Shown here piece after piece: positions 1 through 49,817 of a stretch of 49,817 nucleotides of DNA; the stretch's first letter is position 1, and the number at the start of each line of letters is the position of its first letter. The stretch spans positions 1 to 49,817 of the forward strand of contig DATLNZ010000154.1 of assembly GCA_035536535.1 (NCBI GenBank), written 5' to 3'. The stretch comes from Actinomycetota bacterium (GTDB lineage Bacteria; Actinomycetota; JAICYB01). The notes beneath the pieces were generated by a model. That model was not told the origin of the DNA, did not search any database, and saw only the letters and a list, made by a program, of their open reading frames with translations. The position numbers and the translations under genes were made by a program.

Positions 1-172
1 GGATGCCCAGACATGCCCAAGGACCGAGTACTTCATTGCACCCCGTGGCCGGCGCTGGGTAGGCACCATAGCTCCCCTCGACGGTGCGCTCCACCCTGCT
101 GGTGGCCTGCGCAGGCACGACGGCACCGGTCAGCAGGCCGAAAGCCAGGAACGTGACGAGTATCCGCCTCAC
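1..172 (-). CDS. Small secreted protein, array copy A (C-terminus outside window)
   Basis: This is the first 57 codons of a minus-strand gene that runs off the left edge. Its GTG start sits behind an AGGAG ribosome site. The product begins MRRILVTFLAFGLLTG, followed by a hydrophobic stretch ending VVPAQA, a typical signal peptide with AXA cleavage. The mature part is almost identical to the copy at 349-795 (TTR/TSR-VERTVEGSYGAYPAP). No known domain is recognised. It is one of three tandem copies. The function is unknown; export is the only safe inference. Confidence 0.72.
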   Translation of the reverse strand, partial: MRRILVTFLAFGLLTGAVVPAQATSRVERTVEGSYGAYPAPATGCNEVLGPWACLGI

Positions 173-348
173 GGTGTCTCCTCTTGCCGACTCTTCGACC
201 CCCGGGGGCCGGAGGCGCAGGAACTTCCCGCCAGGCACAGGTTCGACGCGACGCGCCGGCTTCCTTCCGGAGGCCCAACCACTCCTCTCGTCAGCCACCG
301 CCTGAAACCTTCGGGGGCGGCTTGCTGTCTCCTGCTGGAGATTGAAAG

Positions 349-795
349 CTACGGAAGGTTGGACAGCGTGACCCTGATCGTCCCAGACGTCTTGATGCTG
401 TCCGTGGCCGGACAACCATTGAGCCCCGGGAGCGGGACCGGCCCCCTGCCCAAACCGAGATCGAACTCGAGCCCGCTACCCGGTGTGAAATAGATGGGCT
501 CGCTCGTCTCGCCGCAGAAGTGATTCACGGTTGAGCCACCGTCACTGCGAACCTCGACGTAAACGGGCTGGCCGTGCGTGTCGGTCACTTTGGCGGTGAA
601 GTAGGCCTCAGTCGCCTCAGTGGGGATGCCCAGACATGCCCAAGGACCGAGTACTTCATTGCACCCCGTGGCCGGCGCTGGGTAGGCACCATAGCTCCCC
701 TCGACGGTGCGCTCCACCCTCGTGGTGGCCTGCGCAGGCACCACGGCACCGATCAGCAGGCCGAAAGCCAGGAACGTAATGAGTATCCGCCTCAC
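349..795 (-). CDS. Small secreted protein, array copy B (intact)
   Basis: A 148-residue protein with a GTG start and an AGGAG site a few bases upstream. Residues 1-23 form a signal peptide ending VVPAQA. The mature chain of about 125 residues has four cysteines (CNEV, WACLG, HFCGE, NGCPA), which could form two disulfides outside the cell. The C-terminus ends with the segment SGTIRVTLSNLP, shared with the decayed copy C. I recognise no catalytic motif. The beta-rich, glycine-rich composition resembles small extracellular adhesin or binding modules, but that is only an impression. It lies in tandem between copy A and copy C, with similar spacers, showing recent duplication. Confidence 0.8.
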   Translation of the reverse strand: MRRILITFLAFGLLIGAVVPAQATTRVERTVEGSYGAYPAPATGCNEVLGPWACLGIPTEATEAYFTAKVTDTHGQPVYVEVRSDGGSTVNHFCGETSEPIYFTPGSGLEFDLGLGRGPVPLPGLNGCPATDSIKTSGTIRVTLSNLP

Positions 796-968
796 GTTGT
801 CTCCTCTTGTGCCCCTTCGACCCGCCGGGCTCGGAGGCGCAGGAACTTCTCACCAGACACAGATTCGACGCGACACACCGACTTCCTCCGGAGGCCCACA
901 CCACTCCACTCGTCAGCCACCGCCGGAAACCTCCGGGCGGCTTGCTGCCTCCTGCTGGAGATTGGGCG

Positions 969-1383
969 CTACGGAAGGTTGGACAGCGTGACCCTGATCG
1001 TCCCAGACGTCTTGATGATGTTGGCTGGACAAGTGTGCCCCGAGACCCGCCCGGTGGCCAAACCGACATAGATCTCGAGCGTGCTACCCGGTCTGAAATA
1101 GACGGGCTCGCTCGTCTCGCCGCAGAACTGACCTACGCGAGAGTCACCGAACACCTCGACGTAAACGGGCTGGCCGTGCGTGTCGGTCACTTTGGCAGTG
1201 AAGTAGGCCTCAGTCGCCTCAGTGGGGATGATCAGGCATGCATAAGTACCGAGTACTTCATTTCAGCCCGTGACCGGCGCTGGGTAGGGGCCATAGCTCC
1301 CCTCGACGGTGCGCTCCACCCACGTGGTGGCCTCCGCAGGCGCGACGGCACCGATCAGCAGGCCGAAAGCCAGGAACGTGACG
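969..1383 (-). pseudogene. Decayed third copy of the small secreted protein
   Basis: Minus-strand sequence colinear with copy B. Two lesions are visible. First, the Cys codon TGC after the PAPVTG segment is TGA (1263-1265). Second, similarity stops at about 1383, just before the start codon, so the beginning of the gene and its ribosome site are gone. The sequence joins directly to the 3' end of the gene ending at 1396. The 3' part (969-1190) remains open and keeps the DTHGQPVYVEV and SGTIRVTLSNLP segments. A short product from the internal ATG at 1190 is possible but would lack the signal peptide. I treat it as a pseudogene. Confidence 0.75.
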
Positions 1384-1395
1384 CACGGACTTCCT

Positions 1396-2286
1396 TCAGA
1401 ACGCCAACTCCCGACGCACTCGCCACATTCGGATGCCTGAGCCCAGCGTCAGCAGGAGGCCGACCACAAGGGCGTAGATGGACGCAACCCGGGCCCCCGC
1501 AGTGACCGTCCGCACGGACTGGGACGCCGGCACGACGGACCGGCCGGCGCGCCAGACGGGGGCCTCGTTGAGGACATCTGCCTCTCCAGACTCTGCCTCG
1601 TCATCCTCGCTGATGTTGTCGTTCTCCACAGAGGCGTCGCCGCCTGAGGAGACGATTCCGGTGACCTGGCTGCCTGCGACCGCATCTCCGGTCTCGGCAA
1701 GCCCGTCCTGGGAAAGCTCAGCCTCGTTGTCCCCATCGTGCAGGATGCAGGCGTTGATCTGTGTGATCACGCCTTCCTCCAGGCACTCACCGGCGGCGTC
1801 GGCAATGCCGTCGCCATCGGTGTCAACATCGGGAACGATCACGCGGGGGCCCACATCTACGTTTGCGTAGTTGTGAACCGTGGCGTTTCCGGAGCGAGCC
1901 TCGGCGTCCTCCGAGCGGTTTGAGTTCCGCACGGAGATTTTGCCGGGGCCACTGGAAACGATCCCGGTGACCTGTCCACCGGCGACTGCGTCACCGGAGC
2001 GAACCTTGGCGTTCTGGTTCACTTCGGCTTCGTTGTCGCCCTCGTGGACGATACGGGCTGTCGTGGGTCCCGACGAGGGCTCGTCGTGGCTGGACTCAGC
2101 CACGGGAGCCGGGCCAGCGTGGGAGTTGGCGTGGTTGGTGCCACCGCCGTCTCCCGACTGGGCCTCGGACCCACTCGTGTTGTTGTTGGCCTCTGCCGAC
2201 TGCGCAAAAGCTGCGCCTCCGGAGAAGAAGCCAAGGCAGGCCAGCGCGCCGACCACCAGCAAACGTGCCAGTGTTCTGCGTCGCAT
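1396..2286 (-). CDS. Secreted repeat protein with Ca-binding-like motif and C-terminal membrane anchor
   Basis: A 296-residue protein. The chosen ATG follows an AAAGGAA ribosome site and starts a signal peptide (MRRRTLARLLVVGALACLGF, cleavage near AFAQS). A longer frame upstream exists but has no such features. Two similar blocks of about 50 residues follow the pattern EGDNEAE..SGDAVAG.QVTGIVSSG...N.SEDxEA.SG. Between them is DVDTDGDGIADAAGE, a thrombospondin type-3/EF-hand-like calcium loop. A hydrophobic segment near the C-terminus (SIYALVVGLLLTLGSGI) followed by Arg/Lys suggests a membrane anchor. No LPXTG motif is seen. This looks like a surface structural protein; its role is unknown. 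Confidence 0.72.
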   Translation of the reverse strand: MRRRTLARLLVVGALACLGFFSGGAAFAQSAEANNNTSGSEAQSGDGGGTNHANSHAGPAPVAESSHDEPSSGPTTARIVHEGDNEAEVNQNAKVRSGDAVAGGQVTGIVSSGPGKISVRNSNRSEDAEARSGNATVHNYANVDVGPRVIVPDVDTDGDGIADAAGECLEEGVITQINACILHDGDNEAELSQDGLAETGDAVAGSQVTGIVSSGGDASVENDNISEDDEAESGEADVLNEAPVWRAGRSVVPASQSVRTVTAGARVASIYALVVGLLLTLGSGIRMWRVRRELAF

Positions 2287-2310
2287 GGTCTGTACGTTCC
2301 TTTCGCTCCT

Positions 2311-2331
2311 CCCCCCGGTCCTTCCGGGGGG
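2311..2331 (-). promoter_or_regulatory. Leader hairpin in a 345-bp gap upstream of the repeat surface protein
   Basis: The gap 2287-2631 has no convincing gene. It holds a GC-rich hairpin (CCCCCCGG, 5-base loop, CCGGGGGG) just upstream of the ribosome site of the gene at 1396-2286. It also holds a 14-base palindrome, TTTGCAACTGCAAA, at 2351-2364, in one of the few AT-rich spots. Either could be a control site. I looked for c-di-AMP and c-di-GMP riboswitch signatures and saw none. Confidence 0.4.
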
Positions 2332-2590
2332 CGTACTGCTCAACCAGTGCTTTGCAACTGCAAAATGCCTTGCGGACTGCCACTGCACTGCGGTGGTGCT
2401 CCTGCGGGACTGCCCTTCGCCCGGAATGGGCCCCCGCAGCAACCGGTCCGGCTCACGCCGGTCCGGCGAAGATCAGAAAGGCACCGCGCGACGTCCAGCC
2501 GTGCGGCACCGACCACATGTGTAGCAGACCGGGTCCAGGAACACAAACAACCTGCACCGCCGGCGGCCGGACTCCCGGGCCCGGAAAAGA

Positions 2591-2618
2591 AGAAGGGGGC
2601 CCCGGAGGGCCCCCTTCT
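2591..2618 (-). terminator. Rho-independent terminator after the LPTTG gene
   Basis: A perfect 12-bp stem (AGAAGGGGGCCC / GGGCCCCCTTCT) with a CGGA loop. On the minus strand it is followed by TTCTTTTCC. It lies 14 bases past the stop codon of the gene at 2632-3147, the expected place and direction. Confidence 0.85.
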
Positions 2619-2631
2619 CGAGCTGTACGCC

Positions 2632-3147
2632 CTAGCGGGCGAAGCTGAACCGCAGACGGCGGAGGAAAATGCCACCGCCGGACAGCGCTGCCATACCCAT
2701 AGCCAGCATGTCGCCAACGTTGACACCCGTGGTCGGGAGCTTGTTGGGAGCGTGGCCGTGGCCGTGGTGCTTGTGGTGGTGCGCCTTCTTGGTAGGCCCA
2801 ACCAGCTTCAGCGCCGGCAGGTCCAGAATCGCGCGGCCCTGAGCGTCCTCACACGCGCGCAGCGCGGGGAGGTCCATCAGGTCCTTGACGCAGGGACCGT
2901 GAGCGGTGTCACCGAGCTCGCCCACAGCCGCGGCCTTCAGGCCGCCGTCGGTGGCGTCGTCGGCAAGACCCGTGGCCGGACCGAGGTCGACGGTGTCACC
3001 ATCGTCGTCATCGTTGTCCGCCTGGGTGCTGACGCTGCCATCCGTGTCCATGTTGACCGTGCCGTTCGCGAAGCTGGACGTAGCCAGCGCCATCACGAAG
3101 AGCCCGATCAGGGCGGTCATGAGGATCGCCCTGTACCTCTTGTTCAT
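2632..3147 (-). CDS. LPTTG-anchored secreted protein with His-rich stretch
   Basis: A 171-residue protein with ATG start and a strong AAAGGAG site. It has an N-terminal signal peptide (MNKRYRAILMTALIGLFVMA, cleavage near SFA-NG) and a short acidic run (DNDDDDGD). A middle part has two cysteines (HGPCVKD, RACED), and a metal-binding-like stretch HHHKHHGHGH follows. The C-terminus is a cell-wall sorting signal: LPTTG, a hydrophobic segment, and a basic tail (RRLRFSFAR). A class of sortase is therefore expected to anchor it to peptidoglycan, although no sortase gene lies in this window. The His run suggests zinc, nickel or copper binding, which is inference. Its own terminator follows. Confidence 0.83.
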   Translation of the reverse strand: MNKRYRAILMTALIGLFVMALATSSFANGTVNMDTDGSVSTQADNDDDDGDTVDLGPATGLADDATDGGLKAAAVGELGDTAHGPCVKDLMDLPALRACEDAQGRAILDLPALKLVGPTKKAHHHKHHGHGHAPNKLPTTGVNVGDMLAMGMAALSGGGIFLRRLRFSFAR

Positions 3148-3237
3148 TCAGTAGCTCCTTTCTGGAACCGTCGCTTGCACTTGGAATCCTTACTGATGTC
3201 CCAGAACCTAACAGAAGGTCCCGGTAGTTGACAACAT

Positions 3238-3951
3238 TTATCCGGGGGCTATCACATCCCCGGCATAAAGGAACTGGGGCAGGTCCTCGTCCCCCGCTCC
3301 GGACGTCAGCAACGTCGCGCGGCGGTCGAGGATGACCACGGCACCGAGAATCGCCGCCAGGAACATCGGCGGCGCCGTCTCGCCTCCCGATCCGACCGCC
3401 ACCTGGCAGGCACGGATCATCTCCCCGAGCAGGGCACGGAACTTGGACATTCCGAGCCTCACCGGGTCCTGCGTGGACGGCGACGCACCCGGCGCGCCGT
3501 CTGACAGTCCCGGTGTCGAAGAGCGGTAGGAGCTGGCTGTGGACGATTTGGATGCTATTGAGCTTTTTGATGTCTTTGAGTACTTCGACGTCGCTGGAGT
3601 GGCCTTGTCGGCGGTGGCCCGGACAGGCCCCGGCGGCGCGACCGTCGGCGGCTCGACCGTGGCCGGGGCGGCTTCGGCCTGTGGCTGAGGCTGGACGGCT
3701 GGAGGTGCGGCTTCGGGCGCGCTCGCAGCCGGAGCCGCCTGCCGGGGCATCCTGCGGCCGGCAGTCGAAGCGGGCTGGGCCGGCTCAGAATCCGCGGCCG
3801 GCTCGCTGCCGGAGCCAGGGATGGCCTTGAGGGCGTGGGGGGTGTAGGGCTTCTCCAGGTCCGCGAGATCGGCGGACGCGGCCGAGGCGAGCCAGAGCAG
3901 CGCGGCAAAAGCCACGCCCGCCACAAGCCCTGCCCTGCGTACCGCTCTCAC
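3238..3951 (-). CDS. Pro/Ala/Ser-rich secreted protein with C-terminal hydrophobic segment
   Basis: A 237-residue protein. I chose the GTG at 3951 because AAGGAG lies eight bases upstream; an in-frame GTG at 3969 overlaps that site and is less likely. Residues 1-27 form a signal peptide (GLVAGVAFAALLWLASAASA). The centre (about residues 45-150) is low complexity: Pro/Ala/Glu-rich, then Ser/Lys/Thr-rich (KYSKTSKSSIASKSS), as in wall-spanning linkers. Near the C-terminus a hydrophobic segment (PMFLAAILGAVVILDRR) could be a membrane anchor. No enzymatic domain is recognised. It is the last of the cluster of exported proteins on this strand. Confidence 0.65.
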   Translation of the reverse strand: MRAVRRAGLVAGVAFAALLWLASAASADLADLEKPYTPHALKAIPGSGSEPAADSEPAQPASTAGRRMPRQAAPAASAPEAAPPAVQPQPQAEAAPATVEPPTVAPPGPVRATADKATPATSKYSKTSKSSIASKSSTASSYRSSTPGLSDGAPGASPSTQDPVRLGMSKFRALLGEMIRACQVAVGSGGETAPPMFLAAILGAVVILDRRATLLTSGAGDEDLPQFLYAGDVIAPG

Positions 3952-4078
3952 CGATCTATCTCCTTCCACGTACGCGACAAAGGGCAGGCCGCACCGCAGG
4001 CCTGTCCATCTGTGGGCCAGCCTAATCGCCGCCCCTGCTGAAGGTCAAACCTCCTAGGCCCCCGGCCCCGGAGGGTAT

Positions 4079-5479
4079 CTAGAGGAAGCCTCGCAAAAAG
4101 CCGGCCACCCAGATGGCGACGGAGACGGCCGCAAAGAGCGAGACAAGCGCGGCGACGGTCCATTCCGGGGCCGGTCTGGCCGCCAGACGAAGCAAGGGGT
4201 CGCGCAGCCTCCGGAGCCGGGGGTCCAGCTCCCGCACGGGCGTGACCGGTGCCACCGGCTCGGCCGGGGGGTCCGCCGGGCCCAGCAGTACCGCGGCCAG
4301 AGGTCCTGCCACGGCGGCCGCGGCCAGGACGCCCACCAGGGCCAGCAGCGGTCCGGTCCGCAATGCGAAGCCGGCTGAACCGGGTGGCGCCGAAGAGGCC
4401 AATGCCAGTCCCAGAAGGCCTGTCATTGCTGCGGCGGCGCCCACGGCGCCGGAGACGAACCGTGTGGGGCCGTCTTTGGGAAGCCGACGGCCGGGGCCGG
4501 CTCGGACGGTTCCGGCGATGCCCAGCAGGAGGATAGCCGCCACGACCGCGCCTTCGAGGCCGCCGGTCCGGACGGCGGCCAGCACCGCCACTGCACCTCC
4601 GGCCCAGATAGGGGAGCCGAGGCCGGGCCCCTTCGCCAGGCGGCCGAGCCGGGATTCCTCCGGGGCCGGAGATGTCCGGTCCCGCGGCGACGAGGTCTCC
4701 CACGACCCCTGCAGGTGCAGGAAGTGCAGGCAGGTGCCTGCCCCGAGGGCGGCCCAGACCCACCACAGAGGGTGCCGTCCCAGGAGGGCGGCCCCGATGA
4801 GCGAACAGGTCAGCCCCATCTCGCGAACCGCGTCGGCCGCTGCCCGGCTCCGCAGAGCCGTGGCGGCCGCAAAGGCGGCCGCTCCCCCGAGCAGGAGCCC
4901 ATGGCCTGCGGAGACGCCCGCGTAGGAGGCGAGGACGAGGGCTGCCAGCGCCTGGCCCCGGACGACCACCAGCGCCGGACCGGCCGCCCGACCCTCAGCG
5001 TGTCCCGCCATCAGGGCCTTGACCAGGGCGGTCGCGGCCAGACCCAGCCCACAAACCACCGGGAGTGGGTCGCGCCACGAGACGAACCCCCCCTGAAAAA
5101 CCGCCCAGCCCACCGCGGCCACAAACGGGACGTCGGCAGCGACGACGCCTGCGGACCAGATGCGGCCGGTGGGAACTGGCCTCGAGGCCGCTGCGGCTGC
5201 GGACGCCAGCACCCACGCAGCGGGCACGATGGCGGCGTTGGCCGACATCGCGGCCACGAGCGCGGCGGCGAGTCCGAGCGCCGCCAGCCCAAGCTCGCGG
5301 CCCGGCGAGGCCGTGGCGGCGACGAACGCGCCGGTGGCGCAGGTCCAGAACGCGACAGCAGCAAGTGGCTCCGGCAGGGCAACCGACGCCGCCGCCGCCA
5401 AGGCGAAGGCCGCGGAGGCCAGTGATCTTGCGCCCAAGACCAGCGCCACGGCGGCCGCAGCCAGGGACGCCAGCGTCAC
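4079..5479 (-). CDS. Polytopic membrane protein, unknown function
   Basis: A 466-residue, very hydrophobic Ala/Gly/Leu-rich protein with at least ten likely membrane segments and a short hydrophilic loop in the middle (SWETSSPRDRTSPAPEESR). The GTG start at 5479 overlaps the TGA stop of the upstream gene (GTGA), so the two are probably translationally coupled; a longer frame to 5611 would run through the upstream gene. I checked by eye for motifs of antiporter-like complex I subunits, MFS carriers and O-antigen polymerases and cannot assign it. With its coupled partner it may form one membrane complex. Confidence 0.6.
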   Translation of the reverse strand: MTLASLAAAAVALVLGARSLASAAFALAAAASVALPEPLAAVAFWTCATGAFVAATASPGRELGLAALGLAAALVAAMSANAAIVPAAWVLASAAAAASRPVPTGRIWSAGVVAADVPFVAAVGWAVFQGGFVSWRDPLPVVCGLGLAATALVKALMAGHAEGRAAGPALVVVRGQALAALVLASYAGVSAGHGLLLGGAAAFAAATALRSRAAADAVREMGLTCSLIGAALLGRHPLWWVWAALGAGTCLHFLHLQGSWETSSPRDRTSPAPEESRLGRLAKGPGLGSPIWAGGAVAVLAAVRTGGLEGAVVAAILLLGIAGTVRAGPGRRLPKDGPTRFVSGAVGAAAAMTGLLGLALASSAPPGSAGFALRTGPLLALVGVLAAAAVAGPLAAVLLGPADPPAEPVAPVTPVRELDPRLRRLRDPLLRLAARPAPEWTVAALVSLFAAVSVAIWVAGFLRGFL

Positions 5480-6036
5480 GCTGCCGCCAGGCCCACGGCG
5501 CCGAGTCCCGCCGCGGCCAGCAGCCCGGGGACCCATCCGGGAAGACGTCGCGCGGGCCGGCCGCAGGTCGCGGCGACTGTTCCTGCGGCCGCAGCGGCCC
5601 CGGCCCACCACACCAGGGACCCGGCCAGAGGCGAATCACCGGCACCGGGTACGGCCAGCGCGGCGACGACAGCCAGAAGGACCACGGCGGACGACGCCGC
5701 CACTGGAGGCCGGGGCGACAAGAGCCCCTGCCCGCGCGCCTCCTCCAGCACGGCCGCAACCAGCAGCACGACGCTGCCGGCAGCCGTCAGGGGGGGACCT
5801 GATGCCAAGGTGGGGGACAGATGGCGTGTGGCCGCGGCGATGTCGCCGAGCCCCAGCGACCCCCAGTGGAGCCCGGCGGCGACGCAGGCAAAGGCCCAGG
5901 CCACGCCGGGGGCACGGCCGTAAAGGGTCCTGATGCACCAGACGCCGGCGATGAGCCAGAGGATCCCGGCCTCCACGCCGGCCAGTCCCGCGGCGCAGGC
6001 CGCCAGCGCACCGCCTACAGCGGCCCTGCGGATCAC
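5476..6036 (-). CDS. Membrane protein coupled to the downstream polytopic protein
   Basis: A 186-residue Ala/Gly/Val-rich protein with about six membrane segments (for example GVEAGILWLIAGVW and VAASSAVVLLAVVAALAV). The start is uncertain. GTG 6036, 12 bases after the stop of the DUF5318 gene and behind a GAGG site, is preferred; the frame is open further upstream into that gene. Its stop overlaps the start of the next gene. Three genes (DUF5318, this one, and the 466-residue protein) therefore appear to form one transcription unit. I do not recognise the family. Confidence 0.58.
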   Translation of the reverse strand: MIRRAAVGGALAACAAGLAGVEAGILWLIAGVWCIRTLYGRAPGVAWAFACVAAGLHWGSLGLGDIAAATRHLSPTLASGPPLTAAGSVVLLVAAVLEEARGQGLLSPRPPVAASSAVVLLAVVAALAVPGAGDSPLAGSLVWWAGAAAAAGTVAATCGRPARRLPGWVPGLLAAAGLGAVGLAAA

Positions 6037-6047
6037 CGCCTCGGGGC

Positions 6048-6428
6048 TTACCGGGACGCCTTGCGGCCCCGGCCGGTCCCACCGTGCCCGACGATCATCT
6101 GAAAGCGCAGGTGGTTCCACCCGCAGTCAGGGCACACCTCCACCGTGTACAGCTTGGCTTCCCGCAGCTTCATCAACGGGGAAAGGTCCTGGGTCGGCCA
6201 GATCCGGCCATTGTCCCGCTTCAACTCGTCAGAGAACACGTAGGAGACCAGCTTGACGCAGCCCTTGGCACAGACCGGACACGGGTCCTGCGTCTGCTCG
6301 CCCGAATAGCCTGCGGCGCGCAATAGGTCCGGGTGGGCGTCGCAGATGTCCCGGCGCTGGACGCGTCCAGCGCGGAAGTCGCGCAGCACCGCCTGCACGG
6401 CCAGCCGGTAATCGACCCTCCCCTGCAT
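6048..6428 (-). CDS. DUF5318 family protein
   Basis: A 126-residue soluble protein. The VDYRLAVQAVLRDFRAGR start, the CDAHPDLLRAAGYSGE segment and two Cys pairs (CPVC and CPDCGW) match the actinobacterial DUF5318 family, whose biochemical function is unknown. The four cysteines suggest a zinc ribbon. ATG 6428 is used because the family normally begins close to VDY; ATG 6446 is an in-frame alternative. In Mycobacterium a member (Rv0049) also lies close to the PadR/ino1 pair, which is found here at 9.1-10.8 kb. The neighbourhood is therefore partly conserved despite the inserted large surface-protein gene. Confidence 0.78.
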   Translation of the reverse strand: MQGRVDYRLAVQAVLRDFRAGRVQRRDICDAHPDLLRAAGYSGEQTQDPCPVCAKGCVKLVSYVFSDELKRDNGRIWPTQDLSPLMKLREAKLYTVEVCPDCGWNHLRFQMIVGHGGTGRGRKASR

Positions 6429-6495
6429 GGTCCGGCCATTGTGCACGCCGGGGGGCCCGGCGGCAAGGGCGCCTCAGGGCCGGGCGGGGAATACG

Positions 6496-6521
6496 AAAGG
6501 GGCCCCCGGAGGGGCCCCTTT
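6496..6521 (-). terminator. GC-rich terminator hairpin after the Ig-like protein gene
   Basis: An 11-bp perfect stem (AAAGGGGCCCC / GGGGCCCCTTT) with a CGGA loop, 22 bases past the stop of the gene at 6543-8870. The tail on the minus strand (CGTATTCCCC) is not strongly U-rich, so termination may be partial. The loop and stem style are the same as at 2591-2618. Confidence 0.7.
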
Positions 6522-6542
6522 GCGTGCCTCGCTAGCGGGAAG

Positions 6543-8870
6543 CTAGAAGCCGAGGACCTGGACCGTGAACGGGGCTGTGTCCGGGGCAAGGTTCCCGGAG
6601 GTGTCCTGAGTGCGGGACGTGATCTCCCACTCACCCGCCGGTAGGACCAGCTCGAGGGACCATCCGGTCGAGCCGGCCTCGGGAGACTCCATCACGGCGG
6701 TGCGGCCGAAAGTGGCGCCGGTGTCCACGTTCTTGCCCATGATGTAGACGAACTGCACGCCGGAGGTGCCGCTGGGGTCGGTTGTGGCTCCGGTGAACAC
6801 CACGTCCGAGAGGGTAAACAGCAGGGCGTTCACGGAGACGAACATGGTGCCGTCGGCCTGGTCGAACGAGGTCTGAGGCGCCACGAGGTCAAGCGTGGTG
6901 GAGTCCACCTTGGTCGTGACGTTTTGGATCTCGTTGGTGATCGTGCCGGTCGCCGTCAGCAGACCCTGTCTCAGGGTGGTGGCATTGAAGGTGAAGGTCC
7001 GCAGCTCCACTGACGAGATGGCTTCGATCTCCCTGACCTCCGAAACGATGCTGTTGGTGCCGTCCGACAGGGTGACCTGGGCCAGCAGGATTCCGGTAGC
7101 CGTCGCCGGGTCGGGGTCGAGCCGGACCTTCAGCGCGGTCCCGTTAAGCGTGTCCTGCGCGTTGGCGCGGTTGTCCACGTGACCCTTGGCCGGGAACGGC
7201 TTGGTGCCGTCGGCGTTGTCGGCTCCGTCCAGGATCTCAAGGCCGAGCTTGCCGGCGGTGATCTGCAGAATCGCCGTGTCGGTGGCGGAGGAGGCGTTTC
7301 CGGCGATGTCGGTACCGGTCACGGAAGCCACGATGTTGCCGTCCTGGAGGGCCCCGAAGCAGGCGAGACCGATGGTCGCCGAGCCGGTGGCCGCCTGGTC
7401 CGCCATCGTGCAGGCCGCCGGGGCCGTGGAGGCCTCGTTGGCCAGCGTGACCTGGGCAAGGGCCGTGTCGGCCGTCCAGTTCAGCGGGATACCGGCAGCC
7501 GCCTCGGTCCGAAGGATCGTGTCGGGGTGGTCGAGGTCGATCGCCGCCGGAGCAACGGTGTCCTTGACCGACCCGTCGTCAAAGGGATCGGAGCGGTTGC
7601 CGAACTCGTCGATCCAGACGGCCCTGAGAGCGAAGTCACCCTGGGGCAGGGCGGCGGCGCAAGCCGGCGACAAGGTGCTCTCGCCGGTGACTTCCACCGC
7701 AAACGGCCCGCAGGCTGCGGGAACTGCGTTGGACGAGTCCACAAACGAGATTTCGGCGCCCACGGCGTCGGACCCACGGGCCCTGGTCCAGTTGACGGGC
7801 AGGCCAGCGGCCGCATCGGCCGCGTTCACGTAGCCGTCACCGTCCAGCAGCATGGCCGTTCCCGCGAGCGGGGGAGCGAGGTCCACCGTGAAGGAGCGGG
7901 TGGAGGAGGGACCCTCGTTGCCTGCTGCATCGACGGAGACAACGGAGATCGAGTGCGCTCCGTCCGAAAAGGGGATGGAGGCGGTCCAGTCACCGGCGCC
8001 ATCGGCAGTGGCCTCGTGCAGCTGTGTCGCGCCTTCCAAAACCTTCACCTTGTCGCCGGCGGCAGCGGTGCCGGCGACCGAGATGGGAGACCCGCCGACG
8101 GTCACGCCCTCAACGGGGGCCGAAATGACCGGCGCGGCGGGGGCGACGGTGTCCTTCAGGGCCGAAGTGGCGCTGGTGGACCCCGTGTTGCCCGCTGCGT
8201 CCGTCACAGACGCCGTGGCGTCGAGGGTGCCATCGGCCAGGCCGGAGAGGTCGGAGGAGATGGAAAAGGCCCCGCTGACCGGGGCAGATGCCGTGACGGC
8301 GGCAGTCGTGCCGTCGGCGTCGTCGATCGAGAGGTTGATCGTTCCGGCGTCGGCGTCACCCGTGGTGGGGACGGAAGCCACGTTGGCGATGTTGGCGGTC
8401 GCCAGCTGCACGGAGGGCGGGGCCGGCGAGACGTTGTCCTTGGTGGTGGCTGCCGATGTCACAACTCCGGAAGGAGTCGTTCCGTCGGTCCACTCTGCCT
8501 TGAACGTGAATTCCCCTTCCGGCAGGCTTGCGGCGCAGGTGGGGTTGACGGCACCGGATCCGGTTGGGCCGACAGTCCAGGGTCCGCAGCCGGCGGGAAT
8601 GCCGCCGGAGGCGTCCTCGAACCACACGTCGGCGGACGTCGCCGCGGGGTCCAGGTTCTCCCAGGATGCCGGGATCCCTGAGGCCGTCTCGGCCGCGTTC
8701 ATAAACCCGTCTCCACCGTCATGGATGGTCAGGGTGCCGGCTCCGACTGCGAAAGCCTGCGACGGCAGGTTCACCACCGCGAGGGCTACAGCGAGTAGGA
8801 GCGCGCCGAGCACGGCGCGCGGGCGGGATCGCGAAGGCCCAATGCTCGAGTTGTGATCAAGCTGCGACAT
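6543..8870 (-). CDS. Large secreted protein with Ig-like and repeated Cys-pair modules
   Basis: A 775-residue protein. ATG 8870 is chosen because it directly precedes a signal peptide (about residues 1-40, hydrophobic core GALLLAVALAVVNLPSQAFA) and follows a G-rich site. The chain contains bacterial Ig-like domains (segments such as VSVDAAGNEGPSSTRSF and ASVTDAAGNTGSTS, typical of Big/HYR-type folds). It also has three copies of a module starting with a Ca-loop-like DGDGYVNAADAAAGLPVNW or variant and followed by a Cys pair (CGP..; PTCAASLPEG). No membrane anchor or sorting motif is seen at the C-terminus, so it is probably released or held by other surface parts. An adhesive or structural role is inferred. 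Confidence 0.75.
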   Translation of the reverse strand: MSQLDHNSSIGPSRSRPRAVLGALLLAVALAVVNLPSQAFAVGAGTLTIHDGGDGFMNAAETASGIPASWENLDPAATSADVWFEDASGGIPAGCGPWTVGPTGSGAVNPTCAASLPEGEFTFKAEWTDGTTPSGVVTSAATTKDNVSPAPPSVQLATANIANVASVPTTGDADAGTINLSIDDADGTTAAVTASAPVSGAFSISSDLSGLADGTLDATASVTDAAGNTGSTSATSALKDTVAPAAPVISAPVEGVTVGGSPISVAGTAAAGDKVKVLEGATQLHEATADGAGDWTASIPFSDGAHSISVVSVDAAGNEGPSSTRSFTVDLAPPLAGTAMLLDGDGYVNAADAAAGLPVNWTRARGSDAVGAEISFVDSSNAVPAACGPFAVEVTGESTLSPACAAALPQGDFALRAVWIDEFGNRSDPFDDGSVKDTVAPAAIDLDHPDTILRTEAAAGIPLNWTADTALAQVTLANEASTAPAACTMADQAATGSATIGLACFGALQDGNIVASVTGTDIAGNASSATDTAILQITAGKLGLEILDGADNADGTKPFPAKGHVDNRANAQDTLNGTALKVRLDPDPATATGILLAQVTLSDGTNSIVSEVREIEAISSVELRTFTFNATTLRQGLLTATGTITNEIQNVTTKVDSTTLDLVAPQTSFDQADGTMFVSVNALLFTLSDVVFTGATTDPSGTSGVQFVYIMGKNVDTGATFGRTAVMESPEAGSTGWSLELVLPAGEWEITSRTQDTSGNLAPDTAPFTVQVLGF

Positions 8871-8897
8871 AAGCACTACCCCCTTGCCACGGTCTTC

Positions 8898-8909
8898 CGG
8901 CACGTGCCG
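8898..8909. other. Palindrome in the divergent spacer 8871-9147
   Basis: The 277-bp spacer between the Ig-like gene (minus) and padR (plus) has no gene. CGGCACGTGCCG is a perfect 12-base palindrome about 28 bases upstream of the minus-strand start. A second hairpin (GCTCGTC-T-GACGAGC type) lies near 8934-8948. Their role is unknown. The padR operator is listed separately. Confidence 0.4.
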
Positions 8910-9124
8910 TTGAGACCCTGAAATCGGCGGAAGCTCGTCTGACGAGCGGTAGTGTGAGCGCACCCCCGCCGTCCGGCTCATTTCCGAAGCCCAACCGGGC
9001 TCGGGGCTTCATTCTCCGGACTCCCGGGGATTCCTCTTTTTCTTGTCCGTCGCCGGGGGTGAGGCCTCTCGGACAGAGCGCTGCGGCGACCGGTCCCAAG
9101 CCCGCGGACGTGCGAAACGCTATA

Positions 9125-9146
9125 TCGAACCGATATATTGGTTCGA
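9125..9146 (+). promoter_or_regulatory. Probable PadR operator overlapping the padR promoter
   Basis: A perfect inverted repeat, TCGAACC-N8-GGTTCGA, ends one base before the padR start codon. The centre is the AT-rich GATATATT, which fits a -10 region. PadR regulators commonly bind dyads at their own promoter, so autoregulation of padR-ino1 is likely. Direct binding is inferred, not shown. Confidence 0.6.
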
Positions 9147-9147
9147 C

Positions 9148-9699
9148 ATGACGACGTCGTCGCTCGAGATCGCGGTGCTGGGCCTTCTCAAGGAGGGCCC
9201 GATGCACGGCTACGAGATCAGCCGGCGGTTGTCCACAACCCTCGGCCCCCTGTGGACGATTTCGTTCGGATCCCTCTACCCGTGCCTCAAGCGGCTGCGC
9301 AAGAGCGGAATGGTCCGCGAAACCAGGGCCGAGGGGGCCCGTCTGCGCCGCAAGACGACCTACGAGATCACGACCGAGGGCGAGACCTTCTTCTTTGAGC
9401 AGCTCGAGCACGGAGCGGTCTACGACACCGACAGGTTCAGGCTGAGGTTCGCCTTCTTCCGGTACCTGCCCACCGAGTCGCGCATCGGTCTGATGGAGAG
9501 GCGCCGGGCTTACCTGCAGGAAAAGCTACTGGAGTTCAAGGAGTCGCTGAGGTCCGCCCAGGACCGGATCGACGCCTATTCGTTGTCCCTGATCAACCAC
9601 GGCGTGCAGGCCACCGAGCAGGACATCAGGTGGCTGGAGGAACTGATCGACCAGGAACGGGCGAGCGACAAACGCCCCCCGAAGTCAAGGAGGACCTGA
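9148..9699 (+). CDS. PadR-family transcriptional regulator
   Basis: A 183-residue protein. The N-terminal winged helix (residues 1-80) has the family signature [19 protein letters not shown] and the wing [16 protein letters not shown]. The C-terminal helical part (about 95-175) matches the Vir_C/PadR-C dimerisation region. No clear ribosome site precedes ATG 9148, and a dyad/promoter-like sequence ends immediately before it, suggesting a leaderless mRNA. It is followed after one base by ino1. The PadR-ino1 pair is conserved in actinobacteria (Rv0047c-Rv0046c in M. tuberculosis), so it probably controls inositol phosphate synthesis. Confidence 0.9.
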
Positions 9700-9700
9700 G

Positions 9701-10768
9701 ATGGGCAAGGTACGTGTGGGAATCGTGGGCGTCGGCAACTGCGCCTCTTCTTTCGTGCAGGGGGTCGAGTTCTACCGGGACTCCAACCCCGATGACGTCA
9801 TCCCCGGGTTGATGCACACGGTCCTGGGGGGGTACGGCGTCGGCGACATCGAATTCGTGGCCGCCTTCGACGTCGACTCGGCAAAGGTGGGGATGGACCT
9901 GTCCGAGGCGATCCTCGCCGAGCCCAACAACACGATGAGGTTCGCGGACGTGCCGGCGGCGGGGGTTCGCGTCGCCAGGGGCCACACCTTCGACGGCCTC
10001 GGCCAGTACTACCGGGGTCAGGTGACCGAGTCCGACGAAGAGCCGGTGGACGTCGCCCGCGCCCTCAGGGATGCCGGTGCAGACGTCCTCGTCAGCTACC
10101 TGCCCGTAGGGTCGGAGCTCGCCACGCGGTTCTACGCCGAGCAGGCCCTGCAGTCTGGAGTCGGGTTCGTCAACTGCATCCCGGTGTTCATCGCGCAGGA
10201 CCCCGAGTGGGAGCGCAAGTTCAAGGAGGCGAACCTTCCGATCGTCGGCGACGACATAAAGTCGCAGGTAGGCGCCACGATCATTCACCGTCAGCTTGCC
10301 AAGCTGTTCGAAGACCGGGGGGTAAACCTCAACCGCACGTATCAGCTCAACTTCGGCGGGAACATGGACTTCATGAACATGCTCGAGCGTGAGCGGCTCG
10401 CCTCCAAGAAGCTGTCCAAGACGAATGCGGTCCGGTCGAACGTCACCCAGGAGATCGAGGACCGTGACATCCACATCGGGCCATCGGATCACGTCCCGTG
10501 GCTTTCGGACCGCAAGTGGGCATACATCCGGCTGGAGGGCAGCGGGTTCGGCGGCGCTCCGATGTCCGTCGAGCTGAAGCTGGAGGTCTGGGACTCTCCG
10601 AACTCGGCGGGCGTCGTCGTAGACGCCGTCCGGTGCTGCAAGGTCGCCTTGGATCGGGGGGTGGGCGGCGCGCTGGTCGGACCCAGCGCCTACTTCATGA
10701 AGTCACCCCCGGCCCAGTACCCCGACGAGATCGCGCGGATCATGACCGAGGAATTCATAGCGGGCTGA
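9701..10768 (+). CDS. ino1: Inositol-3-phosphate synthase
   Basis: A 355-residue protein of the actinobacterial inositol-1-phosphate synthase family. It converts glucose 6-phosphate to 1D-myo-inositol 3-phosphate, using NAD, for phosphatidylinositol and, where present, mycothiol. The NAD-binding Rossmann motif is [16 protein letters not shown] at the N-terminus. The catalytic-domain signatures [22 protein letters not shown] and the lysine-rich [10 protein letters not shown] follow. Length is close to the mycobacterial enzyme. ATG 9701 lies behind AAGGAGGA, and the stop of padR is directly upstream, so the two genes are co-transcribed. Confidence 0.96.
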
Positions 10769-10795
10769 GTACGGGGCACGTCGCCGGTCCGGCCT

Positions 10796-11776
10796 TCAGG
10801 CGGGGGCGCATGCCCTCATCGTCCGCAGTGCCGCGTCCCGCGTGGGCCAGAACGCATGGACGGCCGGTGTCGTCACCCCGGCGGCCATGTAGGAGTCGAT
10901 CCGGGATCTGACGCGATCCCGGTCACCGCTGACCACCAGCGCGTCCAGCATCCTGTCCGAGATGGCCTCCCGGGCCGCCTGCCTGTCCCGGGCGGCGAAG
11001 GCCTCCCGGACGCCTCTGACGCAGTCACCGAAACCCTGCCAAGTGAAGAACTCCGCGTAGCCGCGAGCGATCACATACGCCGCGAATGCTCTGGCGAACC
11101 CGTCGCGGGCGGCGTCTTCGTCTTCGCCTACACAGGTCTGGAGCCTGATCACGACCTCAATCGAGTCCGGATCCCGGCCCACCGACAGTGCCCCCGCCCG
11201 TACGTGCTCCAGCGCCGCCGGCACGAAGTCCTCGCCCACCATGTTCAGCACCACGCCATCGGCCAGCTCTCCCGCCAGCTTCAGCATTCCGGGATTGAGG
11301 GCGCCGAGGTAGATCGGCACGGACCGGGGAGGCGGAGGCACAATCCGGAAGCCGCGAACGCGCACGCAGGAACCCTCGTAATCAACCTTCTGTCCCGTCA
11401 GGGCCAGCCTGAGGACCTCAATGGTCTCCCGGGCGCGGCGCAGCGGCGAGCCGGAGGGCTGCCCGTTCCAGTCCGAGACGATGGCCGGAGACGACACTCC
11501 TATCCCGCAGATCCCCCGGCCGCCCGAGACGCCGTCCATGGTGGCGGCCGCCATGGAGAGCATGGCGGGACCCCGCGTGTTGACCGGAACCACCGCCGTC
11601 CCCAGCCGCAGCCGGCTTGTAACGGCAGCCACCGCCGAGCCGAGAGCGAAGGCGTCATTGCCCGCCACCTCCGCGATCCAGCAGGAGTCGTACCCCAGCG
11701 ACTCCGCCTCCCGCGCGTAGGCCGGAACCTCGGAGAGCGCCAGACCGGGCGGTGGGAGCGAGATCGCGACCGTCAT
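10796..11776 (-). CDS. LLM-class (F420/FMN-dependent) oxidoreductase
   Basis: A 326-residue TIM-barrel protein of the luciferase-like monooxygenase superfamily. Signatures seen are AYAREAESLGYDSCWIAE, the strand LGTAVVPVNTRGP, GRGICGIGVSSP, and PIYLGALNPGMLKLAGELADG. Such enzymes in actinobacteria commonly use reduced F420, but the cofactor cannot be proven from sequence. ATG 11776 gives the usual family start (MTVAISLPPPG); the frame extends to 11824 without a better signal. It is divergent from the deacetylase gene with only about 54 bases between starts. The substrate is unknown. Confidence 0.85.
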   Translation of the reverse strand: MTVAISLPPPGLALSEVPAYAREAESLGYDSCWIAEVAGNDAFALGSAVAAVTSRLRLGTAVVPVNTRGPAMLSMAAATMDGVSGGRGICGIGVSSPAIVSDWNGQPSGSPLRRARETIEVLRLALTGQKVDYEGSCVRVRGFRIVPPPPRSVPIYLGALNPGMLKLAGELADGVVLNMVGEDFVPAALEHVRAGALSVGRDPDSIEVVIRLQTCVGEDEDAARDGFARAFAAYVIARGYAEFFTWQGFGDCVRGVREAFAARDRQAAREAISDRMLDALVVSGDRDRVRSRIDSYMAAGVTTPAVHAFWPTRDAALRTMRACAPA

Positions 11777-11830
11777 CGCAGGTAGGCTAGCCCGGGCGCG
11801 CCCGAGACCGCCTATCGAGGTCATCTCACC

Positions 11831-12961
11831 ATGAACAGGGTCATCAGAAGAGGCTCGTCCGAGCGCCGGAAGCGCCTGGCCTTCCGGCTGCTCCTGCCCA
11901 CGGCCGTCCTGGGTGTCGTCCTGGGGGCCACCTTGGCGGCGAGGGACGGGGGCTCCACGGCCCCCAAGCCCACGACGACCCGTCGGCCCAGCCCGTCACC
12001 GATGTCTGAGCAGAAGCTGGCCTCGCTACGCGTGAACGAGCTCGGCAGGGTGCCGGTGATCGAGTGGCACGAGGTGGGGGAGGCCGAGAGCCGGTGGAAG
12101 GTGACGCGCAAGACCTTCAAGGAGCAGCTCCAGCGGCTCTACGACGGAGGCTACCGTCCGGTGACGGTGGCCGACTTCGCCGACGGCCGCTTCGACATCC
12201 CTGCGGGGACGACGCCCGTCGTCCTGACCTTCGACGACGCCGACCGGCAGCAGTTCTACTTCGGCGAAAACGGGCAGCCGCATCCGGACTCCGTGGTGGG
12301 GATCCTGAGGGACTTCGCCCGGACGCACCCCGGCTGGCGCGAGACGGCCGCCTTCTACATCTACTGGCCCCTGCCGTTCCGGGAGAAGGACCGGGTCCCC
12401 CAGAAGCTGAAATGGCTGGTGGACAACGGCTACGAGCTCGGCAACCACTCCTACGGCCATGACAACCTGTCCTCGCTTGACGACGAGGAGGTCCAGCAGT
12501 CGCTGGCCCGGCTGCAGGAGGAGGTCGAAAAGGTCATCCCCCGGTACCGGCTGCGCAGCCACGCTCTGCCGTTCGGCCTGTGGCCCAAGGATCGCAGCCT
12601 GGCCGTCACCGGCATCTGGGAGGGGAAGAGGTACAAACACGACGTGGTCCTGCTCGTGGGGGACGAGCCGGCATATACGCCGCACCACACCCGCTACGAC
12701 CCCACCAAGGTGATGCGGGTCCAGGCCTTCCCGCCCGAGTTCGACAAGTGGCTGAACTGGCTCGATTCCGGACCGCGCCGCTTTGTGTCCGACGGAGACG
12801 CCGCGACGATCTCCTACCCGCGGGAACGACAGGACCAACTGAGGCGGGTACGCGGGTTCAGCGACCGCGCCTACGGCTCTCCGGGGCCCGCCGCTTCTTC
12901 AGGCCCCCCCGCCACTTCTGGCCCCACCGGATCTTCGCGGCCCGCCGGGTCTGCGTCGTAG
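11831..12961 (+). CDS. Membrane-anchored polysaccharide deacetylase-like protein (CE4 fold)
   Basis: A 376-residue protein. A basic N-terminus and one membrane helix (about 17-36) anchor it; a Thr/Pro/Ser linker follows (to about residue 60). The NodB-type domain has motif 1 TFDDA (133-137, metal and catalytic Asp) and motif 2 HSYGH (206-210, metal His pair). TFDDA instead of TFDDG is a small deviation. It probably removes acetyl or related groups from an envelope glycan. The last 30 residues are Pro/Ser/Gly-rich, and the 3' end overlaps the 3' end of pcnA on the other strand by 91 bases, which is unusual. Confidence 0.82.
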   Translation: MNRVIRRGSSERRKRLAFRLLLPTAVLGVVLGATLAARDGGSTAPKPTTTRRPSPSPMSEQKLASLRVNELGRVPVIEWHEVGEAESRWKVTRKTFKEQLQRLYDGGYRPVTVADFADGRFDIPAGTTPVVLTFDDADRQQFYFGENGQPHPDSVVGILRDFARTHPGWRETAAFYIYWPLPFREKDRVPQKLKWLVDNGYELGNHSYGHDNLSSLDDEEVQQSLARLQEEVEKVIPRYRLRSHALPFGLWPKDRSLAVTGIWEGKRYKHDVVLLVGDEPAYTPHHTRYDPTKVMRVQAFPPEFDKWLNWLDSGPRRFVSDGDAATISYPRERQDQLRRVRGFSDRAYGSPGPAASSGPPATSGPTGSSRPAGSAS

Positions 12962-14433
12962 GCAGCCTCGGCCTCTTCGGCGGCGCGGCGGGAGGCGTCC
13001 GCCACCGACATGGCCTCCTCGGCCGTCCTGGCGGGGGTCAGGTCCTGATCGCGCCCCCACGCCTCCAGCGCGTCGTAGGCCTCTTTCCGGCCCATCGGCC
13101 CGGACTCGATCCGCAGCTCGAGCAGGTGCTCCAGCGCACGGCCGACCGTGCGGGAGGGCTTCAGGTCGTACAGCGCCATCACGTCATGGCCGTCCAACGG
13201 GGGCCGAAGCCGGGACAGCTCCTCACGCTCGGTCAGCTCGGCGATCCGGAGTTCGAGTGAGTCCATCCGTTCCTGCAGCGCGCGCGCCTTGGCCGGGTTC
13301 CGGGTGGTGCAGTCGGCCCTGACCAATGCGTTCAGCTCGTCCAGCAGGTCGCCGGCATCCCGGACGTACCTGCGGACGGCGGAGTCTGTCCAGCCGAGCT
13401 TGAACGTGTGAAACCTCATGTGCAGAAACACCAGTGTCCTCACCGACTCCACAACCGACGAGGAGAACCTCAGCTCCCGCAGCCGCCGCTCGGCCAACTT
13501 CGAGCCGACCACCTCGTGGTGGTGGAACGTGACGGTGCCCCCCGGGCCGAAAGCCCGTGTCGCCGGCTTGCCGATGTCGTGGAACAGCGCCGCGAGCCTC
13601 ACCACCAGTTCCTGGGGGACGCGCTGGACCACGGCGAGCGTATGGCGCAGGACGTCCTTGTGCCTGTGCAGCGGGTCCTGCTCCATCGCCAGGGCCGGCA
13701 GCTCCGGCAGGGCATGGTCCGCCAGCCCCGTGGCCACCATCGCCTCCAGGCCCAGGTCCGCCCTGGTGCCGACGATCAGCTTCGCGAGCTCGTCGCGCAC
13801 CCTCTCCCGGGAAACGATTCCGAGACGCTCCCGCATGGTGGCAATCGCGCCGAGAACCTCCTCGGCGACCTCGAATTCGCCGGCCTCGCCGGACAGCGTC
13901 GCTGCGAACCTGCAGGCACGCAGCATCCTGAGGGGGTCGTCACTGAAGGCCTGCTCGGGCGAGCGGGGGGTGCGGATGACGCGCCGGGCGAGGTCCTGGA
14001 TCCCGCCGAAAGGGTCGAAGACCTCGGCGGATGGGGTCCGCACCGCCATCGAGTTGATCGTGAAGTCGCGCCGGGACAGGTCCGACTCGATGTCGCGGGC
14101 GAAATGGACCTCTGGTTTGCGTGAATCGGCCGGATACCACTCCTCGCGGTAGGTCGTGATCTCGAGCCTGTTGCCTCGAACCGCCGCGCCGACCGTCCCG
14201 AACCGGACCCCCTGCAGCCACATCTCCGAGGCCCGGCCGCGGAGCACGTCTATGACCTCGGAAGGCTTGGCGTCGGTGGCGAAGTCCAGATCCGGTTCAG
14301 GCCGACCCAAGAGGGCGTCGCGTACGGCGCCTCCGACCAGCCAGAGCTCGTGTCCCGACGCCTCGAACAGCTCCCCGAGTTCATAGCGCAGGGAGCCGGG
14401 CTCGACCAGAGAGGGCATCCTCGCCGCGGACAT
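12871..14433 (-). CDS. pcnA: CCA tRNA nucleotidyltransferase with HD domain
   Basis: A 520-residue class II nucleotidyltransferase. The head domain has LVGGAVRDALLGR (about 32-44) and the metal-binding DLDFAT. RRDFTINSMAV and the DPLRMLRACRFA segment follow. An HD-type domain has HDIGKP in the middle. It adds or repairs the 3'-terminal CCA of tRNAs, and neither tRNA gene in this window encodes CCA. The C-terminal 50 residues are an acidic, Ala/Gly/Pro-rich tail outside the family core and overlap the convergent deacetylase gene. The position near the NUDIX-DUF6049-murJ block matches mycobacteria. Confidence 0.95.
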   Translation of the reverse strand: MSAARMPSLVEPGSLRYELGELFEASGHELWLVGGAVRDALLGRPEPDLDFATDAKPSEVIDVLRGRASEMWLQGVRFGTVGAAVRGNRLEITTYREEWYPADSRKPEVHFARDIESDLSRRDFTINSMAVRTPSAEVFDPFGGIQDLARRVIRTPRSPEQAFSDDPLRMLRACRFAATLSGEAGEFEVAEEVLGAIATMRERLGIVSRERVRDELAKLIVGTRADLGLEAMVATGLADHALPELPALAMEQDPLHRHKDVLRHTLAVVQRVPQELVVRLAALFHDIGKPATRAFGPGGTVTFHHHEVVGSKLAERRLRELRFSSSVVESVRTLVFLHMRFHTFKLGWTDSAVRRYVRDAGDLLDELNALVRADCTTRNPAKARALQERMDSLELRIAELTEREELSRLRPPLDGHDVMALYDLKPSRTVGRALEHLLELRIESGPMGRKEAYDALEAWGRDQDLTPARTAEEAMSVADASRRAAEEAEAAYDADPAGREDPVGPEVAGGPEEAAGPGEP

Positions 14434-14482
14434 GCTGACAGCCTACGTTGGCTGGAGTCCGCTCCCGCCGCTGAAGTTCAGA

Positions 14483-15556
14483 TCAGGAGACGCCTGCCTT
14501 TTTAAGGGCCACCTTGAAGTCGTGCGGGTTGGATGCGGCGTGCAGGGCGTCGTCCAGCGTGACCTCGTCGTTGCGGTACAGCTTCATCAGCGCCTGGTCA
14601 AAAGTTTGCATCCCGTAGTACTCGCCCTCGGCGACGATGTCCGGAATGTTGCGGGTCTCGTCGGGGTCGATGATCGCGTCGTGGACCCTGCCCGTGCTTA
14701 CGAGCACCTCGATGGCGGGAACCCGTCCCTTGCGCGTCTTCGTCGGCAGGAGACGCTGGGACACGATCCCCCGCAGGGCGGTGGCGAGGGAGTGCCGGAT
14801 CTGCTTCTGCTGCTGGGACGGGAAGAAGTCGATCACGCGGTTGACCGTCTCGGCGGCGTCCACAGTGTGCAGGGTCGAGAGGACGAAGTGGCCCGTTTCC
14901 GACGCCGCCAGCGCCGCCCACACCGTCTCCGGGTCGCGCATCTCACCCAGGAAGATGACGTCGGGGTCCTGACGCATCGCGTGCCGCAGCCCCGCTGAGA
15001 ACGACTCGGTGTCCGTTCCGATCTCGCGCTGGTTGACCAGGGCCTTTTTGTCCGTGTGGAGGATCTCGATGGGGTCCTCCAGGCTGACGATGTTGCAGGA
15101 CCTGGTCGAGTTGATGTGGTTGATCATCGATGCGCACGTGGTCGTTTTGCCAGACCCCGTCGGTCCGGTCACCAGGACCAGGCCCCTGGGCTCCTCGGCC
15201 AGCCGCTTGATGATCGGGGGCAGGTGCAGCGAGTCGATCTGGGGAGGCGCGGGAGCAACGCGCCGCAGGACCATCCCGACCGCGCCACGCTGCCGGAACA
15301 CGTTGACCCTGAACCTGCCGAGACCGGTGACGTTGTAGGCGAAGTCCGCCCCGCCTATCTCATCCAGTTCGGCCTCCAGCTTCGCCGGCAGGATCGTCCG
15401 CGCCATCTTGTCCGTCTCCGCCGCAGTCAACTTGGGCAGGTCGGTCGGCAGCAGGTCGCCGTGGACACGTATCACCGGAGGCTGACCGGCCTTGACGTGG
15501 AGGTCGGAGCCCCCACGCTCGACCGTCAGGCGCAAAAAGTCATCGAGCTTCGTCAT
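14483..15556 (-). CDS. pilT: PilT-type retraction ATPase (orphan)
   Basis: A 357-residue hexameric ATPase of the PilT family. The N-terminal PAS-like domain starts SDLHVKAGQPPVIRVHG. Walker A is GPTGSGKTT (131-139), the Asp-box region is SLEDPIEILH, Walker B VIFLGEMRDPET, and the His box STLHTVDAAETVNR. The AIRNLIRE-like end is not obvious. ATG 15556 follows AGAGGAGA. PilT disassembles type IV pili in other bacteria, but no pilin, PilB, PilC or PilQ genes are seen here, so it either works with pili encoded elsewhere or has another role. Confidence 0.93.
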   Translation of the reverse strand: MTKLDDFLRLTVERGGSDLHVKAGQPPVIRVHGDLLPTDLPKLTAAETDKMARTILPAKLEAELDEIGGADFAYNVTGLGRFRVNVFRQRGAVGMVLRRVAPAPPQIDSLHLPPIIKRLAEEPRGLVLVTGPTGSGKTTTCASMINHINSTRSCNIVSLEDPIEILHTDKKALVNQREIGTDTESFSAGLRHAMRQDPDVIFLGEMRDPETVWAALAASETGHFVLSTLHTVDAAETVNRVIDFFPSQQQKQIRHSLATALRGIVSQRLLPTKTRKGRVPAIEVLVSTGRVHDAIIDPDETRNIPDIVAEGEYYGMQTFDQALMKLYRNDEVTLDDALHAASNPHDFKVALKKAGVS

Positions 15557-15625
15557 CGTCTCCTCTTCCAGATGAGCATTACCTCTAATCGACCGGTGAA
15601 CCGGCGGGCTTGACGATTGTCCCTG

Positions 15626-16714
15626 CTATGACAGGTGCGCTGCGGCCCGGTCCACCCACCGGTGTGCCTCGGTGGCTCCCGGGAGCGCACCCACCTCATC
15701 GGGAGGCACGCCCACCGGTTCAGCCTCCCCGACCAGCGCCGAAACAGTCGACGCGGACGACCACGAGAGCGCTGACAGGTCATACCCCCCTTCCAGCACG
15801 CACAAAAGTCCCGGGCCGATCCGCTGCAGCATGCGGGTGAATCGGTGAAACGCTCCAGCGGTCAGCCCCATGAGGCACACGGGGTCCCGGACGTGGGCGT
15901 CGAACCCTGCAGACACGATCAAAAGGTCGGGGTCAAATTTCCGGGCGGCCGGGACGAACACCTCCTCGAAAGCCCGCGCGTAAGCGTCCTCTCCGGAGCC
16001 CGCCGGCAGAGGCACGTTCACGGTCAGTCCGTCCGCGGAGGCTCCCCCGGTCTCCGTGACGTCGCCGGTGCCCGGGTAGAAGGGGAACTGGTGCACCGAC
16101 ATGAACAGCACCTGGGGGTCCTCCCAGAAGACGTCCTGCGTTCCGTTGCCGTGGTGGGCGTCCCAGTCCAGGATCGCGACCCGGGCGGCTCCCCCGTGGT
16201 GGATCGCCCAGCGCGCAGCGACCGCGGCATGGTTGACCAGGCAGAAGCCCAGCGAAGCTCGCACGGCCGTCCAGGCCGGCTGGGACAGCGGTCCGTCGTA
16301 GGTGGCGTGGTGGCCGGGGGGCCGGGCCACCACAAAGGCCGACGACCACCTTCCGTCCAGGATCCGGGCGGCGGCCTCGACGGCAGCGCCGGACGAGACC
16401 AGGACGGCGGCGAGGCTCCCGGAGCCCATCCGCGTATCCAGGTCCACCCGGCCACCGCCCGCGTCGTCGATCTCCCACAGCAGACGGACGTACTCAGGCG
16501 AGTGGGCCAACTCCAGCACTTCCCGGGGCACCGCTTCCGGCTCCACGCTCTCTAGCCTGCGAGCTAGGCCCGTCCGGTCCAGGTGCTCCAGGATCGTGCT
16601 CACCCGCGAGGGCTGCTCAGGATGGGCCGTCCCGGCGTCATGTCCGAGCGTCGCCTCGTGGGCGACCAGTCCGACGACGGGTGAGCGCGCCGCAGGCTGC
16701 TCGTCTCGCGTCAC
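15626..16714 (-). CDS. Histone-deacetylase-fold (AcuC-like) deacetylase
   Basis: A 362-residue zinc-dependent deacetylase or amidohydrolase. The HDAC motifs are all visible: RPPGHHA (about 131-137, catalytic His pair), DWDAHHGNGT (183-192, Asp and His zinc ligands), AGFDAH (third ligand) and LEGGYDLSAL. The substrate cannot be told from sequence; candidates are acetyl-lysine proteins such as acetyl-CoA synthetase (AcuC role), or acetylpolyamines. The start is uncertain: GTG 16714 (MTRDEQPAARSPVVG) fits the family, whereas an ATG at 16813 would add an unrelated Arg/Pro-rich tract. It is divergent from the NUDIX gene. Confidence 0.9.
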   Translation of the reverse strand: MTRDEQPAARSPVVGLVAHEATLGHDAGTAHPEQPSRVSTILEHLDRTGLARRLESVEPEAVPREVLELAHSPEYVRLLWEIDDAGGGRVDLDTRMGSGSLAAVLVSSGAAVEAAARILDGRWSSAFVVARPPGHHATYDGPLSQPAWTAVRASLGFCLVNHAAVAARWAIHHGGAARVAILDWDAHHGNGTQDVFWEDPQVLFMSVHQFPFYPGTGDVTETGGASADGLTVNVPLPAGSGEDAYARAFEEVFVPAARKFDPDLLIVSAGFDAHVRDPVCLMGLTAGAFHRFTRMLQRIGPGLLCVLEGGYDLSALSWSSASTVSALVGEAEPVGVPPDEVGALPGATEAHRWVDRAAAHLS

Positions 16715-16825
16715 CACGGGTCGAAGGATAGGCGCGCGGCCGAGGCAGGGTTCGGAGCAGCGGGCCCGGGGCGGTGGGGAACGAGGCCCACTCTTCGACG
16801 GCAACGGGCGCATACTGGCGGCGCC

Positions 16826-17320
16826 ATGCCGTCCGTTCCTGCCCGCCCCGGCCCGGACTCCGGAGCAGCCGACCCCAAGACCTGGCCCGTCCGTGTGGCG
16901 ACCTCATCCGGCGGCGTCGCCGTCAGCACGGAGGGACAGATCCCGCATGTGGCGCTCATCCGGACCACCTCCCTCAAAGGGCGAACCGTGTGGGGTATCC
17001 CGAAAGGTGCCGTGGAGCCCGGTGAAACCCCGCAGCAAGCCGCCGTCCGGGAGGTTTTGGAGGAGACGGGGTTGCGAGTAGAGGTCGTGTCGGAGCTCGA
17101 GCCGCTCAACTACTGGTTTGCCTGGGCCCCCGAGCAGGTCCGCTACCGAAAGACCGTGCACATGTTCCTGATGCGGGTAACCGGAGGCACACCGGTACCT
17201 CAGCTCGAGGAGGTCGAGGAGGTGCGCCTGGTCCCCATCCAGGAGGCGATGCGCAAGGTCACCTACACGTCCGAGCGCAAGGCCGTGCGCGCCGCGGCCG
17301 CGATCGTTGCGTCTTGGTGA
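16826..17320 (+). CDS. NUDIX hydrolase
   Basis: A 164-residue protein with a complete NUDIX box: GAVEPGETPQQAAVREVLEE at about 61-80, continued by TGL. WGIPKG precedes it, as in MutT-like enzymes. It hydrolyses a nucleoside diphosphate linked to another group; the substrate is unknown. It occupies the place of mycobacterial mutT4 (Rv3908), divergent from the pcnA side and upstream of the DUF6049-murJ genes. Its TGA stop overlaps the GTG of the next gene. The first 20 residues are low-complexity, so an internal start is possible. Confidence 0.9.
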   Translation: MPSVPARPGPDSGAADPKTWPVRVATSSGGVAVSTEGQIPHVALIRTTSLKGRTVWGIPKGAVEPGETPQQAAVREVLEETGLRVEVVSELEPLNYWFAWAPEQVRYRKTVHMFLMRVTGGTPVPQLEEVEEVRLVPIQEAMRKVTYTSERKAVRAAAAIVASW

Positions 17321-18072
17321 GATTGGCGGCCGCCGTGGCCATAGGCTTTGTGTCGGGTGTGGCCTCCGGAGCCTTCGGCATCGGCGGTGCGCTCCTGTCC
17401 ACGCCCGGGCTGCGGGTCGTGCTCGACACCCCGGCTCTGGTCGCGGTGGGCACAACGCTGCCGGTAGTGGTGCCGACGGCTTTGACGGGACTGGTCACCT
17501 ATCTCAGAAAGCAGCTCGTCGACGGGCGCTCGGCGGCCTACGCGGCCGCATCGGGCTGCGTGTTCGCCGTGGCGGGGGCGTTCACGACCGAACTCGTCGA
17601 GGGGGAACTGCTGCTGGTTTTGACGGCGGCCCTGATGCTGCTTCTTTCGCTTCGCATGATCAAGTCCCCGGGTGCGCGACAGCCGGCCTCGGCACCCACG
17701 CCCGCCGTGCTGCTTGCGATAGGAGCCGCGTCGGGGTTCCTGTCGGGTCTGCTCGGGATAGGTGGAGGAGTGATCCTCGTGCCGGTGCTGTCGGTTTTCG
17801 TGGGCCTGCCAGTGAAGACGGCGCTGGGCACCTCGCTTGCTGTGGTCGCCGCCCAGTCCATCCCGGGGTCGGTGGTCCATGCCGTCCTCGGCAACATCGA
17901 CTGGGTGCTGGCGGGCGCGCTGACGGCGGGCGTCATCCCAGGGGCCAAGCTCGGATCGAGACTGGCGGTCAGAAGCCAGGAGGCGACGCTGCGTGTGGCG
18001 GTGGGGGTCGGAATGGCGGCAATGGCAGTGGTATTCGGTGCGGTGGAGATGCGAAAGCTGCTCGGCCAGTGA
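17317..18072 (+). CDS. TauE/SafE-family membrane permease
   Basis: A 251-residue protein with about eight membrane helices. It shows the two-fold internal symmetry of the TauE/SafE family, each half starting with a Gly-rich signature: GVASGAFGIGGALLSTP and GFLSGLLGIGGGVILVP. Members move sulfite, sulfoacetate or other organosulfur anions, but the substrate here is not defined. GTG 17317 overlaps the NUDIX stop (GTGA); TTG 17314 is an alternative. Its own stop overlaps the next start in the same way. This family is not part of the mycobacterial order, so it is an insertion between the NUDIX and DUF6049 genes. Confidence 0.88.
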   Translation: MRLAAAVAIGFVSGVASGAFGIGGALLSTPGLRVVLDTPALVAVGTTLPVVVPTALTGLVTYLRKQLVDGRSAAYAAASGCVFAVAGAFTTELVEGELLLVLTAALMLLLSLRMIKSPGARQPASAPTPAVLLAIGAASGFLSGLLGIGGGVILVPVLSVFVGLPVKTALGTSLAVVAAQSIPGSVVHAVLGNIDWVLAGALTAGVIPGAKLGSRLAVRSQEATLRVAVGVGMAAMAVVFGAVEMRKLLGQ

Positions 18073-20009
18073 GGTGGAAGCGTCTCGGGCGGCGGTTAGG
18101 CGCCGGCGTGTGCTCGGTGGCGGTGGCGTCGATGTGTGCATGGCCGATGCCCGTGCGGGCGCAGTCTCAGGCTGAGGCCCAGGCTCGCAGTGACCTTGCC
18201 GTTTCGCTGGTCGAGATGCAGCCGTGGTTCGACCCTCAAACGCCTCTGCGTCTGCGCATCGAAGTCACGAGCCGCTCGAGACCGCTCACCGACACGACGG
18301 CGACGCTCGCCGTTCATCCGCGCGTGCGCAGCCGCGGGGAACTCGCGCGCGTTCTGACGGGCGAAAGGGCGCCGCCGGTTCTCGTAGAGCGGTCATATGA
18401 GGTGCCAGACGCGCGTGCCGGGACGCCGGTGTCCATCGACATGGTCAACGAGCCGCCCGCGCGCAGCCTGCAAGGGCTGCAGGACGGGGTTTATCCCGTC
18501 ACCGTCGCCGTCTCCAGGCGAGGGACACCGAGACAAACGCTGACCACCGCGGTCGCAATACTCCAAGGCCCCGTTTCTCCCCGGATGAGCGTGCTCACGG
18601 TGGCTCTCTTCTCTCCCACGCCGGTGCTGAGGCCCGATTGGTCCGTGCCGCGAAACGCGAGGCGCCGGCTCGAGGGTCTGAAGCGGCAGCTGGAGTCGCT
18701 TTCACCGGAAGACTCACCGGCCGTAGTGGCCGTGAGCCCGCTTGCGGCGGAAGAGCTCCGGGTGTTCCCAGCCGGGGAGGCACAACCTGCGGCTCATGCG
18801 GCGCTGGAGGCGTTGCGGACCGTAGTGGGCCGGTCGGAACTGGCGACCACGCCGCTGTGCAACTGTCAGCTCCCCCACCTCGACGATCTCGATCTTCAAC
18901 TGCCGGAGCAGTTCGAGCTTGGCCGTGAAGCCGTCCGCAGGGCCTTCGAGGCCGACCCGATCCCTCTGGTCATGCCCCCAGACCTTGTGGTGGACGCCGA
19001 GACGCTGCGGGCACTGGAGGCCAACGGCCACACGGCGTCGGTTGCAGCCTTCGACGCCCCGACCGGGCTGACGCCTGCCGAGGCCCTGAGGACCGGCGGC
19101 CTGACCGTGCTTCCTGCCGACGCACGCATCAACGAACTGTCTTCGGCGGCACGGTCTCCACTGGACGTCAGCCGGGTGGTCGCCGAGACGGCGATGGTCT
19201 ATTTCGAGAGCCCCGGGCGGGAAAGGACCCTCGTCCTGGTGGTGGACGCGACGGCTCCCCGCGCCGCCGATCTTCTCAGCGCCTTTCGGAGGGCCCCGTG
19301 GCTTCAGGCGGTGAGCGCGGCTCAGGCGGCCGCGTCTGCCACGAAACGGCAGATCCCCGTGCTGCGGCGTGCGGACCGGCCAACCCAGCCGTACAGGCGG
19401 GATCTGCGTGAAGCCCGGGAAGCTGTGGACCTGTTCGCGTCGTACACCTTGCCTGACAACCCTGCCGTCCCACACTTCCGGCACGCGCTGCTAGCCGCCG
19501 CGGGGACCGCCTGGTGGAACGAGGACTGGGCCGCCGGGACTGCCTCCGCACGCTCGGTGACCGAGTCGGTCAGGAGGCAGAGGTCGCTGATCACGACCAC
19601 GGATTCGGGCCCCGTCACGTTCACGTCCAGAAGAGGCGGCGTCCCGGTGACCGTCGGCAACAGAAGCAGGTACCGGGTGCGACTGGTCGTCGAGGTCGAA
19701 TCGGCAAAGCTCAAGTTCCCCAGAGGCCGCTCGAGGGCGCTTGAGGTGTCTCCCCCGGGTCAGACGGTCACGTTTCCGGCGCTCACGGAGGCGACGGGGA
19801 CGTTTCCCGTCCGGGTGACGCTTCGAACTCCCGATGGGCGCGTCGTGGTGGAGCAGTCGGAGATCACCGTGAGGTCCACCGCGGCCAACGTCCTCGCACT
19901 CGGCCTCACGGTGGGGGCGGCGGCGTTTCTCGTCCTGTGGTACGCGAAAGGGCGCGGACGCCGAACCCCCCGGGGGCGGGCCGGTCCTCCGAATGGGGCC
20001 ACGGGCTGA
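18069..20009 (+). CDS. DUF6049-family secreted/membrane protein
   Basis: A 646-residue protein. The GTG start overlaps the TauE stop (GTGA). Residues 1-31 form a signal peptide ending MPVRAQS. A large extracytoplasmic part follows, and one C-terminal membrane helix (VLALGLTVGAAAFLVLWYAKG) ends in a short basic cytoplasmic tail. Size, topology and position directly before murJ match the actinobacterial DUF6049 family (Rv3909 in M. tuberculosis). Its function is not established; linkage to murJ suggests an envelope role. The stop overlaps the murJ ATG (TGATG). Cys residues near residue 277 (TTPLCNCQLPHLDD) are notable. Confidence 0.82.
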   Translation: MRWKRLGRRLGAGVCSVAVASMCAWPMPVRAQSQAEAQARSDLAVSLVEMQPWFDPQTPLRLRIEVTSRSRPLTDTTATLAVHPRVRSRGELARVLTGERAPPVLVERSYEVPDARAGTPVSIDMVNEPPARSLQGLQDGVYPVTVAVSRRGTPRQTLTTAVAILQGPVSPRMSVLTVALFSPTPVLRPDWSVPRNARRRLEGLKRQLESLSPEDSPAVVAVSPLAAEELRVFPAGEAQPAAHAALEALRTVVGRSELATTPLCNCQLPHLDDLDLQLPEQFELGREAVRRAFEADPIPLVMPPDLVVDAETLRALEANGHTASVAAFDAPTGLTPAEALRTGGLTVLPADARINELSSAARSPLDVSRVVAETAMVYFESPGRERTLVLVVDATAPRAADLLSAFRRAPWLQAVSAAQAAASATKRQIPVLRRADRPTQPYRRDLREAREAVDLFASYTLPDNPAVPHFRHALLAAAGTAWWNEDWAAGTASARSVTESVRRQRSLITTTDSGPVTFTSRRGGVPVTVGNRSRYRVRLVVEVESAKLKFPRGRSRALEVSPPGQTVTFPALTEATGTFPVRVTLRTPDGRVVVEQSEITVRSTAANVLALGLTVGAAAFLVLWYAKGRGRRTPRGRAGPPNGATG

Positions 20010-21577
20010 TGCAGGAACGGAAGCTGTACCGGGCGACCGTGCTGATGACGGCCGGAACGGCGCTGTCGCGCCTGACGGGCCTCGCTCGTGTCGCTGCGCT
20101 TACATATGCGCTCGGCGTCACGGGAAGCCGTCTCGCCGACACGTACAACATCGCGAACACGCTGCCGAACATCATTTTCGAGCTGTTCCTGGGGGGCGTG
20201 CTCACCTCGCTGCTCGTCCCGGTGGTCATTTCCATGCGGTCGGAGGGGCGTTCGGACGTCTCGGGGCTGGTCACCTCGTCGCTGATCGTCCTGACCGCGC
20301 TGTCCGTCCTGACCATAGTCGCGGCCCCCCTGCTGATCCGCGTCTACACCCTGCGCATCGACGCCGCCGTGAGGGACGAGACGCGGGAGCTCGCCACGTT
20401 CCTGCTGCGGTGGTTCGCGCCGCAGATCCTCTTCTACGGCCTATCGGCCATCGGCGAAGCCCTGCTCAACGTGCGCCACCGATTCGGCCCCCCGAAGTTC
20501 ATCCCCGTCCTGAACAACCTCATATGGGGCGGCACGTTCCTCGCATACGCGAGGCTGTTCGGCGAACAGGGCCTGTCGCTTTCGCCGGGGGCCAAGACGC
20601 TGTTGGGGGCCGGAACGACCCTGGGTGTTGTGGTGCAGGGACTGGCGTACCTGCCTCTGCTCCGACAGGACAGGCTCCGGTTCCGCCCAGACTTCTCGGA
20701 CCCGGCGATCCGATCGATGCTTCGGCTGTCCGGGTACGTGATGGCCTACGTGGTGGTGAACCAGATAGGGCTGTGGGTGGTGATACAGCTGGCCCAGTCG
20801 GTCGCCGGTGGCGTCACCGCATACCAGGTCGCGTTCATCTTCCTGCAGCTGCCTCATGGACTTTTCGCCGTCAGTTTGAACTCCGCGCTGCATCCAGACT
20901 TGTCGGCGGCAGCCGTAGGCGGCGACTGGGACTCCTACCGGAGATCCTTTGCGGCAGGCGTGCGGGGGACCGCCTTTCTGCTGGTCCCGGCGGCCGTCGG
21001 CTATGCGCTGCTTTCTAGGCCGTTGGCGAGGATGCTGCTGGCCCGCGGGGCGTCCGGGGTCCGTGACGCTGACGCCGTTGCCTCTGTTCTCACCGCGTTC
21101 TGTGTCGGCCTGCCGTTTTTCTCGCTATTCCAATTCCTCACCAGGTGCTTCTACGCGCTGAGGATCACGCGCACCCCGACGCTCGTCCGTGCCGCCGCCG
21201 TCGCGGTCCATGCCGCTGTGAACGTCCCGCTGTTCACGGCGCTGGGCGTGCCCGGGCTCGCGCTCGGCCACGGCATCTCGTACGCCTTCGGGTCGATTGT
21301 GCTCTGGGGCTTGCTGAGCGGGCGCGTACAAGGCGGGCTTTCGGCGCAGGCGCTCGTCTCGCCGGTCGCGCGAGTAGCCGCCTCCGCCGCCGCGATGGGC
21401 GCGGGGGTGTGGGCTATCGTGGCGTGGCTTGGGCAAGGTCCGTTCGCCGTATTGGCGGCGACCGCCGCCGGGGCTGTACTCTACCTTGTGTTTTCGCAGG
21501 TCACGGGCCTTACAGAGGGACGGATGCTGCTGGAATCGATCCGCAGGACTCCCGCGCCGGCCCCCACCCCCGAATGA
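20009..21577 (+). CDS. murJ: Lipid II flippase MurJ
   Basis: A 522-residue MVF-family protein with about 14 membrane helices. It starts MQERKLYRATVLMTAGTALS, typical of MurJ/MviN, and contains GVTGSRLADTYNIANTLPN and LFLGGVLTSLLVPV. MurJ flips lipid II from the inner to the outer leaflet for peptidoglycan synthesis. Translation is coupled to the DUF6049 gene (TGATG) and to the next small gene (ATGA). The protein ends after the transporter core (RRTPAPAPTPE). The mycobacterial MviN homologue continues into a pseudokinase and an extracellular domain; here those parts are a separate gene at 22821. Confidence 0.95.
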   Translation: MQERKLYRATVLMTAGTALSRLTGLARVAALTYALGVTGSRLADTYNIANTLPNIIFELFLGGVLTSLLVPVVISMRSEGRSDVSGLVTSSLIVLTALSVLTIVAAPLLIRVYTLRIDAAVRDETRELATFLLRWFAPQILFYGLSAIGEALLNVRHRFGPPKFIPVLNNLIWGGTFLAYARLFGEQGLSLSPGAKTLLGAGTTLGVVVQGLAYLPLLRQDRLRFRPDFSDPAIRSMLRLSGYVMAYVVVNQIGLWVVIQLAQSVAGGVTAYQVAFIFLQLPHGLFAVSLNSALHPDLSAAAVGGDWDSYRRSFAAGVRGTAFLLVPAAVGYALLSRPLARMLLARGASGVRDADAVASVLTAFCVGLPFFSLFQFLTRCFYALRITRTPTLVRAAAVAVHAAVNVPLFTALGVPGLALGHGISYAFGSIVLWGLLSGRVQGGLSAQALVSPVARVAASAAAMGAGVWAIVAWLGQGPFAVLAATAAGAVLYLVFSQVTGLTEGRMLLESIRRTPAPAPTPE

Positions 21578-21972
21578 CGACTGTGCGAAGGGTCATCGCC
21601 GCTGAGGCTGGACAGGTCTCCGCCTGGCTCGTGAAGATGCTGCTGGCCGTCGCGGTGGTTGGTTTTATCGTGCTCGAAGGCGGATCGCTTGTGTTCAACC
21701 GACTCCAGGCACCCGACATTGCGGCTACGGCGGCACAGGAAGCAGGACTCGTCTACTCCAACTCCAACGTGTTCGAAGCCGCCAAAGCGACGGCCGAGGA
21801 GTACGTGACCAAGAACGGGGGCGAGTTCGTCGAGTTCAAGGTCGATCCCGTTGGGCGGCGGGTGTCGGTTCGGATGAAAAAGACGGCCAAGACGTTCGTG
21901 GTCAAGAAGATCGAGCGGCTGCACCCGCTGGCGGTCGTCGAGGTCACCGAGTCGGCTCCTTTGCGGACCTAG
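21574..21972 (+). CDS. Small single-pass membrane protein in the murJ operon
   Basis: A 132-residue protein whose ATG overlaps the murJ stop (ATGA). A short N-terminal part (MTTVRRVIAAEAGQVSAWLV) leads into one membrane helix (about 21-39). An outer domain of about 90 residues follows, which alternates helix-prone and strand-prone segments (VFEAAKATAEEYV, EFVEFKVDP, RRVSVRMKK). The layout resembles TadE/TadG-like pseudopilin proteins, but similarity is weak and I do not assign it. Tight coupling to murJ suggests it is made at the same time as the flippase. Confidence 0.7.
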   Translation: MTTVRRVIAAEAGQVSAWLVKMLLAVAVVGFIVLEGGSLVFNRLQAPDIAATAAQEAGLVYSNSNVFEAAKATAEEYVTKNGGEFVEFKVDPVGRRVSVRMKKTAKTFVVKKIERLHPLAVVEVTESAPLRT

Positions 21973-21990
21973 CCGGGAAAGGAAACGTCG

Positions 21991-22821
21991 ATGGTCAAGG
22001 TCGTGACTGATTCCGCGGCGGACCTGCCGCCTGAACTGGCCTCGAGCCACGGCATCCGAGTCGTTCCTCTGACGATCCGGTTCGGCACCGAGAGTTTCCT
22101 GAGCGGCGTGGACCTCGATGCCCACCAGTTCTGGACGAAGTTGCGTGCGTCCTCGGACAGCCCGGCGACGGCCGCGCCCAGCGCAGGCGAGTTCGAGACG
22201 GTCTACCGGGAACTGGCCGAGGAGGGGGCGGACGGCGTGGTTTCCGTCCATCTGTCCGAGAAGCTGTCGGCGACAGCCCAGTCCGCGAAGATCGCGGCGC
22301 GGTCGGCCGGCGTCCGGGTGGAGGTGATCGACTCCCAGGGCGTGTCCGGCACCACGGCGTTGATGGCACTGAGGGCCGCGGAACTGGCGGACAAGGGGTC
22401 GGATCTCGACGCGATCGTCAGGGACCTTGAAGAACTGCGGGACCGGACGAAGCTTTTCGCGGTCATCGACACGCTCGAGTACCTCAGGCGAGGCGGGCGG
22501 ATCGGCGGCGCCCAGGCGCTGCTCGGGACGATGTTGCAGGTGAAACCCGTCATCAGCATCGTCGACGGCGTCGTCGAACCCGTGGGACGCGTGAGGACCC
22601 GCGCCAAGGCTTTTCAGCACCTCGCGGGTCTGGTCAAAGCGGACGCAGGCCGCATCGACCAGATGGTGGTGATAACCGGTGAGGCCCCCGACGTGGACAC
22701 CTTCCTGTCGATGCTGGACGGAGTCGTGGATATACCGCCGGAACGGGTCTGGACACTCGGCCCGGTTGTCGGGACCCATGCGGGCCCCGGCGTAGTTGGT
22801 GTCGCCTTCTCCACGACCTGA
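21991..22821 (+). CDS. DegV-family fatty-acid-binding protein
   Basis: A 276-residue protein with the DegV (EDD) fold. It opens with VKVVTDSAADLPPELA, and contains TAAPSAGEFETVY, VIDSQGVSGTTALMALRAAE, FAVIDTLEYLRRGGRIGG and LKVKPVISIVDG-type segments (here LQVKPVISIVDG). DegV proteins bind fatty acids; in Firmicutes the FakB members present them to the kinase FakA for phosphorylation. No FakA is in this window. A good AAAGGAAA site precedes ATG 21991, and the stop overlaps the next ATG (TGATG). Confidence 0.93.
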   Translation: MVKVVTDSAADLPPELASSHGIRVVPLTIRFGTESFLSGVDLDAHQFWTKLRASSDSPATAAPSAGEFETVYRELAEEGADGVVSVHLSEKLSATAQSAKIAARSAGVRVEVIDSQGVSGTTALMALRAAELADKGSDLDAIVRDLEELRDRTKLFAVIDTLEYLRRGGRIGGAQALLGTMLQVKPVISIVDGVVEPVGRVRTRAKAFQHLAGLVKADAGRIDQMVVITGEAPDVDTFLSMLDGVVDIPPERVWTLGPVVGTHAGPGVVGVAFSTT

Positions 22822-24056
22822 TGCCGGCGACGGTTGCGCCCGGTTCGCTCATAGGGGGCCGGTACAAGGTCGAGGCGAACCTCGGCTCGTCGGATCGATC
22901 GTCGGTGTGGAGGGCGCTGGACGAGCGGCTCCAGCGACAGGTCGCGATAAGGGTGTTCGCGCAGGTCGACGACGCCCAGGATCTCCAGCATCAGATCGGG
23001 GTGGCCGCTTCGCTGACGCACCCCCGCGTCGTGCGGGTGTTCGACACCGGTTACGACAGCGGCAACTTCTACACCGTGAGCGAGCTGCTTCCGGGGTCCC
23101 TTGCGTGGGCCGCCCTTCCGCTGTCGACGTCGGAGGCCCTTTCGGTTGGCGCGGATGTGGCCGAAGCCCTCCGCTACGCCCACTCCCGCGGGGTCGTGCA
23201 CGGCAACCTTCACGAGGGCAACGTGCTGCTGTCCGAGCAGGGCGCCAAAGTAGGCGACTTCTGGGTGGTGGCGGGCAGCGGTCCGTCCGGCCCCGCGCGG
23301 GACCTGGTGGCTCTCGGGAGCCTCATAAAGCGCCTGGCGCCGCCGGAGTTGCCTGATCCAGGCAACCGGGAGCTTGCGAGGATCGCCGGGAAGCTGGAAG
23401 CGGGGGCCTATCCGGACGCCGAAAGCGCCCTCTCGGACCTCAGGTCCATCCGTCCCAGCCAGCCGAGGTCGGTCCCGAAGCGCAGTGCGGTGCCGGTGAT
23501 CGTCGCCGGCATCGCGTTGCTCGGCCTCCTCGTGGCGGGAGCAACCCGGCTGGGAGCGAGGTCCACGCCGACTCCGGCTCCGTCCGAAAGCCACTTCGCC
23601 GGAGACCCCCACCGGATCGTCCGTGTCGAGGACTTCGATCCCATGGGCAACGACGGCCGTGAGGGCCGGCGCTCTGTGGCGCGCATAACGGACGGCGACA
23701 CGGCCACCTTCTGGGCGACCGAGCGGTACTCCAGCGCAGGCTTCTCCGGGCTGAAACGCGGGGTCGGTGTGATTGTCGATCTGGGACAGGCGCGGGAGGT
23801 GGGTCGTGCGAAGTTGCTGATGGGGGTGGAGGGGTGCGCCGTCGAGCTGCGCCGGTCGGAGGGCCGGGCGCGCACGATCGACGGCTGGGACACCGTCGCC
23901 TCCGTGGGTTCGGCAGGCAGGACGACGTCGGTCGATGTGCGTCCGTCGACGTCCCGGTGGTGGCTGGTCTGGATAACGAGGCTGGGCCGAACGCCGGGTG
24001 GACGCGGACGGTCGTATTCGTGTGCCGTTTCGGAGGTCGGGTTATACCCGCCGTGA
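22821..24056 (+). CDS. Membrane pseudokinase with extracellular beta-sandwich domain (MviN C-terminal-half homologue)
   Basis: A 411-residue protein. Residues 11-210 have the fold order of a Ser/Thr kinase (GGRYKVEANLGS) but lack key catalytic residues. The ATP-binding Lys is Arg44 (VAIRVF), the catalytic-loop HRD is HGN (127-129, with HEGN at 131-134), DFG is DFW (146-148), and the Gly loop is degraded. A membrane helix spans about 224-241. The outer part (about 265-411) looks like a discoidin-type carbohydrate-binding sandwich (ARITDGDTATFWATE). Mycobacterial MviN carries the same pseudokinase-TM-outer-domain order fused to MurJ; here it is free-standing, three genes downstream of murJ in the same run. 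It probably acts as a scaffold controlling peptidoglycan export. Confidence 0.85.
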   Translation: MPATVAPGSLIGGRYKVEANLGSSDRSSVWRALDERLQRQVAIRVFAQVDDAQDLQHQIGVAASLTHPRVVRVFDTGYDSGNFYTVSELLPGSLAWAALPLSTSEALSVGADVAEALRYAHSRGVVHGNLHEGNVLLSEQGAKVGDFWVVAGSGPSGPARDLVALGSLIKRLAPPELPDPGNRELARIAGKLEAGAYPDAESALSDLRSIRPSQPRSVPKRSAVPVIVAGIALLGLLVAGATRLGARSTPTPAPSESHFAGDPHRIVRVEDFDPMGNDGREGRRSVARITDGDTATFWATERYSSAGFSGLKRGVGVIVDLGQAREVGRAKLLMGVEGCAVELRRSEGRARTIDGWDTVASVGSAGRTTSVDVRPSTSRWWLVWITRLGRTPGGRGRSYSCAVSEVGLYPP

Positions 24057-24142
24057 CGCCGGCCATGCGACCGGGGTCGGCGGAACCGGCTCCCGGCGTT
24101 TAGTCTCGGCGTCGGCCTTGAAGGGCCTGGAAAAGGAGCGTC

Positions 24143-25072
24143 ATGGATCCCAGGCAGGTGCTCATCATCGGATCGGGTCCCGCGGGCTTCACGGCCGCGG
24201 TCTACGCGGCGCGCGCGAACCTACAGCCCCTGTTGTTCGAGGGTTTCGGCTGGGGCGGACAGTTGATGATCACGTCCGACGTCGAGAACTATCCGGGCTT
24301 CTCCGACGGCATCCAGGGCCCGGAACTGATGGAGGCCTTCCGAAAGCAGGCCCTTCGCTTCGGGACCGAGATCGTCACGGAGGACGTGACACGGGTCGAC
24401 TTCTCGTGCCGCCCGTTCAGGGTCTGGACCGGTGAACGAGAGCACTCCGCAAGATCGGTGATCGTCTCGACCGGCGCGGTAGCCCGTCGCATAGGTATCC
24501 CGGGTGAAACCGAAATGACCGGCAAGGGGCTTTCCTATTGCGCGACGTGCGACGGCTTTTTCTTCAGAGGCGAGGAGATCGTCGTCATCGGTGGTGGTGA
24601 CACGGCGCTTGAGGAAGCCCTGTTCCTGTCCAAGTTCGGCTCCAAAGTCACGGTGGTGCACCGGCGGGACCAGCTGAGGGCATCAAAGATCCTCCAGGAC
24701 CGCGCGTTCGCGCACCCAAAGCTCAGCTTCGTCTGGGACTCCGTGGCGACAGGGATCGCGATGGACGGCGACAAGCTGACCGGCCTGAACCTGCGCAACG
24801 TGATTTCCGGCGAGGAATCTTTCCTGGCGGCAGGTGGCGTCTTCGTCGCCATCGGACACGACCCCGCCACGAAGATCTTCGAGGGCCAGCTGGATATGGA
24901 CCCGCAGGGTTACATCCTCACGCAGGCGCCGGCGTCCAGGACTTCGGTGGAGGGGGTTTTCGCGGGCGGCGACTGTGTGGACCACGTCTACCGGCAGGCC
25001 GTGACCGCCGCGGGAATGGGTTGCGCCGCCGCGATCGACGCCGAGCGCTGGCTGGAGTCCGTGGGTCACTGA
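24143..25072 (+). CDS. trxB: Thioredoxin reductase
   Basis: A 309-residue FAD/NADPH enzyme. The FAD motif is IIGSGPAGFTAAVYAAR (8-24), the redox motif SYCATCDG (Cys133 and Cys136), the NADPH motif VVIGGGDTALEEA, and the C-terminal FAD motif GVFAGGDCVD. It reduces thioredoxin (trxA at 26323). ATG 24143 follows AAAAGGAG. TAGTCT at 24101-24106 is a likely actinobacterial -10 (TAGnnT type). A 70-bp break separates trxB from the murJ run, so it probably has its own promoter. SigM, found between these blocks in mycobacteria, is absent. Confidence 0.96.
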   Translation: MDPRQVLIIGSGPAGFTAAVYAARANLQPLLFEGFGWGGQLMITSDVENYPGFSDGIQGPELMEAFRKQALRFGTEIVTEDVTRVDFSCRPFRVWTGEREHSARSVIVSTGAVARRIGIPGETEMTGKGLSYCATCDGFFFRGEEIVVIGGGDTALEEALFLSKFGSKVTVVHRRDQLRASKILQDRAFAHPKLSFVWDSVATGIAMDGDKLTGLNLRNVISGEESFLAAGGVFVAIGHDPATKIFEGQLDMDPQGYILTQAPASRTSVEGVFAGGDCVDHVYRQAVTAAGMGCAAAIDAERWLESVGH

Positions 25073-25116
25073 CGCCCGGACCGGCCGCACTGCCGAAGCG
25101 GTAGTCTCGGCCCCCG

Positions 25117-26256
25117 ATGCGCATCGACAGGATTGAAGCGTGGGTGTGTCACTTCCCGCTGCCCAGGCCGTTCGCGCCCTCGTGGGTGCCTGGAGTGCCG
25201 TCGGAGTCCAACTCCTGCGTCATCTACCGGATCACGACCGATGACGGCATCACCGGAACGGCGGGCGGAATAGCCGTCTTCGACGAGGCCGCCGGGTACC
25301 TGCCCGTCCTGCGCGCCTACCTGGTGGGCCGCGAAGTCACCTCGGTAGAGGACATCCTCAAGACACTGAGGTCCAGCGCCCAGATCCTCGGCTACCGAGC
25401 GTGGCACATCGAGCCGGCCTTGTGGGACATCATCGGCAAGGCGGCCGGGATGCCGGTCTACAAGCTTCTGGGGGGCGCCCGGGACCGACTCATGGCCTAT
25501 GCGTCCACAGGAGAGCTCAAGCTGCCCGAGGCGCACGTCCAGGCTTGCCTGCAGCTCCAGGAACTGGGATTCAGGGCGGTCAAGTTGCGGGTGCGGCACC
25601 CGACCGTGACCGAGGACGTGGCGGTCGTCGAGGCGGTGCGTGAGGCGTTGGGGCCGGAGTTCACCCTTATGGTGGACGCCAACCAGGGCTGGCGGGTGCA
25701 CGGGCTCGGTCCCTATCCCGAGTGGGACTTCAAGCGGGCCGTCCAGTTCTCCCGGGAGTGCGAGGACCTCGACGTGTACTGGCTCGAGGAGCCGTTGTAC
25801 CAGCACGACTACGACGGATATTCCAGCCTCCGGGCCCAGACGGACGTGCGACTGGCGGGGGGCGAGATGCTCGCCGAGCTTCACCCCTTCAGGGAACTGC
25901 TGACCCGGGGGGCTCTGGACGTCGTCCAGCCCGACGTGGCGCTGTCGGGCGGCATCCTCATGTCGCGGAAGATCGCGGTCCTCGCCGAGGCTTTCGGGGT
26001 GGAGTACGCCCCCCACACCTGGACCAACGGGCTGGGGCTCGCAGCGAACCTGCACTGCATGGGGGCGGCCCCCAATGCGACCTGGTGTGAGTACCCGTTC
26101 GAGCCGGGCTCCTGGATCCCGGAGGCGCGCGACGCCATGCTCACCGAGCCGCTCCAGGTGGACAGTGACGGATCGATCCAGGTTCCACAGGGCCCCGGCC
26201 TGGGGGTGGAGATGGACTGGGGCGCCGTCGCGGCCCACGGGCACGCGATCGGCTGA
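25117..26256 (+). CDS. Enolase-superfamily (mandelate racemase/muconate lactonizing) enzyme
   Basis: A 379-residue protein with the MR/MLE two-domain fold. Visible residues are KLR after the sixth strand (FRAVKLRV, a KxR form of the KxK catalytic pair), the metal ligands in VDANQGW, YWLEEPL and LAGGEM, and a possible catalytic His in APHTWTNG. Members abstract a proton alpha to a carboxylate, for example in sugar-acid dehydration or racemisation. The exact substrate is not predictable. It interrupts the usual trxB-trxA pair. TAGTCT at 25102-25107 lies nine bases before the ATG, with no ribosome site, which suggests a leaderless transcript of its own. Confidence 0.87.
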   Translation: MRIDRIEAWVCHFPLPRPFAPSWVPGVPSESNSCVIYRITTDDGITGTAGGIAVFDEAAGYLPVLRAYLVGREVTSVEDILKTLRSSAQILGYRAWHIEPALWDIIGKAAGMPVYKLLGGARDRLMAYASTGELKLPEAHVQACLQLQELGFRAVKLRVRHPTVTEDVAVVEAVREALGPEFTLMVDANQGWRVHGLGPYPEWDFKRAVQFSRECEDLDVYWLEEPLYQHDYDGYSSLRAQTDVRLAGGEMLAELHPFRELLTRGALDVVQPDVALSGGILMSRKIAVLAEAFGVEYAPHTWTNGLGLAANLHCMGAAPNATWCEYPFEPGSWIPEARDAMLTEPLQVDSDGSIQVPQGPGLGVEMDWGAVAAHGHAIG

Positions 26257-26284
26257 GCACCGCTGCCGCGGACCCCGCCCCTCC

Positions 26285-26299
26285 GTACACTTGCTGTAC
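26285..26299 (+). promoter_or_regulatory. Inverted repeat in the trxA promoter region
   Basis: GTACA-CTTGC-TGTAC lies 23 bases upstream of the trxA ATG. It includes TACACT, a possible -10. It could be an operator or simply the promoter; there is no independent support. Confidence 0.35.
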
Positions 26300-26322
26300 A
26301 CCAACATAGAAAGGCGGGCGTC

Positions 26323-26646
26323 ATGGCCGACGTTTCGACACTGACAGCGGACAGCTTCAACGACACGATCTCGGGATCCGAACCGGTTCTGATCGACTTT
26401 TGGGCCGAATGGTGCGCCCCGTGCAGGCAGATCGCGCCCATCCTCGACGAGATCGCGGCCGAGCAGCAGGGACGGATCCGCGTGGCCAAGATCGACGTGG
26501 ACGCCAATCCCGACCTGTCCCGGAATTTGCAGATCATGAGCATCCCGACTCTCATCCTGTTCTCTGGTGGGGAGGAGAAGGTCCGGATCATCGGCTCGCG
26601 AAACAAGGAACAGCTGCTCAAGGAGATCGAGCCTCACCTGGGCTGA
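26323..26646 (+). CDS. trxA: Thioredoxin
   Basis: A 107-residue cytoplasmic thioredoxin. The active site is WCAPC (30-34), a natural variant of WCGPC. The fold markers PVLIDFWAEW, IDVDANPDL and the cis-Pro in MSIPTLILF are present. It is reduced by TrxB encoded 1.3 kb upstream and serves ribonucleotide reductase, sulfate reduction and protein disulfides. ATG 26323 follows AAAGGCGG. The replacement of Gly by Ala in the active site may shift its redox potential slightly; this is inference. Confidence 0.95.
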   Translation: MADVSTLTADSFNDTISGSEPVLIDFWAEWCAPCRQIAPILDEIAAEQQGRIRVAKIDVDANPDLSRNLQIMSIPTLILFSGGEEKVRIIGSRNKEQLLKEIEPHLG

Positions 26647-26668
26647 GGGGCGGCGGCCCGTCCCCTCG

Positions 26669-27724
26669 ATGATGCCTTTGCAGCGTCCCCCGCTCCGCTC
26701 GGGTGCCTCTGGCGGAGCCGTGCTCGACGTCCAGGCTCGTCTTCAGGCGCTGGGTTACCCGGTCGCCTCCGTCGAGCGCGGATTCTTCGGGGGTGAGACC
26801 GAGTCCGCGGTCAAGGTCTTCCAGATCCGCCGGGGCCTGAGTCCGGACGGCATCGTCGGCGAGCTCACCTGGAGGGAGCTGGTCGAGGCTTGCCTGCGGC
26901 TCGGCAGCCGGATGCTGTACCTGCGCCGACATCCAATGCGCGGCGACGACGTCCGCGACCTGCAGCGCCGCCTCAACGCCCTCGGATTCGACTCGGGCAA
27001 GGAGGACGGGATCTTCGGCGCGGAGACCCATGCCGCCGTGACCCAGTTTCAGCGGGGAAGCGGCCTTCCCAAAGACGGGATCGTGGGCAGGGCGACGGTG
27101 GACGCCCTGAATCGTCTGGCGCGACGGATCCAGCCGGGGTCCAAGTCGCAACTGCGCGAGCGCATCTCCCGCGAGCGGGGGGGCCTTGCCGGACGCAGGA
27201 TCTATCTCGATCCCGGCCACGGCGGACCCGACGTAGGGGTCGTGACTTCTCCCGGCGTTCCCGAGTCGTACGTCGTCTACCGGGTGGCCGAGGCTGCGGC
27301 GGAGCACCTGGAGCGGATGGGAGCCCGGCCGATGATGTCCCGGGCCGTGCAACAGGGTCCGGACCTGGACCGAAGAACGCTGGTGGCCAACGAGGCCGGG
27401 ACGGACGTCGCCGTGTCGTTCCACTTCGCCTGCCGTCCGGAGTCCGGGCCCTGGGTCGCCTTTTGGTCGATGGAGGACAGCCACTCGCGGATGGGCCGGG
27501 ACCTGGCCGAGTCGGTCGGCGGGAGCCTCGAGTCATCGTTTGGGCGCAGCAGTTCCATCCTCGGCCGGAATCTCCCGTTCCTCAGACAGACGAAGATGCC
27601 GGCTGTGGTCGTCGACCTGTCCTGTCCGGGGGCCGAGCCCCTTCTGGGAGAGGATCCCTACCTCACCGGGCTGGGTGAGGCGGTGGCGTCCGGGGTATCG
27701 CACTACTTCGATTCCTCCGGCTGA
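26669..27724 (+). CDS. CwlM-like protein: two PG-binding domains plus amidase-3 fold, likely non-catalytic
   Basis: A 351-residue protein. Residues 12-75 and 85-150 are two peptidoglycan-binding domains (VLDVQARLQALGY and VRDLQRRLNALGF cores). Residues 175-350 are an amidase_3 domain: DPGHGG (His184), PESYVVYRVAE (Glu199) and VSFHFA (His252) keep the zinc ligands. The catalytic Glu position is Asp (VVVDLS, Asp316). There is no signal peptide. Both facts fit CwlM, the actinobacterial cytoplasmic amidase homologue that regulates MurA instead of cutting the wall; M. tuberculosis CwlM (Rv3915) also follows trxB-trxC. ATG 26669 and ATG 26672 are both possible. It probably works in peptidoglycan precursor control. 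Confidence 0.85.
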   Translation: MMPLQRPPLRSGASGGAVLDVQARLQALGYPVASVERGFFGGETESAVKVFQIRRGLSPDGIVGELTWRELVEACLRLGSRMLYLRRHPMRGDDVRDLQRRLNALGFDSGKEDGIFGAETHAAVTQFQRGSGLPKDGIVGRATVDALNRLARRIQPGSKSQLRERISRERGGLAGRRIYLDPGHGGPDVGVVTSPGVPESYVVYRVAEAAAEHLERMGARPMMSRAVQQGPDLDRRTLVANEAGTDVAVSFHFACRPESGPWVAFWSMEDSHSRMGRDLAESVGGSLESSFGRSSSILGRNLPFLRQTKMPAVVVDLSCPGAEPLLGEDPYLTGLGEAVASGVSHYFDSSG

Positions 27725-27767
27725 GGCGTCAGCAGGCCGTCCCGGCTGGACCGGAGCAGGGTGCACC

Positions 27768-27783
27768 ATCCTGACATCAGGAT
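27768..27783. promoter_or_regulatory. 16-base palindrome upstream of the aminotransferase
   Basis: ATCCTGA-CA-TCAGGAT is a perfect inverted repeat in the 76-base gap between the cwlM-like gene and the aminotransferase, 17 bases before the ATG. It suits an operator for a dimeric regulator. It is not a terminator, since no T-run follows. Confidence 0.45.
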
Positions 27784-27800
27784 CAGGCGACAATGGACCG

Positions 27801-29042
27801 ATGCGCCGTCCTACTGATCCGCACCGCGACCTGTTCGCTATCCGCACCGCCTCGATGGGCGGGTCCGAGATCCGGGCGCTGTTCGCGGTCCTCAACCGTC
27901 CGGAGACCATCTCGCTGGCCGGAGGGGCCCCCTGGCTGGGGGCACTGCCTCCCGACAGGGTCGCCGACTACGTGGCTTCGGTCCTAGCCACCGACAGCGC
28001 CCGCGCGCTCCAGTACGGACCCGCGCAGGGGCTGCCCGAGCTCCGCGAGTCGCTTGCCGGCGCGATGGCGCTGGAAGGGATCGAGGCCGACCCCCGCCAC
28101 CTGCTGGTCACGGACGGTGCGCAGCAGGCGCTGGAGCTGCTCGCCAAAGTCTTCGTGGACCCCGGGGACGTGGTGCTGGCCGAGGCGCCGACCTACGTGG
28201 GAGCCATTCAAGCTTTCCGGTCCCATCAAGCCGACGTCCGCGGGCTGGCCATGGACGACGAGGGGCTGCGCGTGGAGGCGCTGGAAGAGGCTCTGGCCGC
28301 TCTCGGGGCGGAGGGGCGCCGGGCCAAGTTCCTTTACCTGGTCCCGACGTTCCAGAACCCCAGCGGGCTGACGCTGGCGGCCGACCGCAGGGAGCAGGTT
28401 CTGGAGCTGTGCGCACGGCACGATCTCCTGGTCATCGAGGACAACCCCTACGCGATGGTTCGCTTTGAGGGAGAGCCCGTGCAGGCGCTGTCGGCGATCG
28501 CCCCCGACCAGGTCATCTACCTCGGCACCTTGTCCAAGGTGTTCTCTCCCGGGATGCGCATCGGCTGGATCTGGGCGCCCGAGCTGGTCCTTCGGAGGCT
28601 CGAGCTGATGAAGGAGGCGGCGAACTTGTGTTCGTCCTCGTTCACCCAATTGGTCGCCGACGCATACCTGCGCTCCGGACACTCGCAGTCCGACCTGGAC
28701 CTGATCCGGAAGGTCTACAGGGAGCGGCGTGACGCGATGATCGACTCCGTAGCCCAGCACTTCCCCGCCGAGGCCGTTCTTAGGCCTCCCGAGGGCGGAC
28801 TGTTCTGCTGGGCGGAACTGCCGGCGCCGATGGACACCAAGTCGATGCTCCCGCGTGCGCTGGAGGCAGGAGTGGCCTACGTCCCGGGGACCGCCTTCTT
28901 CCCGGAGCCGGCGCGGGGGCGGGCCTATATGCGGCTCAACTTCTCGTATCCGTCGCCCGAGGCGATCGAAGAGGGCGTCCGGCGGCTCGGTGTGGTGGTC
29001 CACGAAGAGATGGAGCTGGGCCGCGGGCTCGGCCTGAGCTGA
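27801..29042 (+). CDS. PLP-dependent aminotransferase (class I/II, LysN/MocR-like fold type I)
   Basis: A 413-residue enzyme. The PLP-binding Lys lies in GTLSKVFSPGMRIGW. The family signature NPSGLTL, the PLP-ring contact VIEDNPYAMVRF and the phosphate-anchoring Arg region agree. It is closest in style to 2-aminoadipate/kynurenine-type aminotransferases (KAT/AadAT branch), but the substrate is not certain. It has no N-terminal GntR-type DNA-binding domain, so it is not a full MocR regulator. ATG 27801 gives the usual start (RRPTDPHRDLFAIRTASM); the frame upstream is open into cwlM but would be spurious. It is followed after 13 bases by the Ddl-like gene, probably in one operon. Confidence 0.88.
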   Translation: MRRPTDPHRDLFAIRTASMGGSEIRALFAVLNRPETISLAGGAPWLGALPPDRVADYVASVLATDSARALQYGPAQGLPELRESLAGAMALEGIEADPRHLLVTDGAQQALELLAKVFVDPGDVVLAEAPTYVGAIQAFRSHQADVRGLAMDDEGLRVEALEEALAALGAEGRRAKFLYLVPTFQNPSGLTLAADRREQVLELCARHDLLVIEDNPYAMVRFEGEPVQALSAIAPDQVIYLGTLSKVFSPGMRIGWIWAPELVLRRLELMKEAANLCSSSFTQLVADAYLRSGHSQSDLDLIRKVYRERRDAMIDSVAQHFPAEAVLRPPEGGLFCWAELPAPMDTKSMLPRALEAGVAYVPGTAFFPEPARGRAYMRLNFSYPSPEAIEEGVRRLGVVVHEEMELGRGLGLS

Positions 29043-29055
29043 CCGCGGAGGCATG

Positions 29056-30003
29056 ATGGCGCGCGTCGGGGTGGTCCGCGGCGGCCGGTCGCTGGAAAGA
29101 CAGTTCTCGCTGGACTCCGGCCACAACGTAGCCACCGCTCTGCGGTCCGCCGGCCACGAGTCCCTCGAGCTGGACGTGGACGAGAACCTGACGCAGTCCC
29201 TGCGCGGGATGGACTGCGCATTTGTCGCCCTGCACGGCCGCGACGGGGAGGACGGGACGATCCAGTCGGTCCTGGACGCCTTCGCCATCCCCTACACCGG
29301 CTCGGACAGGCTCGCGTGTCACCTCTGCTTCGACAAACCGGTGGCATCCGGGGTCCTCCGCCGGGCCGGCATCGCCACCCCGGACTCCTTCGTCGTGCAC
29401 GCGGAAGCCGTGCGGCACATGGGCGCCGGCGCCGCCATGGGGGAGGCCGCCGGGCGACTGGGCTATCCGATCGTCGTAAAACCCGCCACACAGGGGAGCG
29501 GGCTGGGCGTGGGAGTCGTACGGGAGCCCGAAGAGCTTCCCGCAGCCGCCATGACCGCCTTCAACAACGGCGACCGCATCCTGCTCGAGCGCTTTATCCA
29601 GGGGGTGGAGCTTGCGGTCACGGTGCTCCAGGAACCGGGCCGCCGGCCGCGGGCGCTTCCCCCGGTGCAGATAAGCACCGAGGGCGTCTTCGACTTTCGC
29701 GCCCGCGTGACACCGGGGGCGGCGACCTACACCTGTCCGGCGGATATTCGTGAGGAACTGCTCGAGGCCGCCTGCGGGGTGGCGGTTTCGGCCTTTGAAG
29801 AACTCGGCGCCCGGGACTTCGCCCGCGTAGACCTCATCGTGTCCGAAGAGCGGGGAGCGGTCGTGCTGGAGGTGAATCCCTGTCCGGGACTCACGGAAAC
29901 GTCCCTGCTTCCACTCGCCGTTCGCGCTTCCGGCGGCTCCTTCGAGGACTTCGCGTCGTCGGTAGTTGACGCCGCCATCGTCCGGGGAGAAGCAGCCCAC
30001 TAA
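29056..30003 (+). CDS. D-alanine-D-alanine ligase family protein (ATP-grasp)
   Basis: A 315-residue ATP-grasp ligase. FVALHGRDGEDGTIQSVLD is the Ddl N-terminal signature. KPATQGSGLGVGVV is the ATP-binding loop region, and DLIVSEERGAVVLEVNPCPGLTETS the C-terminal metal site. It probably joins D-Ala to D-Ala or to a similar carboxylate for peptidoglycan or a related peptide. It lacks some usual segments of housekeeping Ddl and lies away from mur genes, so it may be a paralogue. ATG 29056, four bases after GGAGG, is preferred to ATG 29053. It is convergent with parB, with six bases between stops. Confidence 0.87.
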   Translation: MARVGVVRGGRSLERQFSLDSGHNVATALRSAGHESLELDVDENLTQSLRGMDCAFVALHGRDGEDGTIQSVLDAFAIPYTGSDRLACHLCFDKPVASGVLRRAGIATPDSFVVHAEAVRHMGAGAAMGEAAGRLGYPIVVKPATQGSGLGVGVVREPEELPAAAMTAFNNGDRILLERFIQGVELAVTVLQEPGRRPRALPPVQISTEGVFDFRARVTPGAATYTCPADIREELLEAACGVAVSAFEELGARDFARVDLIVSEERGAVVLEVNPCPGLTETSLLPLAVRASGGSFEDFASSVVDAAIVRGEAAH

Positions 30004-30009
30004 GGCACT

Positions 30010-30888
30010 CTAGGTACCTTCACTGCCACTCTGCGTGACTTGAGGGCGCCCGAGCAGCACCGAAGTGATGCGCTCGAGGTCGTCGCGGGAGCCGAAGGAT
30101 ATGACCACCCGTCCCCGGCCACGGCCGACCTCCACCTGAACGACCGTGCCGAAGTGATCCGAAAGTGTCTCCTCCAGGTCCGGGAACTTCCCCCGCCGGC
30201 GCTTTAGAGAGGAAGCCGGTCGGTCGGCCCTGGGCTCGCCACTGCGCCGGGCGAGCTCCTCGACCTGACGGACGGTCAGCCCTTCTTCGACGGCCTTCCG
30301 CGCCAGGTCCTCCAGCAGTCCCGGGTCCTTGACGGCGAGCAGAGCCCTCGCGTGTCCCGCTGTCAGCAGGTTCTCCGCCAGCAGGGCGCGCACGGACGCG
30401 GGCAGGTCCAGCAGGCGCAGGGTGTTGGTGATGTGGACCCGGCTCTTGCCAACGCGACGGGCCACCTCCTCCTGCGTGATCTCAAAGAGGTCGACCAGGT
30501 TGCGGTAGGCATGGGCCTCCTCCAGCGGCTGGAGGTCCGAGCGCTGCAGGTTTTCCACCAGGGCTTGTTCGAGCGCGCCGCGGTCGTCCGTCTCCCGTAC
30601 CAGGGCGGGAATGCGCTTGACCCCCGCCAGGCGAGAAGCCCGGAGGCGGCGCTCCCCCATCAGCAGCTCATACAAACCACCCTCCACCGAGCGCACGACC
30701 ACGGGTTGAAGTAAACCAAGTTCCTTGATGGACGAGGCCAGCTCCTCCAGCTCCGACTGGACGAACTCCTGGCGCGGTTGGCGTGGGTTGGGGCGAATCT
30801 CGTCCACGTCGAGCTCGACTATGCGAGCGTCGGAGGTCGTGGGCAGCAGCGCGCCCAGACCCCGGCCCAATCCCGGACGTCTGCTCAT
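30010..30888 (-). CDS. parB: Chromosome partitioning protein ParB
   Basis: A 292-residue CTPase and DNA-binding protein. The N-terminus is RRPGLGRGLGALLP, the ParA-activating motif. The ParB/Srx domain has PNPRQPRQEF and the CTP-binding motif GERRLRASRLAG. A helix-turn-helix region (ITQEEVARRVGKSRVHITNTLRLL) recognises parS. The C-terminal dimer domain is present (VISFGSRDDLERI). The ATG overlaps the stop of parA (ATGA), as usual. ParB loads on parS and spreads, and ParA moves it to segregate origins. A parS-like site lies at 32755. Confidence 0.95.
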   Translation of the reverse strand: MSRRPGLGRGLGALLPTTSDARIVELDVDEIRPNPRQPRQEFVQSELEELASSIKELGLLQPVVVRSVEGGLYELLMGERRLRASRLAGVKRIPALVRETDDRGALEQALVENLQRSDLQPLEEAHAYRNLVDLFEITQEEVARRVGKSRVHITNTLRLLDLPASVRALLAENLLTAGHARALLAVKDPGLLEDLARKAVEEGLTVRQVEELARRSGEPRADRPASSLKRRRGKFPDLEETLSDHFGTVVQVEVGRGRGRVVISFGSRDDLERITSVLLGRPQVTQSGSEGT

Positions 30889-32030
30889 GTCTCCTCCTCG
30901 GTCCAATCCTGCGCGGGCTCGTGGTGTCTGACGTCTGCGTCGCCGGCGATCTCGTCCCCGACCGTGACGGCCCCGGCGACTTCCAGGTCGGGTGCGCCAA
31001 CCGAAGCCTCTACGTGTGGGGGCGAGGACAGTTGCGTCTTCATTTGTGGCTCTGCGCGGTCGCTCTCAGGCTGTCCCGGAGTCGCCTGGAGGGCCCTCTC
31101 GTGCCGCGCAGTGTCAGGCTCCCCTCCGAGTGACTCCGCATGTCCCGATCCCGCCTCCGCCGACGGCCGCGGCCCCGCGGTCGCGCTCGAGGGTTCGTGT
31201 GCATCGGTAGCTGTGGGCCGGGGACCGTCCGGCGCGCTGATGCTCTCGGATCCTGCGGACGCCTCTACCGGTGGACAGAATCTCGCGGCAAACTCTTCCG
31301 CCAGCCAGCGGTAGGCCAGGGAGCCGCGGGACGAGGGGTCGTAGACGATCGCCGGCTGCCCATAGGAGGGCGCTTCCGAGAGCCGCACGCTTCTCGGGAT
31401 GACCGTGGCGAATACCCGGTCACCGAAATAGGATCTGATCTCGTCCGCGACCTGCTCAGACAGCTTCGTGCGCGCGTCGTACATCGTGAGGACGATGCCG
31501 CCGATCTCCAGTGATGGGTTCAGTCCGGTCCGGACGAGCTCGATATTGCGCATGAGCTGGGTGAGGCCCTCCAGCGCGTAGTACTCACACTGCATCGGCA
31601 CGAGCATCGTATGGGCGGCCGCGAGCGCATTCACCGTCAGGAGGCCCAGCGACGGCGGACAGTCGATCAAGGTGACTTCGTATGCGTCCTCCAACGTATC
31701 CAGAGCCACCCGCAGCTTGGTTTCGCGAGAGAATGCGGGCACCAACTCCAACTCGGCCCCCGCCAGGTGGATCGAAGAAGGCAGGATGTCCAGCCTCTCG
31801 TAGTCGGTGGACCGCACCACGTCCGCGGGATCGGCTCCCGAGACCACCACGTCGTAGATCGAGGAACTCAGTTCCCTGTGGTCCACGCCCAGGCCGGTGG
31901 TCGCGTTCGCCTGGGGGTCGAGGTCGACCAGCAGCACACGATGGCCCAGTTCTGCCAGCGCCGCAGCCAGGTTCACGGCCGTCGTAGTCTTTCCGACGCC
32001 ACCCTTCTGATTCGCAATCGCGAGTCGCAT
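30885..32030 (-). CDS. parA: Chromosome partitioning ATPase ParA with long C-terminal tail
   Basis: A 381-residue protein. Residues 1-260 are a normal ParA: deviant Walker A KGGVGKTTTAVN (9-20), Walker B LIDCPPSLG, and DLDPQANATTGLG. ATG 32030 has GGGGAGG six bases upstream; a longer frame to 32288 runs into rsmG and is spurious. After the core (ending near FAARFCPPV) comes a tail of about 120 residues rich in Ser, Glu, Asp, Pro and Ala (AGPRPSAEAGSGHAESLGGE). ParA proteins are usually 250-300 residues, so the tail is unusual and probably disordered. It might bind a polar or cell-division partner. Confidence 0.93.
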   Translation of the reverse strand: MRLAIANQKGGVGKTTTAVNLAAALAELGHRVLLVDLDPQANATTGLGVDHRELSSSIYDVVVSGADPADVVRSTDYERLDILPSSIHLAGAELELVPAFSRETKLRVALDTLEDAYEVTLIDCPPSLGLLTVNALAAAHTMLVPMQCEYYALEGLTQLMRNIELVRTGLNPSLEIGGIVLTMYDARTKLSEQVADEIRSYFGDRVFATVIPRSVRLSEAPSYGQPAIVYDPSSRGSLAYRWLAEEFAARFCPPVEASAGSESISAPDGPRPTATDAHEPSSATAGPRPSAEAGSGHAESLGGEPDTARHERALQATPGQPESDRAEPQMKTQLSSPPHVEASVGAPDLEVAGAVTVGDEIAGDADVRHHEPAQDWTEEET

Positions 32031-32052
32031 CCGCGACCTCCCCGGTTCTGCG

Positions 32053-32772
32053 CTAAGCACCCAACGAGGGCTTGCGCAGCGGTCGGCGCAGCGGCACCCC
32101 GGTCCGGCGAGGGTACCGGTCCGGGGTGTCGGAGCTCTTGTCCACGATGATGGCCCATGCAGGCCCCGGTCCGCCAGTAACTTGCAGCCGAACTGTTTGC
32201 GGCGTCTCGCCGCCCAGTTCGTGCGCCACCCACGCCAGATTCGGGTCCTCCAGCGCGGAGGGGCCAGCCATGAGCACCGCTCTTCCACCGACCTTCACCA
32301 ACGGCATGAGCAGCTCGAGCGCTACCGCCGGGGGCGCCAACGCTCTGGCCACCGCTGTCGTGAAGGTGCTGCGTGTGGCTTCATCGCGTCCTACGGCTTC
32401 CGCGCGGTCTGCCACTACATGCCACCCGAGCGAAAGTTCGCTCACGACCCGCCGCAGGAATTCGGCTCGCCGCCGTTCCGCCTCCAACAGGACGCCTTCG
32501 CGTCTCCAGATCGCGATGACTATCCCCGGGAGCCCGGCCCCCGAGCCCACGTCGACCACGGGGCCATCGGCCACATGCTCGAGCAGGGCGGCCGACTCGG
32601 CGATGTGCCTGTCAAGCAGCTTGGGCTCTTCTCGCGGGCCCATAAAGCCCAGCGGGATTGCCCAGTCGGCGAGGAGTTGGACAAACTGCGCCAGGCGTTG
32701 TGCATCGTCGGGTGTCGCGTTGTCCACGCCCACGTCCCGAAGAGCGGCCAGCACTGTTTCACGTGTTACCAT
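32053..32772 (-). CDS. rsmG: 16S rRNA (guanine-N7)-methyltransferase RsmG
   Basis: A 239-residue SAM-dependent enzyme that methylates G527 (E. coli numbering) of 16S rRNA. It has the AdoMet motif VVDVGSGAGLPGIVIAI, with KLLDRHIAESAALLEHV before it and VARALAPPAVALELLMPLV after it. ATG 32772 starts MVTRETVLAALRDVG. The codons for VTRET contain a parS-like sequence, as seen in other bacteria where parS lies in coding DNA. No ribosome site is apparent. A C-terminal basic stretch (RRTGVPLRRPLRKPSLG) ends the protein. The gene is 22 bases upstream of parA, the usual order. Confidence 0.95.
   Translation of the reverse strand: MVTRETVLAALRDVGVDNATPDDAQRLAQFVQLLADWAIPLGFMGPREEPKLLDRHIAESAALLEHVADGPVVDVGSGAGLPGIVIAIWRREGVLLEAERRRAEFLRRVVSELSLGWHVVADRAEAVGRDEATRSTFTTAVARALAPPAVALELLMPLVKVGGRAVLMAGPSALEDPNLAWVAHELGGETPQTVRLQVTGGPGPAWAIIVDKSSDTPDRYPRRTGVPLRRPLRKPSLGA
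32755..32770. promoter_or_regulatory. parS-like site inside the rsmG start
   Basis: TGTTTCACGTGTTACC matches the parS consensus TGTTTCACGTGAAACA perfectly over the left 11 bases and is degraded on the right half. It is 1.9 kb from parB and 2.9 kb from dnaA, the expected zone. An inverted repeat TGTTAC-N8-GTAACA (32764-32783) overlaps it and covers the rsmG start codon. I saw no perfect parS elsewhere in the window by eye. Confidence 0.55.
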
Positions 32773-32838
32773 ACGGTGTAACAACTAACGTCCCACGTGG
32801 TGTGTGGCAGGGCGCCACGTACAGGTCAGGAGGCGGTC

Positions 32839-33186
32839 GTGAACGACTTCCAGATCGGCTTCCTCGTGGGAGTGCTGGTGGGGGAAGGCAGTTTCGGGGG
32901 TGATGGTCGGCAACCGGCGATCACCGTGCGGATGCACGTGCGGCACGAGGCGATGTTCCGGTATCTCCACCGCCTGGTCGCGGGTTCCAGGCTTTACGGG
33001 CCGTACCACCATTCCGGCCGATCCTACTTCCAGTGGCTGATAAGGGGCCAGTCACTGCGCGGCCTGCTGCCGGTCCTTGACAGACACCTGGTCCCCGACC
33101 TGGACGAGCACGCCTGGAGGCGCTATGAGGCGATGAAGACGACCTACCGACTTCAGAGCCCGAGCAAGCCTGTCGAGGGGGATTAA
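32839..33186 (+). CDS. Solo LAGLIDADG endonuclease-like protein
   Basis: A 115-residue protein. GTG 32839 follows an AGGAGG site by five bases, a strong start. Residues 8-19 (FLVGVLVGEGSF) are a LAGLIDADG helix, with Glu16 at the acidic metal-binding position. After it come strands typical of the fold (PAITVRMHVRHEAMF, SRSYFQW-type YFQWLIRG). Only one motif is present, so it would act as a homodimer, as in I-CreI. It is not inside an intron or intein. It stands on the plus strand between rsmG and jag, genes normally adjacent, so it is an insertion. It may be a mobile endonuclease or a domesticated DNA-binding protein. Confidence 0.8.
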   Translation: MNDFQIGFLVGVLVGEGSFGGDGRQPAITVRMHVRHEAMFRYLHRLVAGSRLYGPYHHSGRSYFQWLIRGQSLRGLLPVLDRHLVPDLDEHAWRRYEAMKTTYRLQSPSKPVEGD

Positions 33187-33208
33187 CCCACTGTACGTGG
33201 GGAACTTC

Positions 33209-33907
33209 TCACTCGCCGCGTCGACCGCCGTCCGATGACCTGCGTCCGCTCTGCCTGCGCTTCCCCTCAGACGGGCGCCCACTCCGACTGCGGCGCCGTT
33301 CCCAGTAGGCCTCGACGTCAACCACGACGGATCCCCGCGCCTTGAGCCTGCGCTGGACCCCCGCTCGCACCAGTTCCTGGAGCGCTTCGAGTGTCGCTCC
33401 CCCACGTCCGATCAGGATTCCCATGTTCTCCCCGGAGATCTCGATGTACACGGTGCCTCCGGAGACGCGCGTCGCCACTTGTCCATCGAGTCCCATTCGG
33501 CCGAGGATTCCCTCGACCATCTCCCTTCCGACCTGCGCCGTCATCTCCTGGTCTTCCGACGCGGCCGGCGGGTCCTCCGTCGCCGGAGCGACGTCGGCGT
33601 CACGGCCGTCAACGGGCCCCTGACGTTCGACGGCCGGCGGTGGCGCGAGATCTGCCTCCTGGTCGTCCGATCCCGGAGGTGGGTCCACCTGCGCGGGGCC
33701 CGGCGCCTCGAAAGCCGACCGGAAGTCGGGGGCTTCCGTCCTCGGACGGACGCGCACCACAGCGGGCTCCCCGCCCAGTCCGAACAGTCCGCGGGCCCCC
33801 TCGTGCACGACCTCTATCTCTACAACGTCCTCCGGCAGCCCTAGTTCGGACAATGCCGCGGCACGGGCCTCATCAACGTTTCGGCCGTCTTTTTCTATCC
33901 AGGGCAT
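33209..33907 (-). CDS. jag: Jag/KhpB RNA-binding protein lacking a full R3H domain
   Basis: A 232-residue protein. Residues 1-55 are Jag_N (MPWIEKDGRNVDEARAAAL, EGARGLFGLGG). A Pro/Asp/Glu-rich linker spans about 58-120. A KH domain occupies about 120-205, with the GRGGATLEALQELV loop. The R3H domain normally follows; here only its start (VVVDVEAYWERRR) is seen, and then a basic Arg/Ser/Gly tail (GRPSEGKRRQSGRR) ends the protein. KhpB with KhpA binds RNA and influences cell elongation and division in Firmicutes. The position between yidC and rsmG is conserved. Confidence 0.88.
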   Translation of the reverse strand: MPWIEKDGRNVDEARAAALSELGLPEDVVEIEVVHEGARGLFGLGGEPAVVRVRPRTEAPDFRSAFEAPGPAQVDPPPGSDDQEADLAPPPAVERQGPVDGRDADVAPATEDPPAASEDQEMTAQVGREMVEGILGRMGLDGQVATRVSGGTVYIEISGENMGILIGRGGATLEALQELVRAGVQRRLKARGSVVVDVEAYWERRRSRSGRPSEGKRRQSGRRSSDGGRRGE

Positions 33908-33931
33908 CGTGAATTCGCTGTCCTTTGCTGC

Positions 33932-34699
33932 TCAGCGAGTTTTGCGCTTGGCATTCTGATTCTTTCTTTTACCGTTCGTGTTCTTTTTGTTCCGCGCCAC
34001 TTGGAGTGGCTTGGCCGTAGCGATCTCTTGCGGCGTGGGATTTTTGGGCCCAGGACTCCTTCGCAACATCACCATTTGTTGCGCGAGTTGGTACAGCTGG
34101 CTGACCGCCCAGTAAAGAACGAGTCCGGCCGGGACCTGCACCATGATCACCAGAAAAAAGAGCGGCATCATATAGATCATCATCTTCTGCTGCTGCGCGT
34201 CTCCGCCCGTGCTCAACTGCTTGGTTGTCACGATACTGGTCAGCGTCATGATGGCCAAAAGCAGCCACCCCGCCGCATGCCTGCCGGCAGGCTGCGTCAG
34301 GTTGCCCAGCCCGAGAAAGGGCATCACTTTCACCGTGCGCGCCAGATCCCGGATGGCGAAGTACATCGCGGTGAGAAACGGGGCCTGCGCGATCATGGGG
34401 CCGACGCACCCTGCGGGAGAGACCTTTTCTCTCTGGAAAAGAGCCTGCTGCTCCTGGCCCAGACGCATGCGATCTTTTCCGTATTTCTTCTGGAGCCGGT
34501 CCATCTCCGGCTTTAGCCGCTGCATCGCCTGGGATGTGCGGATCTGCTTTATGCCCAGCGGTAGCAGCAGCGTGCGCAATATAAGCGTCAATACGATGAT
34601 GGCCGCGGCCCATTTGTGACCGCCAAGAGACTCGAACATCCCGGCCAATGCTTGGAGGACATCCGCGAATACCTTTACGAAACTATCCCAGGGATTCAT
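33932..34699 (-). CDS. yidC: Membrane protein insertase YidC
   Basis: A 255-residue Oxa1/YidC family protein. The conserved core has ILRTLLLPLGIKQIRTSQAMQ, with the positively charged groove Arg, and QAPFLTAMYFAIRDLA. The C-terminal helices are LVIMVQVPAGLVLYWAVSQL. There is no large periplasmic domain, as expected for Gram-positive lineages. The C-terminal tail is very basic (NKKNTNGKRKNQNAKRK), which helps ribosome binding. It inserts membrane proteins alone or with SecYEG. Its ATG overlaps the end of yidD by four bases. Confidence 0.95.
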   Translation of the reverse strand: MNPWDSFVKVFADVLQALAGMFESLGGHKWAAAIIVLTLILRTLLLPLGIKQIRTSQAMQRLKPEMDRLQKKYGKDRMRLGQEQQALFQREKVSPAGCVGPMIAQAPFLTAMYFAIRDLARTVKVMPFLGLGNLTQPAGRHAAGWLLLAIMTLTSIVTTKQLSTGGDAQQQKMMIYMMPLFFLVIMVQVPAGLVLYWAVSQLYQLAQQMVMLRRSPGPKNPTPQEIATAKPLQVARNKKNTNGKRKNQNAKRKTR

Positions 34700-34992
34700 G
34701 CGTGACGTCCCTTCTTTAAGAGGTGAGAAGTGGTGGTATTCGCAGCCTTGTCTCGGCTGCGCAGGGTGAAAGTCTCCGGAACTTCGTCCACGCCAGGCTC
34801 CCGGAGCGGGTGGCAGCGGCCGAGCCTCCGAACGGCGAGATAGATGCCACCCGCGGCTCCGTGGCGCTCGACCGCCGACACCGCGTACTCAGAACAGCTC
34901 GGGGAAAACCGGCACCGGGGGGCGAGGGAGGGTGATATCCCCTTCTGGTACACGTGTATCAGGAAGAGCACCATCCGTTGCTGCAGGCTCAT
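34696..34992 (-). CDS. yidD: Membrane protein insertion efficiency factor YidD
   Basis: A 98-residue protein with the family signature YQKGISPSLAPRCRFSPSCS followed by EYA. It is thought to assist YidC-mediated insertion. Cys residues in CRFSPSC and CHP are conserved in the family. The last 25 residues (FTLRSRDKAANTTTS) are outside the core and may vary. The start overlaps the rnpA stop and the stop overlaps the yidC start, so the four genes rpmH-rnpA-yidD-yidC are coupled. Confidence 0.94.
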   Translation of the reverse strand: MSLQQRMVLFLIHVYQKGISPSLAPRCRFSPSCSEYAVSAVERHGAAGGIYLAVRRLGRCHPLREPGVDEVPETFTLRSRDKAANTTTSHLLKKGRHA

Positions 34993-35345
34993 CTCGTGCC
35001 GCCCTCTGATCCTGTTCGCGCCCGTCCCAGGGCGTCACCGAGCTCGGTCCTCAGCTCGGCCGGCTCGACTGCCGCGGCCCGTGGCCTCGCCACCACCACT
35101 ACGTCCGCCGGCTCTTCTGAGTCACTGGACAGGGATCGTGCCGCCTCTCGAAGAACCCTTTTGACCCGGTTCCTCTGGACGGCGCCTCCGACGCGCCTCG
35201 AGACGGCGAAGCCGAATCGCGGCGCGCCCGATCCCTCGTCCCGAAGCGAATAGTACAAGACCAGGCAGGACCCGGACACGGCGCGGCCGGCCCGGATCAC
35301 CCCCTGGAAGTCCTGCGAGCGCCTGAGACGTTGCGCTCGCCTCAT
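34989..35345 (-). CDS. rnpA: Ribonuclease P protein component
   Basis: A 118-residue basic protein. The start [20 protein letters not shown] and the RNR box region [14 protein letters not shown] identify RnpA. It binds the RNase P RNA (not encoded here) to mature tRNA 5' ends. The strand [13 protein letters not shown] is conserved. ATG 35345 overlaps the rpmH stop (ATGA). An acidic/basic mixed tail ([18 protein letters not shown]) follows. Confidence 0.95.
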
Positions 35346-35476
35346 ACCGCCAGCTGCTGCCTGCCTTTCGCCCGTCTGCGGCGGAGAATCGCGCGGCCCC
35401 CGGGTGTGCGCATGCGCTTGCGGAAGCCGTGGGTCCGCTGGCGCCGGCGGTTGTGTGGCTGGTAGGTCCTCTTCAT
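35342..35476 (-). CDS. rpmH: 50S ribosomal protein L34
   Basis: A 44-residue protein, exactly the usual L34 length, [20 protein letters not shown] onward, ending [16 protein letters not shown] 35476 follows AGGATT; a longer open frame upstream (to 35548) is not real. It is the first gene of the rpmH-rnpA-yidD-yidC unit. A promoter is seen upstream: TTGACC at 35543-35548 and TAGCCT at 35520-35525 with a 17-base spacer, all on the minus strand. Confidence 0.97.
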
Positions 35477-35519
35477 GACAATCCTGTGAATCCTCTGTTG
35501 GACGAAGGGTGCCGCGAGC

Positions 35520-35548
35520 AGGCTACATGAAGCGAAACCGCAGGTCAA
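35520..35548 (-). promoter_or_regulatory. Promoter of rpmH
   Basis: On the minus strand TTGACC (35548 to 35543), 17 bases, then TAGCCT (35525 to 35520). It is about 44 bases upstream of the rpmH ATG. Its -35 box is one arm of a perfect inverted repeat shared with a promoter on the other strand. Confidence 0.65.
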
Positions 35549-35555
35549 ACGCGCA

Positions 35556-35585
35556 TTGACCGCCTGGTTGCGGGAGGGCTAAGAT
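35556..35585 (+). promoter_or_regulatory. Rightward promoter toward dnaA
   Basis: TTGACC (35556-35561), an 18-base spacer, then TAAGAT (35580-35585). Transcription should begin near 35592. Its -35 box and the rpmH -35 box form GGTCAA-N7-TTGACC, so the two promoters are back to back. Confidence 0.6.
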
Positions 35586-35590
35586 GCGCC

Positions 35591-35637
35591 TCGCTCGTGT
35601 GAGCGAAGGCGGCCCCAGAGGGCCGTCTTTTGTTTTT
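35591..35637 (+). terminator. Tandem hairpins ending in a T-run in the dnaA leader
   Basis: A small hairpin (TCGCTC-GTGT-GAGCGA, 35591-35606) abuts a 10-bp stem (AAGGCGGCCC / GGGCCGTCTT with one G-U pair, 35606-35629), followed by TTTGTTTTT. This is a strong rho-independent terminator on the plus strand. No plus-strand gene lies upstream, so it would stop transcripts from the promoter at 35556 after about 45 bases, either an attenuator for dnaA or a short RNA. Confidence 0.75.
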
Positions 35638-35645
35638 CCGCAACT

Positions 35646-35677
35646 GTATCCACACCTGTGGAAGGTGGTGTGGATAA
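35646..35677. promoter_or_regulatory. DnaA boxes upstream of dnaA
   Basis: TGTGGATAA at 35669-35677 is a perfect DnaA box (TTATCCACA) on the minus strand. GTATCCACA at 35646-35654 has one mismatch, and a partial TGTGGA lies between. They may autoregulate dnaA or be part of the origin. Confidence 0.65.
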
Positions 35678-35707
35678 CCGGATGAACGCCCAAGGGAGTG
35701 GTCTGAT

Positions 35708-37060
35708 TTGCCGGCGACAACAGCGCAAGACGTTTGGCAGGAGTGTCTGACGGTCGTCCGCGACCGTCTGTCCACCGCCGCATCCAGAGCCTGGTTCGAA
35801 GAGACCCACCCGCTGACGATGACCGACAGCGTCATCACGCTGCGGGCCCCCCATAGGTTCGCAAAGGAATGGCTGGAGCAGCGGTACTCGGGAGTCCTTC
35901 AGGACGCGGTGTCCCGCGCTGCCGGGAGGCCTCTGCACATCGAGATCGTGACGCCGGCCGGGGGAGTGGCCGTCCAGGCGCCGGCCCCTCTGCCCGCTCC
36001 GGTGGTCCAGCGTGAACCCGAGGCGGCTCCTGAGCTCAGTCCTCAGTACTCGTTTGAGAACTTTGTCATCGGGGCGTCGAACCGATTCGCCCACGCGGCC
36101 GCCCTGGCTGTGGCCGAGGCTCCCGCGAGCGCTTACAACCCTCTATTCGTCTATGGGGGCGCAGGTCTAGGCAAGACCCACCTCATGCACGCCATAGGCC
36201 GGCACACAAAGCAGCTGTACCCGCACCTGAAGGTGGAGTACGTGTCCTCCGAAAAGTTCATGAACGACTTCATCAACGCGATCAAGTCCGACCGCAGGCT
36301 CGCGTTCCAGCAGCGTTACCGGGAAAGCGACCTCCTTTTGATCGACGACATCCAATTTCTCGAGAACAAGGAGACGACGCAGGAGGAGTTCTTCCACACG
36401 TTCAACGCGCTGCACAACGCAAACCGCCAGATCGTCATCTCATCGGACCGGCCCCCCAAAAAGATGGCCACGCTGGAGGACCGGCTGAGGTCGCGGTTTG
36501 AGTGGGGGCTGATCACCGACATCCAACCCCCGGACCTGGAGACGCGCGTGGCCATCCTGCGGCGGAAAGCCGAGGACAAGCGCCTTTCCGTGCCGGAGGA
36601 CGTCCTGGACTACATCGCCTCAGGGGTCGAGGACTCGGTCCGGGAGTTGGAGGGGGCGCTGATACGGGTCATCGCCTACGCCTCTCTCAACGGCACCCAG
36701 GTCACCGTCCAGCTCGCGGAGGAGGTCCTGAGCCATCTGTTCCCGTCTTCGGGAGCCGAACCCGTCCGGGTGGACACGATCATGGCCGAGACGGCCGCCT
36801 ACTTCGGTCTGGGCGTGGACGATCTGCGCTCCCAGAACCGCTCAAAGTCCCTCGTGCACGCAAGGCAGATCGCGATGTACCTCGTACGGGAGCTGACCGA
36901 CCTGAGCCTTCCGAAGGTGGGGGAGATGTTCGGAGGACGCGACCACACGACAGTTCTGCACGCCGTGAAGAAGATCGCCGCCGTGATCGGGGAGAAGAGG
37001 CTTGTGTATCACCAGATCCAGGACCTGACCACCCGCATCAAACGGCGCAGCGGCACCTAG
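35708..37060 (+). CDS. dnaA: Chromosomal replication initiator protein DnaA
   Basis: A 450-residue protein with all four domains. Domain I (1-80) has [14 protein letters not shown]. The linker (about 82-112) is short and Pro-rich. The AAA+ domain has Walker A GGAGLGKT (150-157), Walker [15 protein letters not shown] (209-222) and the sensor segment. The C-terminal DNA-binding domain has [16 protein letters not shown] and the signature [15 protein letters not shown]. It starts with TTG at 35708, behind GGGAG, a rare start that can lower translation. It binds DnaA boxes and opens the origin. Confidence 0.96.
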
Positions 37061-37265
37061 GGACAGGCTGGGGACCGACGGTGGGGCTAACTCGGATGGC
37101 TGACGGGCGTGAACAGCTTGTCATTGCGCGTCCCGATACTGTCCACACCCCCGGCAGGCCTTCCCACGTGCACAGGAGCAGGGTTACGAACAGCATCCAC
37201 AGCACCTACTGCTACTCCTACCAGATATCTCTGTAAAAGCAGAAGAACGAACCGGAGGCCCACAG
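37061..37265. other. Candidate oriC or part of it (dnaA-dnaN spacer)
   Basis: The 205-bp spacer holds CTGTCCACA (37139-37147, one mismatch to TTGTCCACA) and GCATCCACA (37193-37201, two mismatches to TTATCCACA). The only mildly AT-rich zone is about 37210-37240. In most actinobacteria the origin is this spacer and much longer with many boxes, so the assignment is weak. The rpmH-dnaA spacer has the better box. Confidence 0.4.
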
Positions 37266-38348
37266 ATGAAGCTCATCGCCCCGAAAGACGAACTGGCACG
37301 CGCACTTCAGACGGTTCTGCGAAGTGTCGGAGCGAGAGCCGGAATTCCGGCGTTGTCCGGTGTCCTGATGGAGCTCACCGACGCAGACCTCACGCTTACG
37401 ACAACCGACCTGGAGCTCACCACCCGGGTCCGGATGCCACTTTCGGGGGAAGCCGGCAGCGTGGTCGTGCCTGCCCGGTACCTCGCGGAGATCGTCAGGA
37501 ACCTCAGGTCCGAGGACGTCGAGTTCGTGTCCGACAACGGGACGCTGCGGATCACCGGAGGCCGCGCCAAGTTCAGCCTCCGCACCCTGCAGGCCGAGGA
37601 CTTCCCGAAAACGGAGATCGCCGAGGAGGCCCACAGGCTGTCGGTGCCGGCGGAGTTGTTCGCCACGGCGCTGGCCCAGGTGGCTCCTGCGGCATCGCGC
37701 GACGAGACCCGGCCGATCCTCACCGGCGTGCTGTTTGAGGGCGATGAGTCGGAGCTGCGCCTAGTGGCGACGGACTCCTACCGGTTGTCGCTTCGCAGGA
37801 TCCCGATCCAGGGCGCGGCTCAGACGAAGCTGCTTGTCCCCGCACGGGCGGTCGTCGAGGTGGCGAAGATCGCTACTGACGGTGACGTCACCATCGAGGT
37901 ATCCGGGTCGCAGGTCCGCTTTGAGGCCGGGAACGTATCGATCTCCAGCCGGCTGATCGAAGGCGAGTTCCCCGAGTACAGGAAGCTGCTTCCCACGGAC
38001 CTGCCGAACCGCCTGCAGATCTCGAGATCCCGGCTCATCGAATCGCTGAGGCAGGTGTCGGTGATGGCACAGGATGCCACTCCCGTGTTCGTGGACCTCG
38101 ATGAGGGACGTATTCGGCTGCACTGCACCCCTCAGGGTCTCGGAGAAGCCGACATCGACATCGAGGGCGACTACACGGGGGAACCGGTCAGGGCGGCGTT
38201 TAACGCCGCATACCTCGAAGCCGGCGTGTCTGCCGTGGAGACCGAGGAGATTCGGCTGGAGTTGTCGGACCCGCAAAGGCCCGTCATCGTCCGCGGAACC
38301 GACAACGACGACTTCCGCTATCTGCTCATGCCGATCCGGGTGGGCTGA
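37266..38348 (+). CDS. dnaN: DNA polymerase III beta clamp
   Basis: A 360-residue protein with three clamp domains. It opens MKLIAPKDELARALQTVLRS, and shows VPARYLAEIVRNL, RLSVPAELFATAL, DSYRLSLR and the C-terminal YLLMPIRVG, typical of the peptide-binding pocket. It forms the sliding ring that holds polymerases, MutS/ligase and Hda-type partners. RBS CGGAGG lies seven bases before the ATG. It is followed by recF. Confidence 0.96.
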   Translation: MKLIAPKDELARALQTVLRSVGARAGIPALSGVLMELTDADLTLTTTDLELTTRVRMPLSGEAGSVVVPARYLAEIVRNLRSEDVEFVSDNGTLRITGGRAKFSLRTLQAEDFPKTEIAEEAHRLSVPAELFATALAQVAPAASRDETRPILTGVLFEGDESELRLVATDSYRLSLRRIPIQGAAQTKLLVPARAVVEVAKIATDGDVTIEVSGSQVRFEAGNVSISSRLIEGEFPEYRKLLPTDLPNRLQISRSRLIESLRQVSVMAQDATPVFVDLDEGRIRLHCTPQGLGEADIDIEGDYTGEPVRAAFNAAYLEAGVSAVETEEIRLELSDPQRPVIVRGTDNDDFRYLLMPIRVG

Positions 38349-38376
38349 GGCAACAGGCGAGCCAGGGGCGTGTGGG

Positions 38377-39438
38377 ATGGCCATCTCGCTTCTGCGGCTC
38401 TGGAAGCTGCGGTCATACGAAGAAGCCGAGTTCAAGCCTTCCCCCAGCACGACGCTGGTCCTGGGGTTCAACGGAGCGGGTAAGAGCAGTCTCATCGAGG
38501 CCACGGCTCTTTTCGCGACGCTGTCGTCGCCGCGGACCAGCCATCTGGCTCAACTCGTCAAGGACGCACAGCCTGAGGGCGGAGCGCGCCTCGAGACGTC
38601 GTCGGGCAGCGAGCTCGAATTCCGGATCAGAGGGGGACGTGCGCTTCTGCGGGCTCAGGGTTCCGGCGTCGCCGCCAAGAACTTCCTCGGCCGGTTCCGC
38701 GCTGTTGTATTCGGACCTGAAGACCTCGACCTGGTCAGAGGAGAACCCGACCTTCGCCGGCGGGCGCTCGATGACCTACTGACCCAGTTGCGGCCCTCTT
38801 ACCGCGCGCTGCGATCGGACTACGACCGGGCTCTGCGCCAGCGCAACGCGGCGCTGAGACAGGGCGCCGCGCTCGAAGCAGCGATGTTTGACGCGCCTCT
38901 GGCCGCGACGGGAGCCCAGATACTCGATGCCCGTCGCAGGCTCATCTCCGACTTGGCGCCGGCAGTGACGGACCTTTACGAGCTCCTTTCGGGAGCCGGG
39001 ACGGCGACGGTCAGGTATCGCAACTCAACCACCGAACACGAGTTGTCCGGGCACGATCTAGAAGCCCACCTGCTGGAGGTGTACTCGTCGACGATCCAGG
39101 TGGACCTTGAGCGGGGGACTACGAGAGTCGGCCCCCACCGCGACGACCTGGAGATCGAGGTGGACGGACTGGCGGCGAGGTCGTACTCGTCACGCGGGGA
39201 GCAGAGATCCGCCGCGCTGTCCCTGCGCCTGGCCGAGTTGCGCCTGCTGGAGGACCCGGTGCTGCTGCTAGACGATGTCCTGTCGGAACTGGACCCCGAT
39301 CGCCGGGCCCGCGTGTTCAAGGTGGTGGGAGAGTGCCAGGTGATCCTGACGGCCACCGACCCCGCGTCCGTGCCGGAATCGGCTCCGGTCGACTCGGTGT
39401 GGCGGGTTTCGGAGGGCCGGCTTCATGAGGCGGCTTGA
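38377..39438 (+). CDS. recF: DNA replication and repair protein RecF
   Basis: A 353-residue SMC-like ATPase. It starts MAISLLRLWKLRSYEEAEFK. Walker A is GFNGAGKSS, the signature region is YSSRGEQRSAALSLRLAE, and Walker B is VLLLDDVLSELDPDRR. RecF helps load RecA on gapped DNA. The frame is open further upstream into dnaN, but the ATG at 38377 fits the family. The R-x-x-L-x-L-x-N-[FY] start motif of RecF is here relaxed to LLRLWKLRSYEEAEF, with Ser for Asn. Confidence 0.94.
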   Translation: MAISLLRLWKLRSYEEAEFKPSPSTTLVLGFNGAGKSSLIEATALFATLSSPRTSHLAQLVKDAQPEGGARLETSSGSELEFRIRGGRALLRAQGSGVAAKNFLGRFRAVVFGPEDLDLVRGEPDLRRRALDDLLTQLRPSYRALRSDYDRALRQRNAALRQGAALEAAMFDAPLAATGAQILDARRRLISDLAPAVTDLYELLSGAGTATVRYRNSTTEHELSGHDLEAHLLEVYSSTIQVDLERGTTRVGPHRDDLEIEVDGLAARSYSSRGEQRSAALSLRLAELRLLEDPVLLLDDVLSELDPDRRARVFKVVGECQVILTATDPASVPESAPVDSVWRVSEGRLHEAA

Positions 39439-39456
39439 CGGCCTGGGGCCGGCCGC

Positions 39457-39801
39457 ATGAGGTGGGATGACTCGAGCTCCCCCAACGTTTCCAGGCTCAG
39501 AGGCGGACACCTCACAAGGCTGTCGGACGCCCTCCCGAGGGCACTGGACCGGTCCGCCCCCAAGGGCCTGTGGACAGAGGCCCGTCTGCGGAAGGCGTGG
39601 CGCCAGGCGGTTGGAGCCGACGTCGCGGACCACGCCCAGGTGCACCGGCTCAGGGGGACGACGCTGGAGGTTCGGGTCGATGCGGACTCCTGGGCGACCG
39701 AGCTGACCTATCTGTCCCAGGTTGTGCTTCAGAAACTCAACGAAGTCTGCGGTCCCGGTACGGTCACCGAGTTGACCGTCCGGCGCTCCCGACGGCGCTG
39801 A
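39457..39801 (+). CDS. dciA: DciA/DUF721 family protein
   Basis: A 114-residue protein. The DUF721 core is visible: RKAWRQAVGADVADHAQVHR, GTTLEVRVDADSWATELTYL and VLQKLNEVCG. DciA loads or operates the replicative helicase DnaB in bacteria lacking DnaC. The place after recF matches mycobacterial Rv0004. It ends three bases before the gyrA stop on the other strand, so replication-gene transcription meets gyrase transcription here. Confidence 0.92.
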   Translation: MRWDDSSSPNVSRLRGGHLTRLSDALPRALDRSAPKGLWTEARLRKAWRQAVGADVADHAQVHRLRGTTLEVRVDADSWATELTYLSQVVLQKLNEVCGPGTVTELTVRRSRRR

Positions 39802-39804
39802 CGC

Positions 39805-42297
39805 CTACCCCTCCTCCTCCTCGGACTCCCCCGACAGGATGGGGGCCGCCGACGCAACCGTCTGTCCGGTGTCGAGGTTCATGATGCGGACTCCCGTGGC
39901 GTCGCGCCCCTGCGAGGAGATACCGCGGACCGGCATCCGCACCGTCACGCCTCCGGACGAGATGGCGATGATCTCGTCGTCCAGCCCGACCATGAATGCA
40001 GCCACGACATAGCCCTTCGTTGCGGTGAGCTTGATGCCCCGCACTCCCTGGCCCCCGCGGCCTTGGCGGCTGAACCGGTCCAGCTGGGTCCGCTTTCCGA
40101 AGCCGGCCTCCGTGACCACGAGGATGCTCGTGTCGTCGCGGGCCACGTCGCACGAGACCACCTCGTCGGCGGCCTTGAGCCTCATGCCCCGGACTCCGGC
40201 GGCGTCGCGCCCCATGGAGCGGACCTCCGACTCGTTAAAGCGTATGGCCATGCCGTTGCGGCTGACCATGAAGATGTTTTCGTCGCCGCGGGTCTTGATC
40301 ACACGGACGAGCTCGTCGCCGCGCTTGAGGCTGATGGCGATAAACCCCTCGCGCCGGCTCTTGTCGTACTCCTGCAGCGCGGTCTTCTTCACCTGGCCCT
40401 TTTTGGTCGCAAAAAACAGGAACCGGCCGGCCTCGAAGTCGCGCGTCTCGATGACCGCCTCGATGCGCTCGTCCGGCGACAGGGGCAGAAGGTTGATCGC
40501 GGCCGTTCCGCGTGCCGTGCGGTCCTTCATCGGGATCTCGTGTACGCGGAGCCTGAACACGCGTCCGCGGTTGGAGAAAAGCAGCAGGTAGGAGTGGGTG
40601 CTGGTGTAGATGATGTCCGTCACCAGGTCTTCTTCTTTGAGCTTGGCCCCAGCGACGCCGCGCCCCCCGCGCCCTTGGGTTTTAAAGGCGCCGGACTGCA
40701 CGGTCTTGATGTAGCCGGCCTTGGTCATCGTGACGACGACCTGCTCGTCGGTGATGAAGTCCTCGATGCTCATCTCGCCCGGGTCGAAAGTGATCTCAGT
40801 GCGACGGGGCGATGCGAATCGACGTTTGATCTCCGCCAGCTCGTCCTTGATGACTCCGCGGAGCTTGGCCGGGTCCGCAAGAATCGACTCCAGCTCGGCG
40901 ATCGTGCGCCGCAACTCGGTCAGCTCGTCCTGGAGCTCCGCCCGCGCCAGCCGGGTCAGGCGGGCAAGCGTGGTGTCCAGAATGTAGTTGGCCTGGGCTT
41001 CCGAGAAGTCGAAGGGGACGGCCATCAGGCCGTTTCGGGCCGCCTCGCGGTTCTCCGAGCCCCGGATGAGCGTGATGATCTCGTCGATCATGTCCAGGGC
41101 CTTCAGCAGCCCCTCCACGAGGTGGGCCCGGTCCCGCGCCTTTCGGAGGCGGAACTGCGTCCGCCGCGTAACGACGTCCACCTGGTGCTCGACGTAGGCC
41201 GTGAGCGACTGGGCCAGGTTGAGGGTTCGCGGCACCCCGTCCACCAGCGCGACCGTGTTGACGCCGAACGTGGCCTGCATCGGCGTGTGTTTGAACAGGT
41301 TGTTGAGGACCACGTTGGCGTTGGCGTCGCGCTTCAGCTCGATGACCAGCCGCGTCTTGCCTTTCGCCGACTCGTCGTTGACGTTGCGGATGCCGTCGAT
41401 CTGCTTTGCCAGCGCGAGCTCCGCGATCTTGCCGCCGATCGACCCGGTGCTGGTCTGGTACGGGATCTCCGTCACGACGATGGACGTGCCGCGTTTGTCC
41501 TCGGTGATTTCGGCCCGGGCCCGCATCCGGACGGACCCGCGTCCGGTCCTGTAGGCGTCCAGGATCCCGGCCCTGCCCAGGATGAGCGCGCCGGTGGGGA
41601 AGTCCGGACCCTTTACGAACGCCATGAGGTCGTCCGGGGTGGCCTCGGGGTTGTCGATCAGGTGGACGGTGGCGTCGACGATCTCCGTCAGGTTGTGGGG
41701 AGGGATGTTCGTCGCCATTCCAACCGCGATCCCCTGGCTGCCGTTGACCAGCAGGTTCGGGAACCGCGACGGCAGGACCGTGGGCTCCTTGAACTCACCG
41801 GTGTAGTTGTCCACGAAGTCGACGGTCTCCTCGTCGATGCCCTCCAGCATCTGGTTGGCCAGCTGGGCCAGCCGGGCCTCGGTGTACCTTTCGGCGGCGG
41901 GCGGGTCGTCGGGGGAGCCGAAGTTGCCGTGGCCGTCCACCAGCGGGTGCCGGAGGCTGAAGTCCTGCGCCATCCGTGCCAGCGCGTCGTATATCGCCGA
42001 CGGGCCGTGTGGGTGGTACTGCCCCATGACGTGACCGGTGATCCGGGCGCATTTCATGTGCGCCTTGTCGGAACGAGCCCCGACGGTCTGCATTCCGTAG
42101 AGGATCCGGCGGTGGACGGGCTTCAGGCCGTCGCGGGCGTCCGGCAGGGCGCGCTGGACGATGACCGACATGGAGTAGTCCAGAAAGGACCGCTCCATCT
42201 CCTCCTGTATCTCGATGGGCTCGATGAGACCCAGAGAGCTCGCGTCACCCGCGCCGTTGGGCGAGTCGCCGTTGCCACCGCGCACCCTACGGCTCAT
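39805..42297 (-). CDS. gyrA: DNA gyrase subunit A
   Basis: An 830-residue protein. The N-terminal domain has the catalytic Tyr138 in AAERYTEARL, and the quinolone pocket reads YHPHGPSAIYDALARM (94-109). The residue equivalent to E. coli Asp82 is Pro99, while Ser83 and Asp87 equivalents are kept (Ser100, Asp104). The C-terminal beta-pinwheel repeats follow with a GyrA box TQGRGGRGV. It cuts and rejoins DNA to add negative supercoils with GyrB. ATG overlaps the gyrB stop. The gene is inverted relative to dnaA, unlike the usual actinobacterial order. Confidence 0.96.
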   Translation of the reverse strand: MSRRVRGGNGDSPNGAGDASSLGLIEPIEIQEEMERSFLDYSMSVIVQRALPDARDGLKPVHRRILYGMQTVGARSDKAHMKCARITGHVMGQYHPHGPSAIYDALARMAQDFSLRHPLVDGHGNFGSPDDPPAAERYTEARLAQLANQMLEGIDEETVDFVDNYTGEFKEPTVLPSRFPNLLVNGSQGIAVGMATNIPPHNLTEIVDATVHLIDNPEATPDDLMAFVKGPDFPTGALILGRAGILDAYRTGRGSVRMRARAEITEDKRGTSIVVTEIPYQTSTGSIGGKIAELALAKQIDGIRNVNDESAKGKTRLVIELKRDANANVVLNNLFKHTPMQATFGVNTVALVDGVPRTLNLAQSLTAYVEHQVDVVTRRTQFRLRKARDRAHLVEGLLKALDMIDEIITLIRGSENREAARNGLMAVPFDFSEAQANYILDTTLARLTRLARAELQDELTELRRTIAELESILADPAKLRGVIKDELAEIKRRFASPRRTEITFDPGEMSIEDFITDEQVVVTMTKAGYIKTVQSGAFKTQGRGGRGVAGAKLKEEDLVTDIIYTSTHSYLLLFSNRGRVFRLRVHEIPMKDRTARGTAAINLLPLSPDERIEAVIETRDFEAGRFLFFATKKGQVKKTALQEYDKSRREGFIAISLKRGDELVRVIKTRGDENIFMVSRNGMAIRFNESEVRSMGRDAAGVRGMRLKAADEVVSCDVARDDTSILVVTEAGFGKRTQLDRFSRQGRGGQGVRGIKLTATKGYVVAAFMVGLDDEIIAISSGGVTVRMPVRGISSQGRDATGVRIMNLDTGQTVASAAPILSGESEEEEG

Positions 42298-44285
42298 ATG
42301 TCCAGGAACCTGACGTCCTTGGCGTTGGTGACGATGAAGTGCTTGCGCGCCTCGACGTTCTCGCCCATAAGTACGGCGAACACCTCGTCTGCCAGCGCAG
42401 CCTGCTCGACGTCGACGCGCAGCAGCGTCCTGCGAGAGCGGTCCATCGTCGTCACCTCGAGCTCCTCGTGGTCCATCTCCCCGAGACCCTTCAGGCGGGC
42501 GAACTCTTCTTTGTGCTTGGGGTGCTCCTCCAGGAACCTGACTTTGGCCTGGTCGTCCTTGAGATAGACCCGCTCCTTGCCCACGATCGTGGAGTACAGC
42601 GGGGGCTGGGCGATGTAGACGTAACCGGCCTCGAACAGCGGCTTCATGTGCCTGAAAAACAGTGTCAGCAGCAGCGTCCGGATGTGGGACCCGTCGATGT
42701 CGGCGTCTGTCATGAGGACGACCTTGTGGTATCGCGCCTTGGCGACGTCGAAGTCCTCTCCCACGCCGGCCCCTATCGCCGCTATCAGCGCTTGTACCTC
42801 GGCGTTTTTGAGCATCCGGTCCAGGCGGGCGCGCTCGACGTTGAGGATCTTGCCGCGGATGGGAAGGATCGCCTGTGTGGCCGGGTCCCGGGCCTTGACG
42901 GCGGAGCCGCCGGCGGAGTCGCCCTCGACGATGAACAGCTCAGCCCTGTCTGGCGGCGTGCCGGAGGCGCAGTCGCGGAGCTTGTCGGGCATTCCCGCGC
43001 CCTCCAGCGCCGACTTGCGCTGGATCAGCTTGCGGGCCTCCTGGGCGGCGACGCGGGCCCTGGCCGCGGTGACCGACTTGTTCAGAACCTGGCGAGCTTC
43101 TGTCGGGTGCTCCTCGAGCCACAGCGCGAGCTTCTCAAAAGTCGCCCGTTCCACCAGCGACCTGATGCTGACGTTGCCCAGCTTCGCCTTTGTCTGGCCC
43201 TCGAACTGGGGCTCTCGCAGCTTCACCGACACGATCGCCGTCAGCCCTTCGCGGATGTCGTCGCCGAGGAGGTTGAGGTCCTTTTCCTTGAGCAGGCCCT
43301 TTTCACGGGCGTAGCGGTTCACGACGTTGGTCAGGGCTTTCTTGAATCCCTCCTCGTGCATCCCGCCCTCGCCGGTCTCAATGCCGTTGGCGAAGGAGTG
43401 GATGCCCTCGTTGTAGCCGGTGTTCCACTGCAGGGCGACCTCGACCTCCTGCTCGGTCTCGGCCTGCTCGAAGTGCGCCACTTTCCGGAAAAGGGCTTCC
43501 TTGGCGGCGTTGAGATGACGGACGAAGTCGACGATCCCGCCCGTGTACCGGTAGACCTGCTCCTTGACCTCGGCCCCCTCGCGCTCGTCGCGGAACCGGA
43601 TCTCCAGGCCCTTGTTCAAAAAGGCGTAGGTCTGCAGGCGCTCCAGCACGGTCGTCGCGCGGAACTCGATCCCCTCGGACTGGAAGATGGCCGGATCGGG
43701 CCAGAAGCTGACGGAGGTGCCGGTCCGGCCCCGGGGTGCGGGACCTGTCACCTCGAGCTTGGTCTTGGGGCGGCCGCCGTTGACGAACTCCATCCGGTGG
43801 CGGTTTCCGTCCAGGGAGGAATCGATCTCCAGGACCAGGCGGGTGCTGAGTGCGTTCACGACCGAGACACCGACGCCGTGCAGACCTCCGGACACCTTGT
43901 AGCCGTCGCCGCCGAACTTGCCGCCGGCGTGCAGTGTGGTCAGCACGATCTCGGCCGCCGACTGCTTGGGGTTCTGTGGGTGGGGGTCCACCGGGATGCC
44001 CCGTCCGTTGTCGGAGACGCGTGCGCCCCCGTCGGCGAGCAGGGTCACGTCAATGCGCGTGCAGTATCCGGCCATGGCCTCGTCCACCGAGTTGTCCACG
44101 ACCTCCCGGACGAGCTCGTGCAGGCCCTTGAGGCCGGTGGATCCGATGTACATCCCGGGGCGCTTTCGGACCGGCTCGAGGCCCTCCAGGACCTGGATGT
44201 CCTTGGCGCCGTACGACCGGCCGCCGTTGCCGGTGGAGCGGATGTCGCGTTCTGTACCCCGGGGCGTTTTGGGCGCGTCAGCCAT
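42294..44285 (-). CDS. gyrB: DNA gyrase subunit B
   Basis: A 663-residue GHKL ATPase subunit. Motifs: VVDNSVDEAMAG, DNGRGIPVD (92-100), GGLHGVGVSVVNALS (133 on), EGDSAGGSA of the TOPRIM domain and PIRGKILNVE. It starts at ATG 44285; an open frame to 44540 upstream is spurious. No strong ribosome site is visible, and a CGGGAGCC-GG-GGCTCCCG hairpin (44310-44327) sits in the leader. GyrB supplies ATP energy for supercoiling. Confidence 0.96.
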   Translation of the reverse strand: MADAPKTPRGTERDIRSTGNGGRSYGAKDIQVLEGLEPVRKRPGMYIGSTGLKGLHELVREVVDNSVDEAMAGYCTRIDVTLLADGGARVSDNGRGIPVDPHPQNPKQSAAEIVLTTLHAGGKFGGDGYKVSGGLHGVGVSVVNALSTRLVLEIDSSLDGNRHRMEFVNGGRPKTKLEVTGPAPRGRTGTSVSFWPDPAIFQSEGIEFRATTVLERLQTYAFLNKGLEIRFRDEREGAEVKEQVYRYTGGIVDFVRHLNAAKEALFRKVAHFEQAETEQEVEVALQWNTGYNEGIHSFANGIETGEGGMHEEGFKKALTNVVNRYAREKGLLKEKDLNLLGDDIREGLTAIVSVKLREPQFEGQTKAKLGNVSIRSLVERATFEKLALWLEEHPTEARQVLNKSVTAARARVAAQEARKLIQRKSALEGAGMPDKLRDCASGTPPDRAELFIVEGDSAGGSAVKARDPATQAILPIRGKILNVERARLDRMLKNAEVQALIAAIGAGVGEDFDVAKARYHKVVLMTDADIDGSHIRTLLLTLFFRHMKPLFEAGYVYIAQPPLYSTIVGKERVYLKDDQAKVRFLEEHPKHKEEFARLKGLGEMDHEELEVTTMDRSRRTLLRVDVEQAALADEVFAVLMGENVEARKHFIVTNAKDVRFLDI

Positions 44286-44309
44286 GAAGATCTCGTCTTT
44301 CTCGGACGG

Positions 44310-44402
44310 CGGGAGCCGGGGCTCCCGAGGGACACGAAACCGCAGGTCAGAGGCGGTTTTTACTGCTGAACAACTATACCATGCGGCACCGTCAAAAACC
44401 GC
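44310..44402. promoter_or_regulatory. Repeated inverted arms in the gyrB-archease divergent spacer
   Basis: The spacer 44286-44538 contains a leader hairpin (44310-44327), then three related arms: AAACCGC (44337-44343), GCGGTTTTT (44353-44361) and AAAAACCGC (44394-44402). Arms one and two can form a terminator-like hairpin reading right; two and three pair over 32 bases. TATAGT on the minus strand (44385 to 44380) is a possible gyrB -10. Together this looks like a regulated gyrase promoter. Confidence 0.45.
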
Positions 44403-44538
44403 GTGCAGCCGGAGGCGGACGGGCACCTTCGCGACGGCCTCCAGGCCCGCGGCGTCAGGAACCGGCAGCGGGCTCGGGAATATGCTGCGACGGTCGCGGG
44501 AGGCAGGCACAGTGGCCTCCCGGTCACCGATGGAACCC

Positions 44539-44964
44539 ATGAGCTACGAGCTGATCGAGCACACGGCCGACGTGGGCCTGGAGATCCGCGCGCAGGGGCT
44601 CGACGAGCTGTTCGAAGAGTCGGCCCGGGCGCTGCTTTCAGTCATGGGCGAGGTCCGCGGGGAGCCGGCGATAACCCAGCGGGTGGAGCTGGACGGGCCG
44701 GATGCCGAGGCCTTGCTCGTAGATTGGCTGTCCGAGCTGCTGTACCTGTTCGAGGTCCGCGCCTTTGTCCCCGTGAGCATCCGGGCCCGAATCACGCCGG
44801 CACCCGATCCGGACCGGGCATGGCGGCTGGAGGCGGACATGTCCGGCTGCGACGCCTCCGGGTTCGTGCAGCACGGACCGGCGGTAAAGGCGGTTACCTA
44901 CCACGGCATCCAGGTGACGGTGTCCGATTCGGGAGCCTCGGCGCGGGTATACCTCGACGTATGA
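44539..44964 (+). CDS. Archease
   Basis: A 141-residue protein of the archease family. It begins SYELIEHTADVGLEIRAQGL, the family signature with the metal-binding Asp in HTADVG, and has DAEALLVDWLSELLYL and AVTYHGIQV before the C-terminal RVYLDV. Archease speeds RtcB guanylylation and turnover, and rtcB follows directly, with an ATGA overlap. ATG 44539 is used; ATG 44530, three codons upstream, is equally open. The gene pair is not usual in this origin region and may have been inserted. Confidence 0.93.
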   Translation: MSYELIEHTADVGLEIRAQGLDELFEESARALLSVMGEVRGEPAITQRVELDGPDAEALLVDWLSELLYLFEVRAFVPVSIRARITPAPDPDRAWRLEADMSGCDASGFVQHGPAVKAVTYHGIQVTVSDSGASARVYLDV

Positions 44965-46394
44965 CTGTCACAGAGGTCAGCCGCCACGTCTGGGAGATCC
45001 CCGCCACGGGGGGGATGCGGGTCCCCGGCCGCATCTTCGCCTCAACGGCCCTGCTGGACAAGGCCCGCGAGGACAAGGCCCTGGAGCAGGTGTCCAACGT
45101 GGCGCATCTTCCCGGCATCGCCGGCTACTCGTTCGCGATGCCGGACATCCACTGGGGTTACGGCTTCCCGATCGGAGGCGTGTGCGCCACCGATGTGGAC
45201 GCCGGCGGTGTCATCTCCCCGGGGGGAGTCGGCTTCGACATCTCGTGCGGGGTTCGCCTGGTCCGCACCGACGTAGCCGTGGCCGACGTCCGGCAACGGG
45301 TGGACGACCTGGTCCGCGAGCTCTCTCGGATCCCGCGCGGCGTGGGCGGCAAGGGGCTGATGCCCCTGGACGGCAAAGGGATGCGGGAGGTGCTGTCTGA
45401 AGGGGTCGGCCTGCCGTTGCGCCGGGGGGTCGGCTGGCAGGAGGACGTCGAGGTCTGCGAGGACCACGGGGTCCTGCGCGAGGCCGACCCGGACGCCGTC
45501 TCGGCCAAGGCCATCGAGCGTGGCGCAAACCAGCTCGGCTCCCTGGGCGCTGGGAACCACTTCGTGGAAGTCCAGGTTGTGGACAAGATCCACGATGCGG
45601 TGGCCGCGGAGCGGTTCGGACTGGGCGCCGGACAGGTGGTGCTCATGATCCACTGCGGATCGCGTGGGGTGGGACACCAGGTCTGCACCGACGAGGTGCG
45701 CAACATGGACCGCGCCATGCGCTCCTACGGCATCGAGGTCCCCGATCGACAGCTGGCCTGTGCCCCTGTGAAGTCGCCGGAGGGACAGCGGTACATGGCG
45801 TCCATGGCCGCTGCCGCCAACTACGGACGGGCGAACCGCCACGTGCTCACGGACGCGGTGCGCAAGGCCTTTGAGCGCAGCTTCAGGTCCTCCGCGCAGG
45901 ACCTCGGGATGCACGTCGTCTACGACGTCTCGCACAACCTGGCCAAGATCGAGCAGTACGAGGTGAACGGGCGCACCCGGACGCTGTGCGTGCACCGCAA
46001 GGGAGCTACCCGCGCGTTCGGCCCCGGGCACCCAGAGCTGCCGGACAGGTACCGTGACCTGGGACAACCGGTGATGGTCCCCGGAAGCATGGGGACCGCG
46101 TCCTTCGTTCTGGTTGGCACAGAGTCCGGACGCGATCTCGCCTGGTGGTCCACTTGCCACGGAGCCGGACGGATGATGTCCAGGAAGGCGGCAGTGAAGC
46201 GCATGGACGGACGGGATCTGCAGCGCCAGTTGAGAGGCGAAGGGATCATCGTGGTCGCCCAGCAGGCGAGGCTGCTGGCGGAGGAGGCTCCCTATGCGTA
46301 CAAGGACGTCTCCGAGGTCGTGAAAGTGTGTGAGGAGGCCGGGCTGTCCAGGACCGTGGCGCGCATGCGCCCGATCGCCGTGGTGAAGGGATGA
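44961..46394 (+). CDS. rtcB: RNA-splicing ligase RtcB
   Basis: A 477-residue GTP- and Mn-dependent RNA ligase, which joins 2',3'-cyclic phosphate to 5'-OH ends. Visible active-site segments are GVGFDISCGVRL (Cys96), GAGNHFVEVQ, MIHCGSRGVGHQ, YDVSHNLAKIE and CHGAGRMMSR, whose His is expected to be guanylylated. It is coupled to archease upstream and to the DUF3566 gene downstream (overlap at 46391). In bacteria it acts in RNA repair. Neither tRNA gene in this window contains an intron, so its substrate is not obvious here. Confidence 0.95.
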   Translation: MTVTEVSRHVWEIPATGGMRVPGRIFASTALLDKAREDKALEQVSNVAHLPGIAGYSFAMPDIHWGYGFPIGGVCATDVDAGGVISPGGVGFDISCGVRLVRTDVAVADVRQRVDDLVRELSRIPRGVGGKGLMPLDGKGMREVLSEGVGLPLRRGVGWQEDVEVCEDHGVLREADPDAVSAKAIERGANQLGSLGAGNHFVEVQVVDKIHDAVAAERFGLGAGQVVLMIHCGSRGVGHQVCTDEVRNMDRAMRSYGIEVPDRQLACAPVKSPEGQRYMASMAAAANYGRANRHVLTDAVRKAFERSFRSSAQDLGMHVVYDVSHNLAKIEQYEVNGRTRTLCVHRKGATRAFGPGHPELPDRYRDLGQPVMVPGSMGTASFVLVGTESGRDLAWWSTCHGAGRMMSRKAAVKRMDGRDLQRQLRGEGIIVVAQQARLLAEEAPYAYKDVSEVVKVCEEAGLSRTVARMRPIAVVKG

Positions 46395-46753
46395 CTGTCG
46401 AGACCCGGGTGCTGGCCGAGCGGCGCGTCCTGCGGAACATCCAGCCTATGTCGGCGGCCAAGGTGGCGCTCGCGCTTGGGCTCACCCTGGCGGCGATCGG
46501 GCTCGTCGGGTTCATCGCGCTGTTTCTGCTCGGTGCCGCGTCCGGTGCCCTTCGCAGCGTCGAGCAGTTCATCATCAGCATGGGGGCCGAGCCCAACTAC
46601 CGGCTGGGGTTTCTCGACTTCCTGGTCCCGTACCTGATCGTGAGCATGGTTCTGACCGGCCTGCTAACGCTGCTCGCGGCCCTGTCCGCTCTGCTGTACA
46701 ACATCCTCGCCGACGTCGTCGGCGGCATCGAGGTCGTGGTCCGGGAGCGATGA
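46391..46753 (+). CDS. DUF3566 membrane protein
   Basis: A 120-residue protein with two membrane helices (about 27-50 and 77-101). It starts with a basic soluble part (RRVLRNIQPMSAAKVALAL) and has YNILADVVGGIEVVV at the end, matching the actinobacterial DUF3566 family. In mycobacteria its relative lies directly after gyrA and before tRNA-Ile; here it follows rtcB, because gyrBA is inverted and archease-rtcB intervene. Its function is unknown. Confidence 0.9.
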   Translation: MTVETRVLAERRVLRNIQPMSAAKVALALGLTLAAIGLVGFIALFLLGAASGALRSVEQFIISMGAEPNYRLGFLDFLVPYLIVSMVLTGLLTLLAALSALLYNILADVVGGIEVVVRER

Positions 46754-46784
46754 TCATCAGGCAGTAGCATTGCGGTCGCACCGG

Positions 46785-46858
<74 letters not shown>

Positions 46859-46908
46859 CCCCGTGCCGGCTCGAGATGTCCTCGTGATACCTCGCCTGCC
46901 CCCTCGTC

Positions 46909-47769
46909 ATGAACCCCGAAGAAACCCTTTTGCACCTGAACGCCACTGCTGACGCCAAATGGCGTTTGATGGGCGCGCTCGAGGGTGGCTCCACCGGAGC
47001 GGCTCTGGCCCTTGTGGACGACACGGGTCGTCGAGGGGTCCTGAAGAGCCATCACGCCAGGGCCCAGGCGGAGCTCGACGAGGCGGCACAGGCGGTGGCA
47101 CAAGCTCTGAGCCGAGGATGGCCGGCCGCTGCGTGGCTGGCCTGGGGCGTCGCGGGGACCGTGGGTTACGTGGTGCTCGATTGGTCGGAAGGCGACCCAG
47201 CAGAGTCCCTGTCCGACGGGCAGAGTGATGCGCTGGAACGTGCCGTGGAAGCGCAAGCCGGGATTGGCCGAGGCCGCGATCGTCTCTTCGACTGGTCGGG
47301 CCACTTCGAGCGGATCGTCCACCCCGACTCGGGGCTGCACGCCAAGTGTCTCGGGTTCTCGAGTGCGACCCAAGAGCTGTCCCGCGCGCTTGTCCGGGCC
47401 TGTGAGGGACACCTGCTCCCACCGCTGTCGCGCGACGACCTGGTGCATGGCGACTTCGCCACCGACAACGTCCTGGTCGCCGGCGATTCGGTGAGCATCA
47501 TCGACACGCAGTCTGCCGGGCGCGGCACGCGAGTCATCGACCTGACGACCATGGGTGTCCACTGTCTGGCATGGGAGCAGGGGAGAGATACGGCCGTACG
47601 GTTCCTGGACAGGGCCGTGCACGTTGGCGGCTTCGGCGAGGCCGTGCGGTGTGCTTCCGGCAGGGCGTTGATCGCCGTGTGTCATGCCATCGACCACTAC
47701 CCCCATTACGCCGATACCCTCACCTCCCGGCTCCGTGGCCTCGCGGATCTCCTCGTCTCGCGGCGCTGA
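46909..47769 (+). CDS. Aminoglycoside-phosphotransferase-family kinase
   Basis: A 286-residue protein of the APH/choline-kinase-like fold. The Brenner motif HGDFATDNVLV holds the catalytic Asp and Asn, and IIDTQSAGRGTRVIDL holds the metal Asp. The ATP-binding Lys is probably in RRGVLKSHHA. Members phosphorylate aminoglycosides, macrolides, homoserine, or other small alcohols; the substrate here is unknown and resistance should not be assumed. ATG 46909 has no strong ribosome site. It stands between tRNA-Ile and tRNA-Ala, which are adjacent in many actinobacteria. Confidence 0.85.
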   Translation: MNPEETLLHLNATADAKWRLMGALEGGSTGAALALVDDTGRRGVLKSHHARAQAELDEAAQAVAQALSRGWPAAAWLAWGVAGTVGYVVLDWSEGDPAESLSDGQSDALERAVEAQAGIGRGRDRLFDWSGHFERIVHPDSGLHAKCLGFSSATQELSRALVRACEGHLLPPLSRDDLVHGDFATDNVLVAGDSVSIIDTQSAGRGTRVIDLTTMGVHCLAWEQGRDTAVRFLDRAVHVGGFGEAVRCASGRALIAVCHAIDHYPHYADTLTSRLRGLADLLVSRR

Positions 47770-47848
47770 AAGGGCCCCGCACCGAGCAGCTCCCAAGGAC
47801 TGCCGCAGCCGCCACGCCGTATCTTCTAAGGGAGGAAAGGTCCGCGAT

Positions 47849-48001
47849 ATGGCTCGTAAGAGGAAATGGTTCCTGCTGGGCATACTCGGCGCCGTTGCCG
47901 GCATGGCCATGAAGCTCGTTCGCGGGCGCCGTGAGGAGTACGCGCAGCTCGGCCTGTGGGAAACGCCGCAGCCCGAGCCCGAGAGGTCCGGAGCTTCGTA
48001 A
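47849..48001 (+). CDS. Small single-pass membrane protein
   Basis: A 50-residue protein that starts MARKRKWFLLGILGAVAGMA, with a membrane helix at residues 7-23 and a charged tail (RGRREEYAQLGLWETPQPEP). The start has a strong GGAGGAAAGG site. Positive-inside charge suggests the N-terminus is cytoplasmic. No family is recognised. It ends 14 bases before tRNA-Ala. Confidence 0.7.
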   Translation: MARKRKWFLLGILGAVAGMAMKLVRGRREEYAQLGLWETPQPEPERSGAS

Positions 48002-48015
48002 CAAGCACGTTTCTC

Positions 48016-48088
48016 GGGGATGTAGCTCAGTTGGTAGAGCGCCGGCTTTGCAAGCCGGAAGTCACCGGTTCGAGTCCGGTCATCTCCA
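48016..48088 (+). tRNA. tRNA-Ala (TGC anticodon)
   Basis: A cloverleaf with acceptor GGGGATG / CATCTCC (one G-T pair), D-arm GCTCAGTTGGTAGAGC, anticodon arm CCGGC-TTTGCAA-GCCGG with anticodon TGC, and T-arm ACCGG-TTCGAGT-CCGGT. The discriminator is A and CCA is not encoded. Confidence 0.96.
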
Positions 48089-48127
48089 CCGGAAAGATCG
48101 CAGGTCAGCGCGTCGCATACGCGCGTA

Positions 48128-48149
48128 GGCCCCCTCCGAGGAGGGGGCC
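48128..48149 (+). terminator. GC-rich hairpin after tRNA-Ala
   Basis: A 9-bp perfect stem GGCCCCCTC / GAGGGGGCC with a CGAG loop, 40 bases past the tRNA. No clear T-run follows, so it is a probable transcript end or processing block rather than a strong terminator. Confidence 0.55.
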
Positions 48150-48510
48150 GAACCGATCCCATGCCGCGAAAAAGGCGCGTTCTGCCTCAGTTCTGCGCGA
48201 CGGTGATCGGCACCACGGCCGCTTCGGTGGCCGATGATCCGGCGGCAGCGAGTGGAGGGAATGAACGCGACCGAGTTGGCTGGCACCCAATGCACGAGCA
48301 GCTGTCCGAGCCTCGTGCGCCCCTCCTGCTTCGCTAGGCCGAGGGTCGAATCATGAACGTCCCCCGCGTTGACCGACCGATATCTCCCATCTGGGAGATG
48401 TTCAGGCTGGGCTCAGGTCGCATCCTGCACCCATGGTTCAACGACCGCGCGAGCTGCGAGAATCCCCTGAGGGCCGGCTTGCCGGCCCCGTTCAGTGGGG
48501 GGTGAAGGCG
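48150..48510. other. Gene-free gap with one inverted repeat
   Basis: No convincing gene is seen in these 361 bases. ATCTCCCA-TC-TGGGAGAT (48382-48399) is a perfect inverted repeat about 112 bases upstream of the cyclase gene and could be an operator. TTGACC at 48369-48374 nearby could be a -35 box. Confidence 0.4.
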
Positions 48511-49817
48511 GTGGGACGCGGTGACTTCGTATTGCCAGTCGGCACGGTCACGCTCCTACTCCTTGACGTCGAAGGGTCGACGAGAGCGTTCGAGCAGGCG
48601 CCGGAAGCGGCCACGGAGGCGATGGTCCGGCTCCACAGGGCGATCGCCGACGCCGTCGGAAGCCACGGCGGTGTCCAGCCCGTCGAGCAGGGCGAGGGCG
48701 ACAGTGCGCTTGCCGCCTTCGCCCGGGCATCCGATGCGGTGGCGTGCGCCCTCACGATCCAGCGAAACCCGGACGTCGACCTGCGAGTTCGGATCGGCCT
48801 GCACACCGGTGAGGTCCAGCTTCGCGACGAAGGCAACTACATCGGTCTAACGATCAACCGCTGCGCGCGCATCCGCGATCTCGGTCACGGCGGCCAGGTA
48901 CTGCTGTCGCGCACGACGCGCGATCTCGTCGTCGACCGTCTCCCGGGCGACGCATCGGTGCGGGAGATGGGCACTCATCGTCTTCGCGATCTCGCACGCC
49001 CCGAGCTGATCTTCCAACTCTGTCATCCAGCACTCGACGCAGAGTTCCCACCATTGCGCTCGCTCGACGCGACGCCAAACAACCTTCCTGCCCAGCTCAC
49101 GAGCTTCATCGGACGCGACGACGAGCTCGTCCAGCTTGGGAAGCTGATTGCGGAAACGCGCTTGCTGACAGTGACCGGCGGAGGTGGATGTGGAAAGACT
49201 CGCCTTGCCCTTCACGCTGCCGCGGACGCGATCGACGCCTACCCCGACGGCGAGTGGTTCGTCGACCTCGCGCCGCTCTCCGATCCCGAGCTCGTAGTGC
49301 CCACGCTGGCGGCCGTCCTCGGCATCAAGGAGGCGCCCGGACGCGACTGGGTTGACACGATCGCGCAACGCCTCTCCAGCCAGCGCGCGCTCGTGATCCT
49401 CGACAACTGTGAGCACGTCGTCGCCGCATCCGCCGAGCTCGCCGACGGGCTGCTCCGTTCGTGCCCGGGGGTGACCGTGCTGGCGACGTCGCGCGAGCCG
49501 CTGGGCGTCGACGGCGAGGTGACGTGGCGCGTACCCAGTCTCACCGTTCCCGACGAGCGATCGACGCTCGCAGTCGAAGCGATGGCGGCGTCCGACGCCG
49601 TGCGTCTGTTCATCGACCGCGCCACGCGTGCACGCCCGAACTTCGCGGTGACCAACGAGACCGCGCCGGCGGTGGCGGAGATCTGCCAGCGTCTCGACGG
49701 CATCCCGCTGGCGATCGAGCTCGCCGCCGCCCGCGTCCGCGTCTTGTCGCCACAACAGATCGCCGCCGGTCTGAACGACCGCTTCCGGATGCTGGGCGCG
49801 GGGGCACGAACGGCGGT
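48511..49817 (+). CDS. Adenylate cyclase-ATPase (LuxR-like) regulator, truncated by the window edge
   Basis: The first 435 residues are seen. Residues 10-170 are a class III nucleotide cyclase domain (TVTLLLLDVEGSTR with metal Asp19; EGDSALAAF with the second Asp; RIGLHTGEV). Residues 195-435 are a signalling P-loop ATPase: FIGRDDEL, Walker A GGGGCGKT (223-230), VILDNCEHV, and PLAIELAAARV. Such proteins usually end in a LuxR helix-turn-helix, outside this window. Several exist in M. tuberculosis. The start is uncertain: GTG 48511 is preferred, with GTG 48502 and ATG 48433 in frame. Confidence 0.88.
   Translation, partial: MGRGDFVLPVGTVTLLLLDVEGSTRAFEQAPEAATEAMVRLHRAIADAVGSHGGVQPVEQGEGDSALAAFARASDAVACALTIQRNPDVDLRVRIGLHTGEVQLRDEGNYIGLTINRCARIRDLGHGGQVLLSRTTRDLVVDRLPGDASVREMGTHRLRDLARPELIFQLCHPALDAEFPPLRSLDATPNNLPAQLTSFIGRDDELVQLGKLIAETRLLTVTGGGGCGKTRLALHAAADAIDAYPDGEWFVDLAPLSDPELVVPTLAAVLGIKEAPGRDWVDTIAQRLSSQRALVILDNCEHVVAASAELADGLLRSCPGVTVLATSREPLGVDGEVTWRVPSLTVPDERSTLAVEAMAASDAVRLFIDRATRARPNFAVTNETAPAVAEICQRLDGIPLAIELAAARVRVLSPQQIAAGLNDRFRMLGAGARTA

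What the first reader, a model, noticed from the sequence alone, without database searches (positions are those of the whole stretch)
22821..24056. Pseudokinase and outer domain unfused from MurJ
Mycobacterial MviN is one chain: MurJ, then a pseudokinase that recruits an FHA protein, then an outer domain. Here MurJ ends at its transporter core (21577), and the pseudokinase-TM-outer part is a separate gene after two others (a small membrane protein and DegV) in a coupled run. The dead-kinase state is clear: Arg44 for Lys, HGN for HRD, DFW for DFG. The presumed activation segment (AGSGPSGPAR) has Ser but no Thr, which matters if pThr-FHA docking is expected. This could be the ancestral, split form of the flippase control module and would show that the scaffold can act in trans.
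Basis: partly seen in the sequence, partly recalled or inferred. Interest (0 to 1): 0.72.

Follow-up and report, generated by a model that had tools for sequence, protein, structure and literature searches.

The report
Split MurJ-partner pseudokinase with sugar-binding domain
Next to the gene for a cell-wall precursor flippase (MurJ), this bacterium carries a separate membrane protein with a dead kinase inside and a sugar-binding-like domain outside; it is the unfused form of a control module known from tuberculosis bacteria, and this separate form turns out to be the usual one across the phylum Actinomycetota.

Summary
Window 22821-24056 encodes kinase-fold domain, one TM helix and a CBM32-like outer domain, in a coupled run murJ - small membrane protein - degV - this gene. 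The outer domain is homologous to that of mycobacterial MviN (hhalign 99.8%, E 1e-28). The kinase is dead by motif (R44, HGN, DFW, activation-segment deletion).

Split is the norm: of 297 phylum genomes, 134 carry the outer domain, nearly always in an unfused gene that is often beside murJ and trxB. Most such kinases keep every catalytic residue (92 of 129 scored), so the ancestor was probably an active transmembrane kinase that died several times. Fusion to MurJ is derived and occurred more than once (3 changes on the tree; one fused clade rejected, p 1e-69). In one family MurJ is fused straight to the outer domain with no kinase.

Best explanation: a glycan-sensing partner of MurJ acting in trans, whose conserved core is the outer domain. 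Phospho-Thr/FHA docking is not supported: there is no Thr in the activation segment or juxtamembrane tail, although FhaA, FhaB and PknB are all present. A 2023 figure legend had already noted a kinase gene downstream of unextended mviN.

The parts
22821..24056 (+). split pseudokinase - TM - outer domain protein (411 aa), MviN C-terminal module as a separate gene
22842..23450 (+). pseudokinase domain (about residues 8-210): R44 for Lys, HGN for HRD, DFW for DFG, short activation segment, no Thr in it
   Evidence: Pkinase E 1e-14; motif alignment; Foldseek nearest PknB, PknA, PknI
23490..23543 (+). transmembrane helix (residues 224-241)
   Evidence: AlphaFold helix; hydropathy; present in 128 of 130 relatives
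23592..24053 (+). outer domain, CBM32 / F5-8C-like beta-sandwich, homologous to the outer domain of MviN
   Evidence: hhalign 99.8% E 1e-28; Foldseek top 4zxe chitosan-binding module; pLDDT 93.8
19937..21577 (+). MurJ lipid II flippase, ends after its core, no fused extension
   Evidence: PF03023 E 7e-80, TIGR01695 over its cut-off
21568..21972 (+). small membrane protein between murJ and the kinase gene; recurs in many relatives
   Evidence: weak TIGR03816 match, below its cut-off
21991..22821 (+). DegV / FakB-like fatty-acid-binding protein, translationally coupled to the pseudokinase gene
   Evidence: TIGR00762 E 7e-85; CTGATG overlap
24143..25072 (+). thioredoxin reductase TrxB, conserved downstream neighbour of this locus
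18141..20009 (+). DUF6049 protein, conserved upstream neighbour (frame matched; exact start not set)
   Evidence: PF19516 E 9e-27; conserved

Best explanation
This is the unfused form of the MurJ control module: a single-pass membrane protein with a CBM32-like domain outside that probably reads a cell-wall glycan (inferred), and a catalytically dead kinase-fold domain inside that serves as a scaffold or allosteric arm (inferred). It most likely binds MurJ in the membrane and ties lipid II flipping to the state of the wall, doing in trans what MviN does in one chain (inferred from repeated fusions and gene order). The ancestor was probably an active split transmembrane kinase at the murJ-trxB locus; catalysis was lost several times, and fusion to MurJ came later and more than once (shown on trees, with the limits given). 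In this genome the inner domain probably does not use the MviN-type phospho-Thr/FhaA dock.
For: Homology: a profile built only from split outer domains finds the fused MviN outer domains at E about 2e-20 to 1e-23. Profile-profile comparison gives 99.8%, E 1e-28, and plain blastp from the window's outer domain reaches 6 of 8 fused ones at E<1e-3. The fused set is MviN: its kinase profile hits the PDB entries of M. tuberculosis MviN (3OTV, 3OUK, 3UQC, 3OUN) at E 1e-137, and its motifs VALT and LSIDHP[S/D]R match the MviN rows of PMC12599244 Table 1. Link to MurJ: the order nudix - DUF6049 - murJ - (small) - (degV) - kinase - trxB is kept across many families. Fused forms arose in families f25, f73 and f72; 3 changes on the tree; one clade of all fused forms is rejected (p 1e-69), as is f25+f73 (p 0.0004). 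In f72 MurJ is fused to TM plus outer domain with a disordered linker and no kinase. Dead state. Motif-intact relatives: 92 of 129 scored proteins. Outer fold: Foldseek tops are CBM32 chitosan-binding modules; F5_F8_type_C or CBM_AftD match many relatives.
Against: Some lineages keep the kinase at the DUF6049-trxB locus while their murJ lies elsewhere, so the MurJ link is not universal. The same architecture also occurs as paralogs far from murJ (40 loci, all active by motif). The MurJ complex and glycan binding were not tested. The window's outer domain is below Pfam's cut-off for CBM families by itself.
Confidence: 0.62

Rival explanations
1. It is a pThr/FHA scaffold exactly like MviN: PknB phosphorylates it and FhaA docks to shut down the flippase, only in trans.
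For: The genome has FhaA (FhaA_N plus FHA), FhaB, PstP, RodA, PbpA and PASTA-PknB in one cluster, and five FHA domains in all.
Against: The tail Thr conserved in all fused f25 proteins (ADRTD/E, which should be Thr947 of MviN) is missing; the window's linker RSIRPSQPRSVPKRS has no Thr, nor has the activation segment. The two family relatives keep no common Thr there.
Confidence: 0.12
2. It is an ordinary receptor kinase paralog of the PknB type that happens to sit beside murJ; catalysis decayed and it has no MurJ-related role.
For: The kinase fold is nearest PknB, PknA and PknI, not MviN; paralogs with the same outer domain lie far from murJ.
Against: The locus order is kept across the phylum and the outer domain was fused to MurJ repeatedly, once with the kinase missing.
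Confidence: 0.15
3. The inner domain still binds nucleotide through R44, as proposed for ActPs2 pseudokinases, and acts as an ATP-sensing switch.
For: R44 plus HxN resembles ActPs2 motifs; R44 and HGN are kept in all three family members.
Against: It lacks the large ActPs2 insertions; the Gly loop and DFG are degenerate and not conserved in the family (DFW, EFG, DFA); one relative has a stop inside the N-lobe.
Confidence: 0.1

Closest known systems
Mycobacterium tuberculosis MviN (Rv3910), pseudokinase - TM - outer domain (ActPs3 family)
   Same: domain order, homologous outer domain, dead kinase with a short activation segment, same gene neighbourhood
   Different: one chain with MurJ there, separate gene here; motifs VALT / LSIDHPSR there, VAIR / HGN / DFW here; the FhaA-docking tail Thr is absent here
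'protein kinase family protein' downstream of unextended mviN (PMC10166564, S6 Fig legend)
   Same: very probably the same gene in other Actinobacteria
   Different: that legend gives neither domain homology nor catalytic state nor evolution
ActPs2 pseudokinases (PMC12599244)
   Same: Arg for the beta3 Lys and Asn for the HRD Asp
   Different: no 32-aa and 250-aa insertions here; an activation-segment deletion instead
CBM32 / F5-8 type C modules (chitosan-binding module 4zxe; AlyQ CBM32 7d29) and the AftD carbohydrate-binding module
   Same: predicted fold, weak sequence similarity
   Different: on a kinase-TM protein; ligand unknown
PASTA kinases PknB / StkP
   Same: nearest kinase folds and sequences
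   Different: no PASTA domains, dead motifs, CBM-like outer domain

Membership tests
MviN C-terminal module (MurJ-linked pseudokinase) | kinase-fold cytosolic domain - single TM - outer domain | tested here: met
MviN C-terminal module (MurJ-linked pseudokinase) | outer domain homologous to that of MviN | tested here: met
   hhalign 99.8%, E 1e-28; blastp to 6 of 8 fused
MviN C-terminal module (MurJ-linked pseudokinase) | fused to the MurJ core in one chain | tested here: not met
   separate ORFs with two genes between
MviN C-terminal module (MurJ-linked pseudokinase) | encoded at the murJ locus | tested here: met
MviN C-terminal module (MurJ-linked pseudokinase) | conserved tail Thr that docks FhaA | tested here: not met
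   no Thr in the linker
MviN C-terminal module (MurJ-linked pseudokinase) | binds FhaA when phosphorylated and restrains peptidoglycan synthesis | not testable with these tools
   needs biochemistry
ActPs3 pseudokinase family | loss of all three catalytic motifs with an activation-loop deletion | tested here: met
   His127, Asn134 and Asp146 remain
ActPs3 pseudokinase family | MviN-type motif residues (VALT, LSIDHP) | tested here: not met
   VAIR, HGNLHEGN
ActPs2 pseudokinase family | Arg at beta3 and Asn for the HRD Asp | tested here: met
ActPs2 pseudokinase family | about 250-aa activation-loop extension | tested here: not met
   segment of about 10 aa
CBM32 / F5-8 type C | beta-sandwich fold of the family | tested here: met
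   Foldseek E 6e-8, prob 1.00
CBM32 / F5-8 type C | over the curated Pfam cut-off | tested here: not met
   15.8 bits against 28.2
CBM32 / F5-8 type C | binds a glycan | not testable with these tools
   needs binding assay
PASTA Ser/Thr kinase (PknB) | catalytic K, HRD, DFG and PASTA repeats | tested here: not met

The most novel reading that the evidence does not exclude
Actinomycetota ancestrally control the lipid II flippase with a separate, catalytically active, glycan-reading transmembrane kinase. Its catalysis has been lost many times and it has been welded to MurJ at least twice, in one family with the kinase discarded altogether, so the outer glycan-sensing domain, not the kinase or the FHA dock, is the conserved heart of the module.
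Probability: 0.5. Interest if true: 0.75.

Novelty: new variant of a known kind. Interest (0 to 1): 0.6.

Why it matters
The MviN pseudokinase is a textbook example of flippase control, but the literature read here treats its extended form as a speciality of organisms with arabinogalactan (PMC10166564) and the outer domain as peculiar to MviN (PMC12599244). The survey suggests instead a phylum-wide module with natural variants: active, dead, split, fused, and kinase-less. These make it directly testable which part regulates MurJ and what it senses.

Tried and rejected
(1) Split form unique to this window: rejected, it is the common arrangement. (2) Assembly artefact or decaying gene: rejected, three genera of the family and many others have it. 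(3) One origin of all dead kinases: rejected (AU p 1e-48). (4) One origin of all fused forms: rejected. (5) Window lineage plus class Actinomycetes as one dead clade: two genes do not reject it (p 0.70), six genes weakly do (p 0.036; with f30 and f52 included p 0.001); left open. (6) ActPs2 membership: motif match only, insertions absent. (7) search for related loci with broad alignments A1 and A2 failed for lack of conserved stretches; a narrower one worked. (9) Gee et al. 2012 is not held in the library. (10) The excess of dead kinases beside murJ (33 of 63, against 4 of 66 elsewhere, Fisher 3e-9) is confounded by kinship and is given as a lead only.

Full report
Observation. The 411-aa ORF at 22821-24056 is open, in frame and as described: R44 in place of the beta3 Lys, HGN for HRD, DFW for DFG, and a short Ser-only activation segment. 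It follows murJ (19937-21577), a small membrane protein (21568-21972) and degV (21991-22821) in a coupled run, and trxB follows. AlphaFold on an alignment of the window and 28 relatives gives a kinase fold, a TM helix at 224-241 and a beta-sandwich (pLDDT 87). The outer domain alone reaches pLDDT 93.8.

What the outer domain is. By single-sequence search it is barely visible (F5/8C E 0.16). A profile of 14 split relatives finds it in 134 of 297 genomes of the phylum. Its fold is CBM32-like: the best PDB matches are chitosan-binding modules and the CBM32 of AlyQ, and relatives match F5_F8_type_C and the AftD carbohydrate-binding module in Pfam. The mycobacterial outer domains match the same AftD module.

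Link to MviN. Family f25 encodes one chain of MurJ, kinase and outer domain. Its motifs are VALT and LSIDHP[S/D/N]R, those listed for MviN of Mycobacterium and Nocardia in PMC12599244. Its kinase profile hits 3OTV, 3OUK, 3UQC and 3OUN at E 1e-137. So f25 is the MviN family proper. The split outer profile against the fused outer profile gives hhalign 99.8%, E 1e-28, and the window's own sequence reaches 6 of 8 fused domains by blastp. The pseudokinase domains compare at 97%, E 6e-11, which any two kinase folds might give. The other one is half met: many homologues look like active kinases, but they carry the MviN-type outer domain.

Split and fused across the phylum. The order nudix - DUF6049 - murJ - (small) - (degV) - kinase - trxB - trxA - amidase recurs in most families read. 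Named examples are MAGs labelled Acidimicrobiia, Frankiaceae, Frankiales, Nitriliruptoraceae and Solirubrobacterales. The window's class holds only three genomes in the collection. In the first sample fusion appeared only in f25. A survey of the order of f25 (71 genomes) and 20 loci read from it showed more: f73 is fused in all six genomes read, f84, f83, f56 and others are split, and f72 has both states. In f72, G312 (one contig) and G324 have MurJ followed by a disordered linker, a TM helix and the outer domain with no kinase, while G333 has split murJ and a degenerate kinase-TM-outer protein. On a TrxB+MurJ tree fusion needs 3 changes; f25 is sister to split f83 (support 100/99). Holding f25+f73 together is rejected (p 0.0004), and holding all fused together is rejected (p 1e-69). 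So at least two fusions occurred, plus either a third fusion or one fission.

Active and dead. Of 129 proteins scored by motif, 92 keep Lys, HRD Asp, the catalytic-loop Asn and DF, and 37 do not. 'Active' here means motif-intact, not measured. The states need 7 changes on one tree and 6 on another, and one clade of all dead forms is rejected. The residues lost differ from group to group: VAIR/HGN/DFW here, HGAV/GTG in f10, HGSL/DFS with Lys kept in f13, VGVH/HLRL/GLA in f19, VALT/LSIDHP in f25. The window's family groups with dead f30 and f52 on six genes (SH-aLRT 91). A shared dead origin with the class that contains MviN is rejected weakly (p 0.036) but not by two genes (p 0.70). Hence the split arrangement is ancestral, while the dead state of this protein may or may not be the same event as MviN's.

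Mechanism. Shown: locus linkage, repeated fusion, architecture, dead motifs, predicted fold. Inferred: physical partnership with MurJ in trans, glycan sensing outside, scaffold or allosteric role inside. The kinase-less MurJ-outer fusions suggest that the outer domain is the part MurJ cannot spare. The genome has FhaA, FhaB, PstP, RodA, PbpA and PASTA-PknB together, so the upstream pathway exists. The FhaA-docking Thr of MviN, however, lies in a tail motif (ADRTD/E; taken to be Thr947 from its position at the end of the pseudokinase domain and the description in PMC10166564, not by numbering here) that the window lacks.

Limits. murJ is elsewhere in some lineages that keep the kinase at the trxB locus. 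Paralogs with the same architecture lie far from murJ and are all motif-intact. The MurJ complex could not be modelled. Several deep branches are weak, and trees came from short searches except the one.

Prior knowledge. PMC10166564 (2023) states that the extended MviN is confined to organisms with arabinogalactan, and its S6 legend notes a 'protein kinase family protein' frequently downstream of unextended mviN. [quoted passage not shown] The present survey modifies the second statement; whether it also modifies the first depends on the names of f72 and f73, which the tools do not give. No paper in the library was found that describes the split module's homology, its active forms or the kinase-less fusion.

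Noticed in passing
L248:5988-8801 (-), L249:8836-11283 (+): MurJ fused directly to TM plus CBM-like outer domain with a disordered linker and no kinase, in two genomes of family f72; a third genome of that family (L250) has the split pseudokinase form.
   Followed up: partly
window 21991-22821; also L031, L032, L125, L142, L143, L146, L158, L163, L173, L188, L195: A DegV/FakB-like fatty-acid-binding gene sits directly upstream of the kinase-TM-outer gene in several families, with or without murJ there; a functional link is unknown.
   Followed up: no
window 21568-21972; also L033, L034, L036, L088, L116 and others: A small membrane protein between murJ and the kinase gene is conserved in many families, and is present in some loci that lack murJ; no clear family, weak TadE-like match.
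   Followed up: no
L032, upstream of 9069 (-), same contig as L201: In the G002 ortholog an in-frame TAA cuts the Gly-loop part off the dead kinase; real truncation or MAG error.
   Followed up: partly
L200 (G150:C1:3261203-3261634): A genome with the fused MviN also carries a second, motif-intact kinase with the same outer domain elsewhere.
   Followed up: no
G000:C18:28075-29421 (L075, L230): The window's genome has a second MurJ-family gene away from this locus.
   Followed up: no
L041, L042, L081, L179 and other loci scored 'elsewhere': 40 loci hold motif-intact kinases with this outer domain outside the murJ-trxB locus; a wider family of CBM-bearing receptor kinases in Actinomycetota.
   Followed up: partly
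G297, G311, G323, G332, G340, G348, G354 (family f71): No outer domain was found in any of seven good genomes of family f71, within an order where nearly all others have it: apparent loss of the module.
   Followed up: no

Follow-up and report, generated by a model that had tools for sequence, protein, structure and literature searches.

Introduction

In the trp leader and in riboswitch terminators, attenuation works through an intrinsic terminator that lies within the 5′ leader of the controlled gene. Control of dnaA is known mainly at the promoter. One report describes binding of DnaA to its own promoter region in E. coli, B. subtilis, Streptomyces lividans and slow-growing mycobacteria (PMC8203912). 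The dnaA promoter region of M. tuberculosis has two mapped transcription starts, and the word terminator is absent from the main text of that study (PMC3982210). For E. coli, a study of bidirectional promoters describes pairs that share a −10 element, with starts 10–23 bp apart in the cases tested (PMC12825309). Our literature search, which left subscription papers mostly outside its reach, did not turn up any account in which an intrinsic terminator separates a dnaA promoter from dnaA.

Here we describe such an arrangement, predicted from sequence, in the spacer between rpmH and dnaA of an Actinomycetota genome. As in the trp leader and riboswitch attenuators, a promoter, a short leader, an intrinsic terminator and a gene can be recognized. 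In contrast to those systems, we could find neither a leader peptide nor a ligand-binding domain nor a shared antiterminator at the locus, the RNA from promoter to terminator end would be only about 45 nt, and the gene is dnaA. It resembles the DnaA autoregulation systems (PMC8203912) in that the promoter region of dnaA carries DnaA boxes, and differs from them in the predicted terminator between promoter and boxes. With the E. coli bidirectional promoters (PMC12825309) it shares opposite promoters within one short stretch, but these are two separate promoters whose −35 boxes lie 7 bp apart.

Results and Discussion

Two predicted promoters in the rpmH-dnaA spacer

The window, that is, the whole 49,817-nt stretch of DNA analysed, is one contig (C154) of a 2.62 Mb genome in 205 contigs. 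Within it, rpmH (ribosomal protein L34, 44 aa; 35342–35476, minus strand) is followed by dnaA (450 aa, TTG start; 35708–37060, plus strand) and then by dnaN at 37266. We compared the locus with those of two further genomes of the class, G001 and G002; the three represent different genera and make up the entire class comparison (n = 3). The spacer measures 232 nt in the window and 225–295 nt across the three genomes. A Shine-Dalgarno-like GGGAG was located by eye at 35694–35698 on the plus strand.

Further along the window, gyrA (39805–42297 and beyond) lies on the minus strand and faces dnaA-dnaN-recF; judged by its position, the ORF upstream of gyrA may be gyrB. In G002, gyrA and dnaA lie on the same strand, unlike in the window, and either a rearrangement or an assembly join could account for this difference.

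The initial annotation had described two −35 boxes in mirror image, and direct reading bears this out: GGTCAA (35543–35548) and TTGACC (35556–35561) are separated by 7 nt, and the resulting 19-bp inverted repeat (35543–35561) is the sole exact match to this pattern within the whole window. On the plus strand, TTGACC is followed after 18 nt by TAAGAT (35580–35585), so that the rightward promoter proposed in that annotation is present in sequence and its start, placed there near 35592, is expected at about 35591–35593. A promoter scan of 34800–36800 returned this one promoter-like site, compared with 0.1 in shuffled sequence. Apart from the −10 element of this promoter, the dnaA strand of the spacer has no TANNNT in any of the three class genomes. 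Between the T run described below and the start codon, TANNNT is absent from all three spacers, although with n = 3 such an absence is fairly often expected by chance, and non-consensus promoters fall outside the pattern. Rightward promoter-like sites also occur in 45 of 72 other rpmH-dnaA spacers of the phylum, and a dnaA-directed promoter in such a spacer is therefore usual.

On the minus strand, the other half of the repeat provides the −35 TTGACC of the putative rpmH promoter (35543–35548; CCGCAGGTCA on the plus strand, invariant in the three genera). Its −10, TAGCCT, is the reverse complement of 35520–35525 and lies 17 nt away. The two −10 boxes (35520–35525 and 35580–35585) are thus 54 bp apart, with no shared −10 element. 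While the sequence proposed to drive rpmH is there in the window, it is kept in only two of the three genomes: G001 has TACCCT at the same place, and in G002 no TANNNT was found at that position. The rightward promoter is kept in all three.

The ATG within the rightward −10 was considered as the start of a leader peptide and rejected. It opens a reading frame, yet it lies upstream of the expected transcription start, and its frame relative to the DnaA boxes differs in G002 (by eye).

A predicted terminator at the start of the dnaA leader

The two hairpins and TTTTGTTTTT that had been noted immediately after the rightward start are present. A 5′ hairpin, TCGCTC-gtgt-GAGCGA (35591–35606, plus strand), lies at the expected start or directly behind it and finds weak support in the relatives. 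It is followed by a predicted intrinsic terminator (35605–35637, plus strand), in which an 11-pair GC-rich hairpin (35605–35630) runs into the T run TTTTGTTTTT (35628–35637). A simple terminator scan of 34800–36800 gave one match and is not significant by itself, because 0.8 matches are expected in shuffled sequence. With a stricter rule, a hairpin and T run equalling the one scored appeared in none of 1000 dinucleotide shuffles of the window's spacer, in 29 of 1000 for G001 and in none of 1000 for G002. When the hairpin and T run also had to be linked to a promoter-like site, the corresponding counts in 1000 shuffles were 2, 1 and 0.

The 50-nt RNA of the window is predicted to fold into two tandem, abutting hairpins (−26.3 kcal/mol, z −4.0). 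Two tandem hairpins are likewise predicted for G001 (z −2.0), and in G002 the long terminator hairpin dominates and takes over part of the upstream one (z −4.3). Folded alone, the upstream stretch has z-scores of −2.6 in the window, −1.2 in G001 and −0.06 in G002. As this first hairpin is unusual in the window only, the evidence rests on the terminator hairpin, and the upstream hairpin must be regarded as weakly supported. No antiterminator fold common to the three leaders was seen in the predicted folds. Searches against Rfam gave only two tRNAs in the window at the gathering score and no regulatory RNA family on the leader; at E-values up to 5, the matches in 15 loci were limited to sub-threshold AsdA matches inside dnaA and others at chance level.

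On a terminator score of the d'Aubenton-Carafa type, the window reaches 38.6 and G001 27.6; the value is −6.4 in G002, where the T run is interrupted and weak though the hairpin is the strongest of the three. For comparison we examined a sample of 442,913 bases from the genome to which the window belongs (41 sequences, 368 ORFs from crude calls). Of the 51 candidate hairpins in this sample, 30 lay within ORFs, 10 followed a same-strand ORF by no more than 150 nt, 10 adjoined a neighbour on the opposite strand and one fell into none of these groups. Six candidates no more than 36 nt from an ORF end had positive scores, and their range of 25.9 to 72.8 includes the values of the window and G001. 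Two further ones near ORF ends had negative scores, which shows that the separation achieved by the score is imperfect. The dnaA terminator shares a GGCCC-like core and an A/T-ending stem with the gene-end terminators. Based on these similarly scoring hairpins at ORF ends, the organism appears to use such intrinsic terminators at the ends of its genes. Elsewhere in this genome, a unit of about 280 nt occurs in similar form twice in tandem (L262, 11850–12350, contig C200), and in each copy a strong hairpin (GAAAGACCGCGG...CCGCGGTCTTTT) with a T run is accompanied by another GC hairpin; the unit may represent either a small RNA that was duplicated or a repeat.

Conservation within the class and DnaA boxes

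All three genera keep the same layout: a rightward promoter (TTGAC[CA], 18 or 19 nt, TANNAT) is followed within 60 nt by a GC hairpin and its T run, and then by DnaA boxes, a Shine-Dalgarno sequence and dnaA. The aligned blocks they have in common are CCGCAGGTCA, ATTGAC, TANNATGC, the terminator core CGGCC...GGGCCG with a T-rich stretch behind it, and the DnaA-box pair. The core pairs of the terminator stem are shared, and the outer pairs differ but stay paired (G·U, A-U or G-C; by eye). In a MAFFT alignment of the leaders the stems are poorly lined up. In the comparison among relatives that was proposed at the outset, the terminator hairpin and T run are kept in some form in all three genomes, and no sequence of the upstream hairpin is kept between the genera. 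A DNA search of 198 genomes of the phylum with 35535–35690 returned, among the matches listed, only short ones outside the class, the best of which align to the section of the query that contains the DnaA boxes.

With one mismatch allowed, the spacer (35477–35708) contains two DnaA boxes. The first, GTATCCACA, has one mismatch and lies on the plus strand at 35646–35654, 8 nt past the T run; the second is exact and lies on the minus strand at 35669–35677, reading TGTGGATAA on the plus strand. The distance from T run to first box, taken from coordinates, is 13 nt in G001 and 7 nt in G002. The dnaA-dnaN spacer (37061–37265) has no box with at most one mismatch, and G002 has three boxes in 13.5 kb. 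With two boxes upstream of dnaA, none in the dnaA-dnaN spacer and no dense cluster, the suggested link to an origin appears weak; the origin may have divergent boxes or be located elsewhere.

Proposed attenuation of dnaA and its alternatives

The sequence itself gives the order of the parts, which three genera keep, shows no second TANNNT on the dnaA strand and places similar terminators at gene ends in this genome. From this we infer that promoter and terminator probably work in the cell. We regard promoter-proximal attenuation of dnaA as the best explanation, and hold it to be narrowly probable, because a kept promoter is followed by a kept terminator ahead of an essential gene without another visible promoter. 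The interpretation in the initial annotation is supported in part, its attenuation reading by the promoter-terminator order in three of three class genomes and by spacers without a second dnaA-strand TANNNT.

In the mechanism that we propose, the rightward promoter would be dnaA's own, back to back with that of rpmH, and polymerase starting there would meet the intrinsic terminator after about 45 nt. The majority of initiations would then end as a 45-nt RNA with two hairpins, and dnaA mRNA would come only from the read-through fraction, which would pass the DnaA boxes 7–13 nt beyond the T run. Attenuation of this kind would hold dnaA low, possibly in an adjustable way. Several findings weigh against it: the T run of G002 is interrupted and has a negative terminator score, the G001 hairpin is matched in some of its shuffles, two gene-end candidates of this genome score negatively, the leaders share no antiterminator structure and match no known family of regulatory RNA, only three class genomes were compared, and a looser analogue exists outside the class (L038, below).

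Our preferred candidate for control of read-through is DnaA bound just downstream as a roadblock. DnaA at the boxes 7–13 nt past the T run would stall polymerase and so make it leave the template at the terminator. Once these boxes were freed, after initiation or by titration, dnaA transcripts would get through. We consider a DnaA-sensing attenuator of this form improbable as a whole. What DnaA would regulate in it is the passage of elongating polymerase into dnaA, and not access to the promoter. A terminator kept between dnaA promoter and boxes in three genera would mean that the level of the initiator is set at elongation, and under such control polymerase release could depend on the state of the DnaA pool.

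The main rival to attenuation, which we nevertheless think unlikely, is that the terminator acts as an insulator: the rightward promoter would be spill-over from the rpmH pair and make an unwanted transcript, and dnaA would use a non-consensus promoter in the DnaA-box region directly ahead of the gene. The terminator does precede the boxes, where an autoregulated promoter could lie, and divergent firing is common among E. coli promoters (PMC12825309). Such a hidden promoter is harder to reconcile with the missing TANNNT downstream of the T run in all three spacers, and spill-over with a rightward promoter that is better conserved than the leftward one. That the 45-nt RNA is itself the product, as a short regulatory or origin-linked RNA, we judge quite unlikely. 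Its good promoter match, strong fold and discrete predicted end would suit such a role; the upstream hairpin, however, has an ordinary fold in G001 and G002, the leader matches no Rfam family at the gathering score and the locus has no dense DnaA-box cluster. A trans-acting short RNA in particular is unlikely because the upstream hairpin keeps no sequence between genera, and this part of the initial proposal is accordingly the weaker one.

Two other readings concern single elements of the spacer. GGTCAA-N7-TTGACC could be the operator of a dimeric regulator, with the promoters secondary, and CCGCAGGTCA does stay unchanged in G002 although that genome has lost the leftward −10. We rejected the palindrome as an operator candidate: across the three class genomes the pattern shows no clear enrichment over its reversed control (19 vs. 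13, 14 vs. 8 and 12 vs. 12), and in two of them both halves stand at −35 spacing, which makes this reading highly unlikely. We give least credence to hairpins that would stabilize or structure the dnaA leader while the T run does not terminate. In G002 the hairpin is indeed the strongest of the three and the T run the weakest, but the T runs of the window and G001 are as good as those of gene-end terminators, and this last reading seems barely plausible.

Distribution outside the class

Under the strict rule, a promoter-linked hairpin and T run was found in all three class spacers, compared with three of 140 others, of which 68 came from a mixed set (genome_contigs) and 72 from the phylum sample. 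Two of the loci examined, L003 and L161, represent the same genome (spacers equal, first 700 bases compared), and both were counted. The other three positives (L010, L022 and L034) are Bacillota in which AT-rich inverted repeats of DnaA boxes form the hairpin. For the phylum, 178 of the 198 sampled genomes had a dnaA match, and from these were drawn the 107 dnaA loci outside the class (27 in L116–L142 and 80 in L143–L222), 72 of them with an adjacent rpmH. A separate scan of 47 stretches without adjacent rpmH (35 from the phylum and 12 of the 80 genome_contigs loci) gave two promoter-linked cases, both Paenibacillus (L004 and L012). Their hairpins follow an upstream same-strand ORF, about 8 nt past its stop in L004 and by tens of nt in L012. 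In L038 (Acidimicrobiales), a hairpin with a T-rich tail lies near 2900, directly before the DnaA boxes of dnaA and after a longer leader with CTTCCCC. As a looser analogue outside the class, it counts against strict uniqueness.

A separate observation concerns the motif CTTCCC[CT] in the 72 rpmH-dnaA spacers of other classes of the phylum, where it is found on the dnaA strand in 46 of 72 and on the opposite strand in 4 of 72 (54 and 11, respectively, for CTTCCC; examples are L134, L131, L142 and L121). It is absent from the three spacers of the window's class, and in the mixed set it shows no strand bias (11 vs. 10 of 68). The motif resembles the CUUCCCC loop of mraW RNA, and an Rfam search of 15 loci gave no match of that kind. 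Judged by eye, its usual place is between the promoter and the DnaA boxes, in many cases within the loop of a possible hairpin, and it may be an undescribed element of the dnaA leader.
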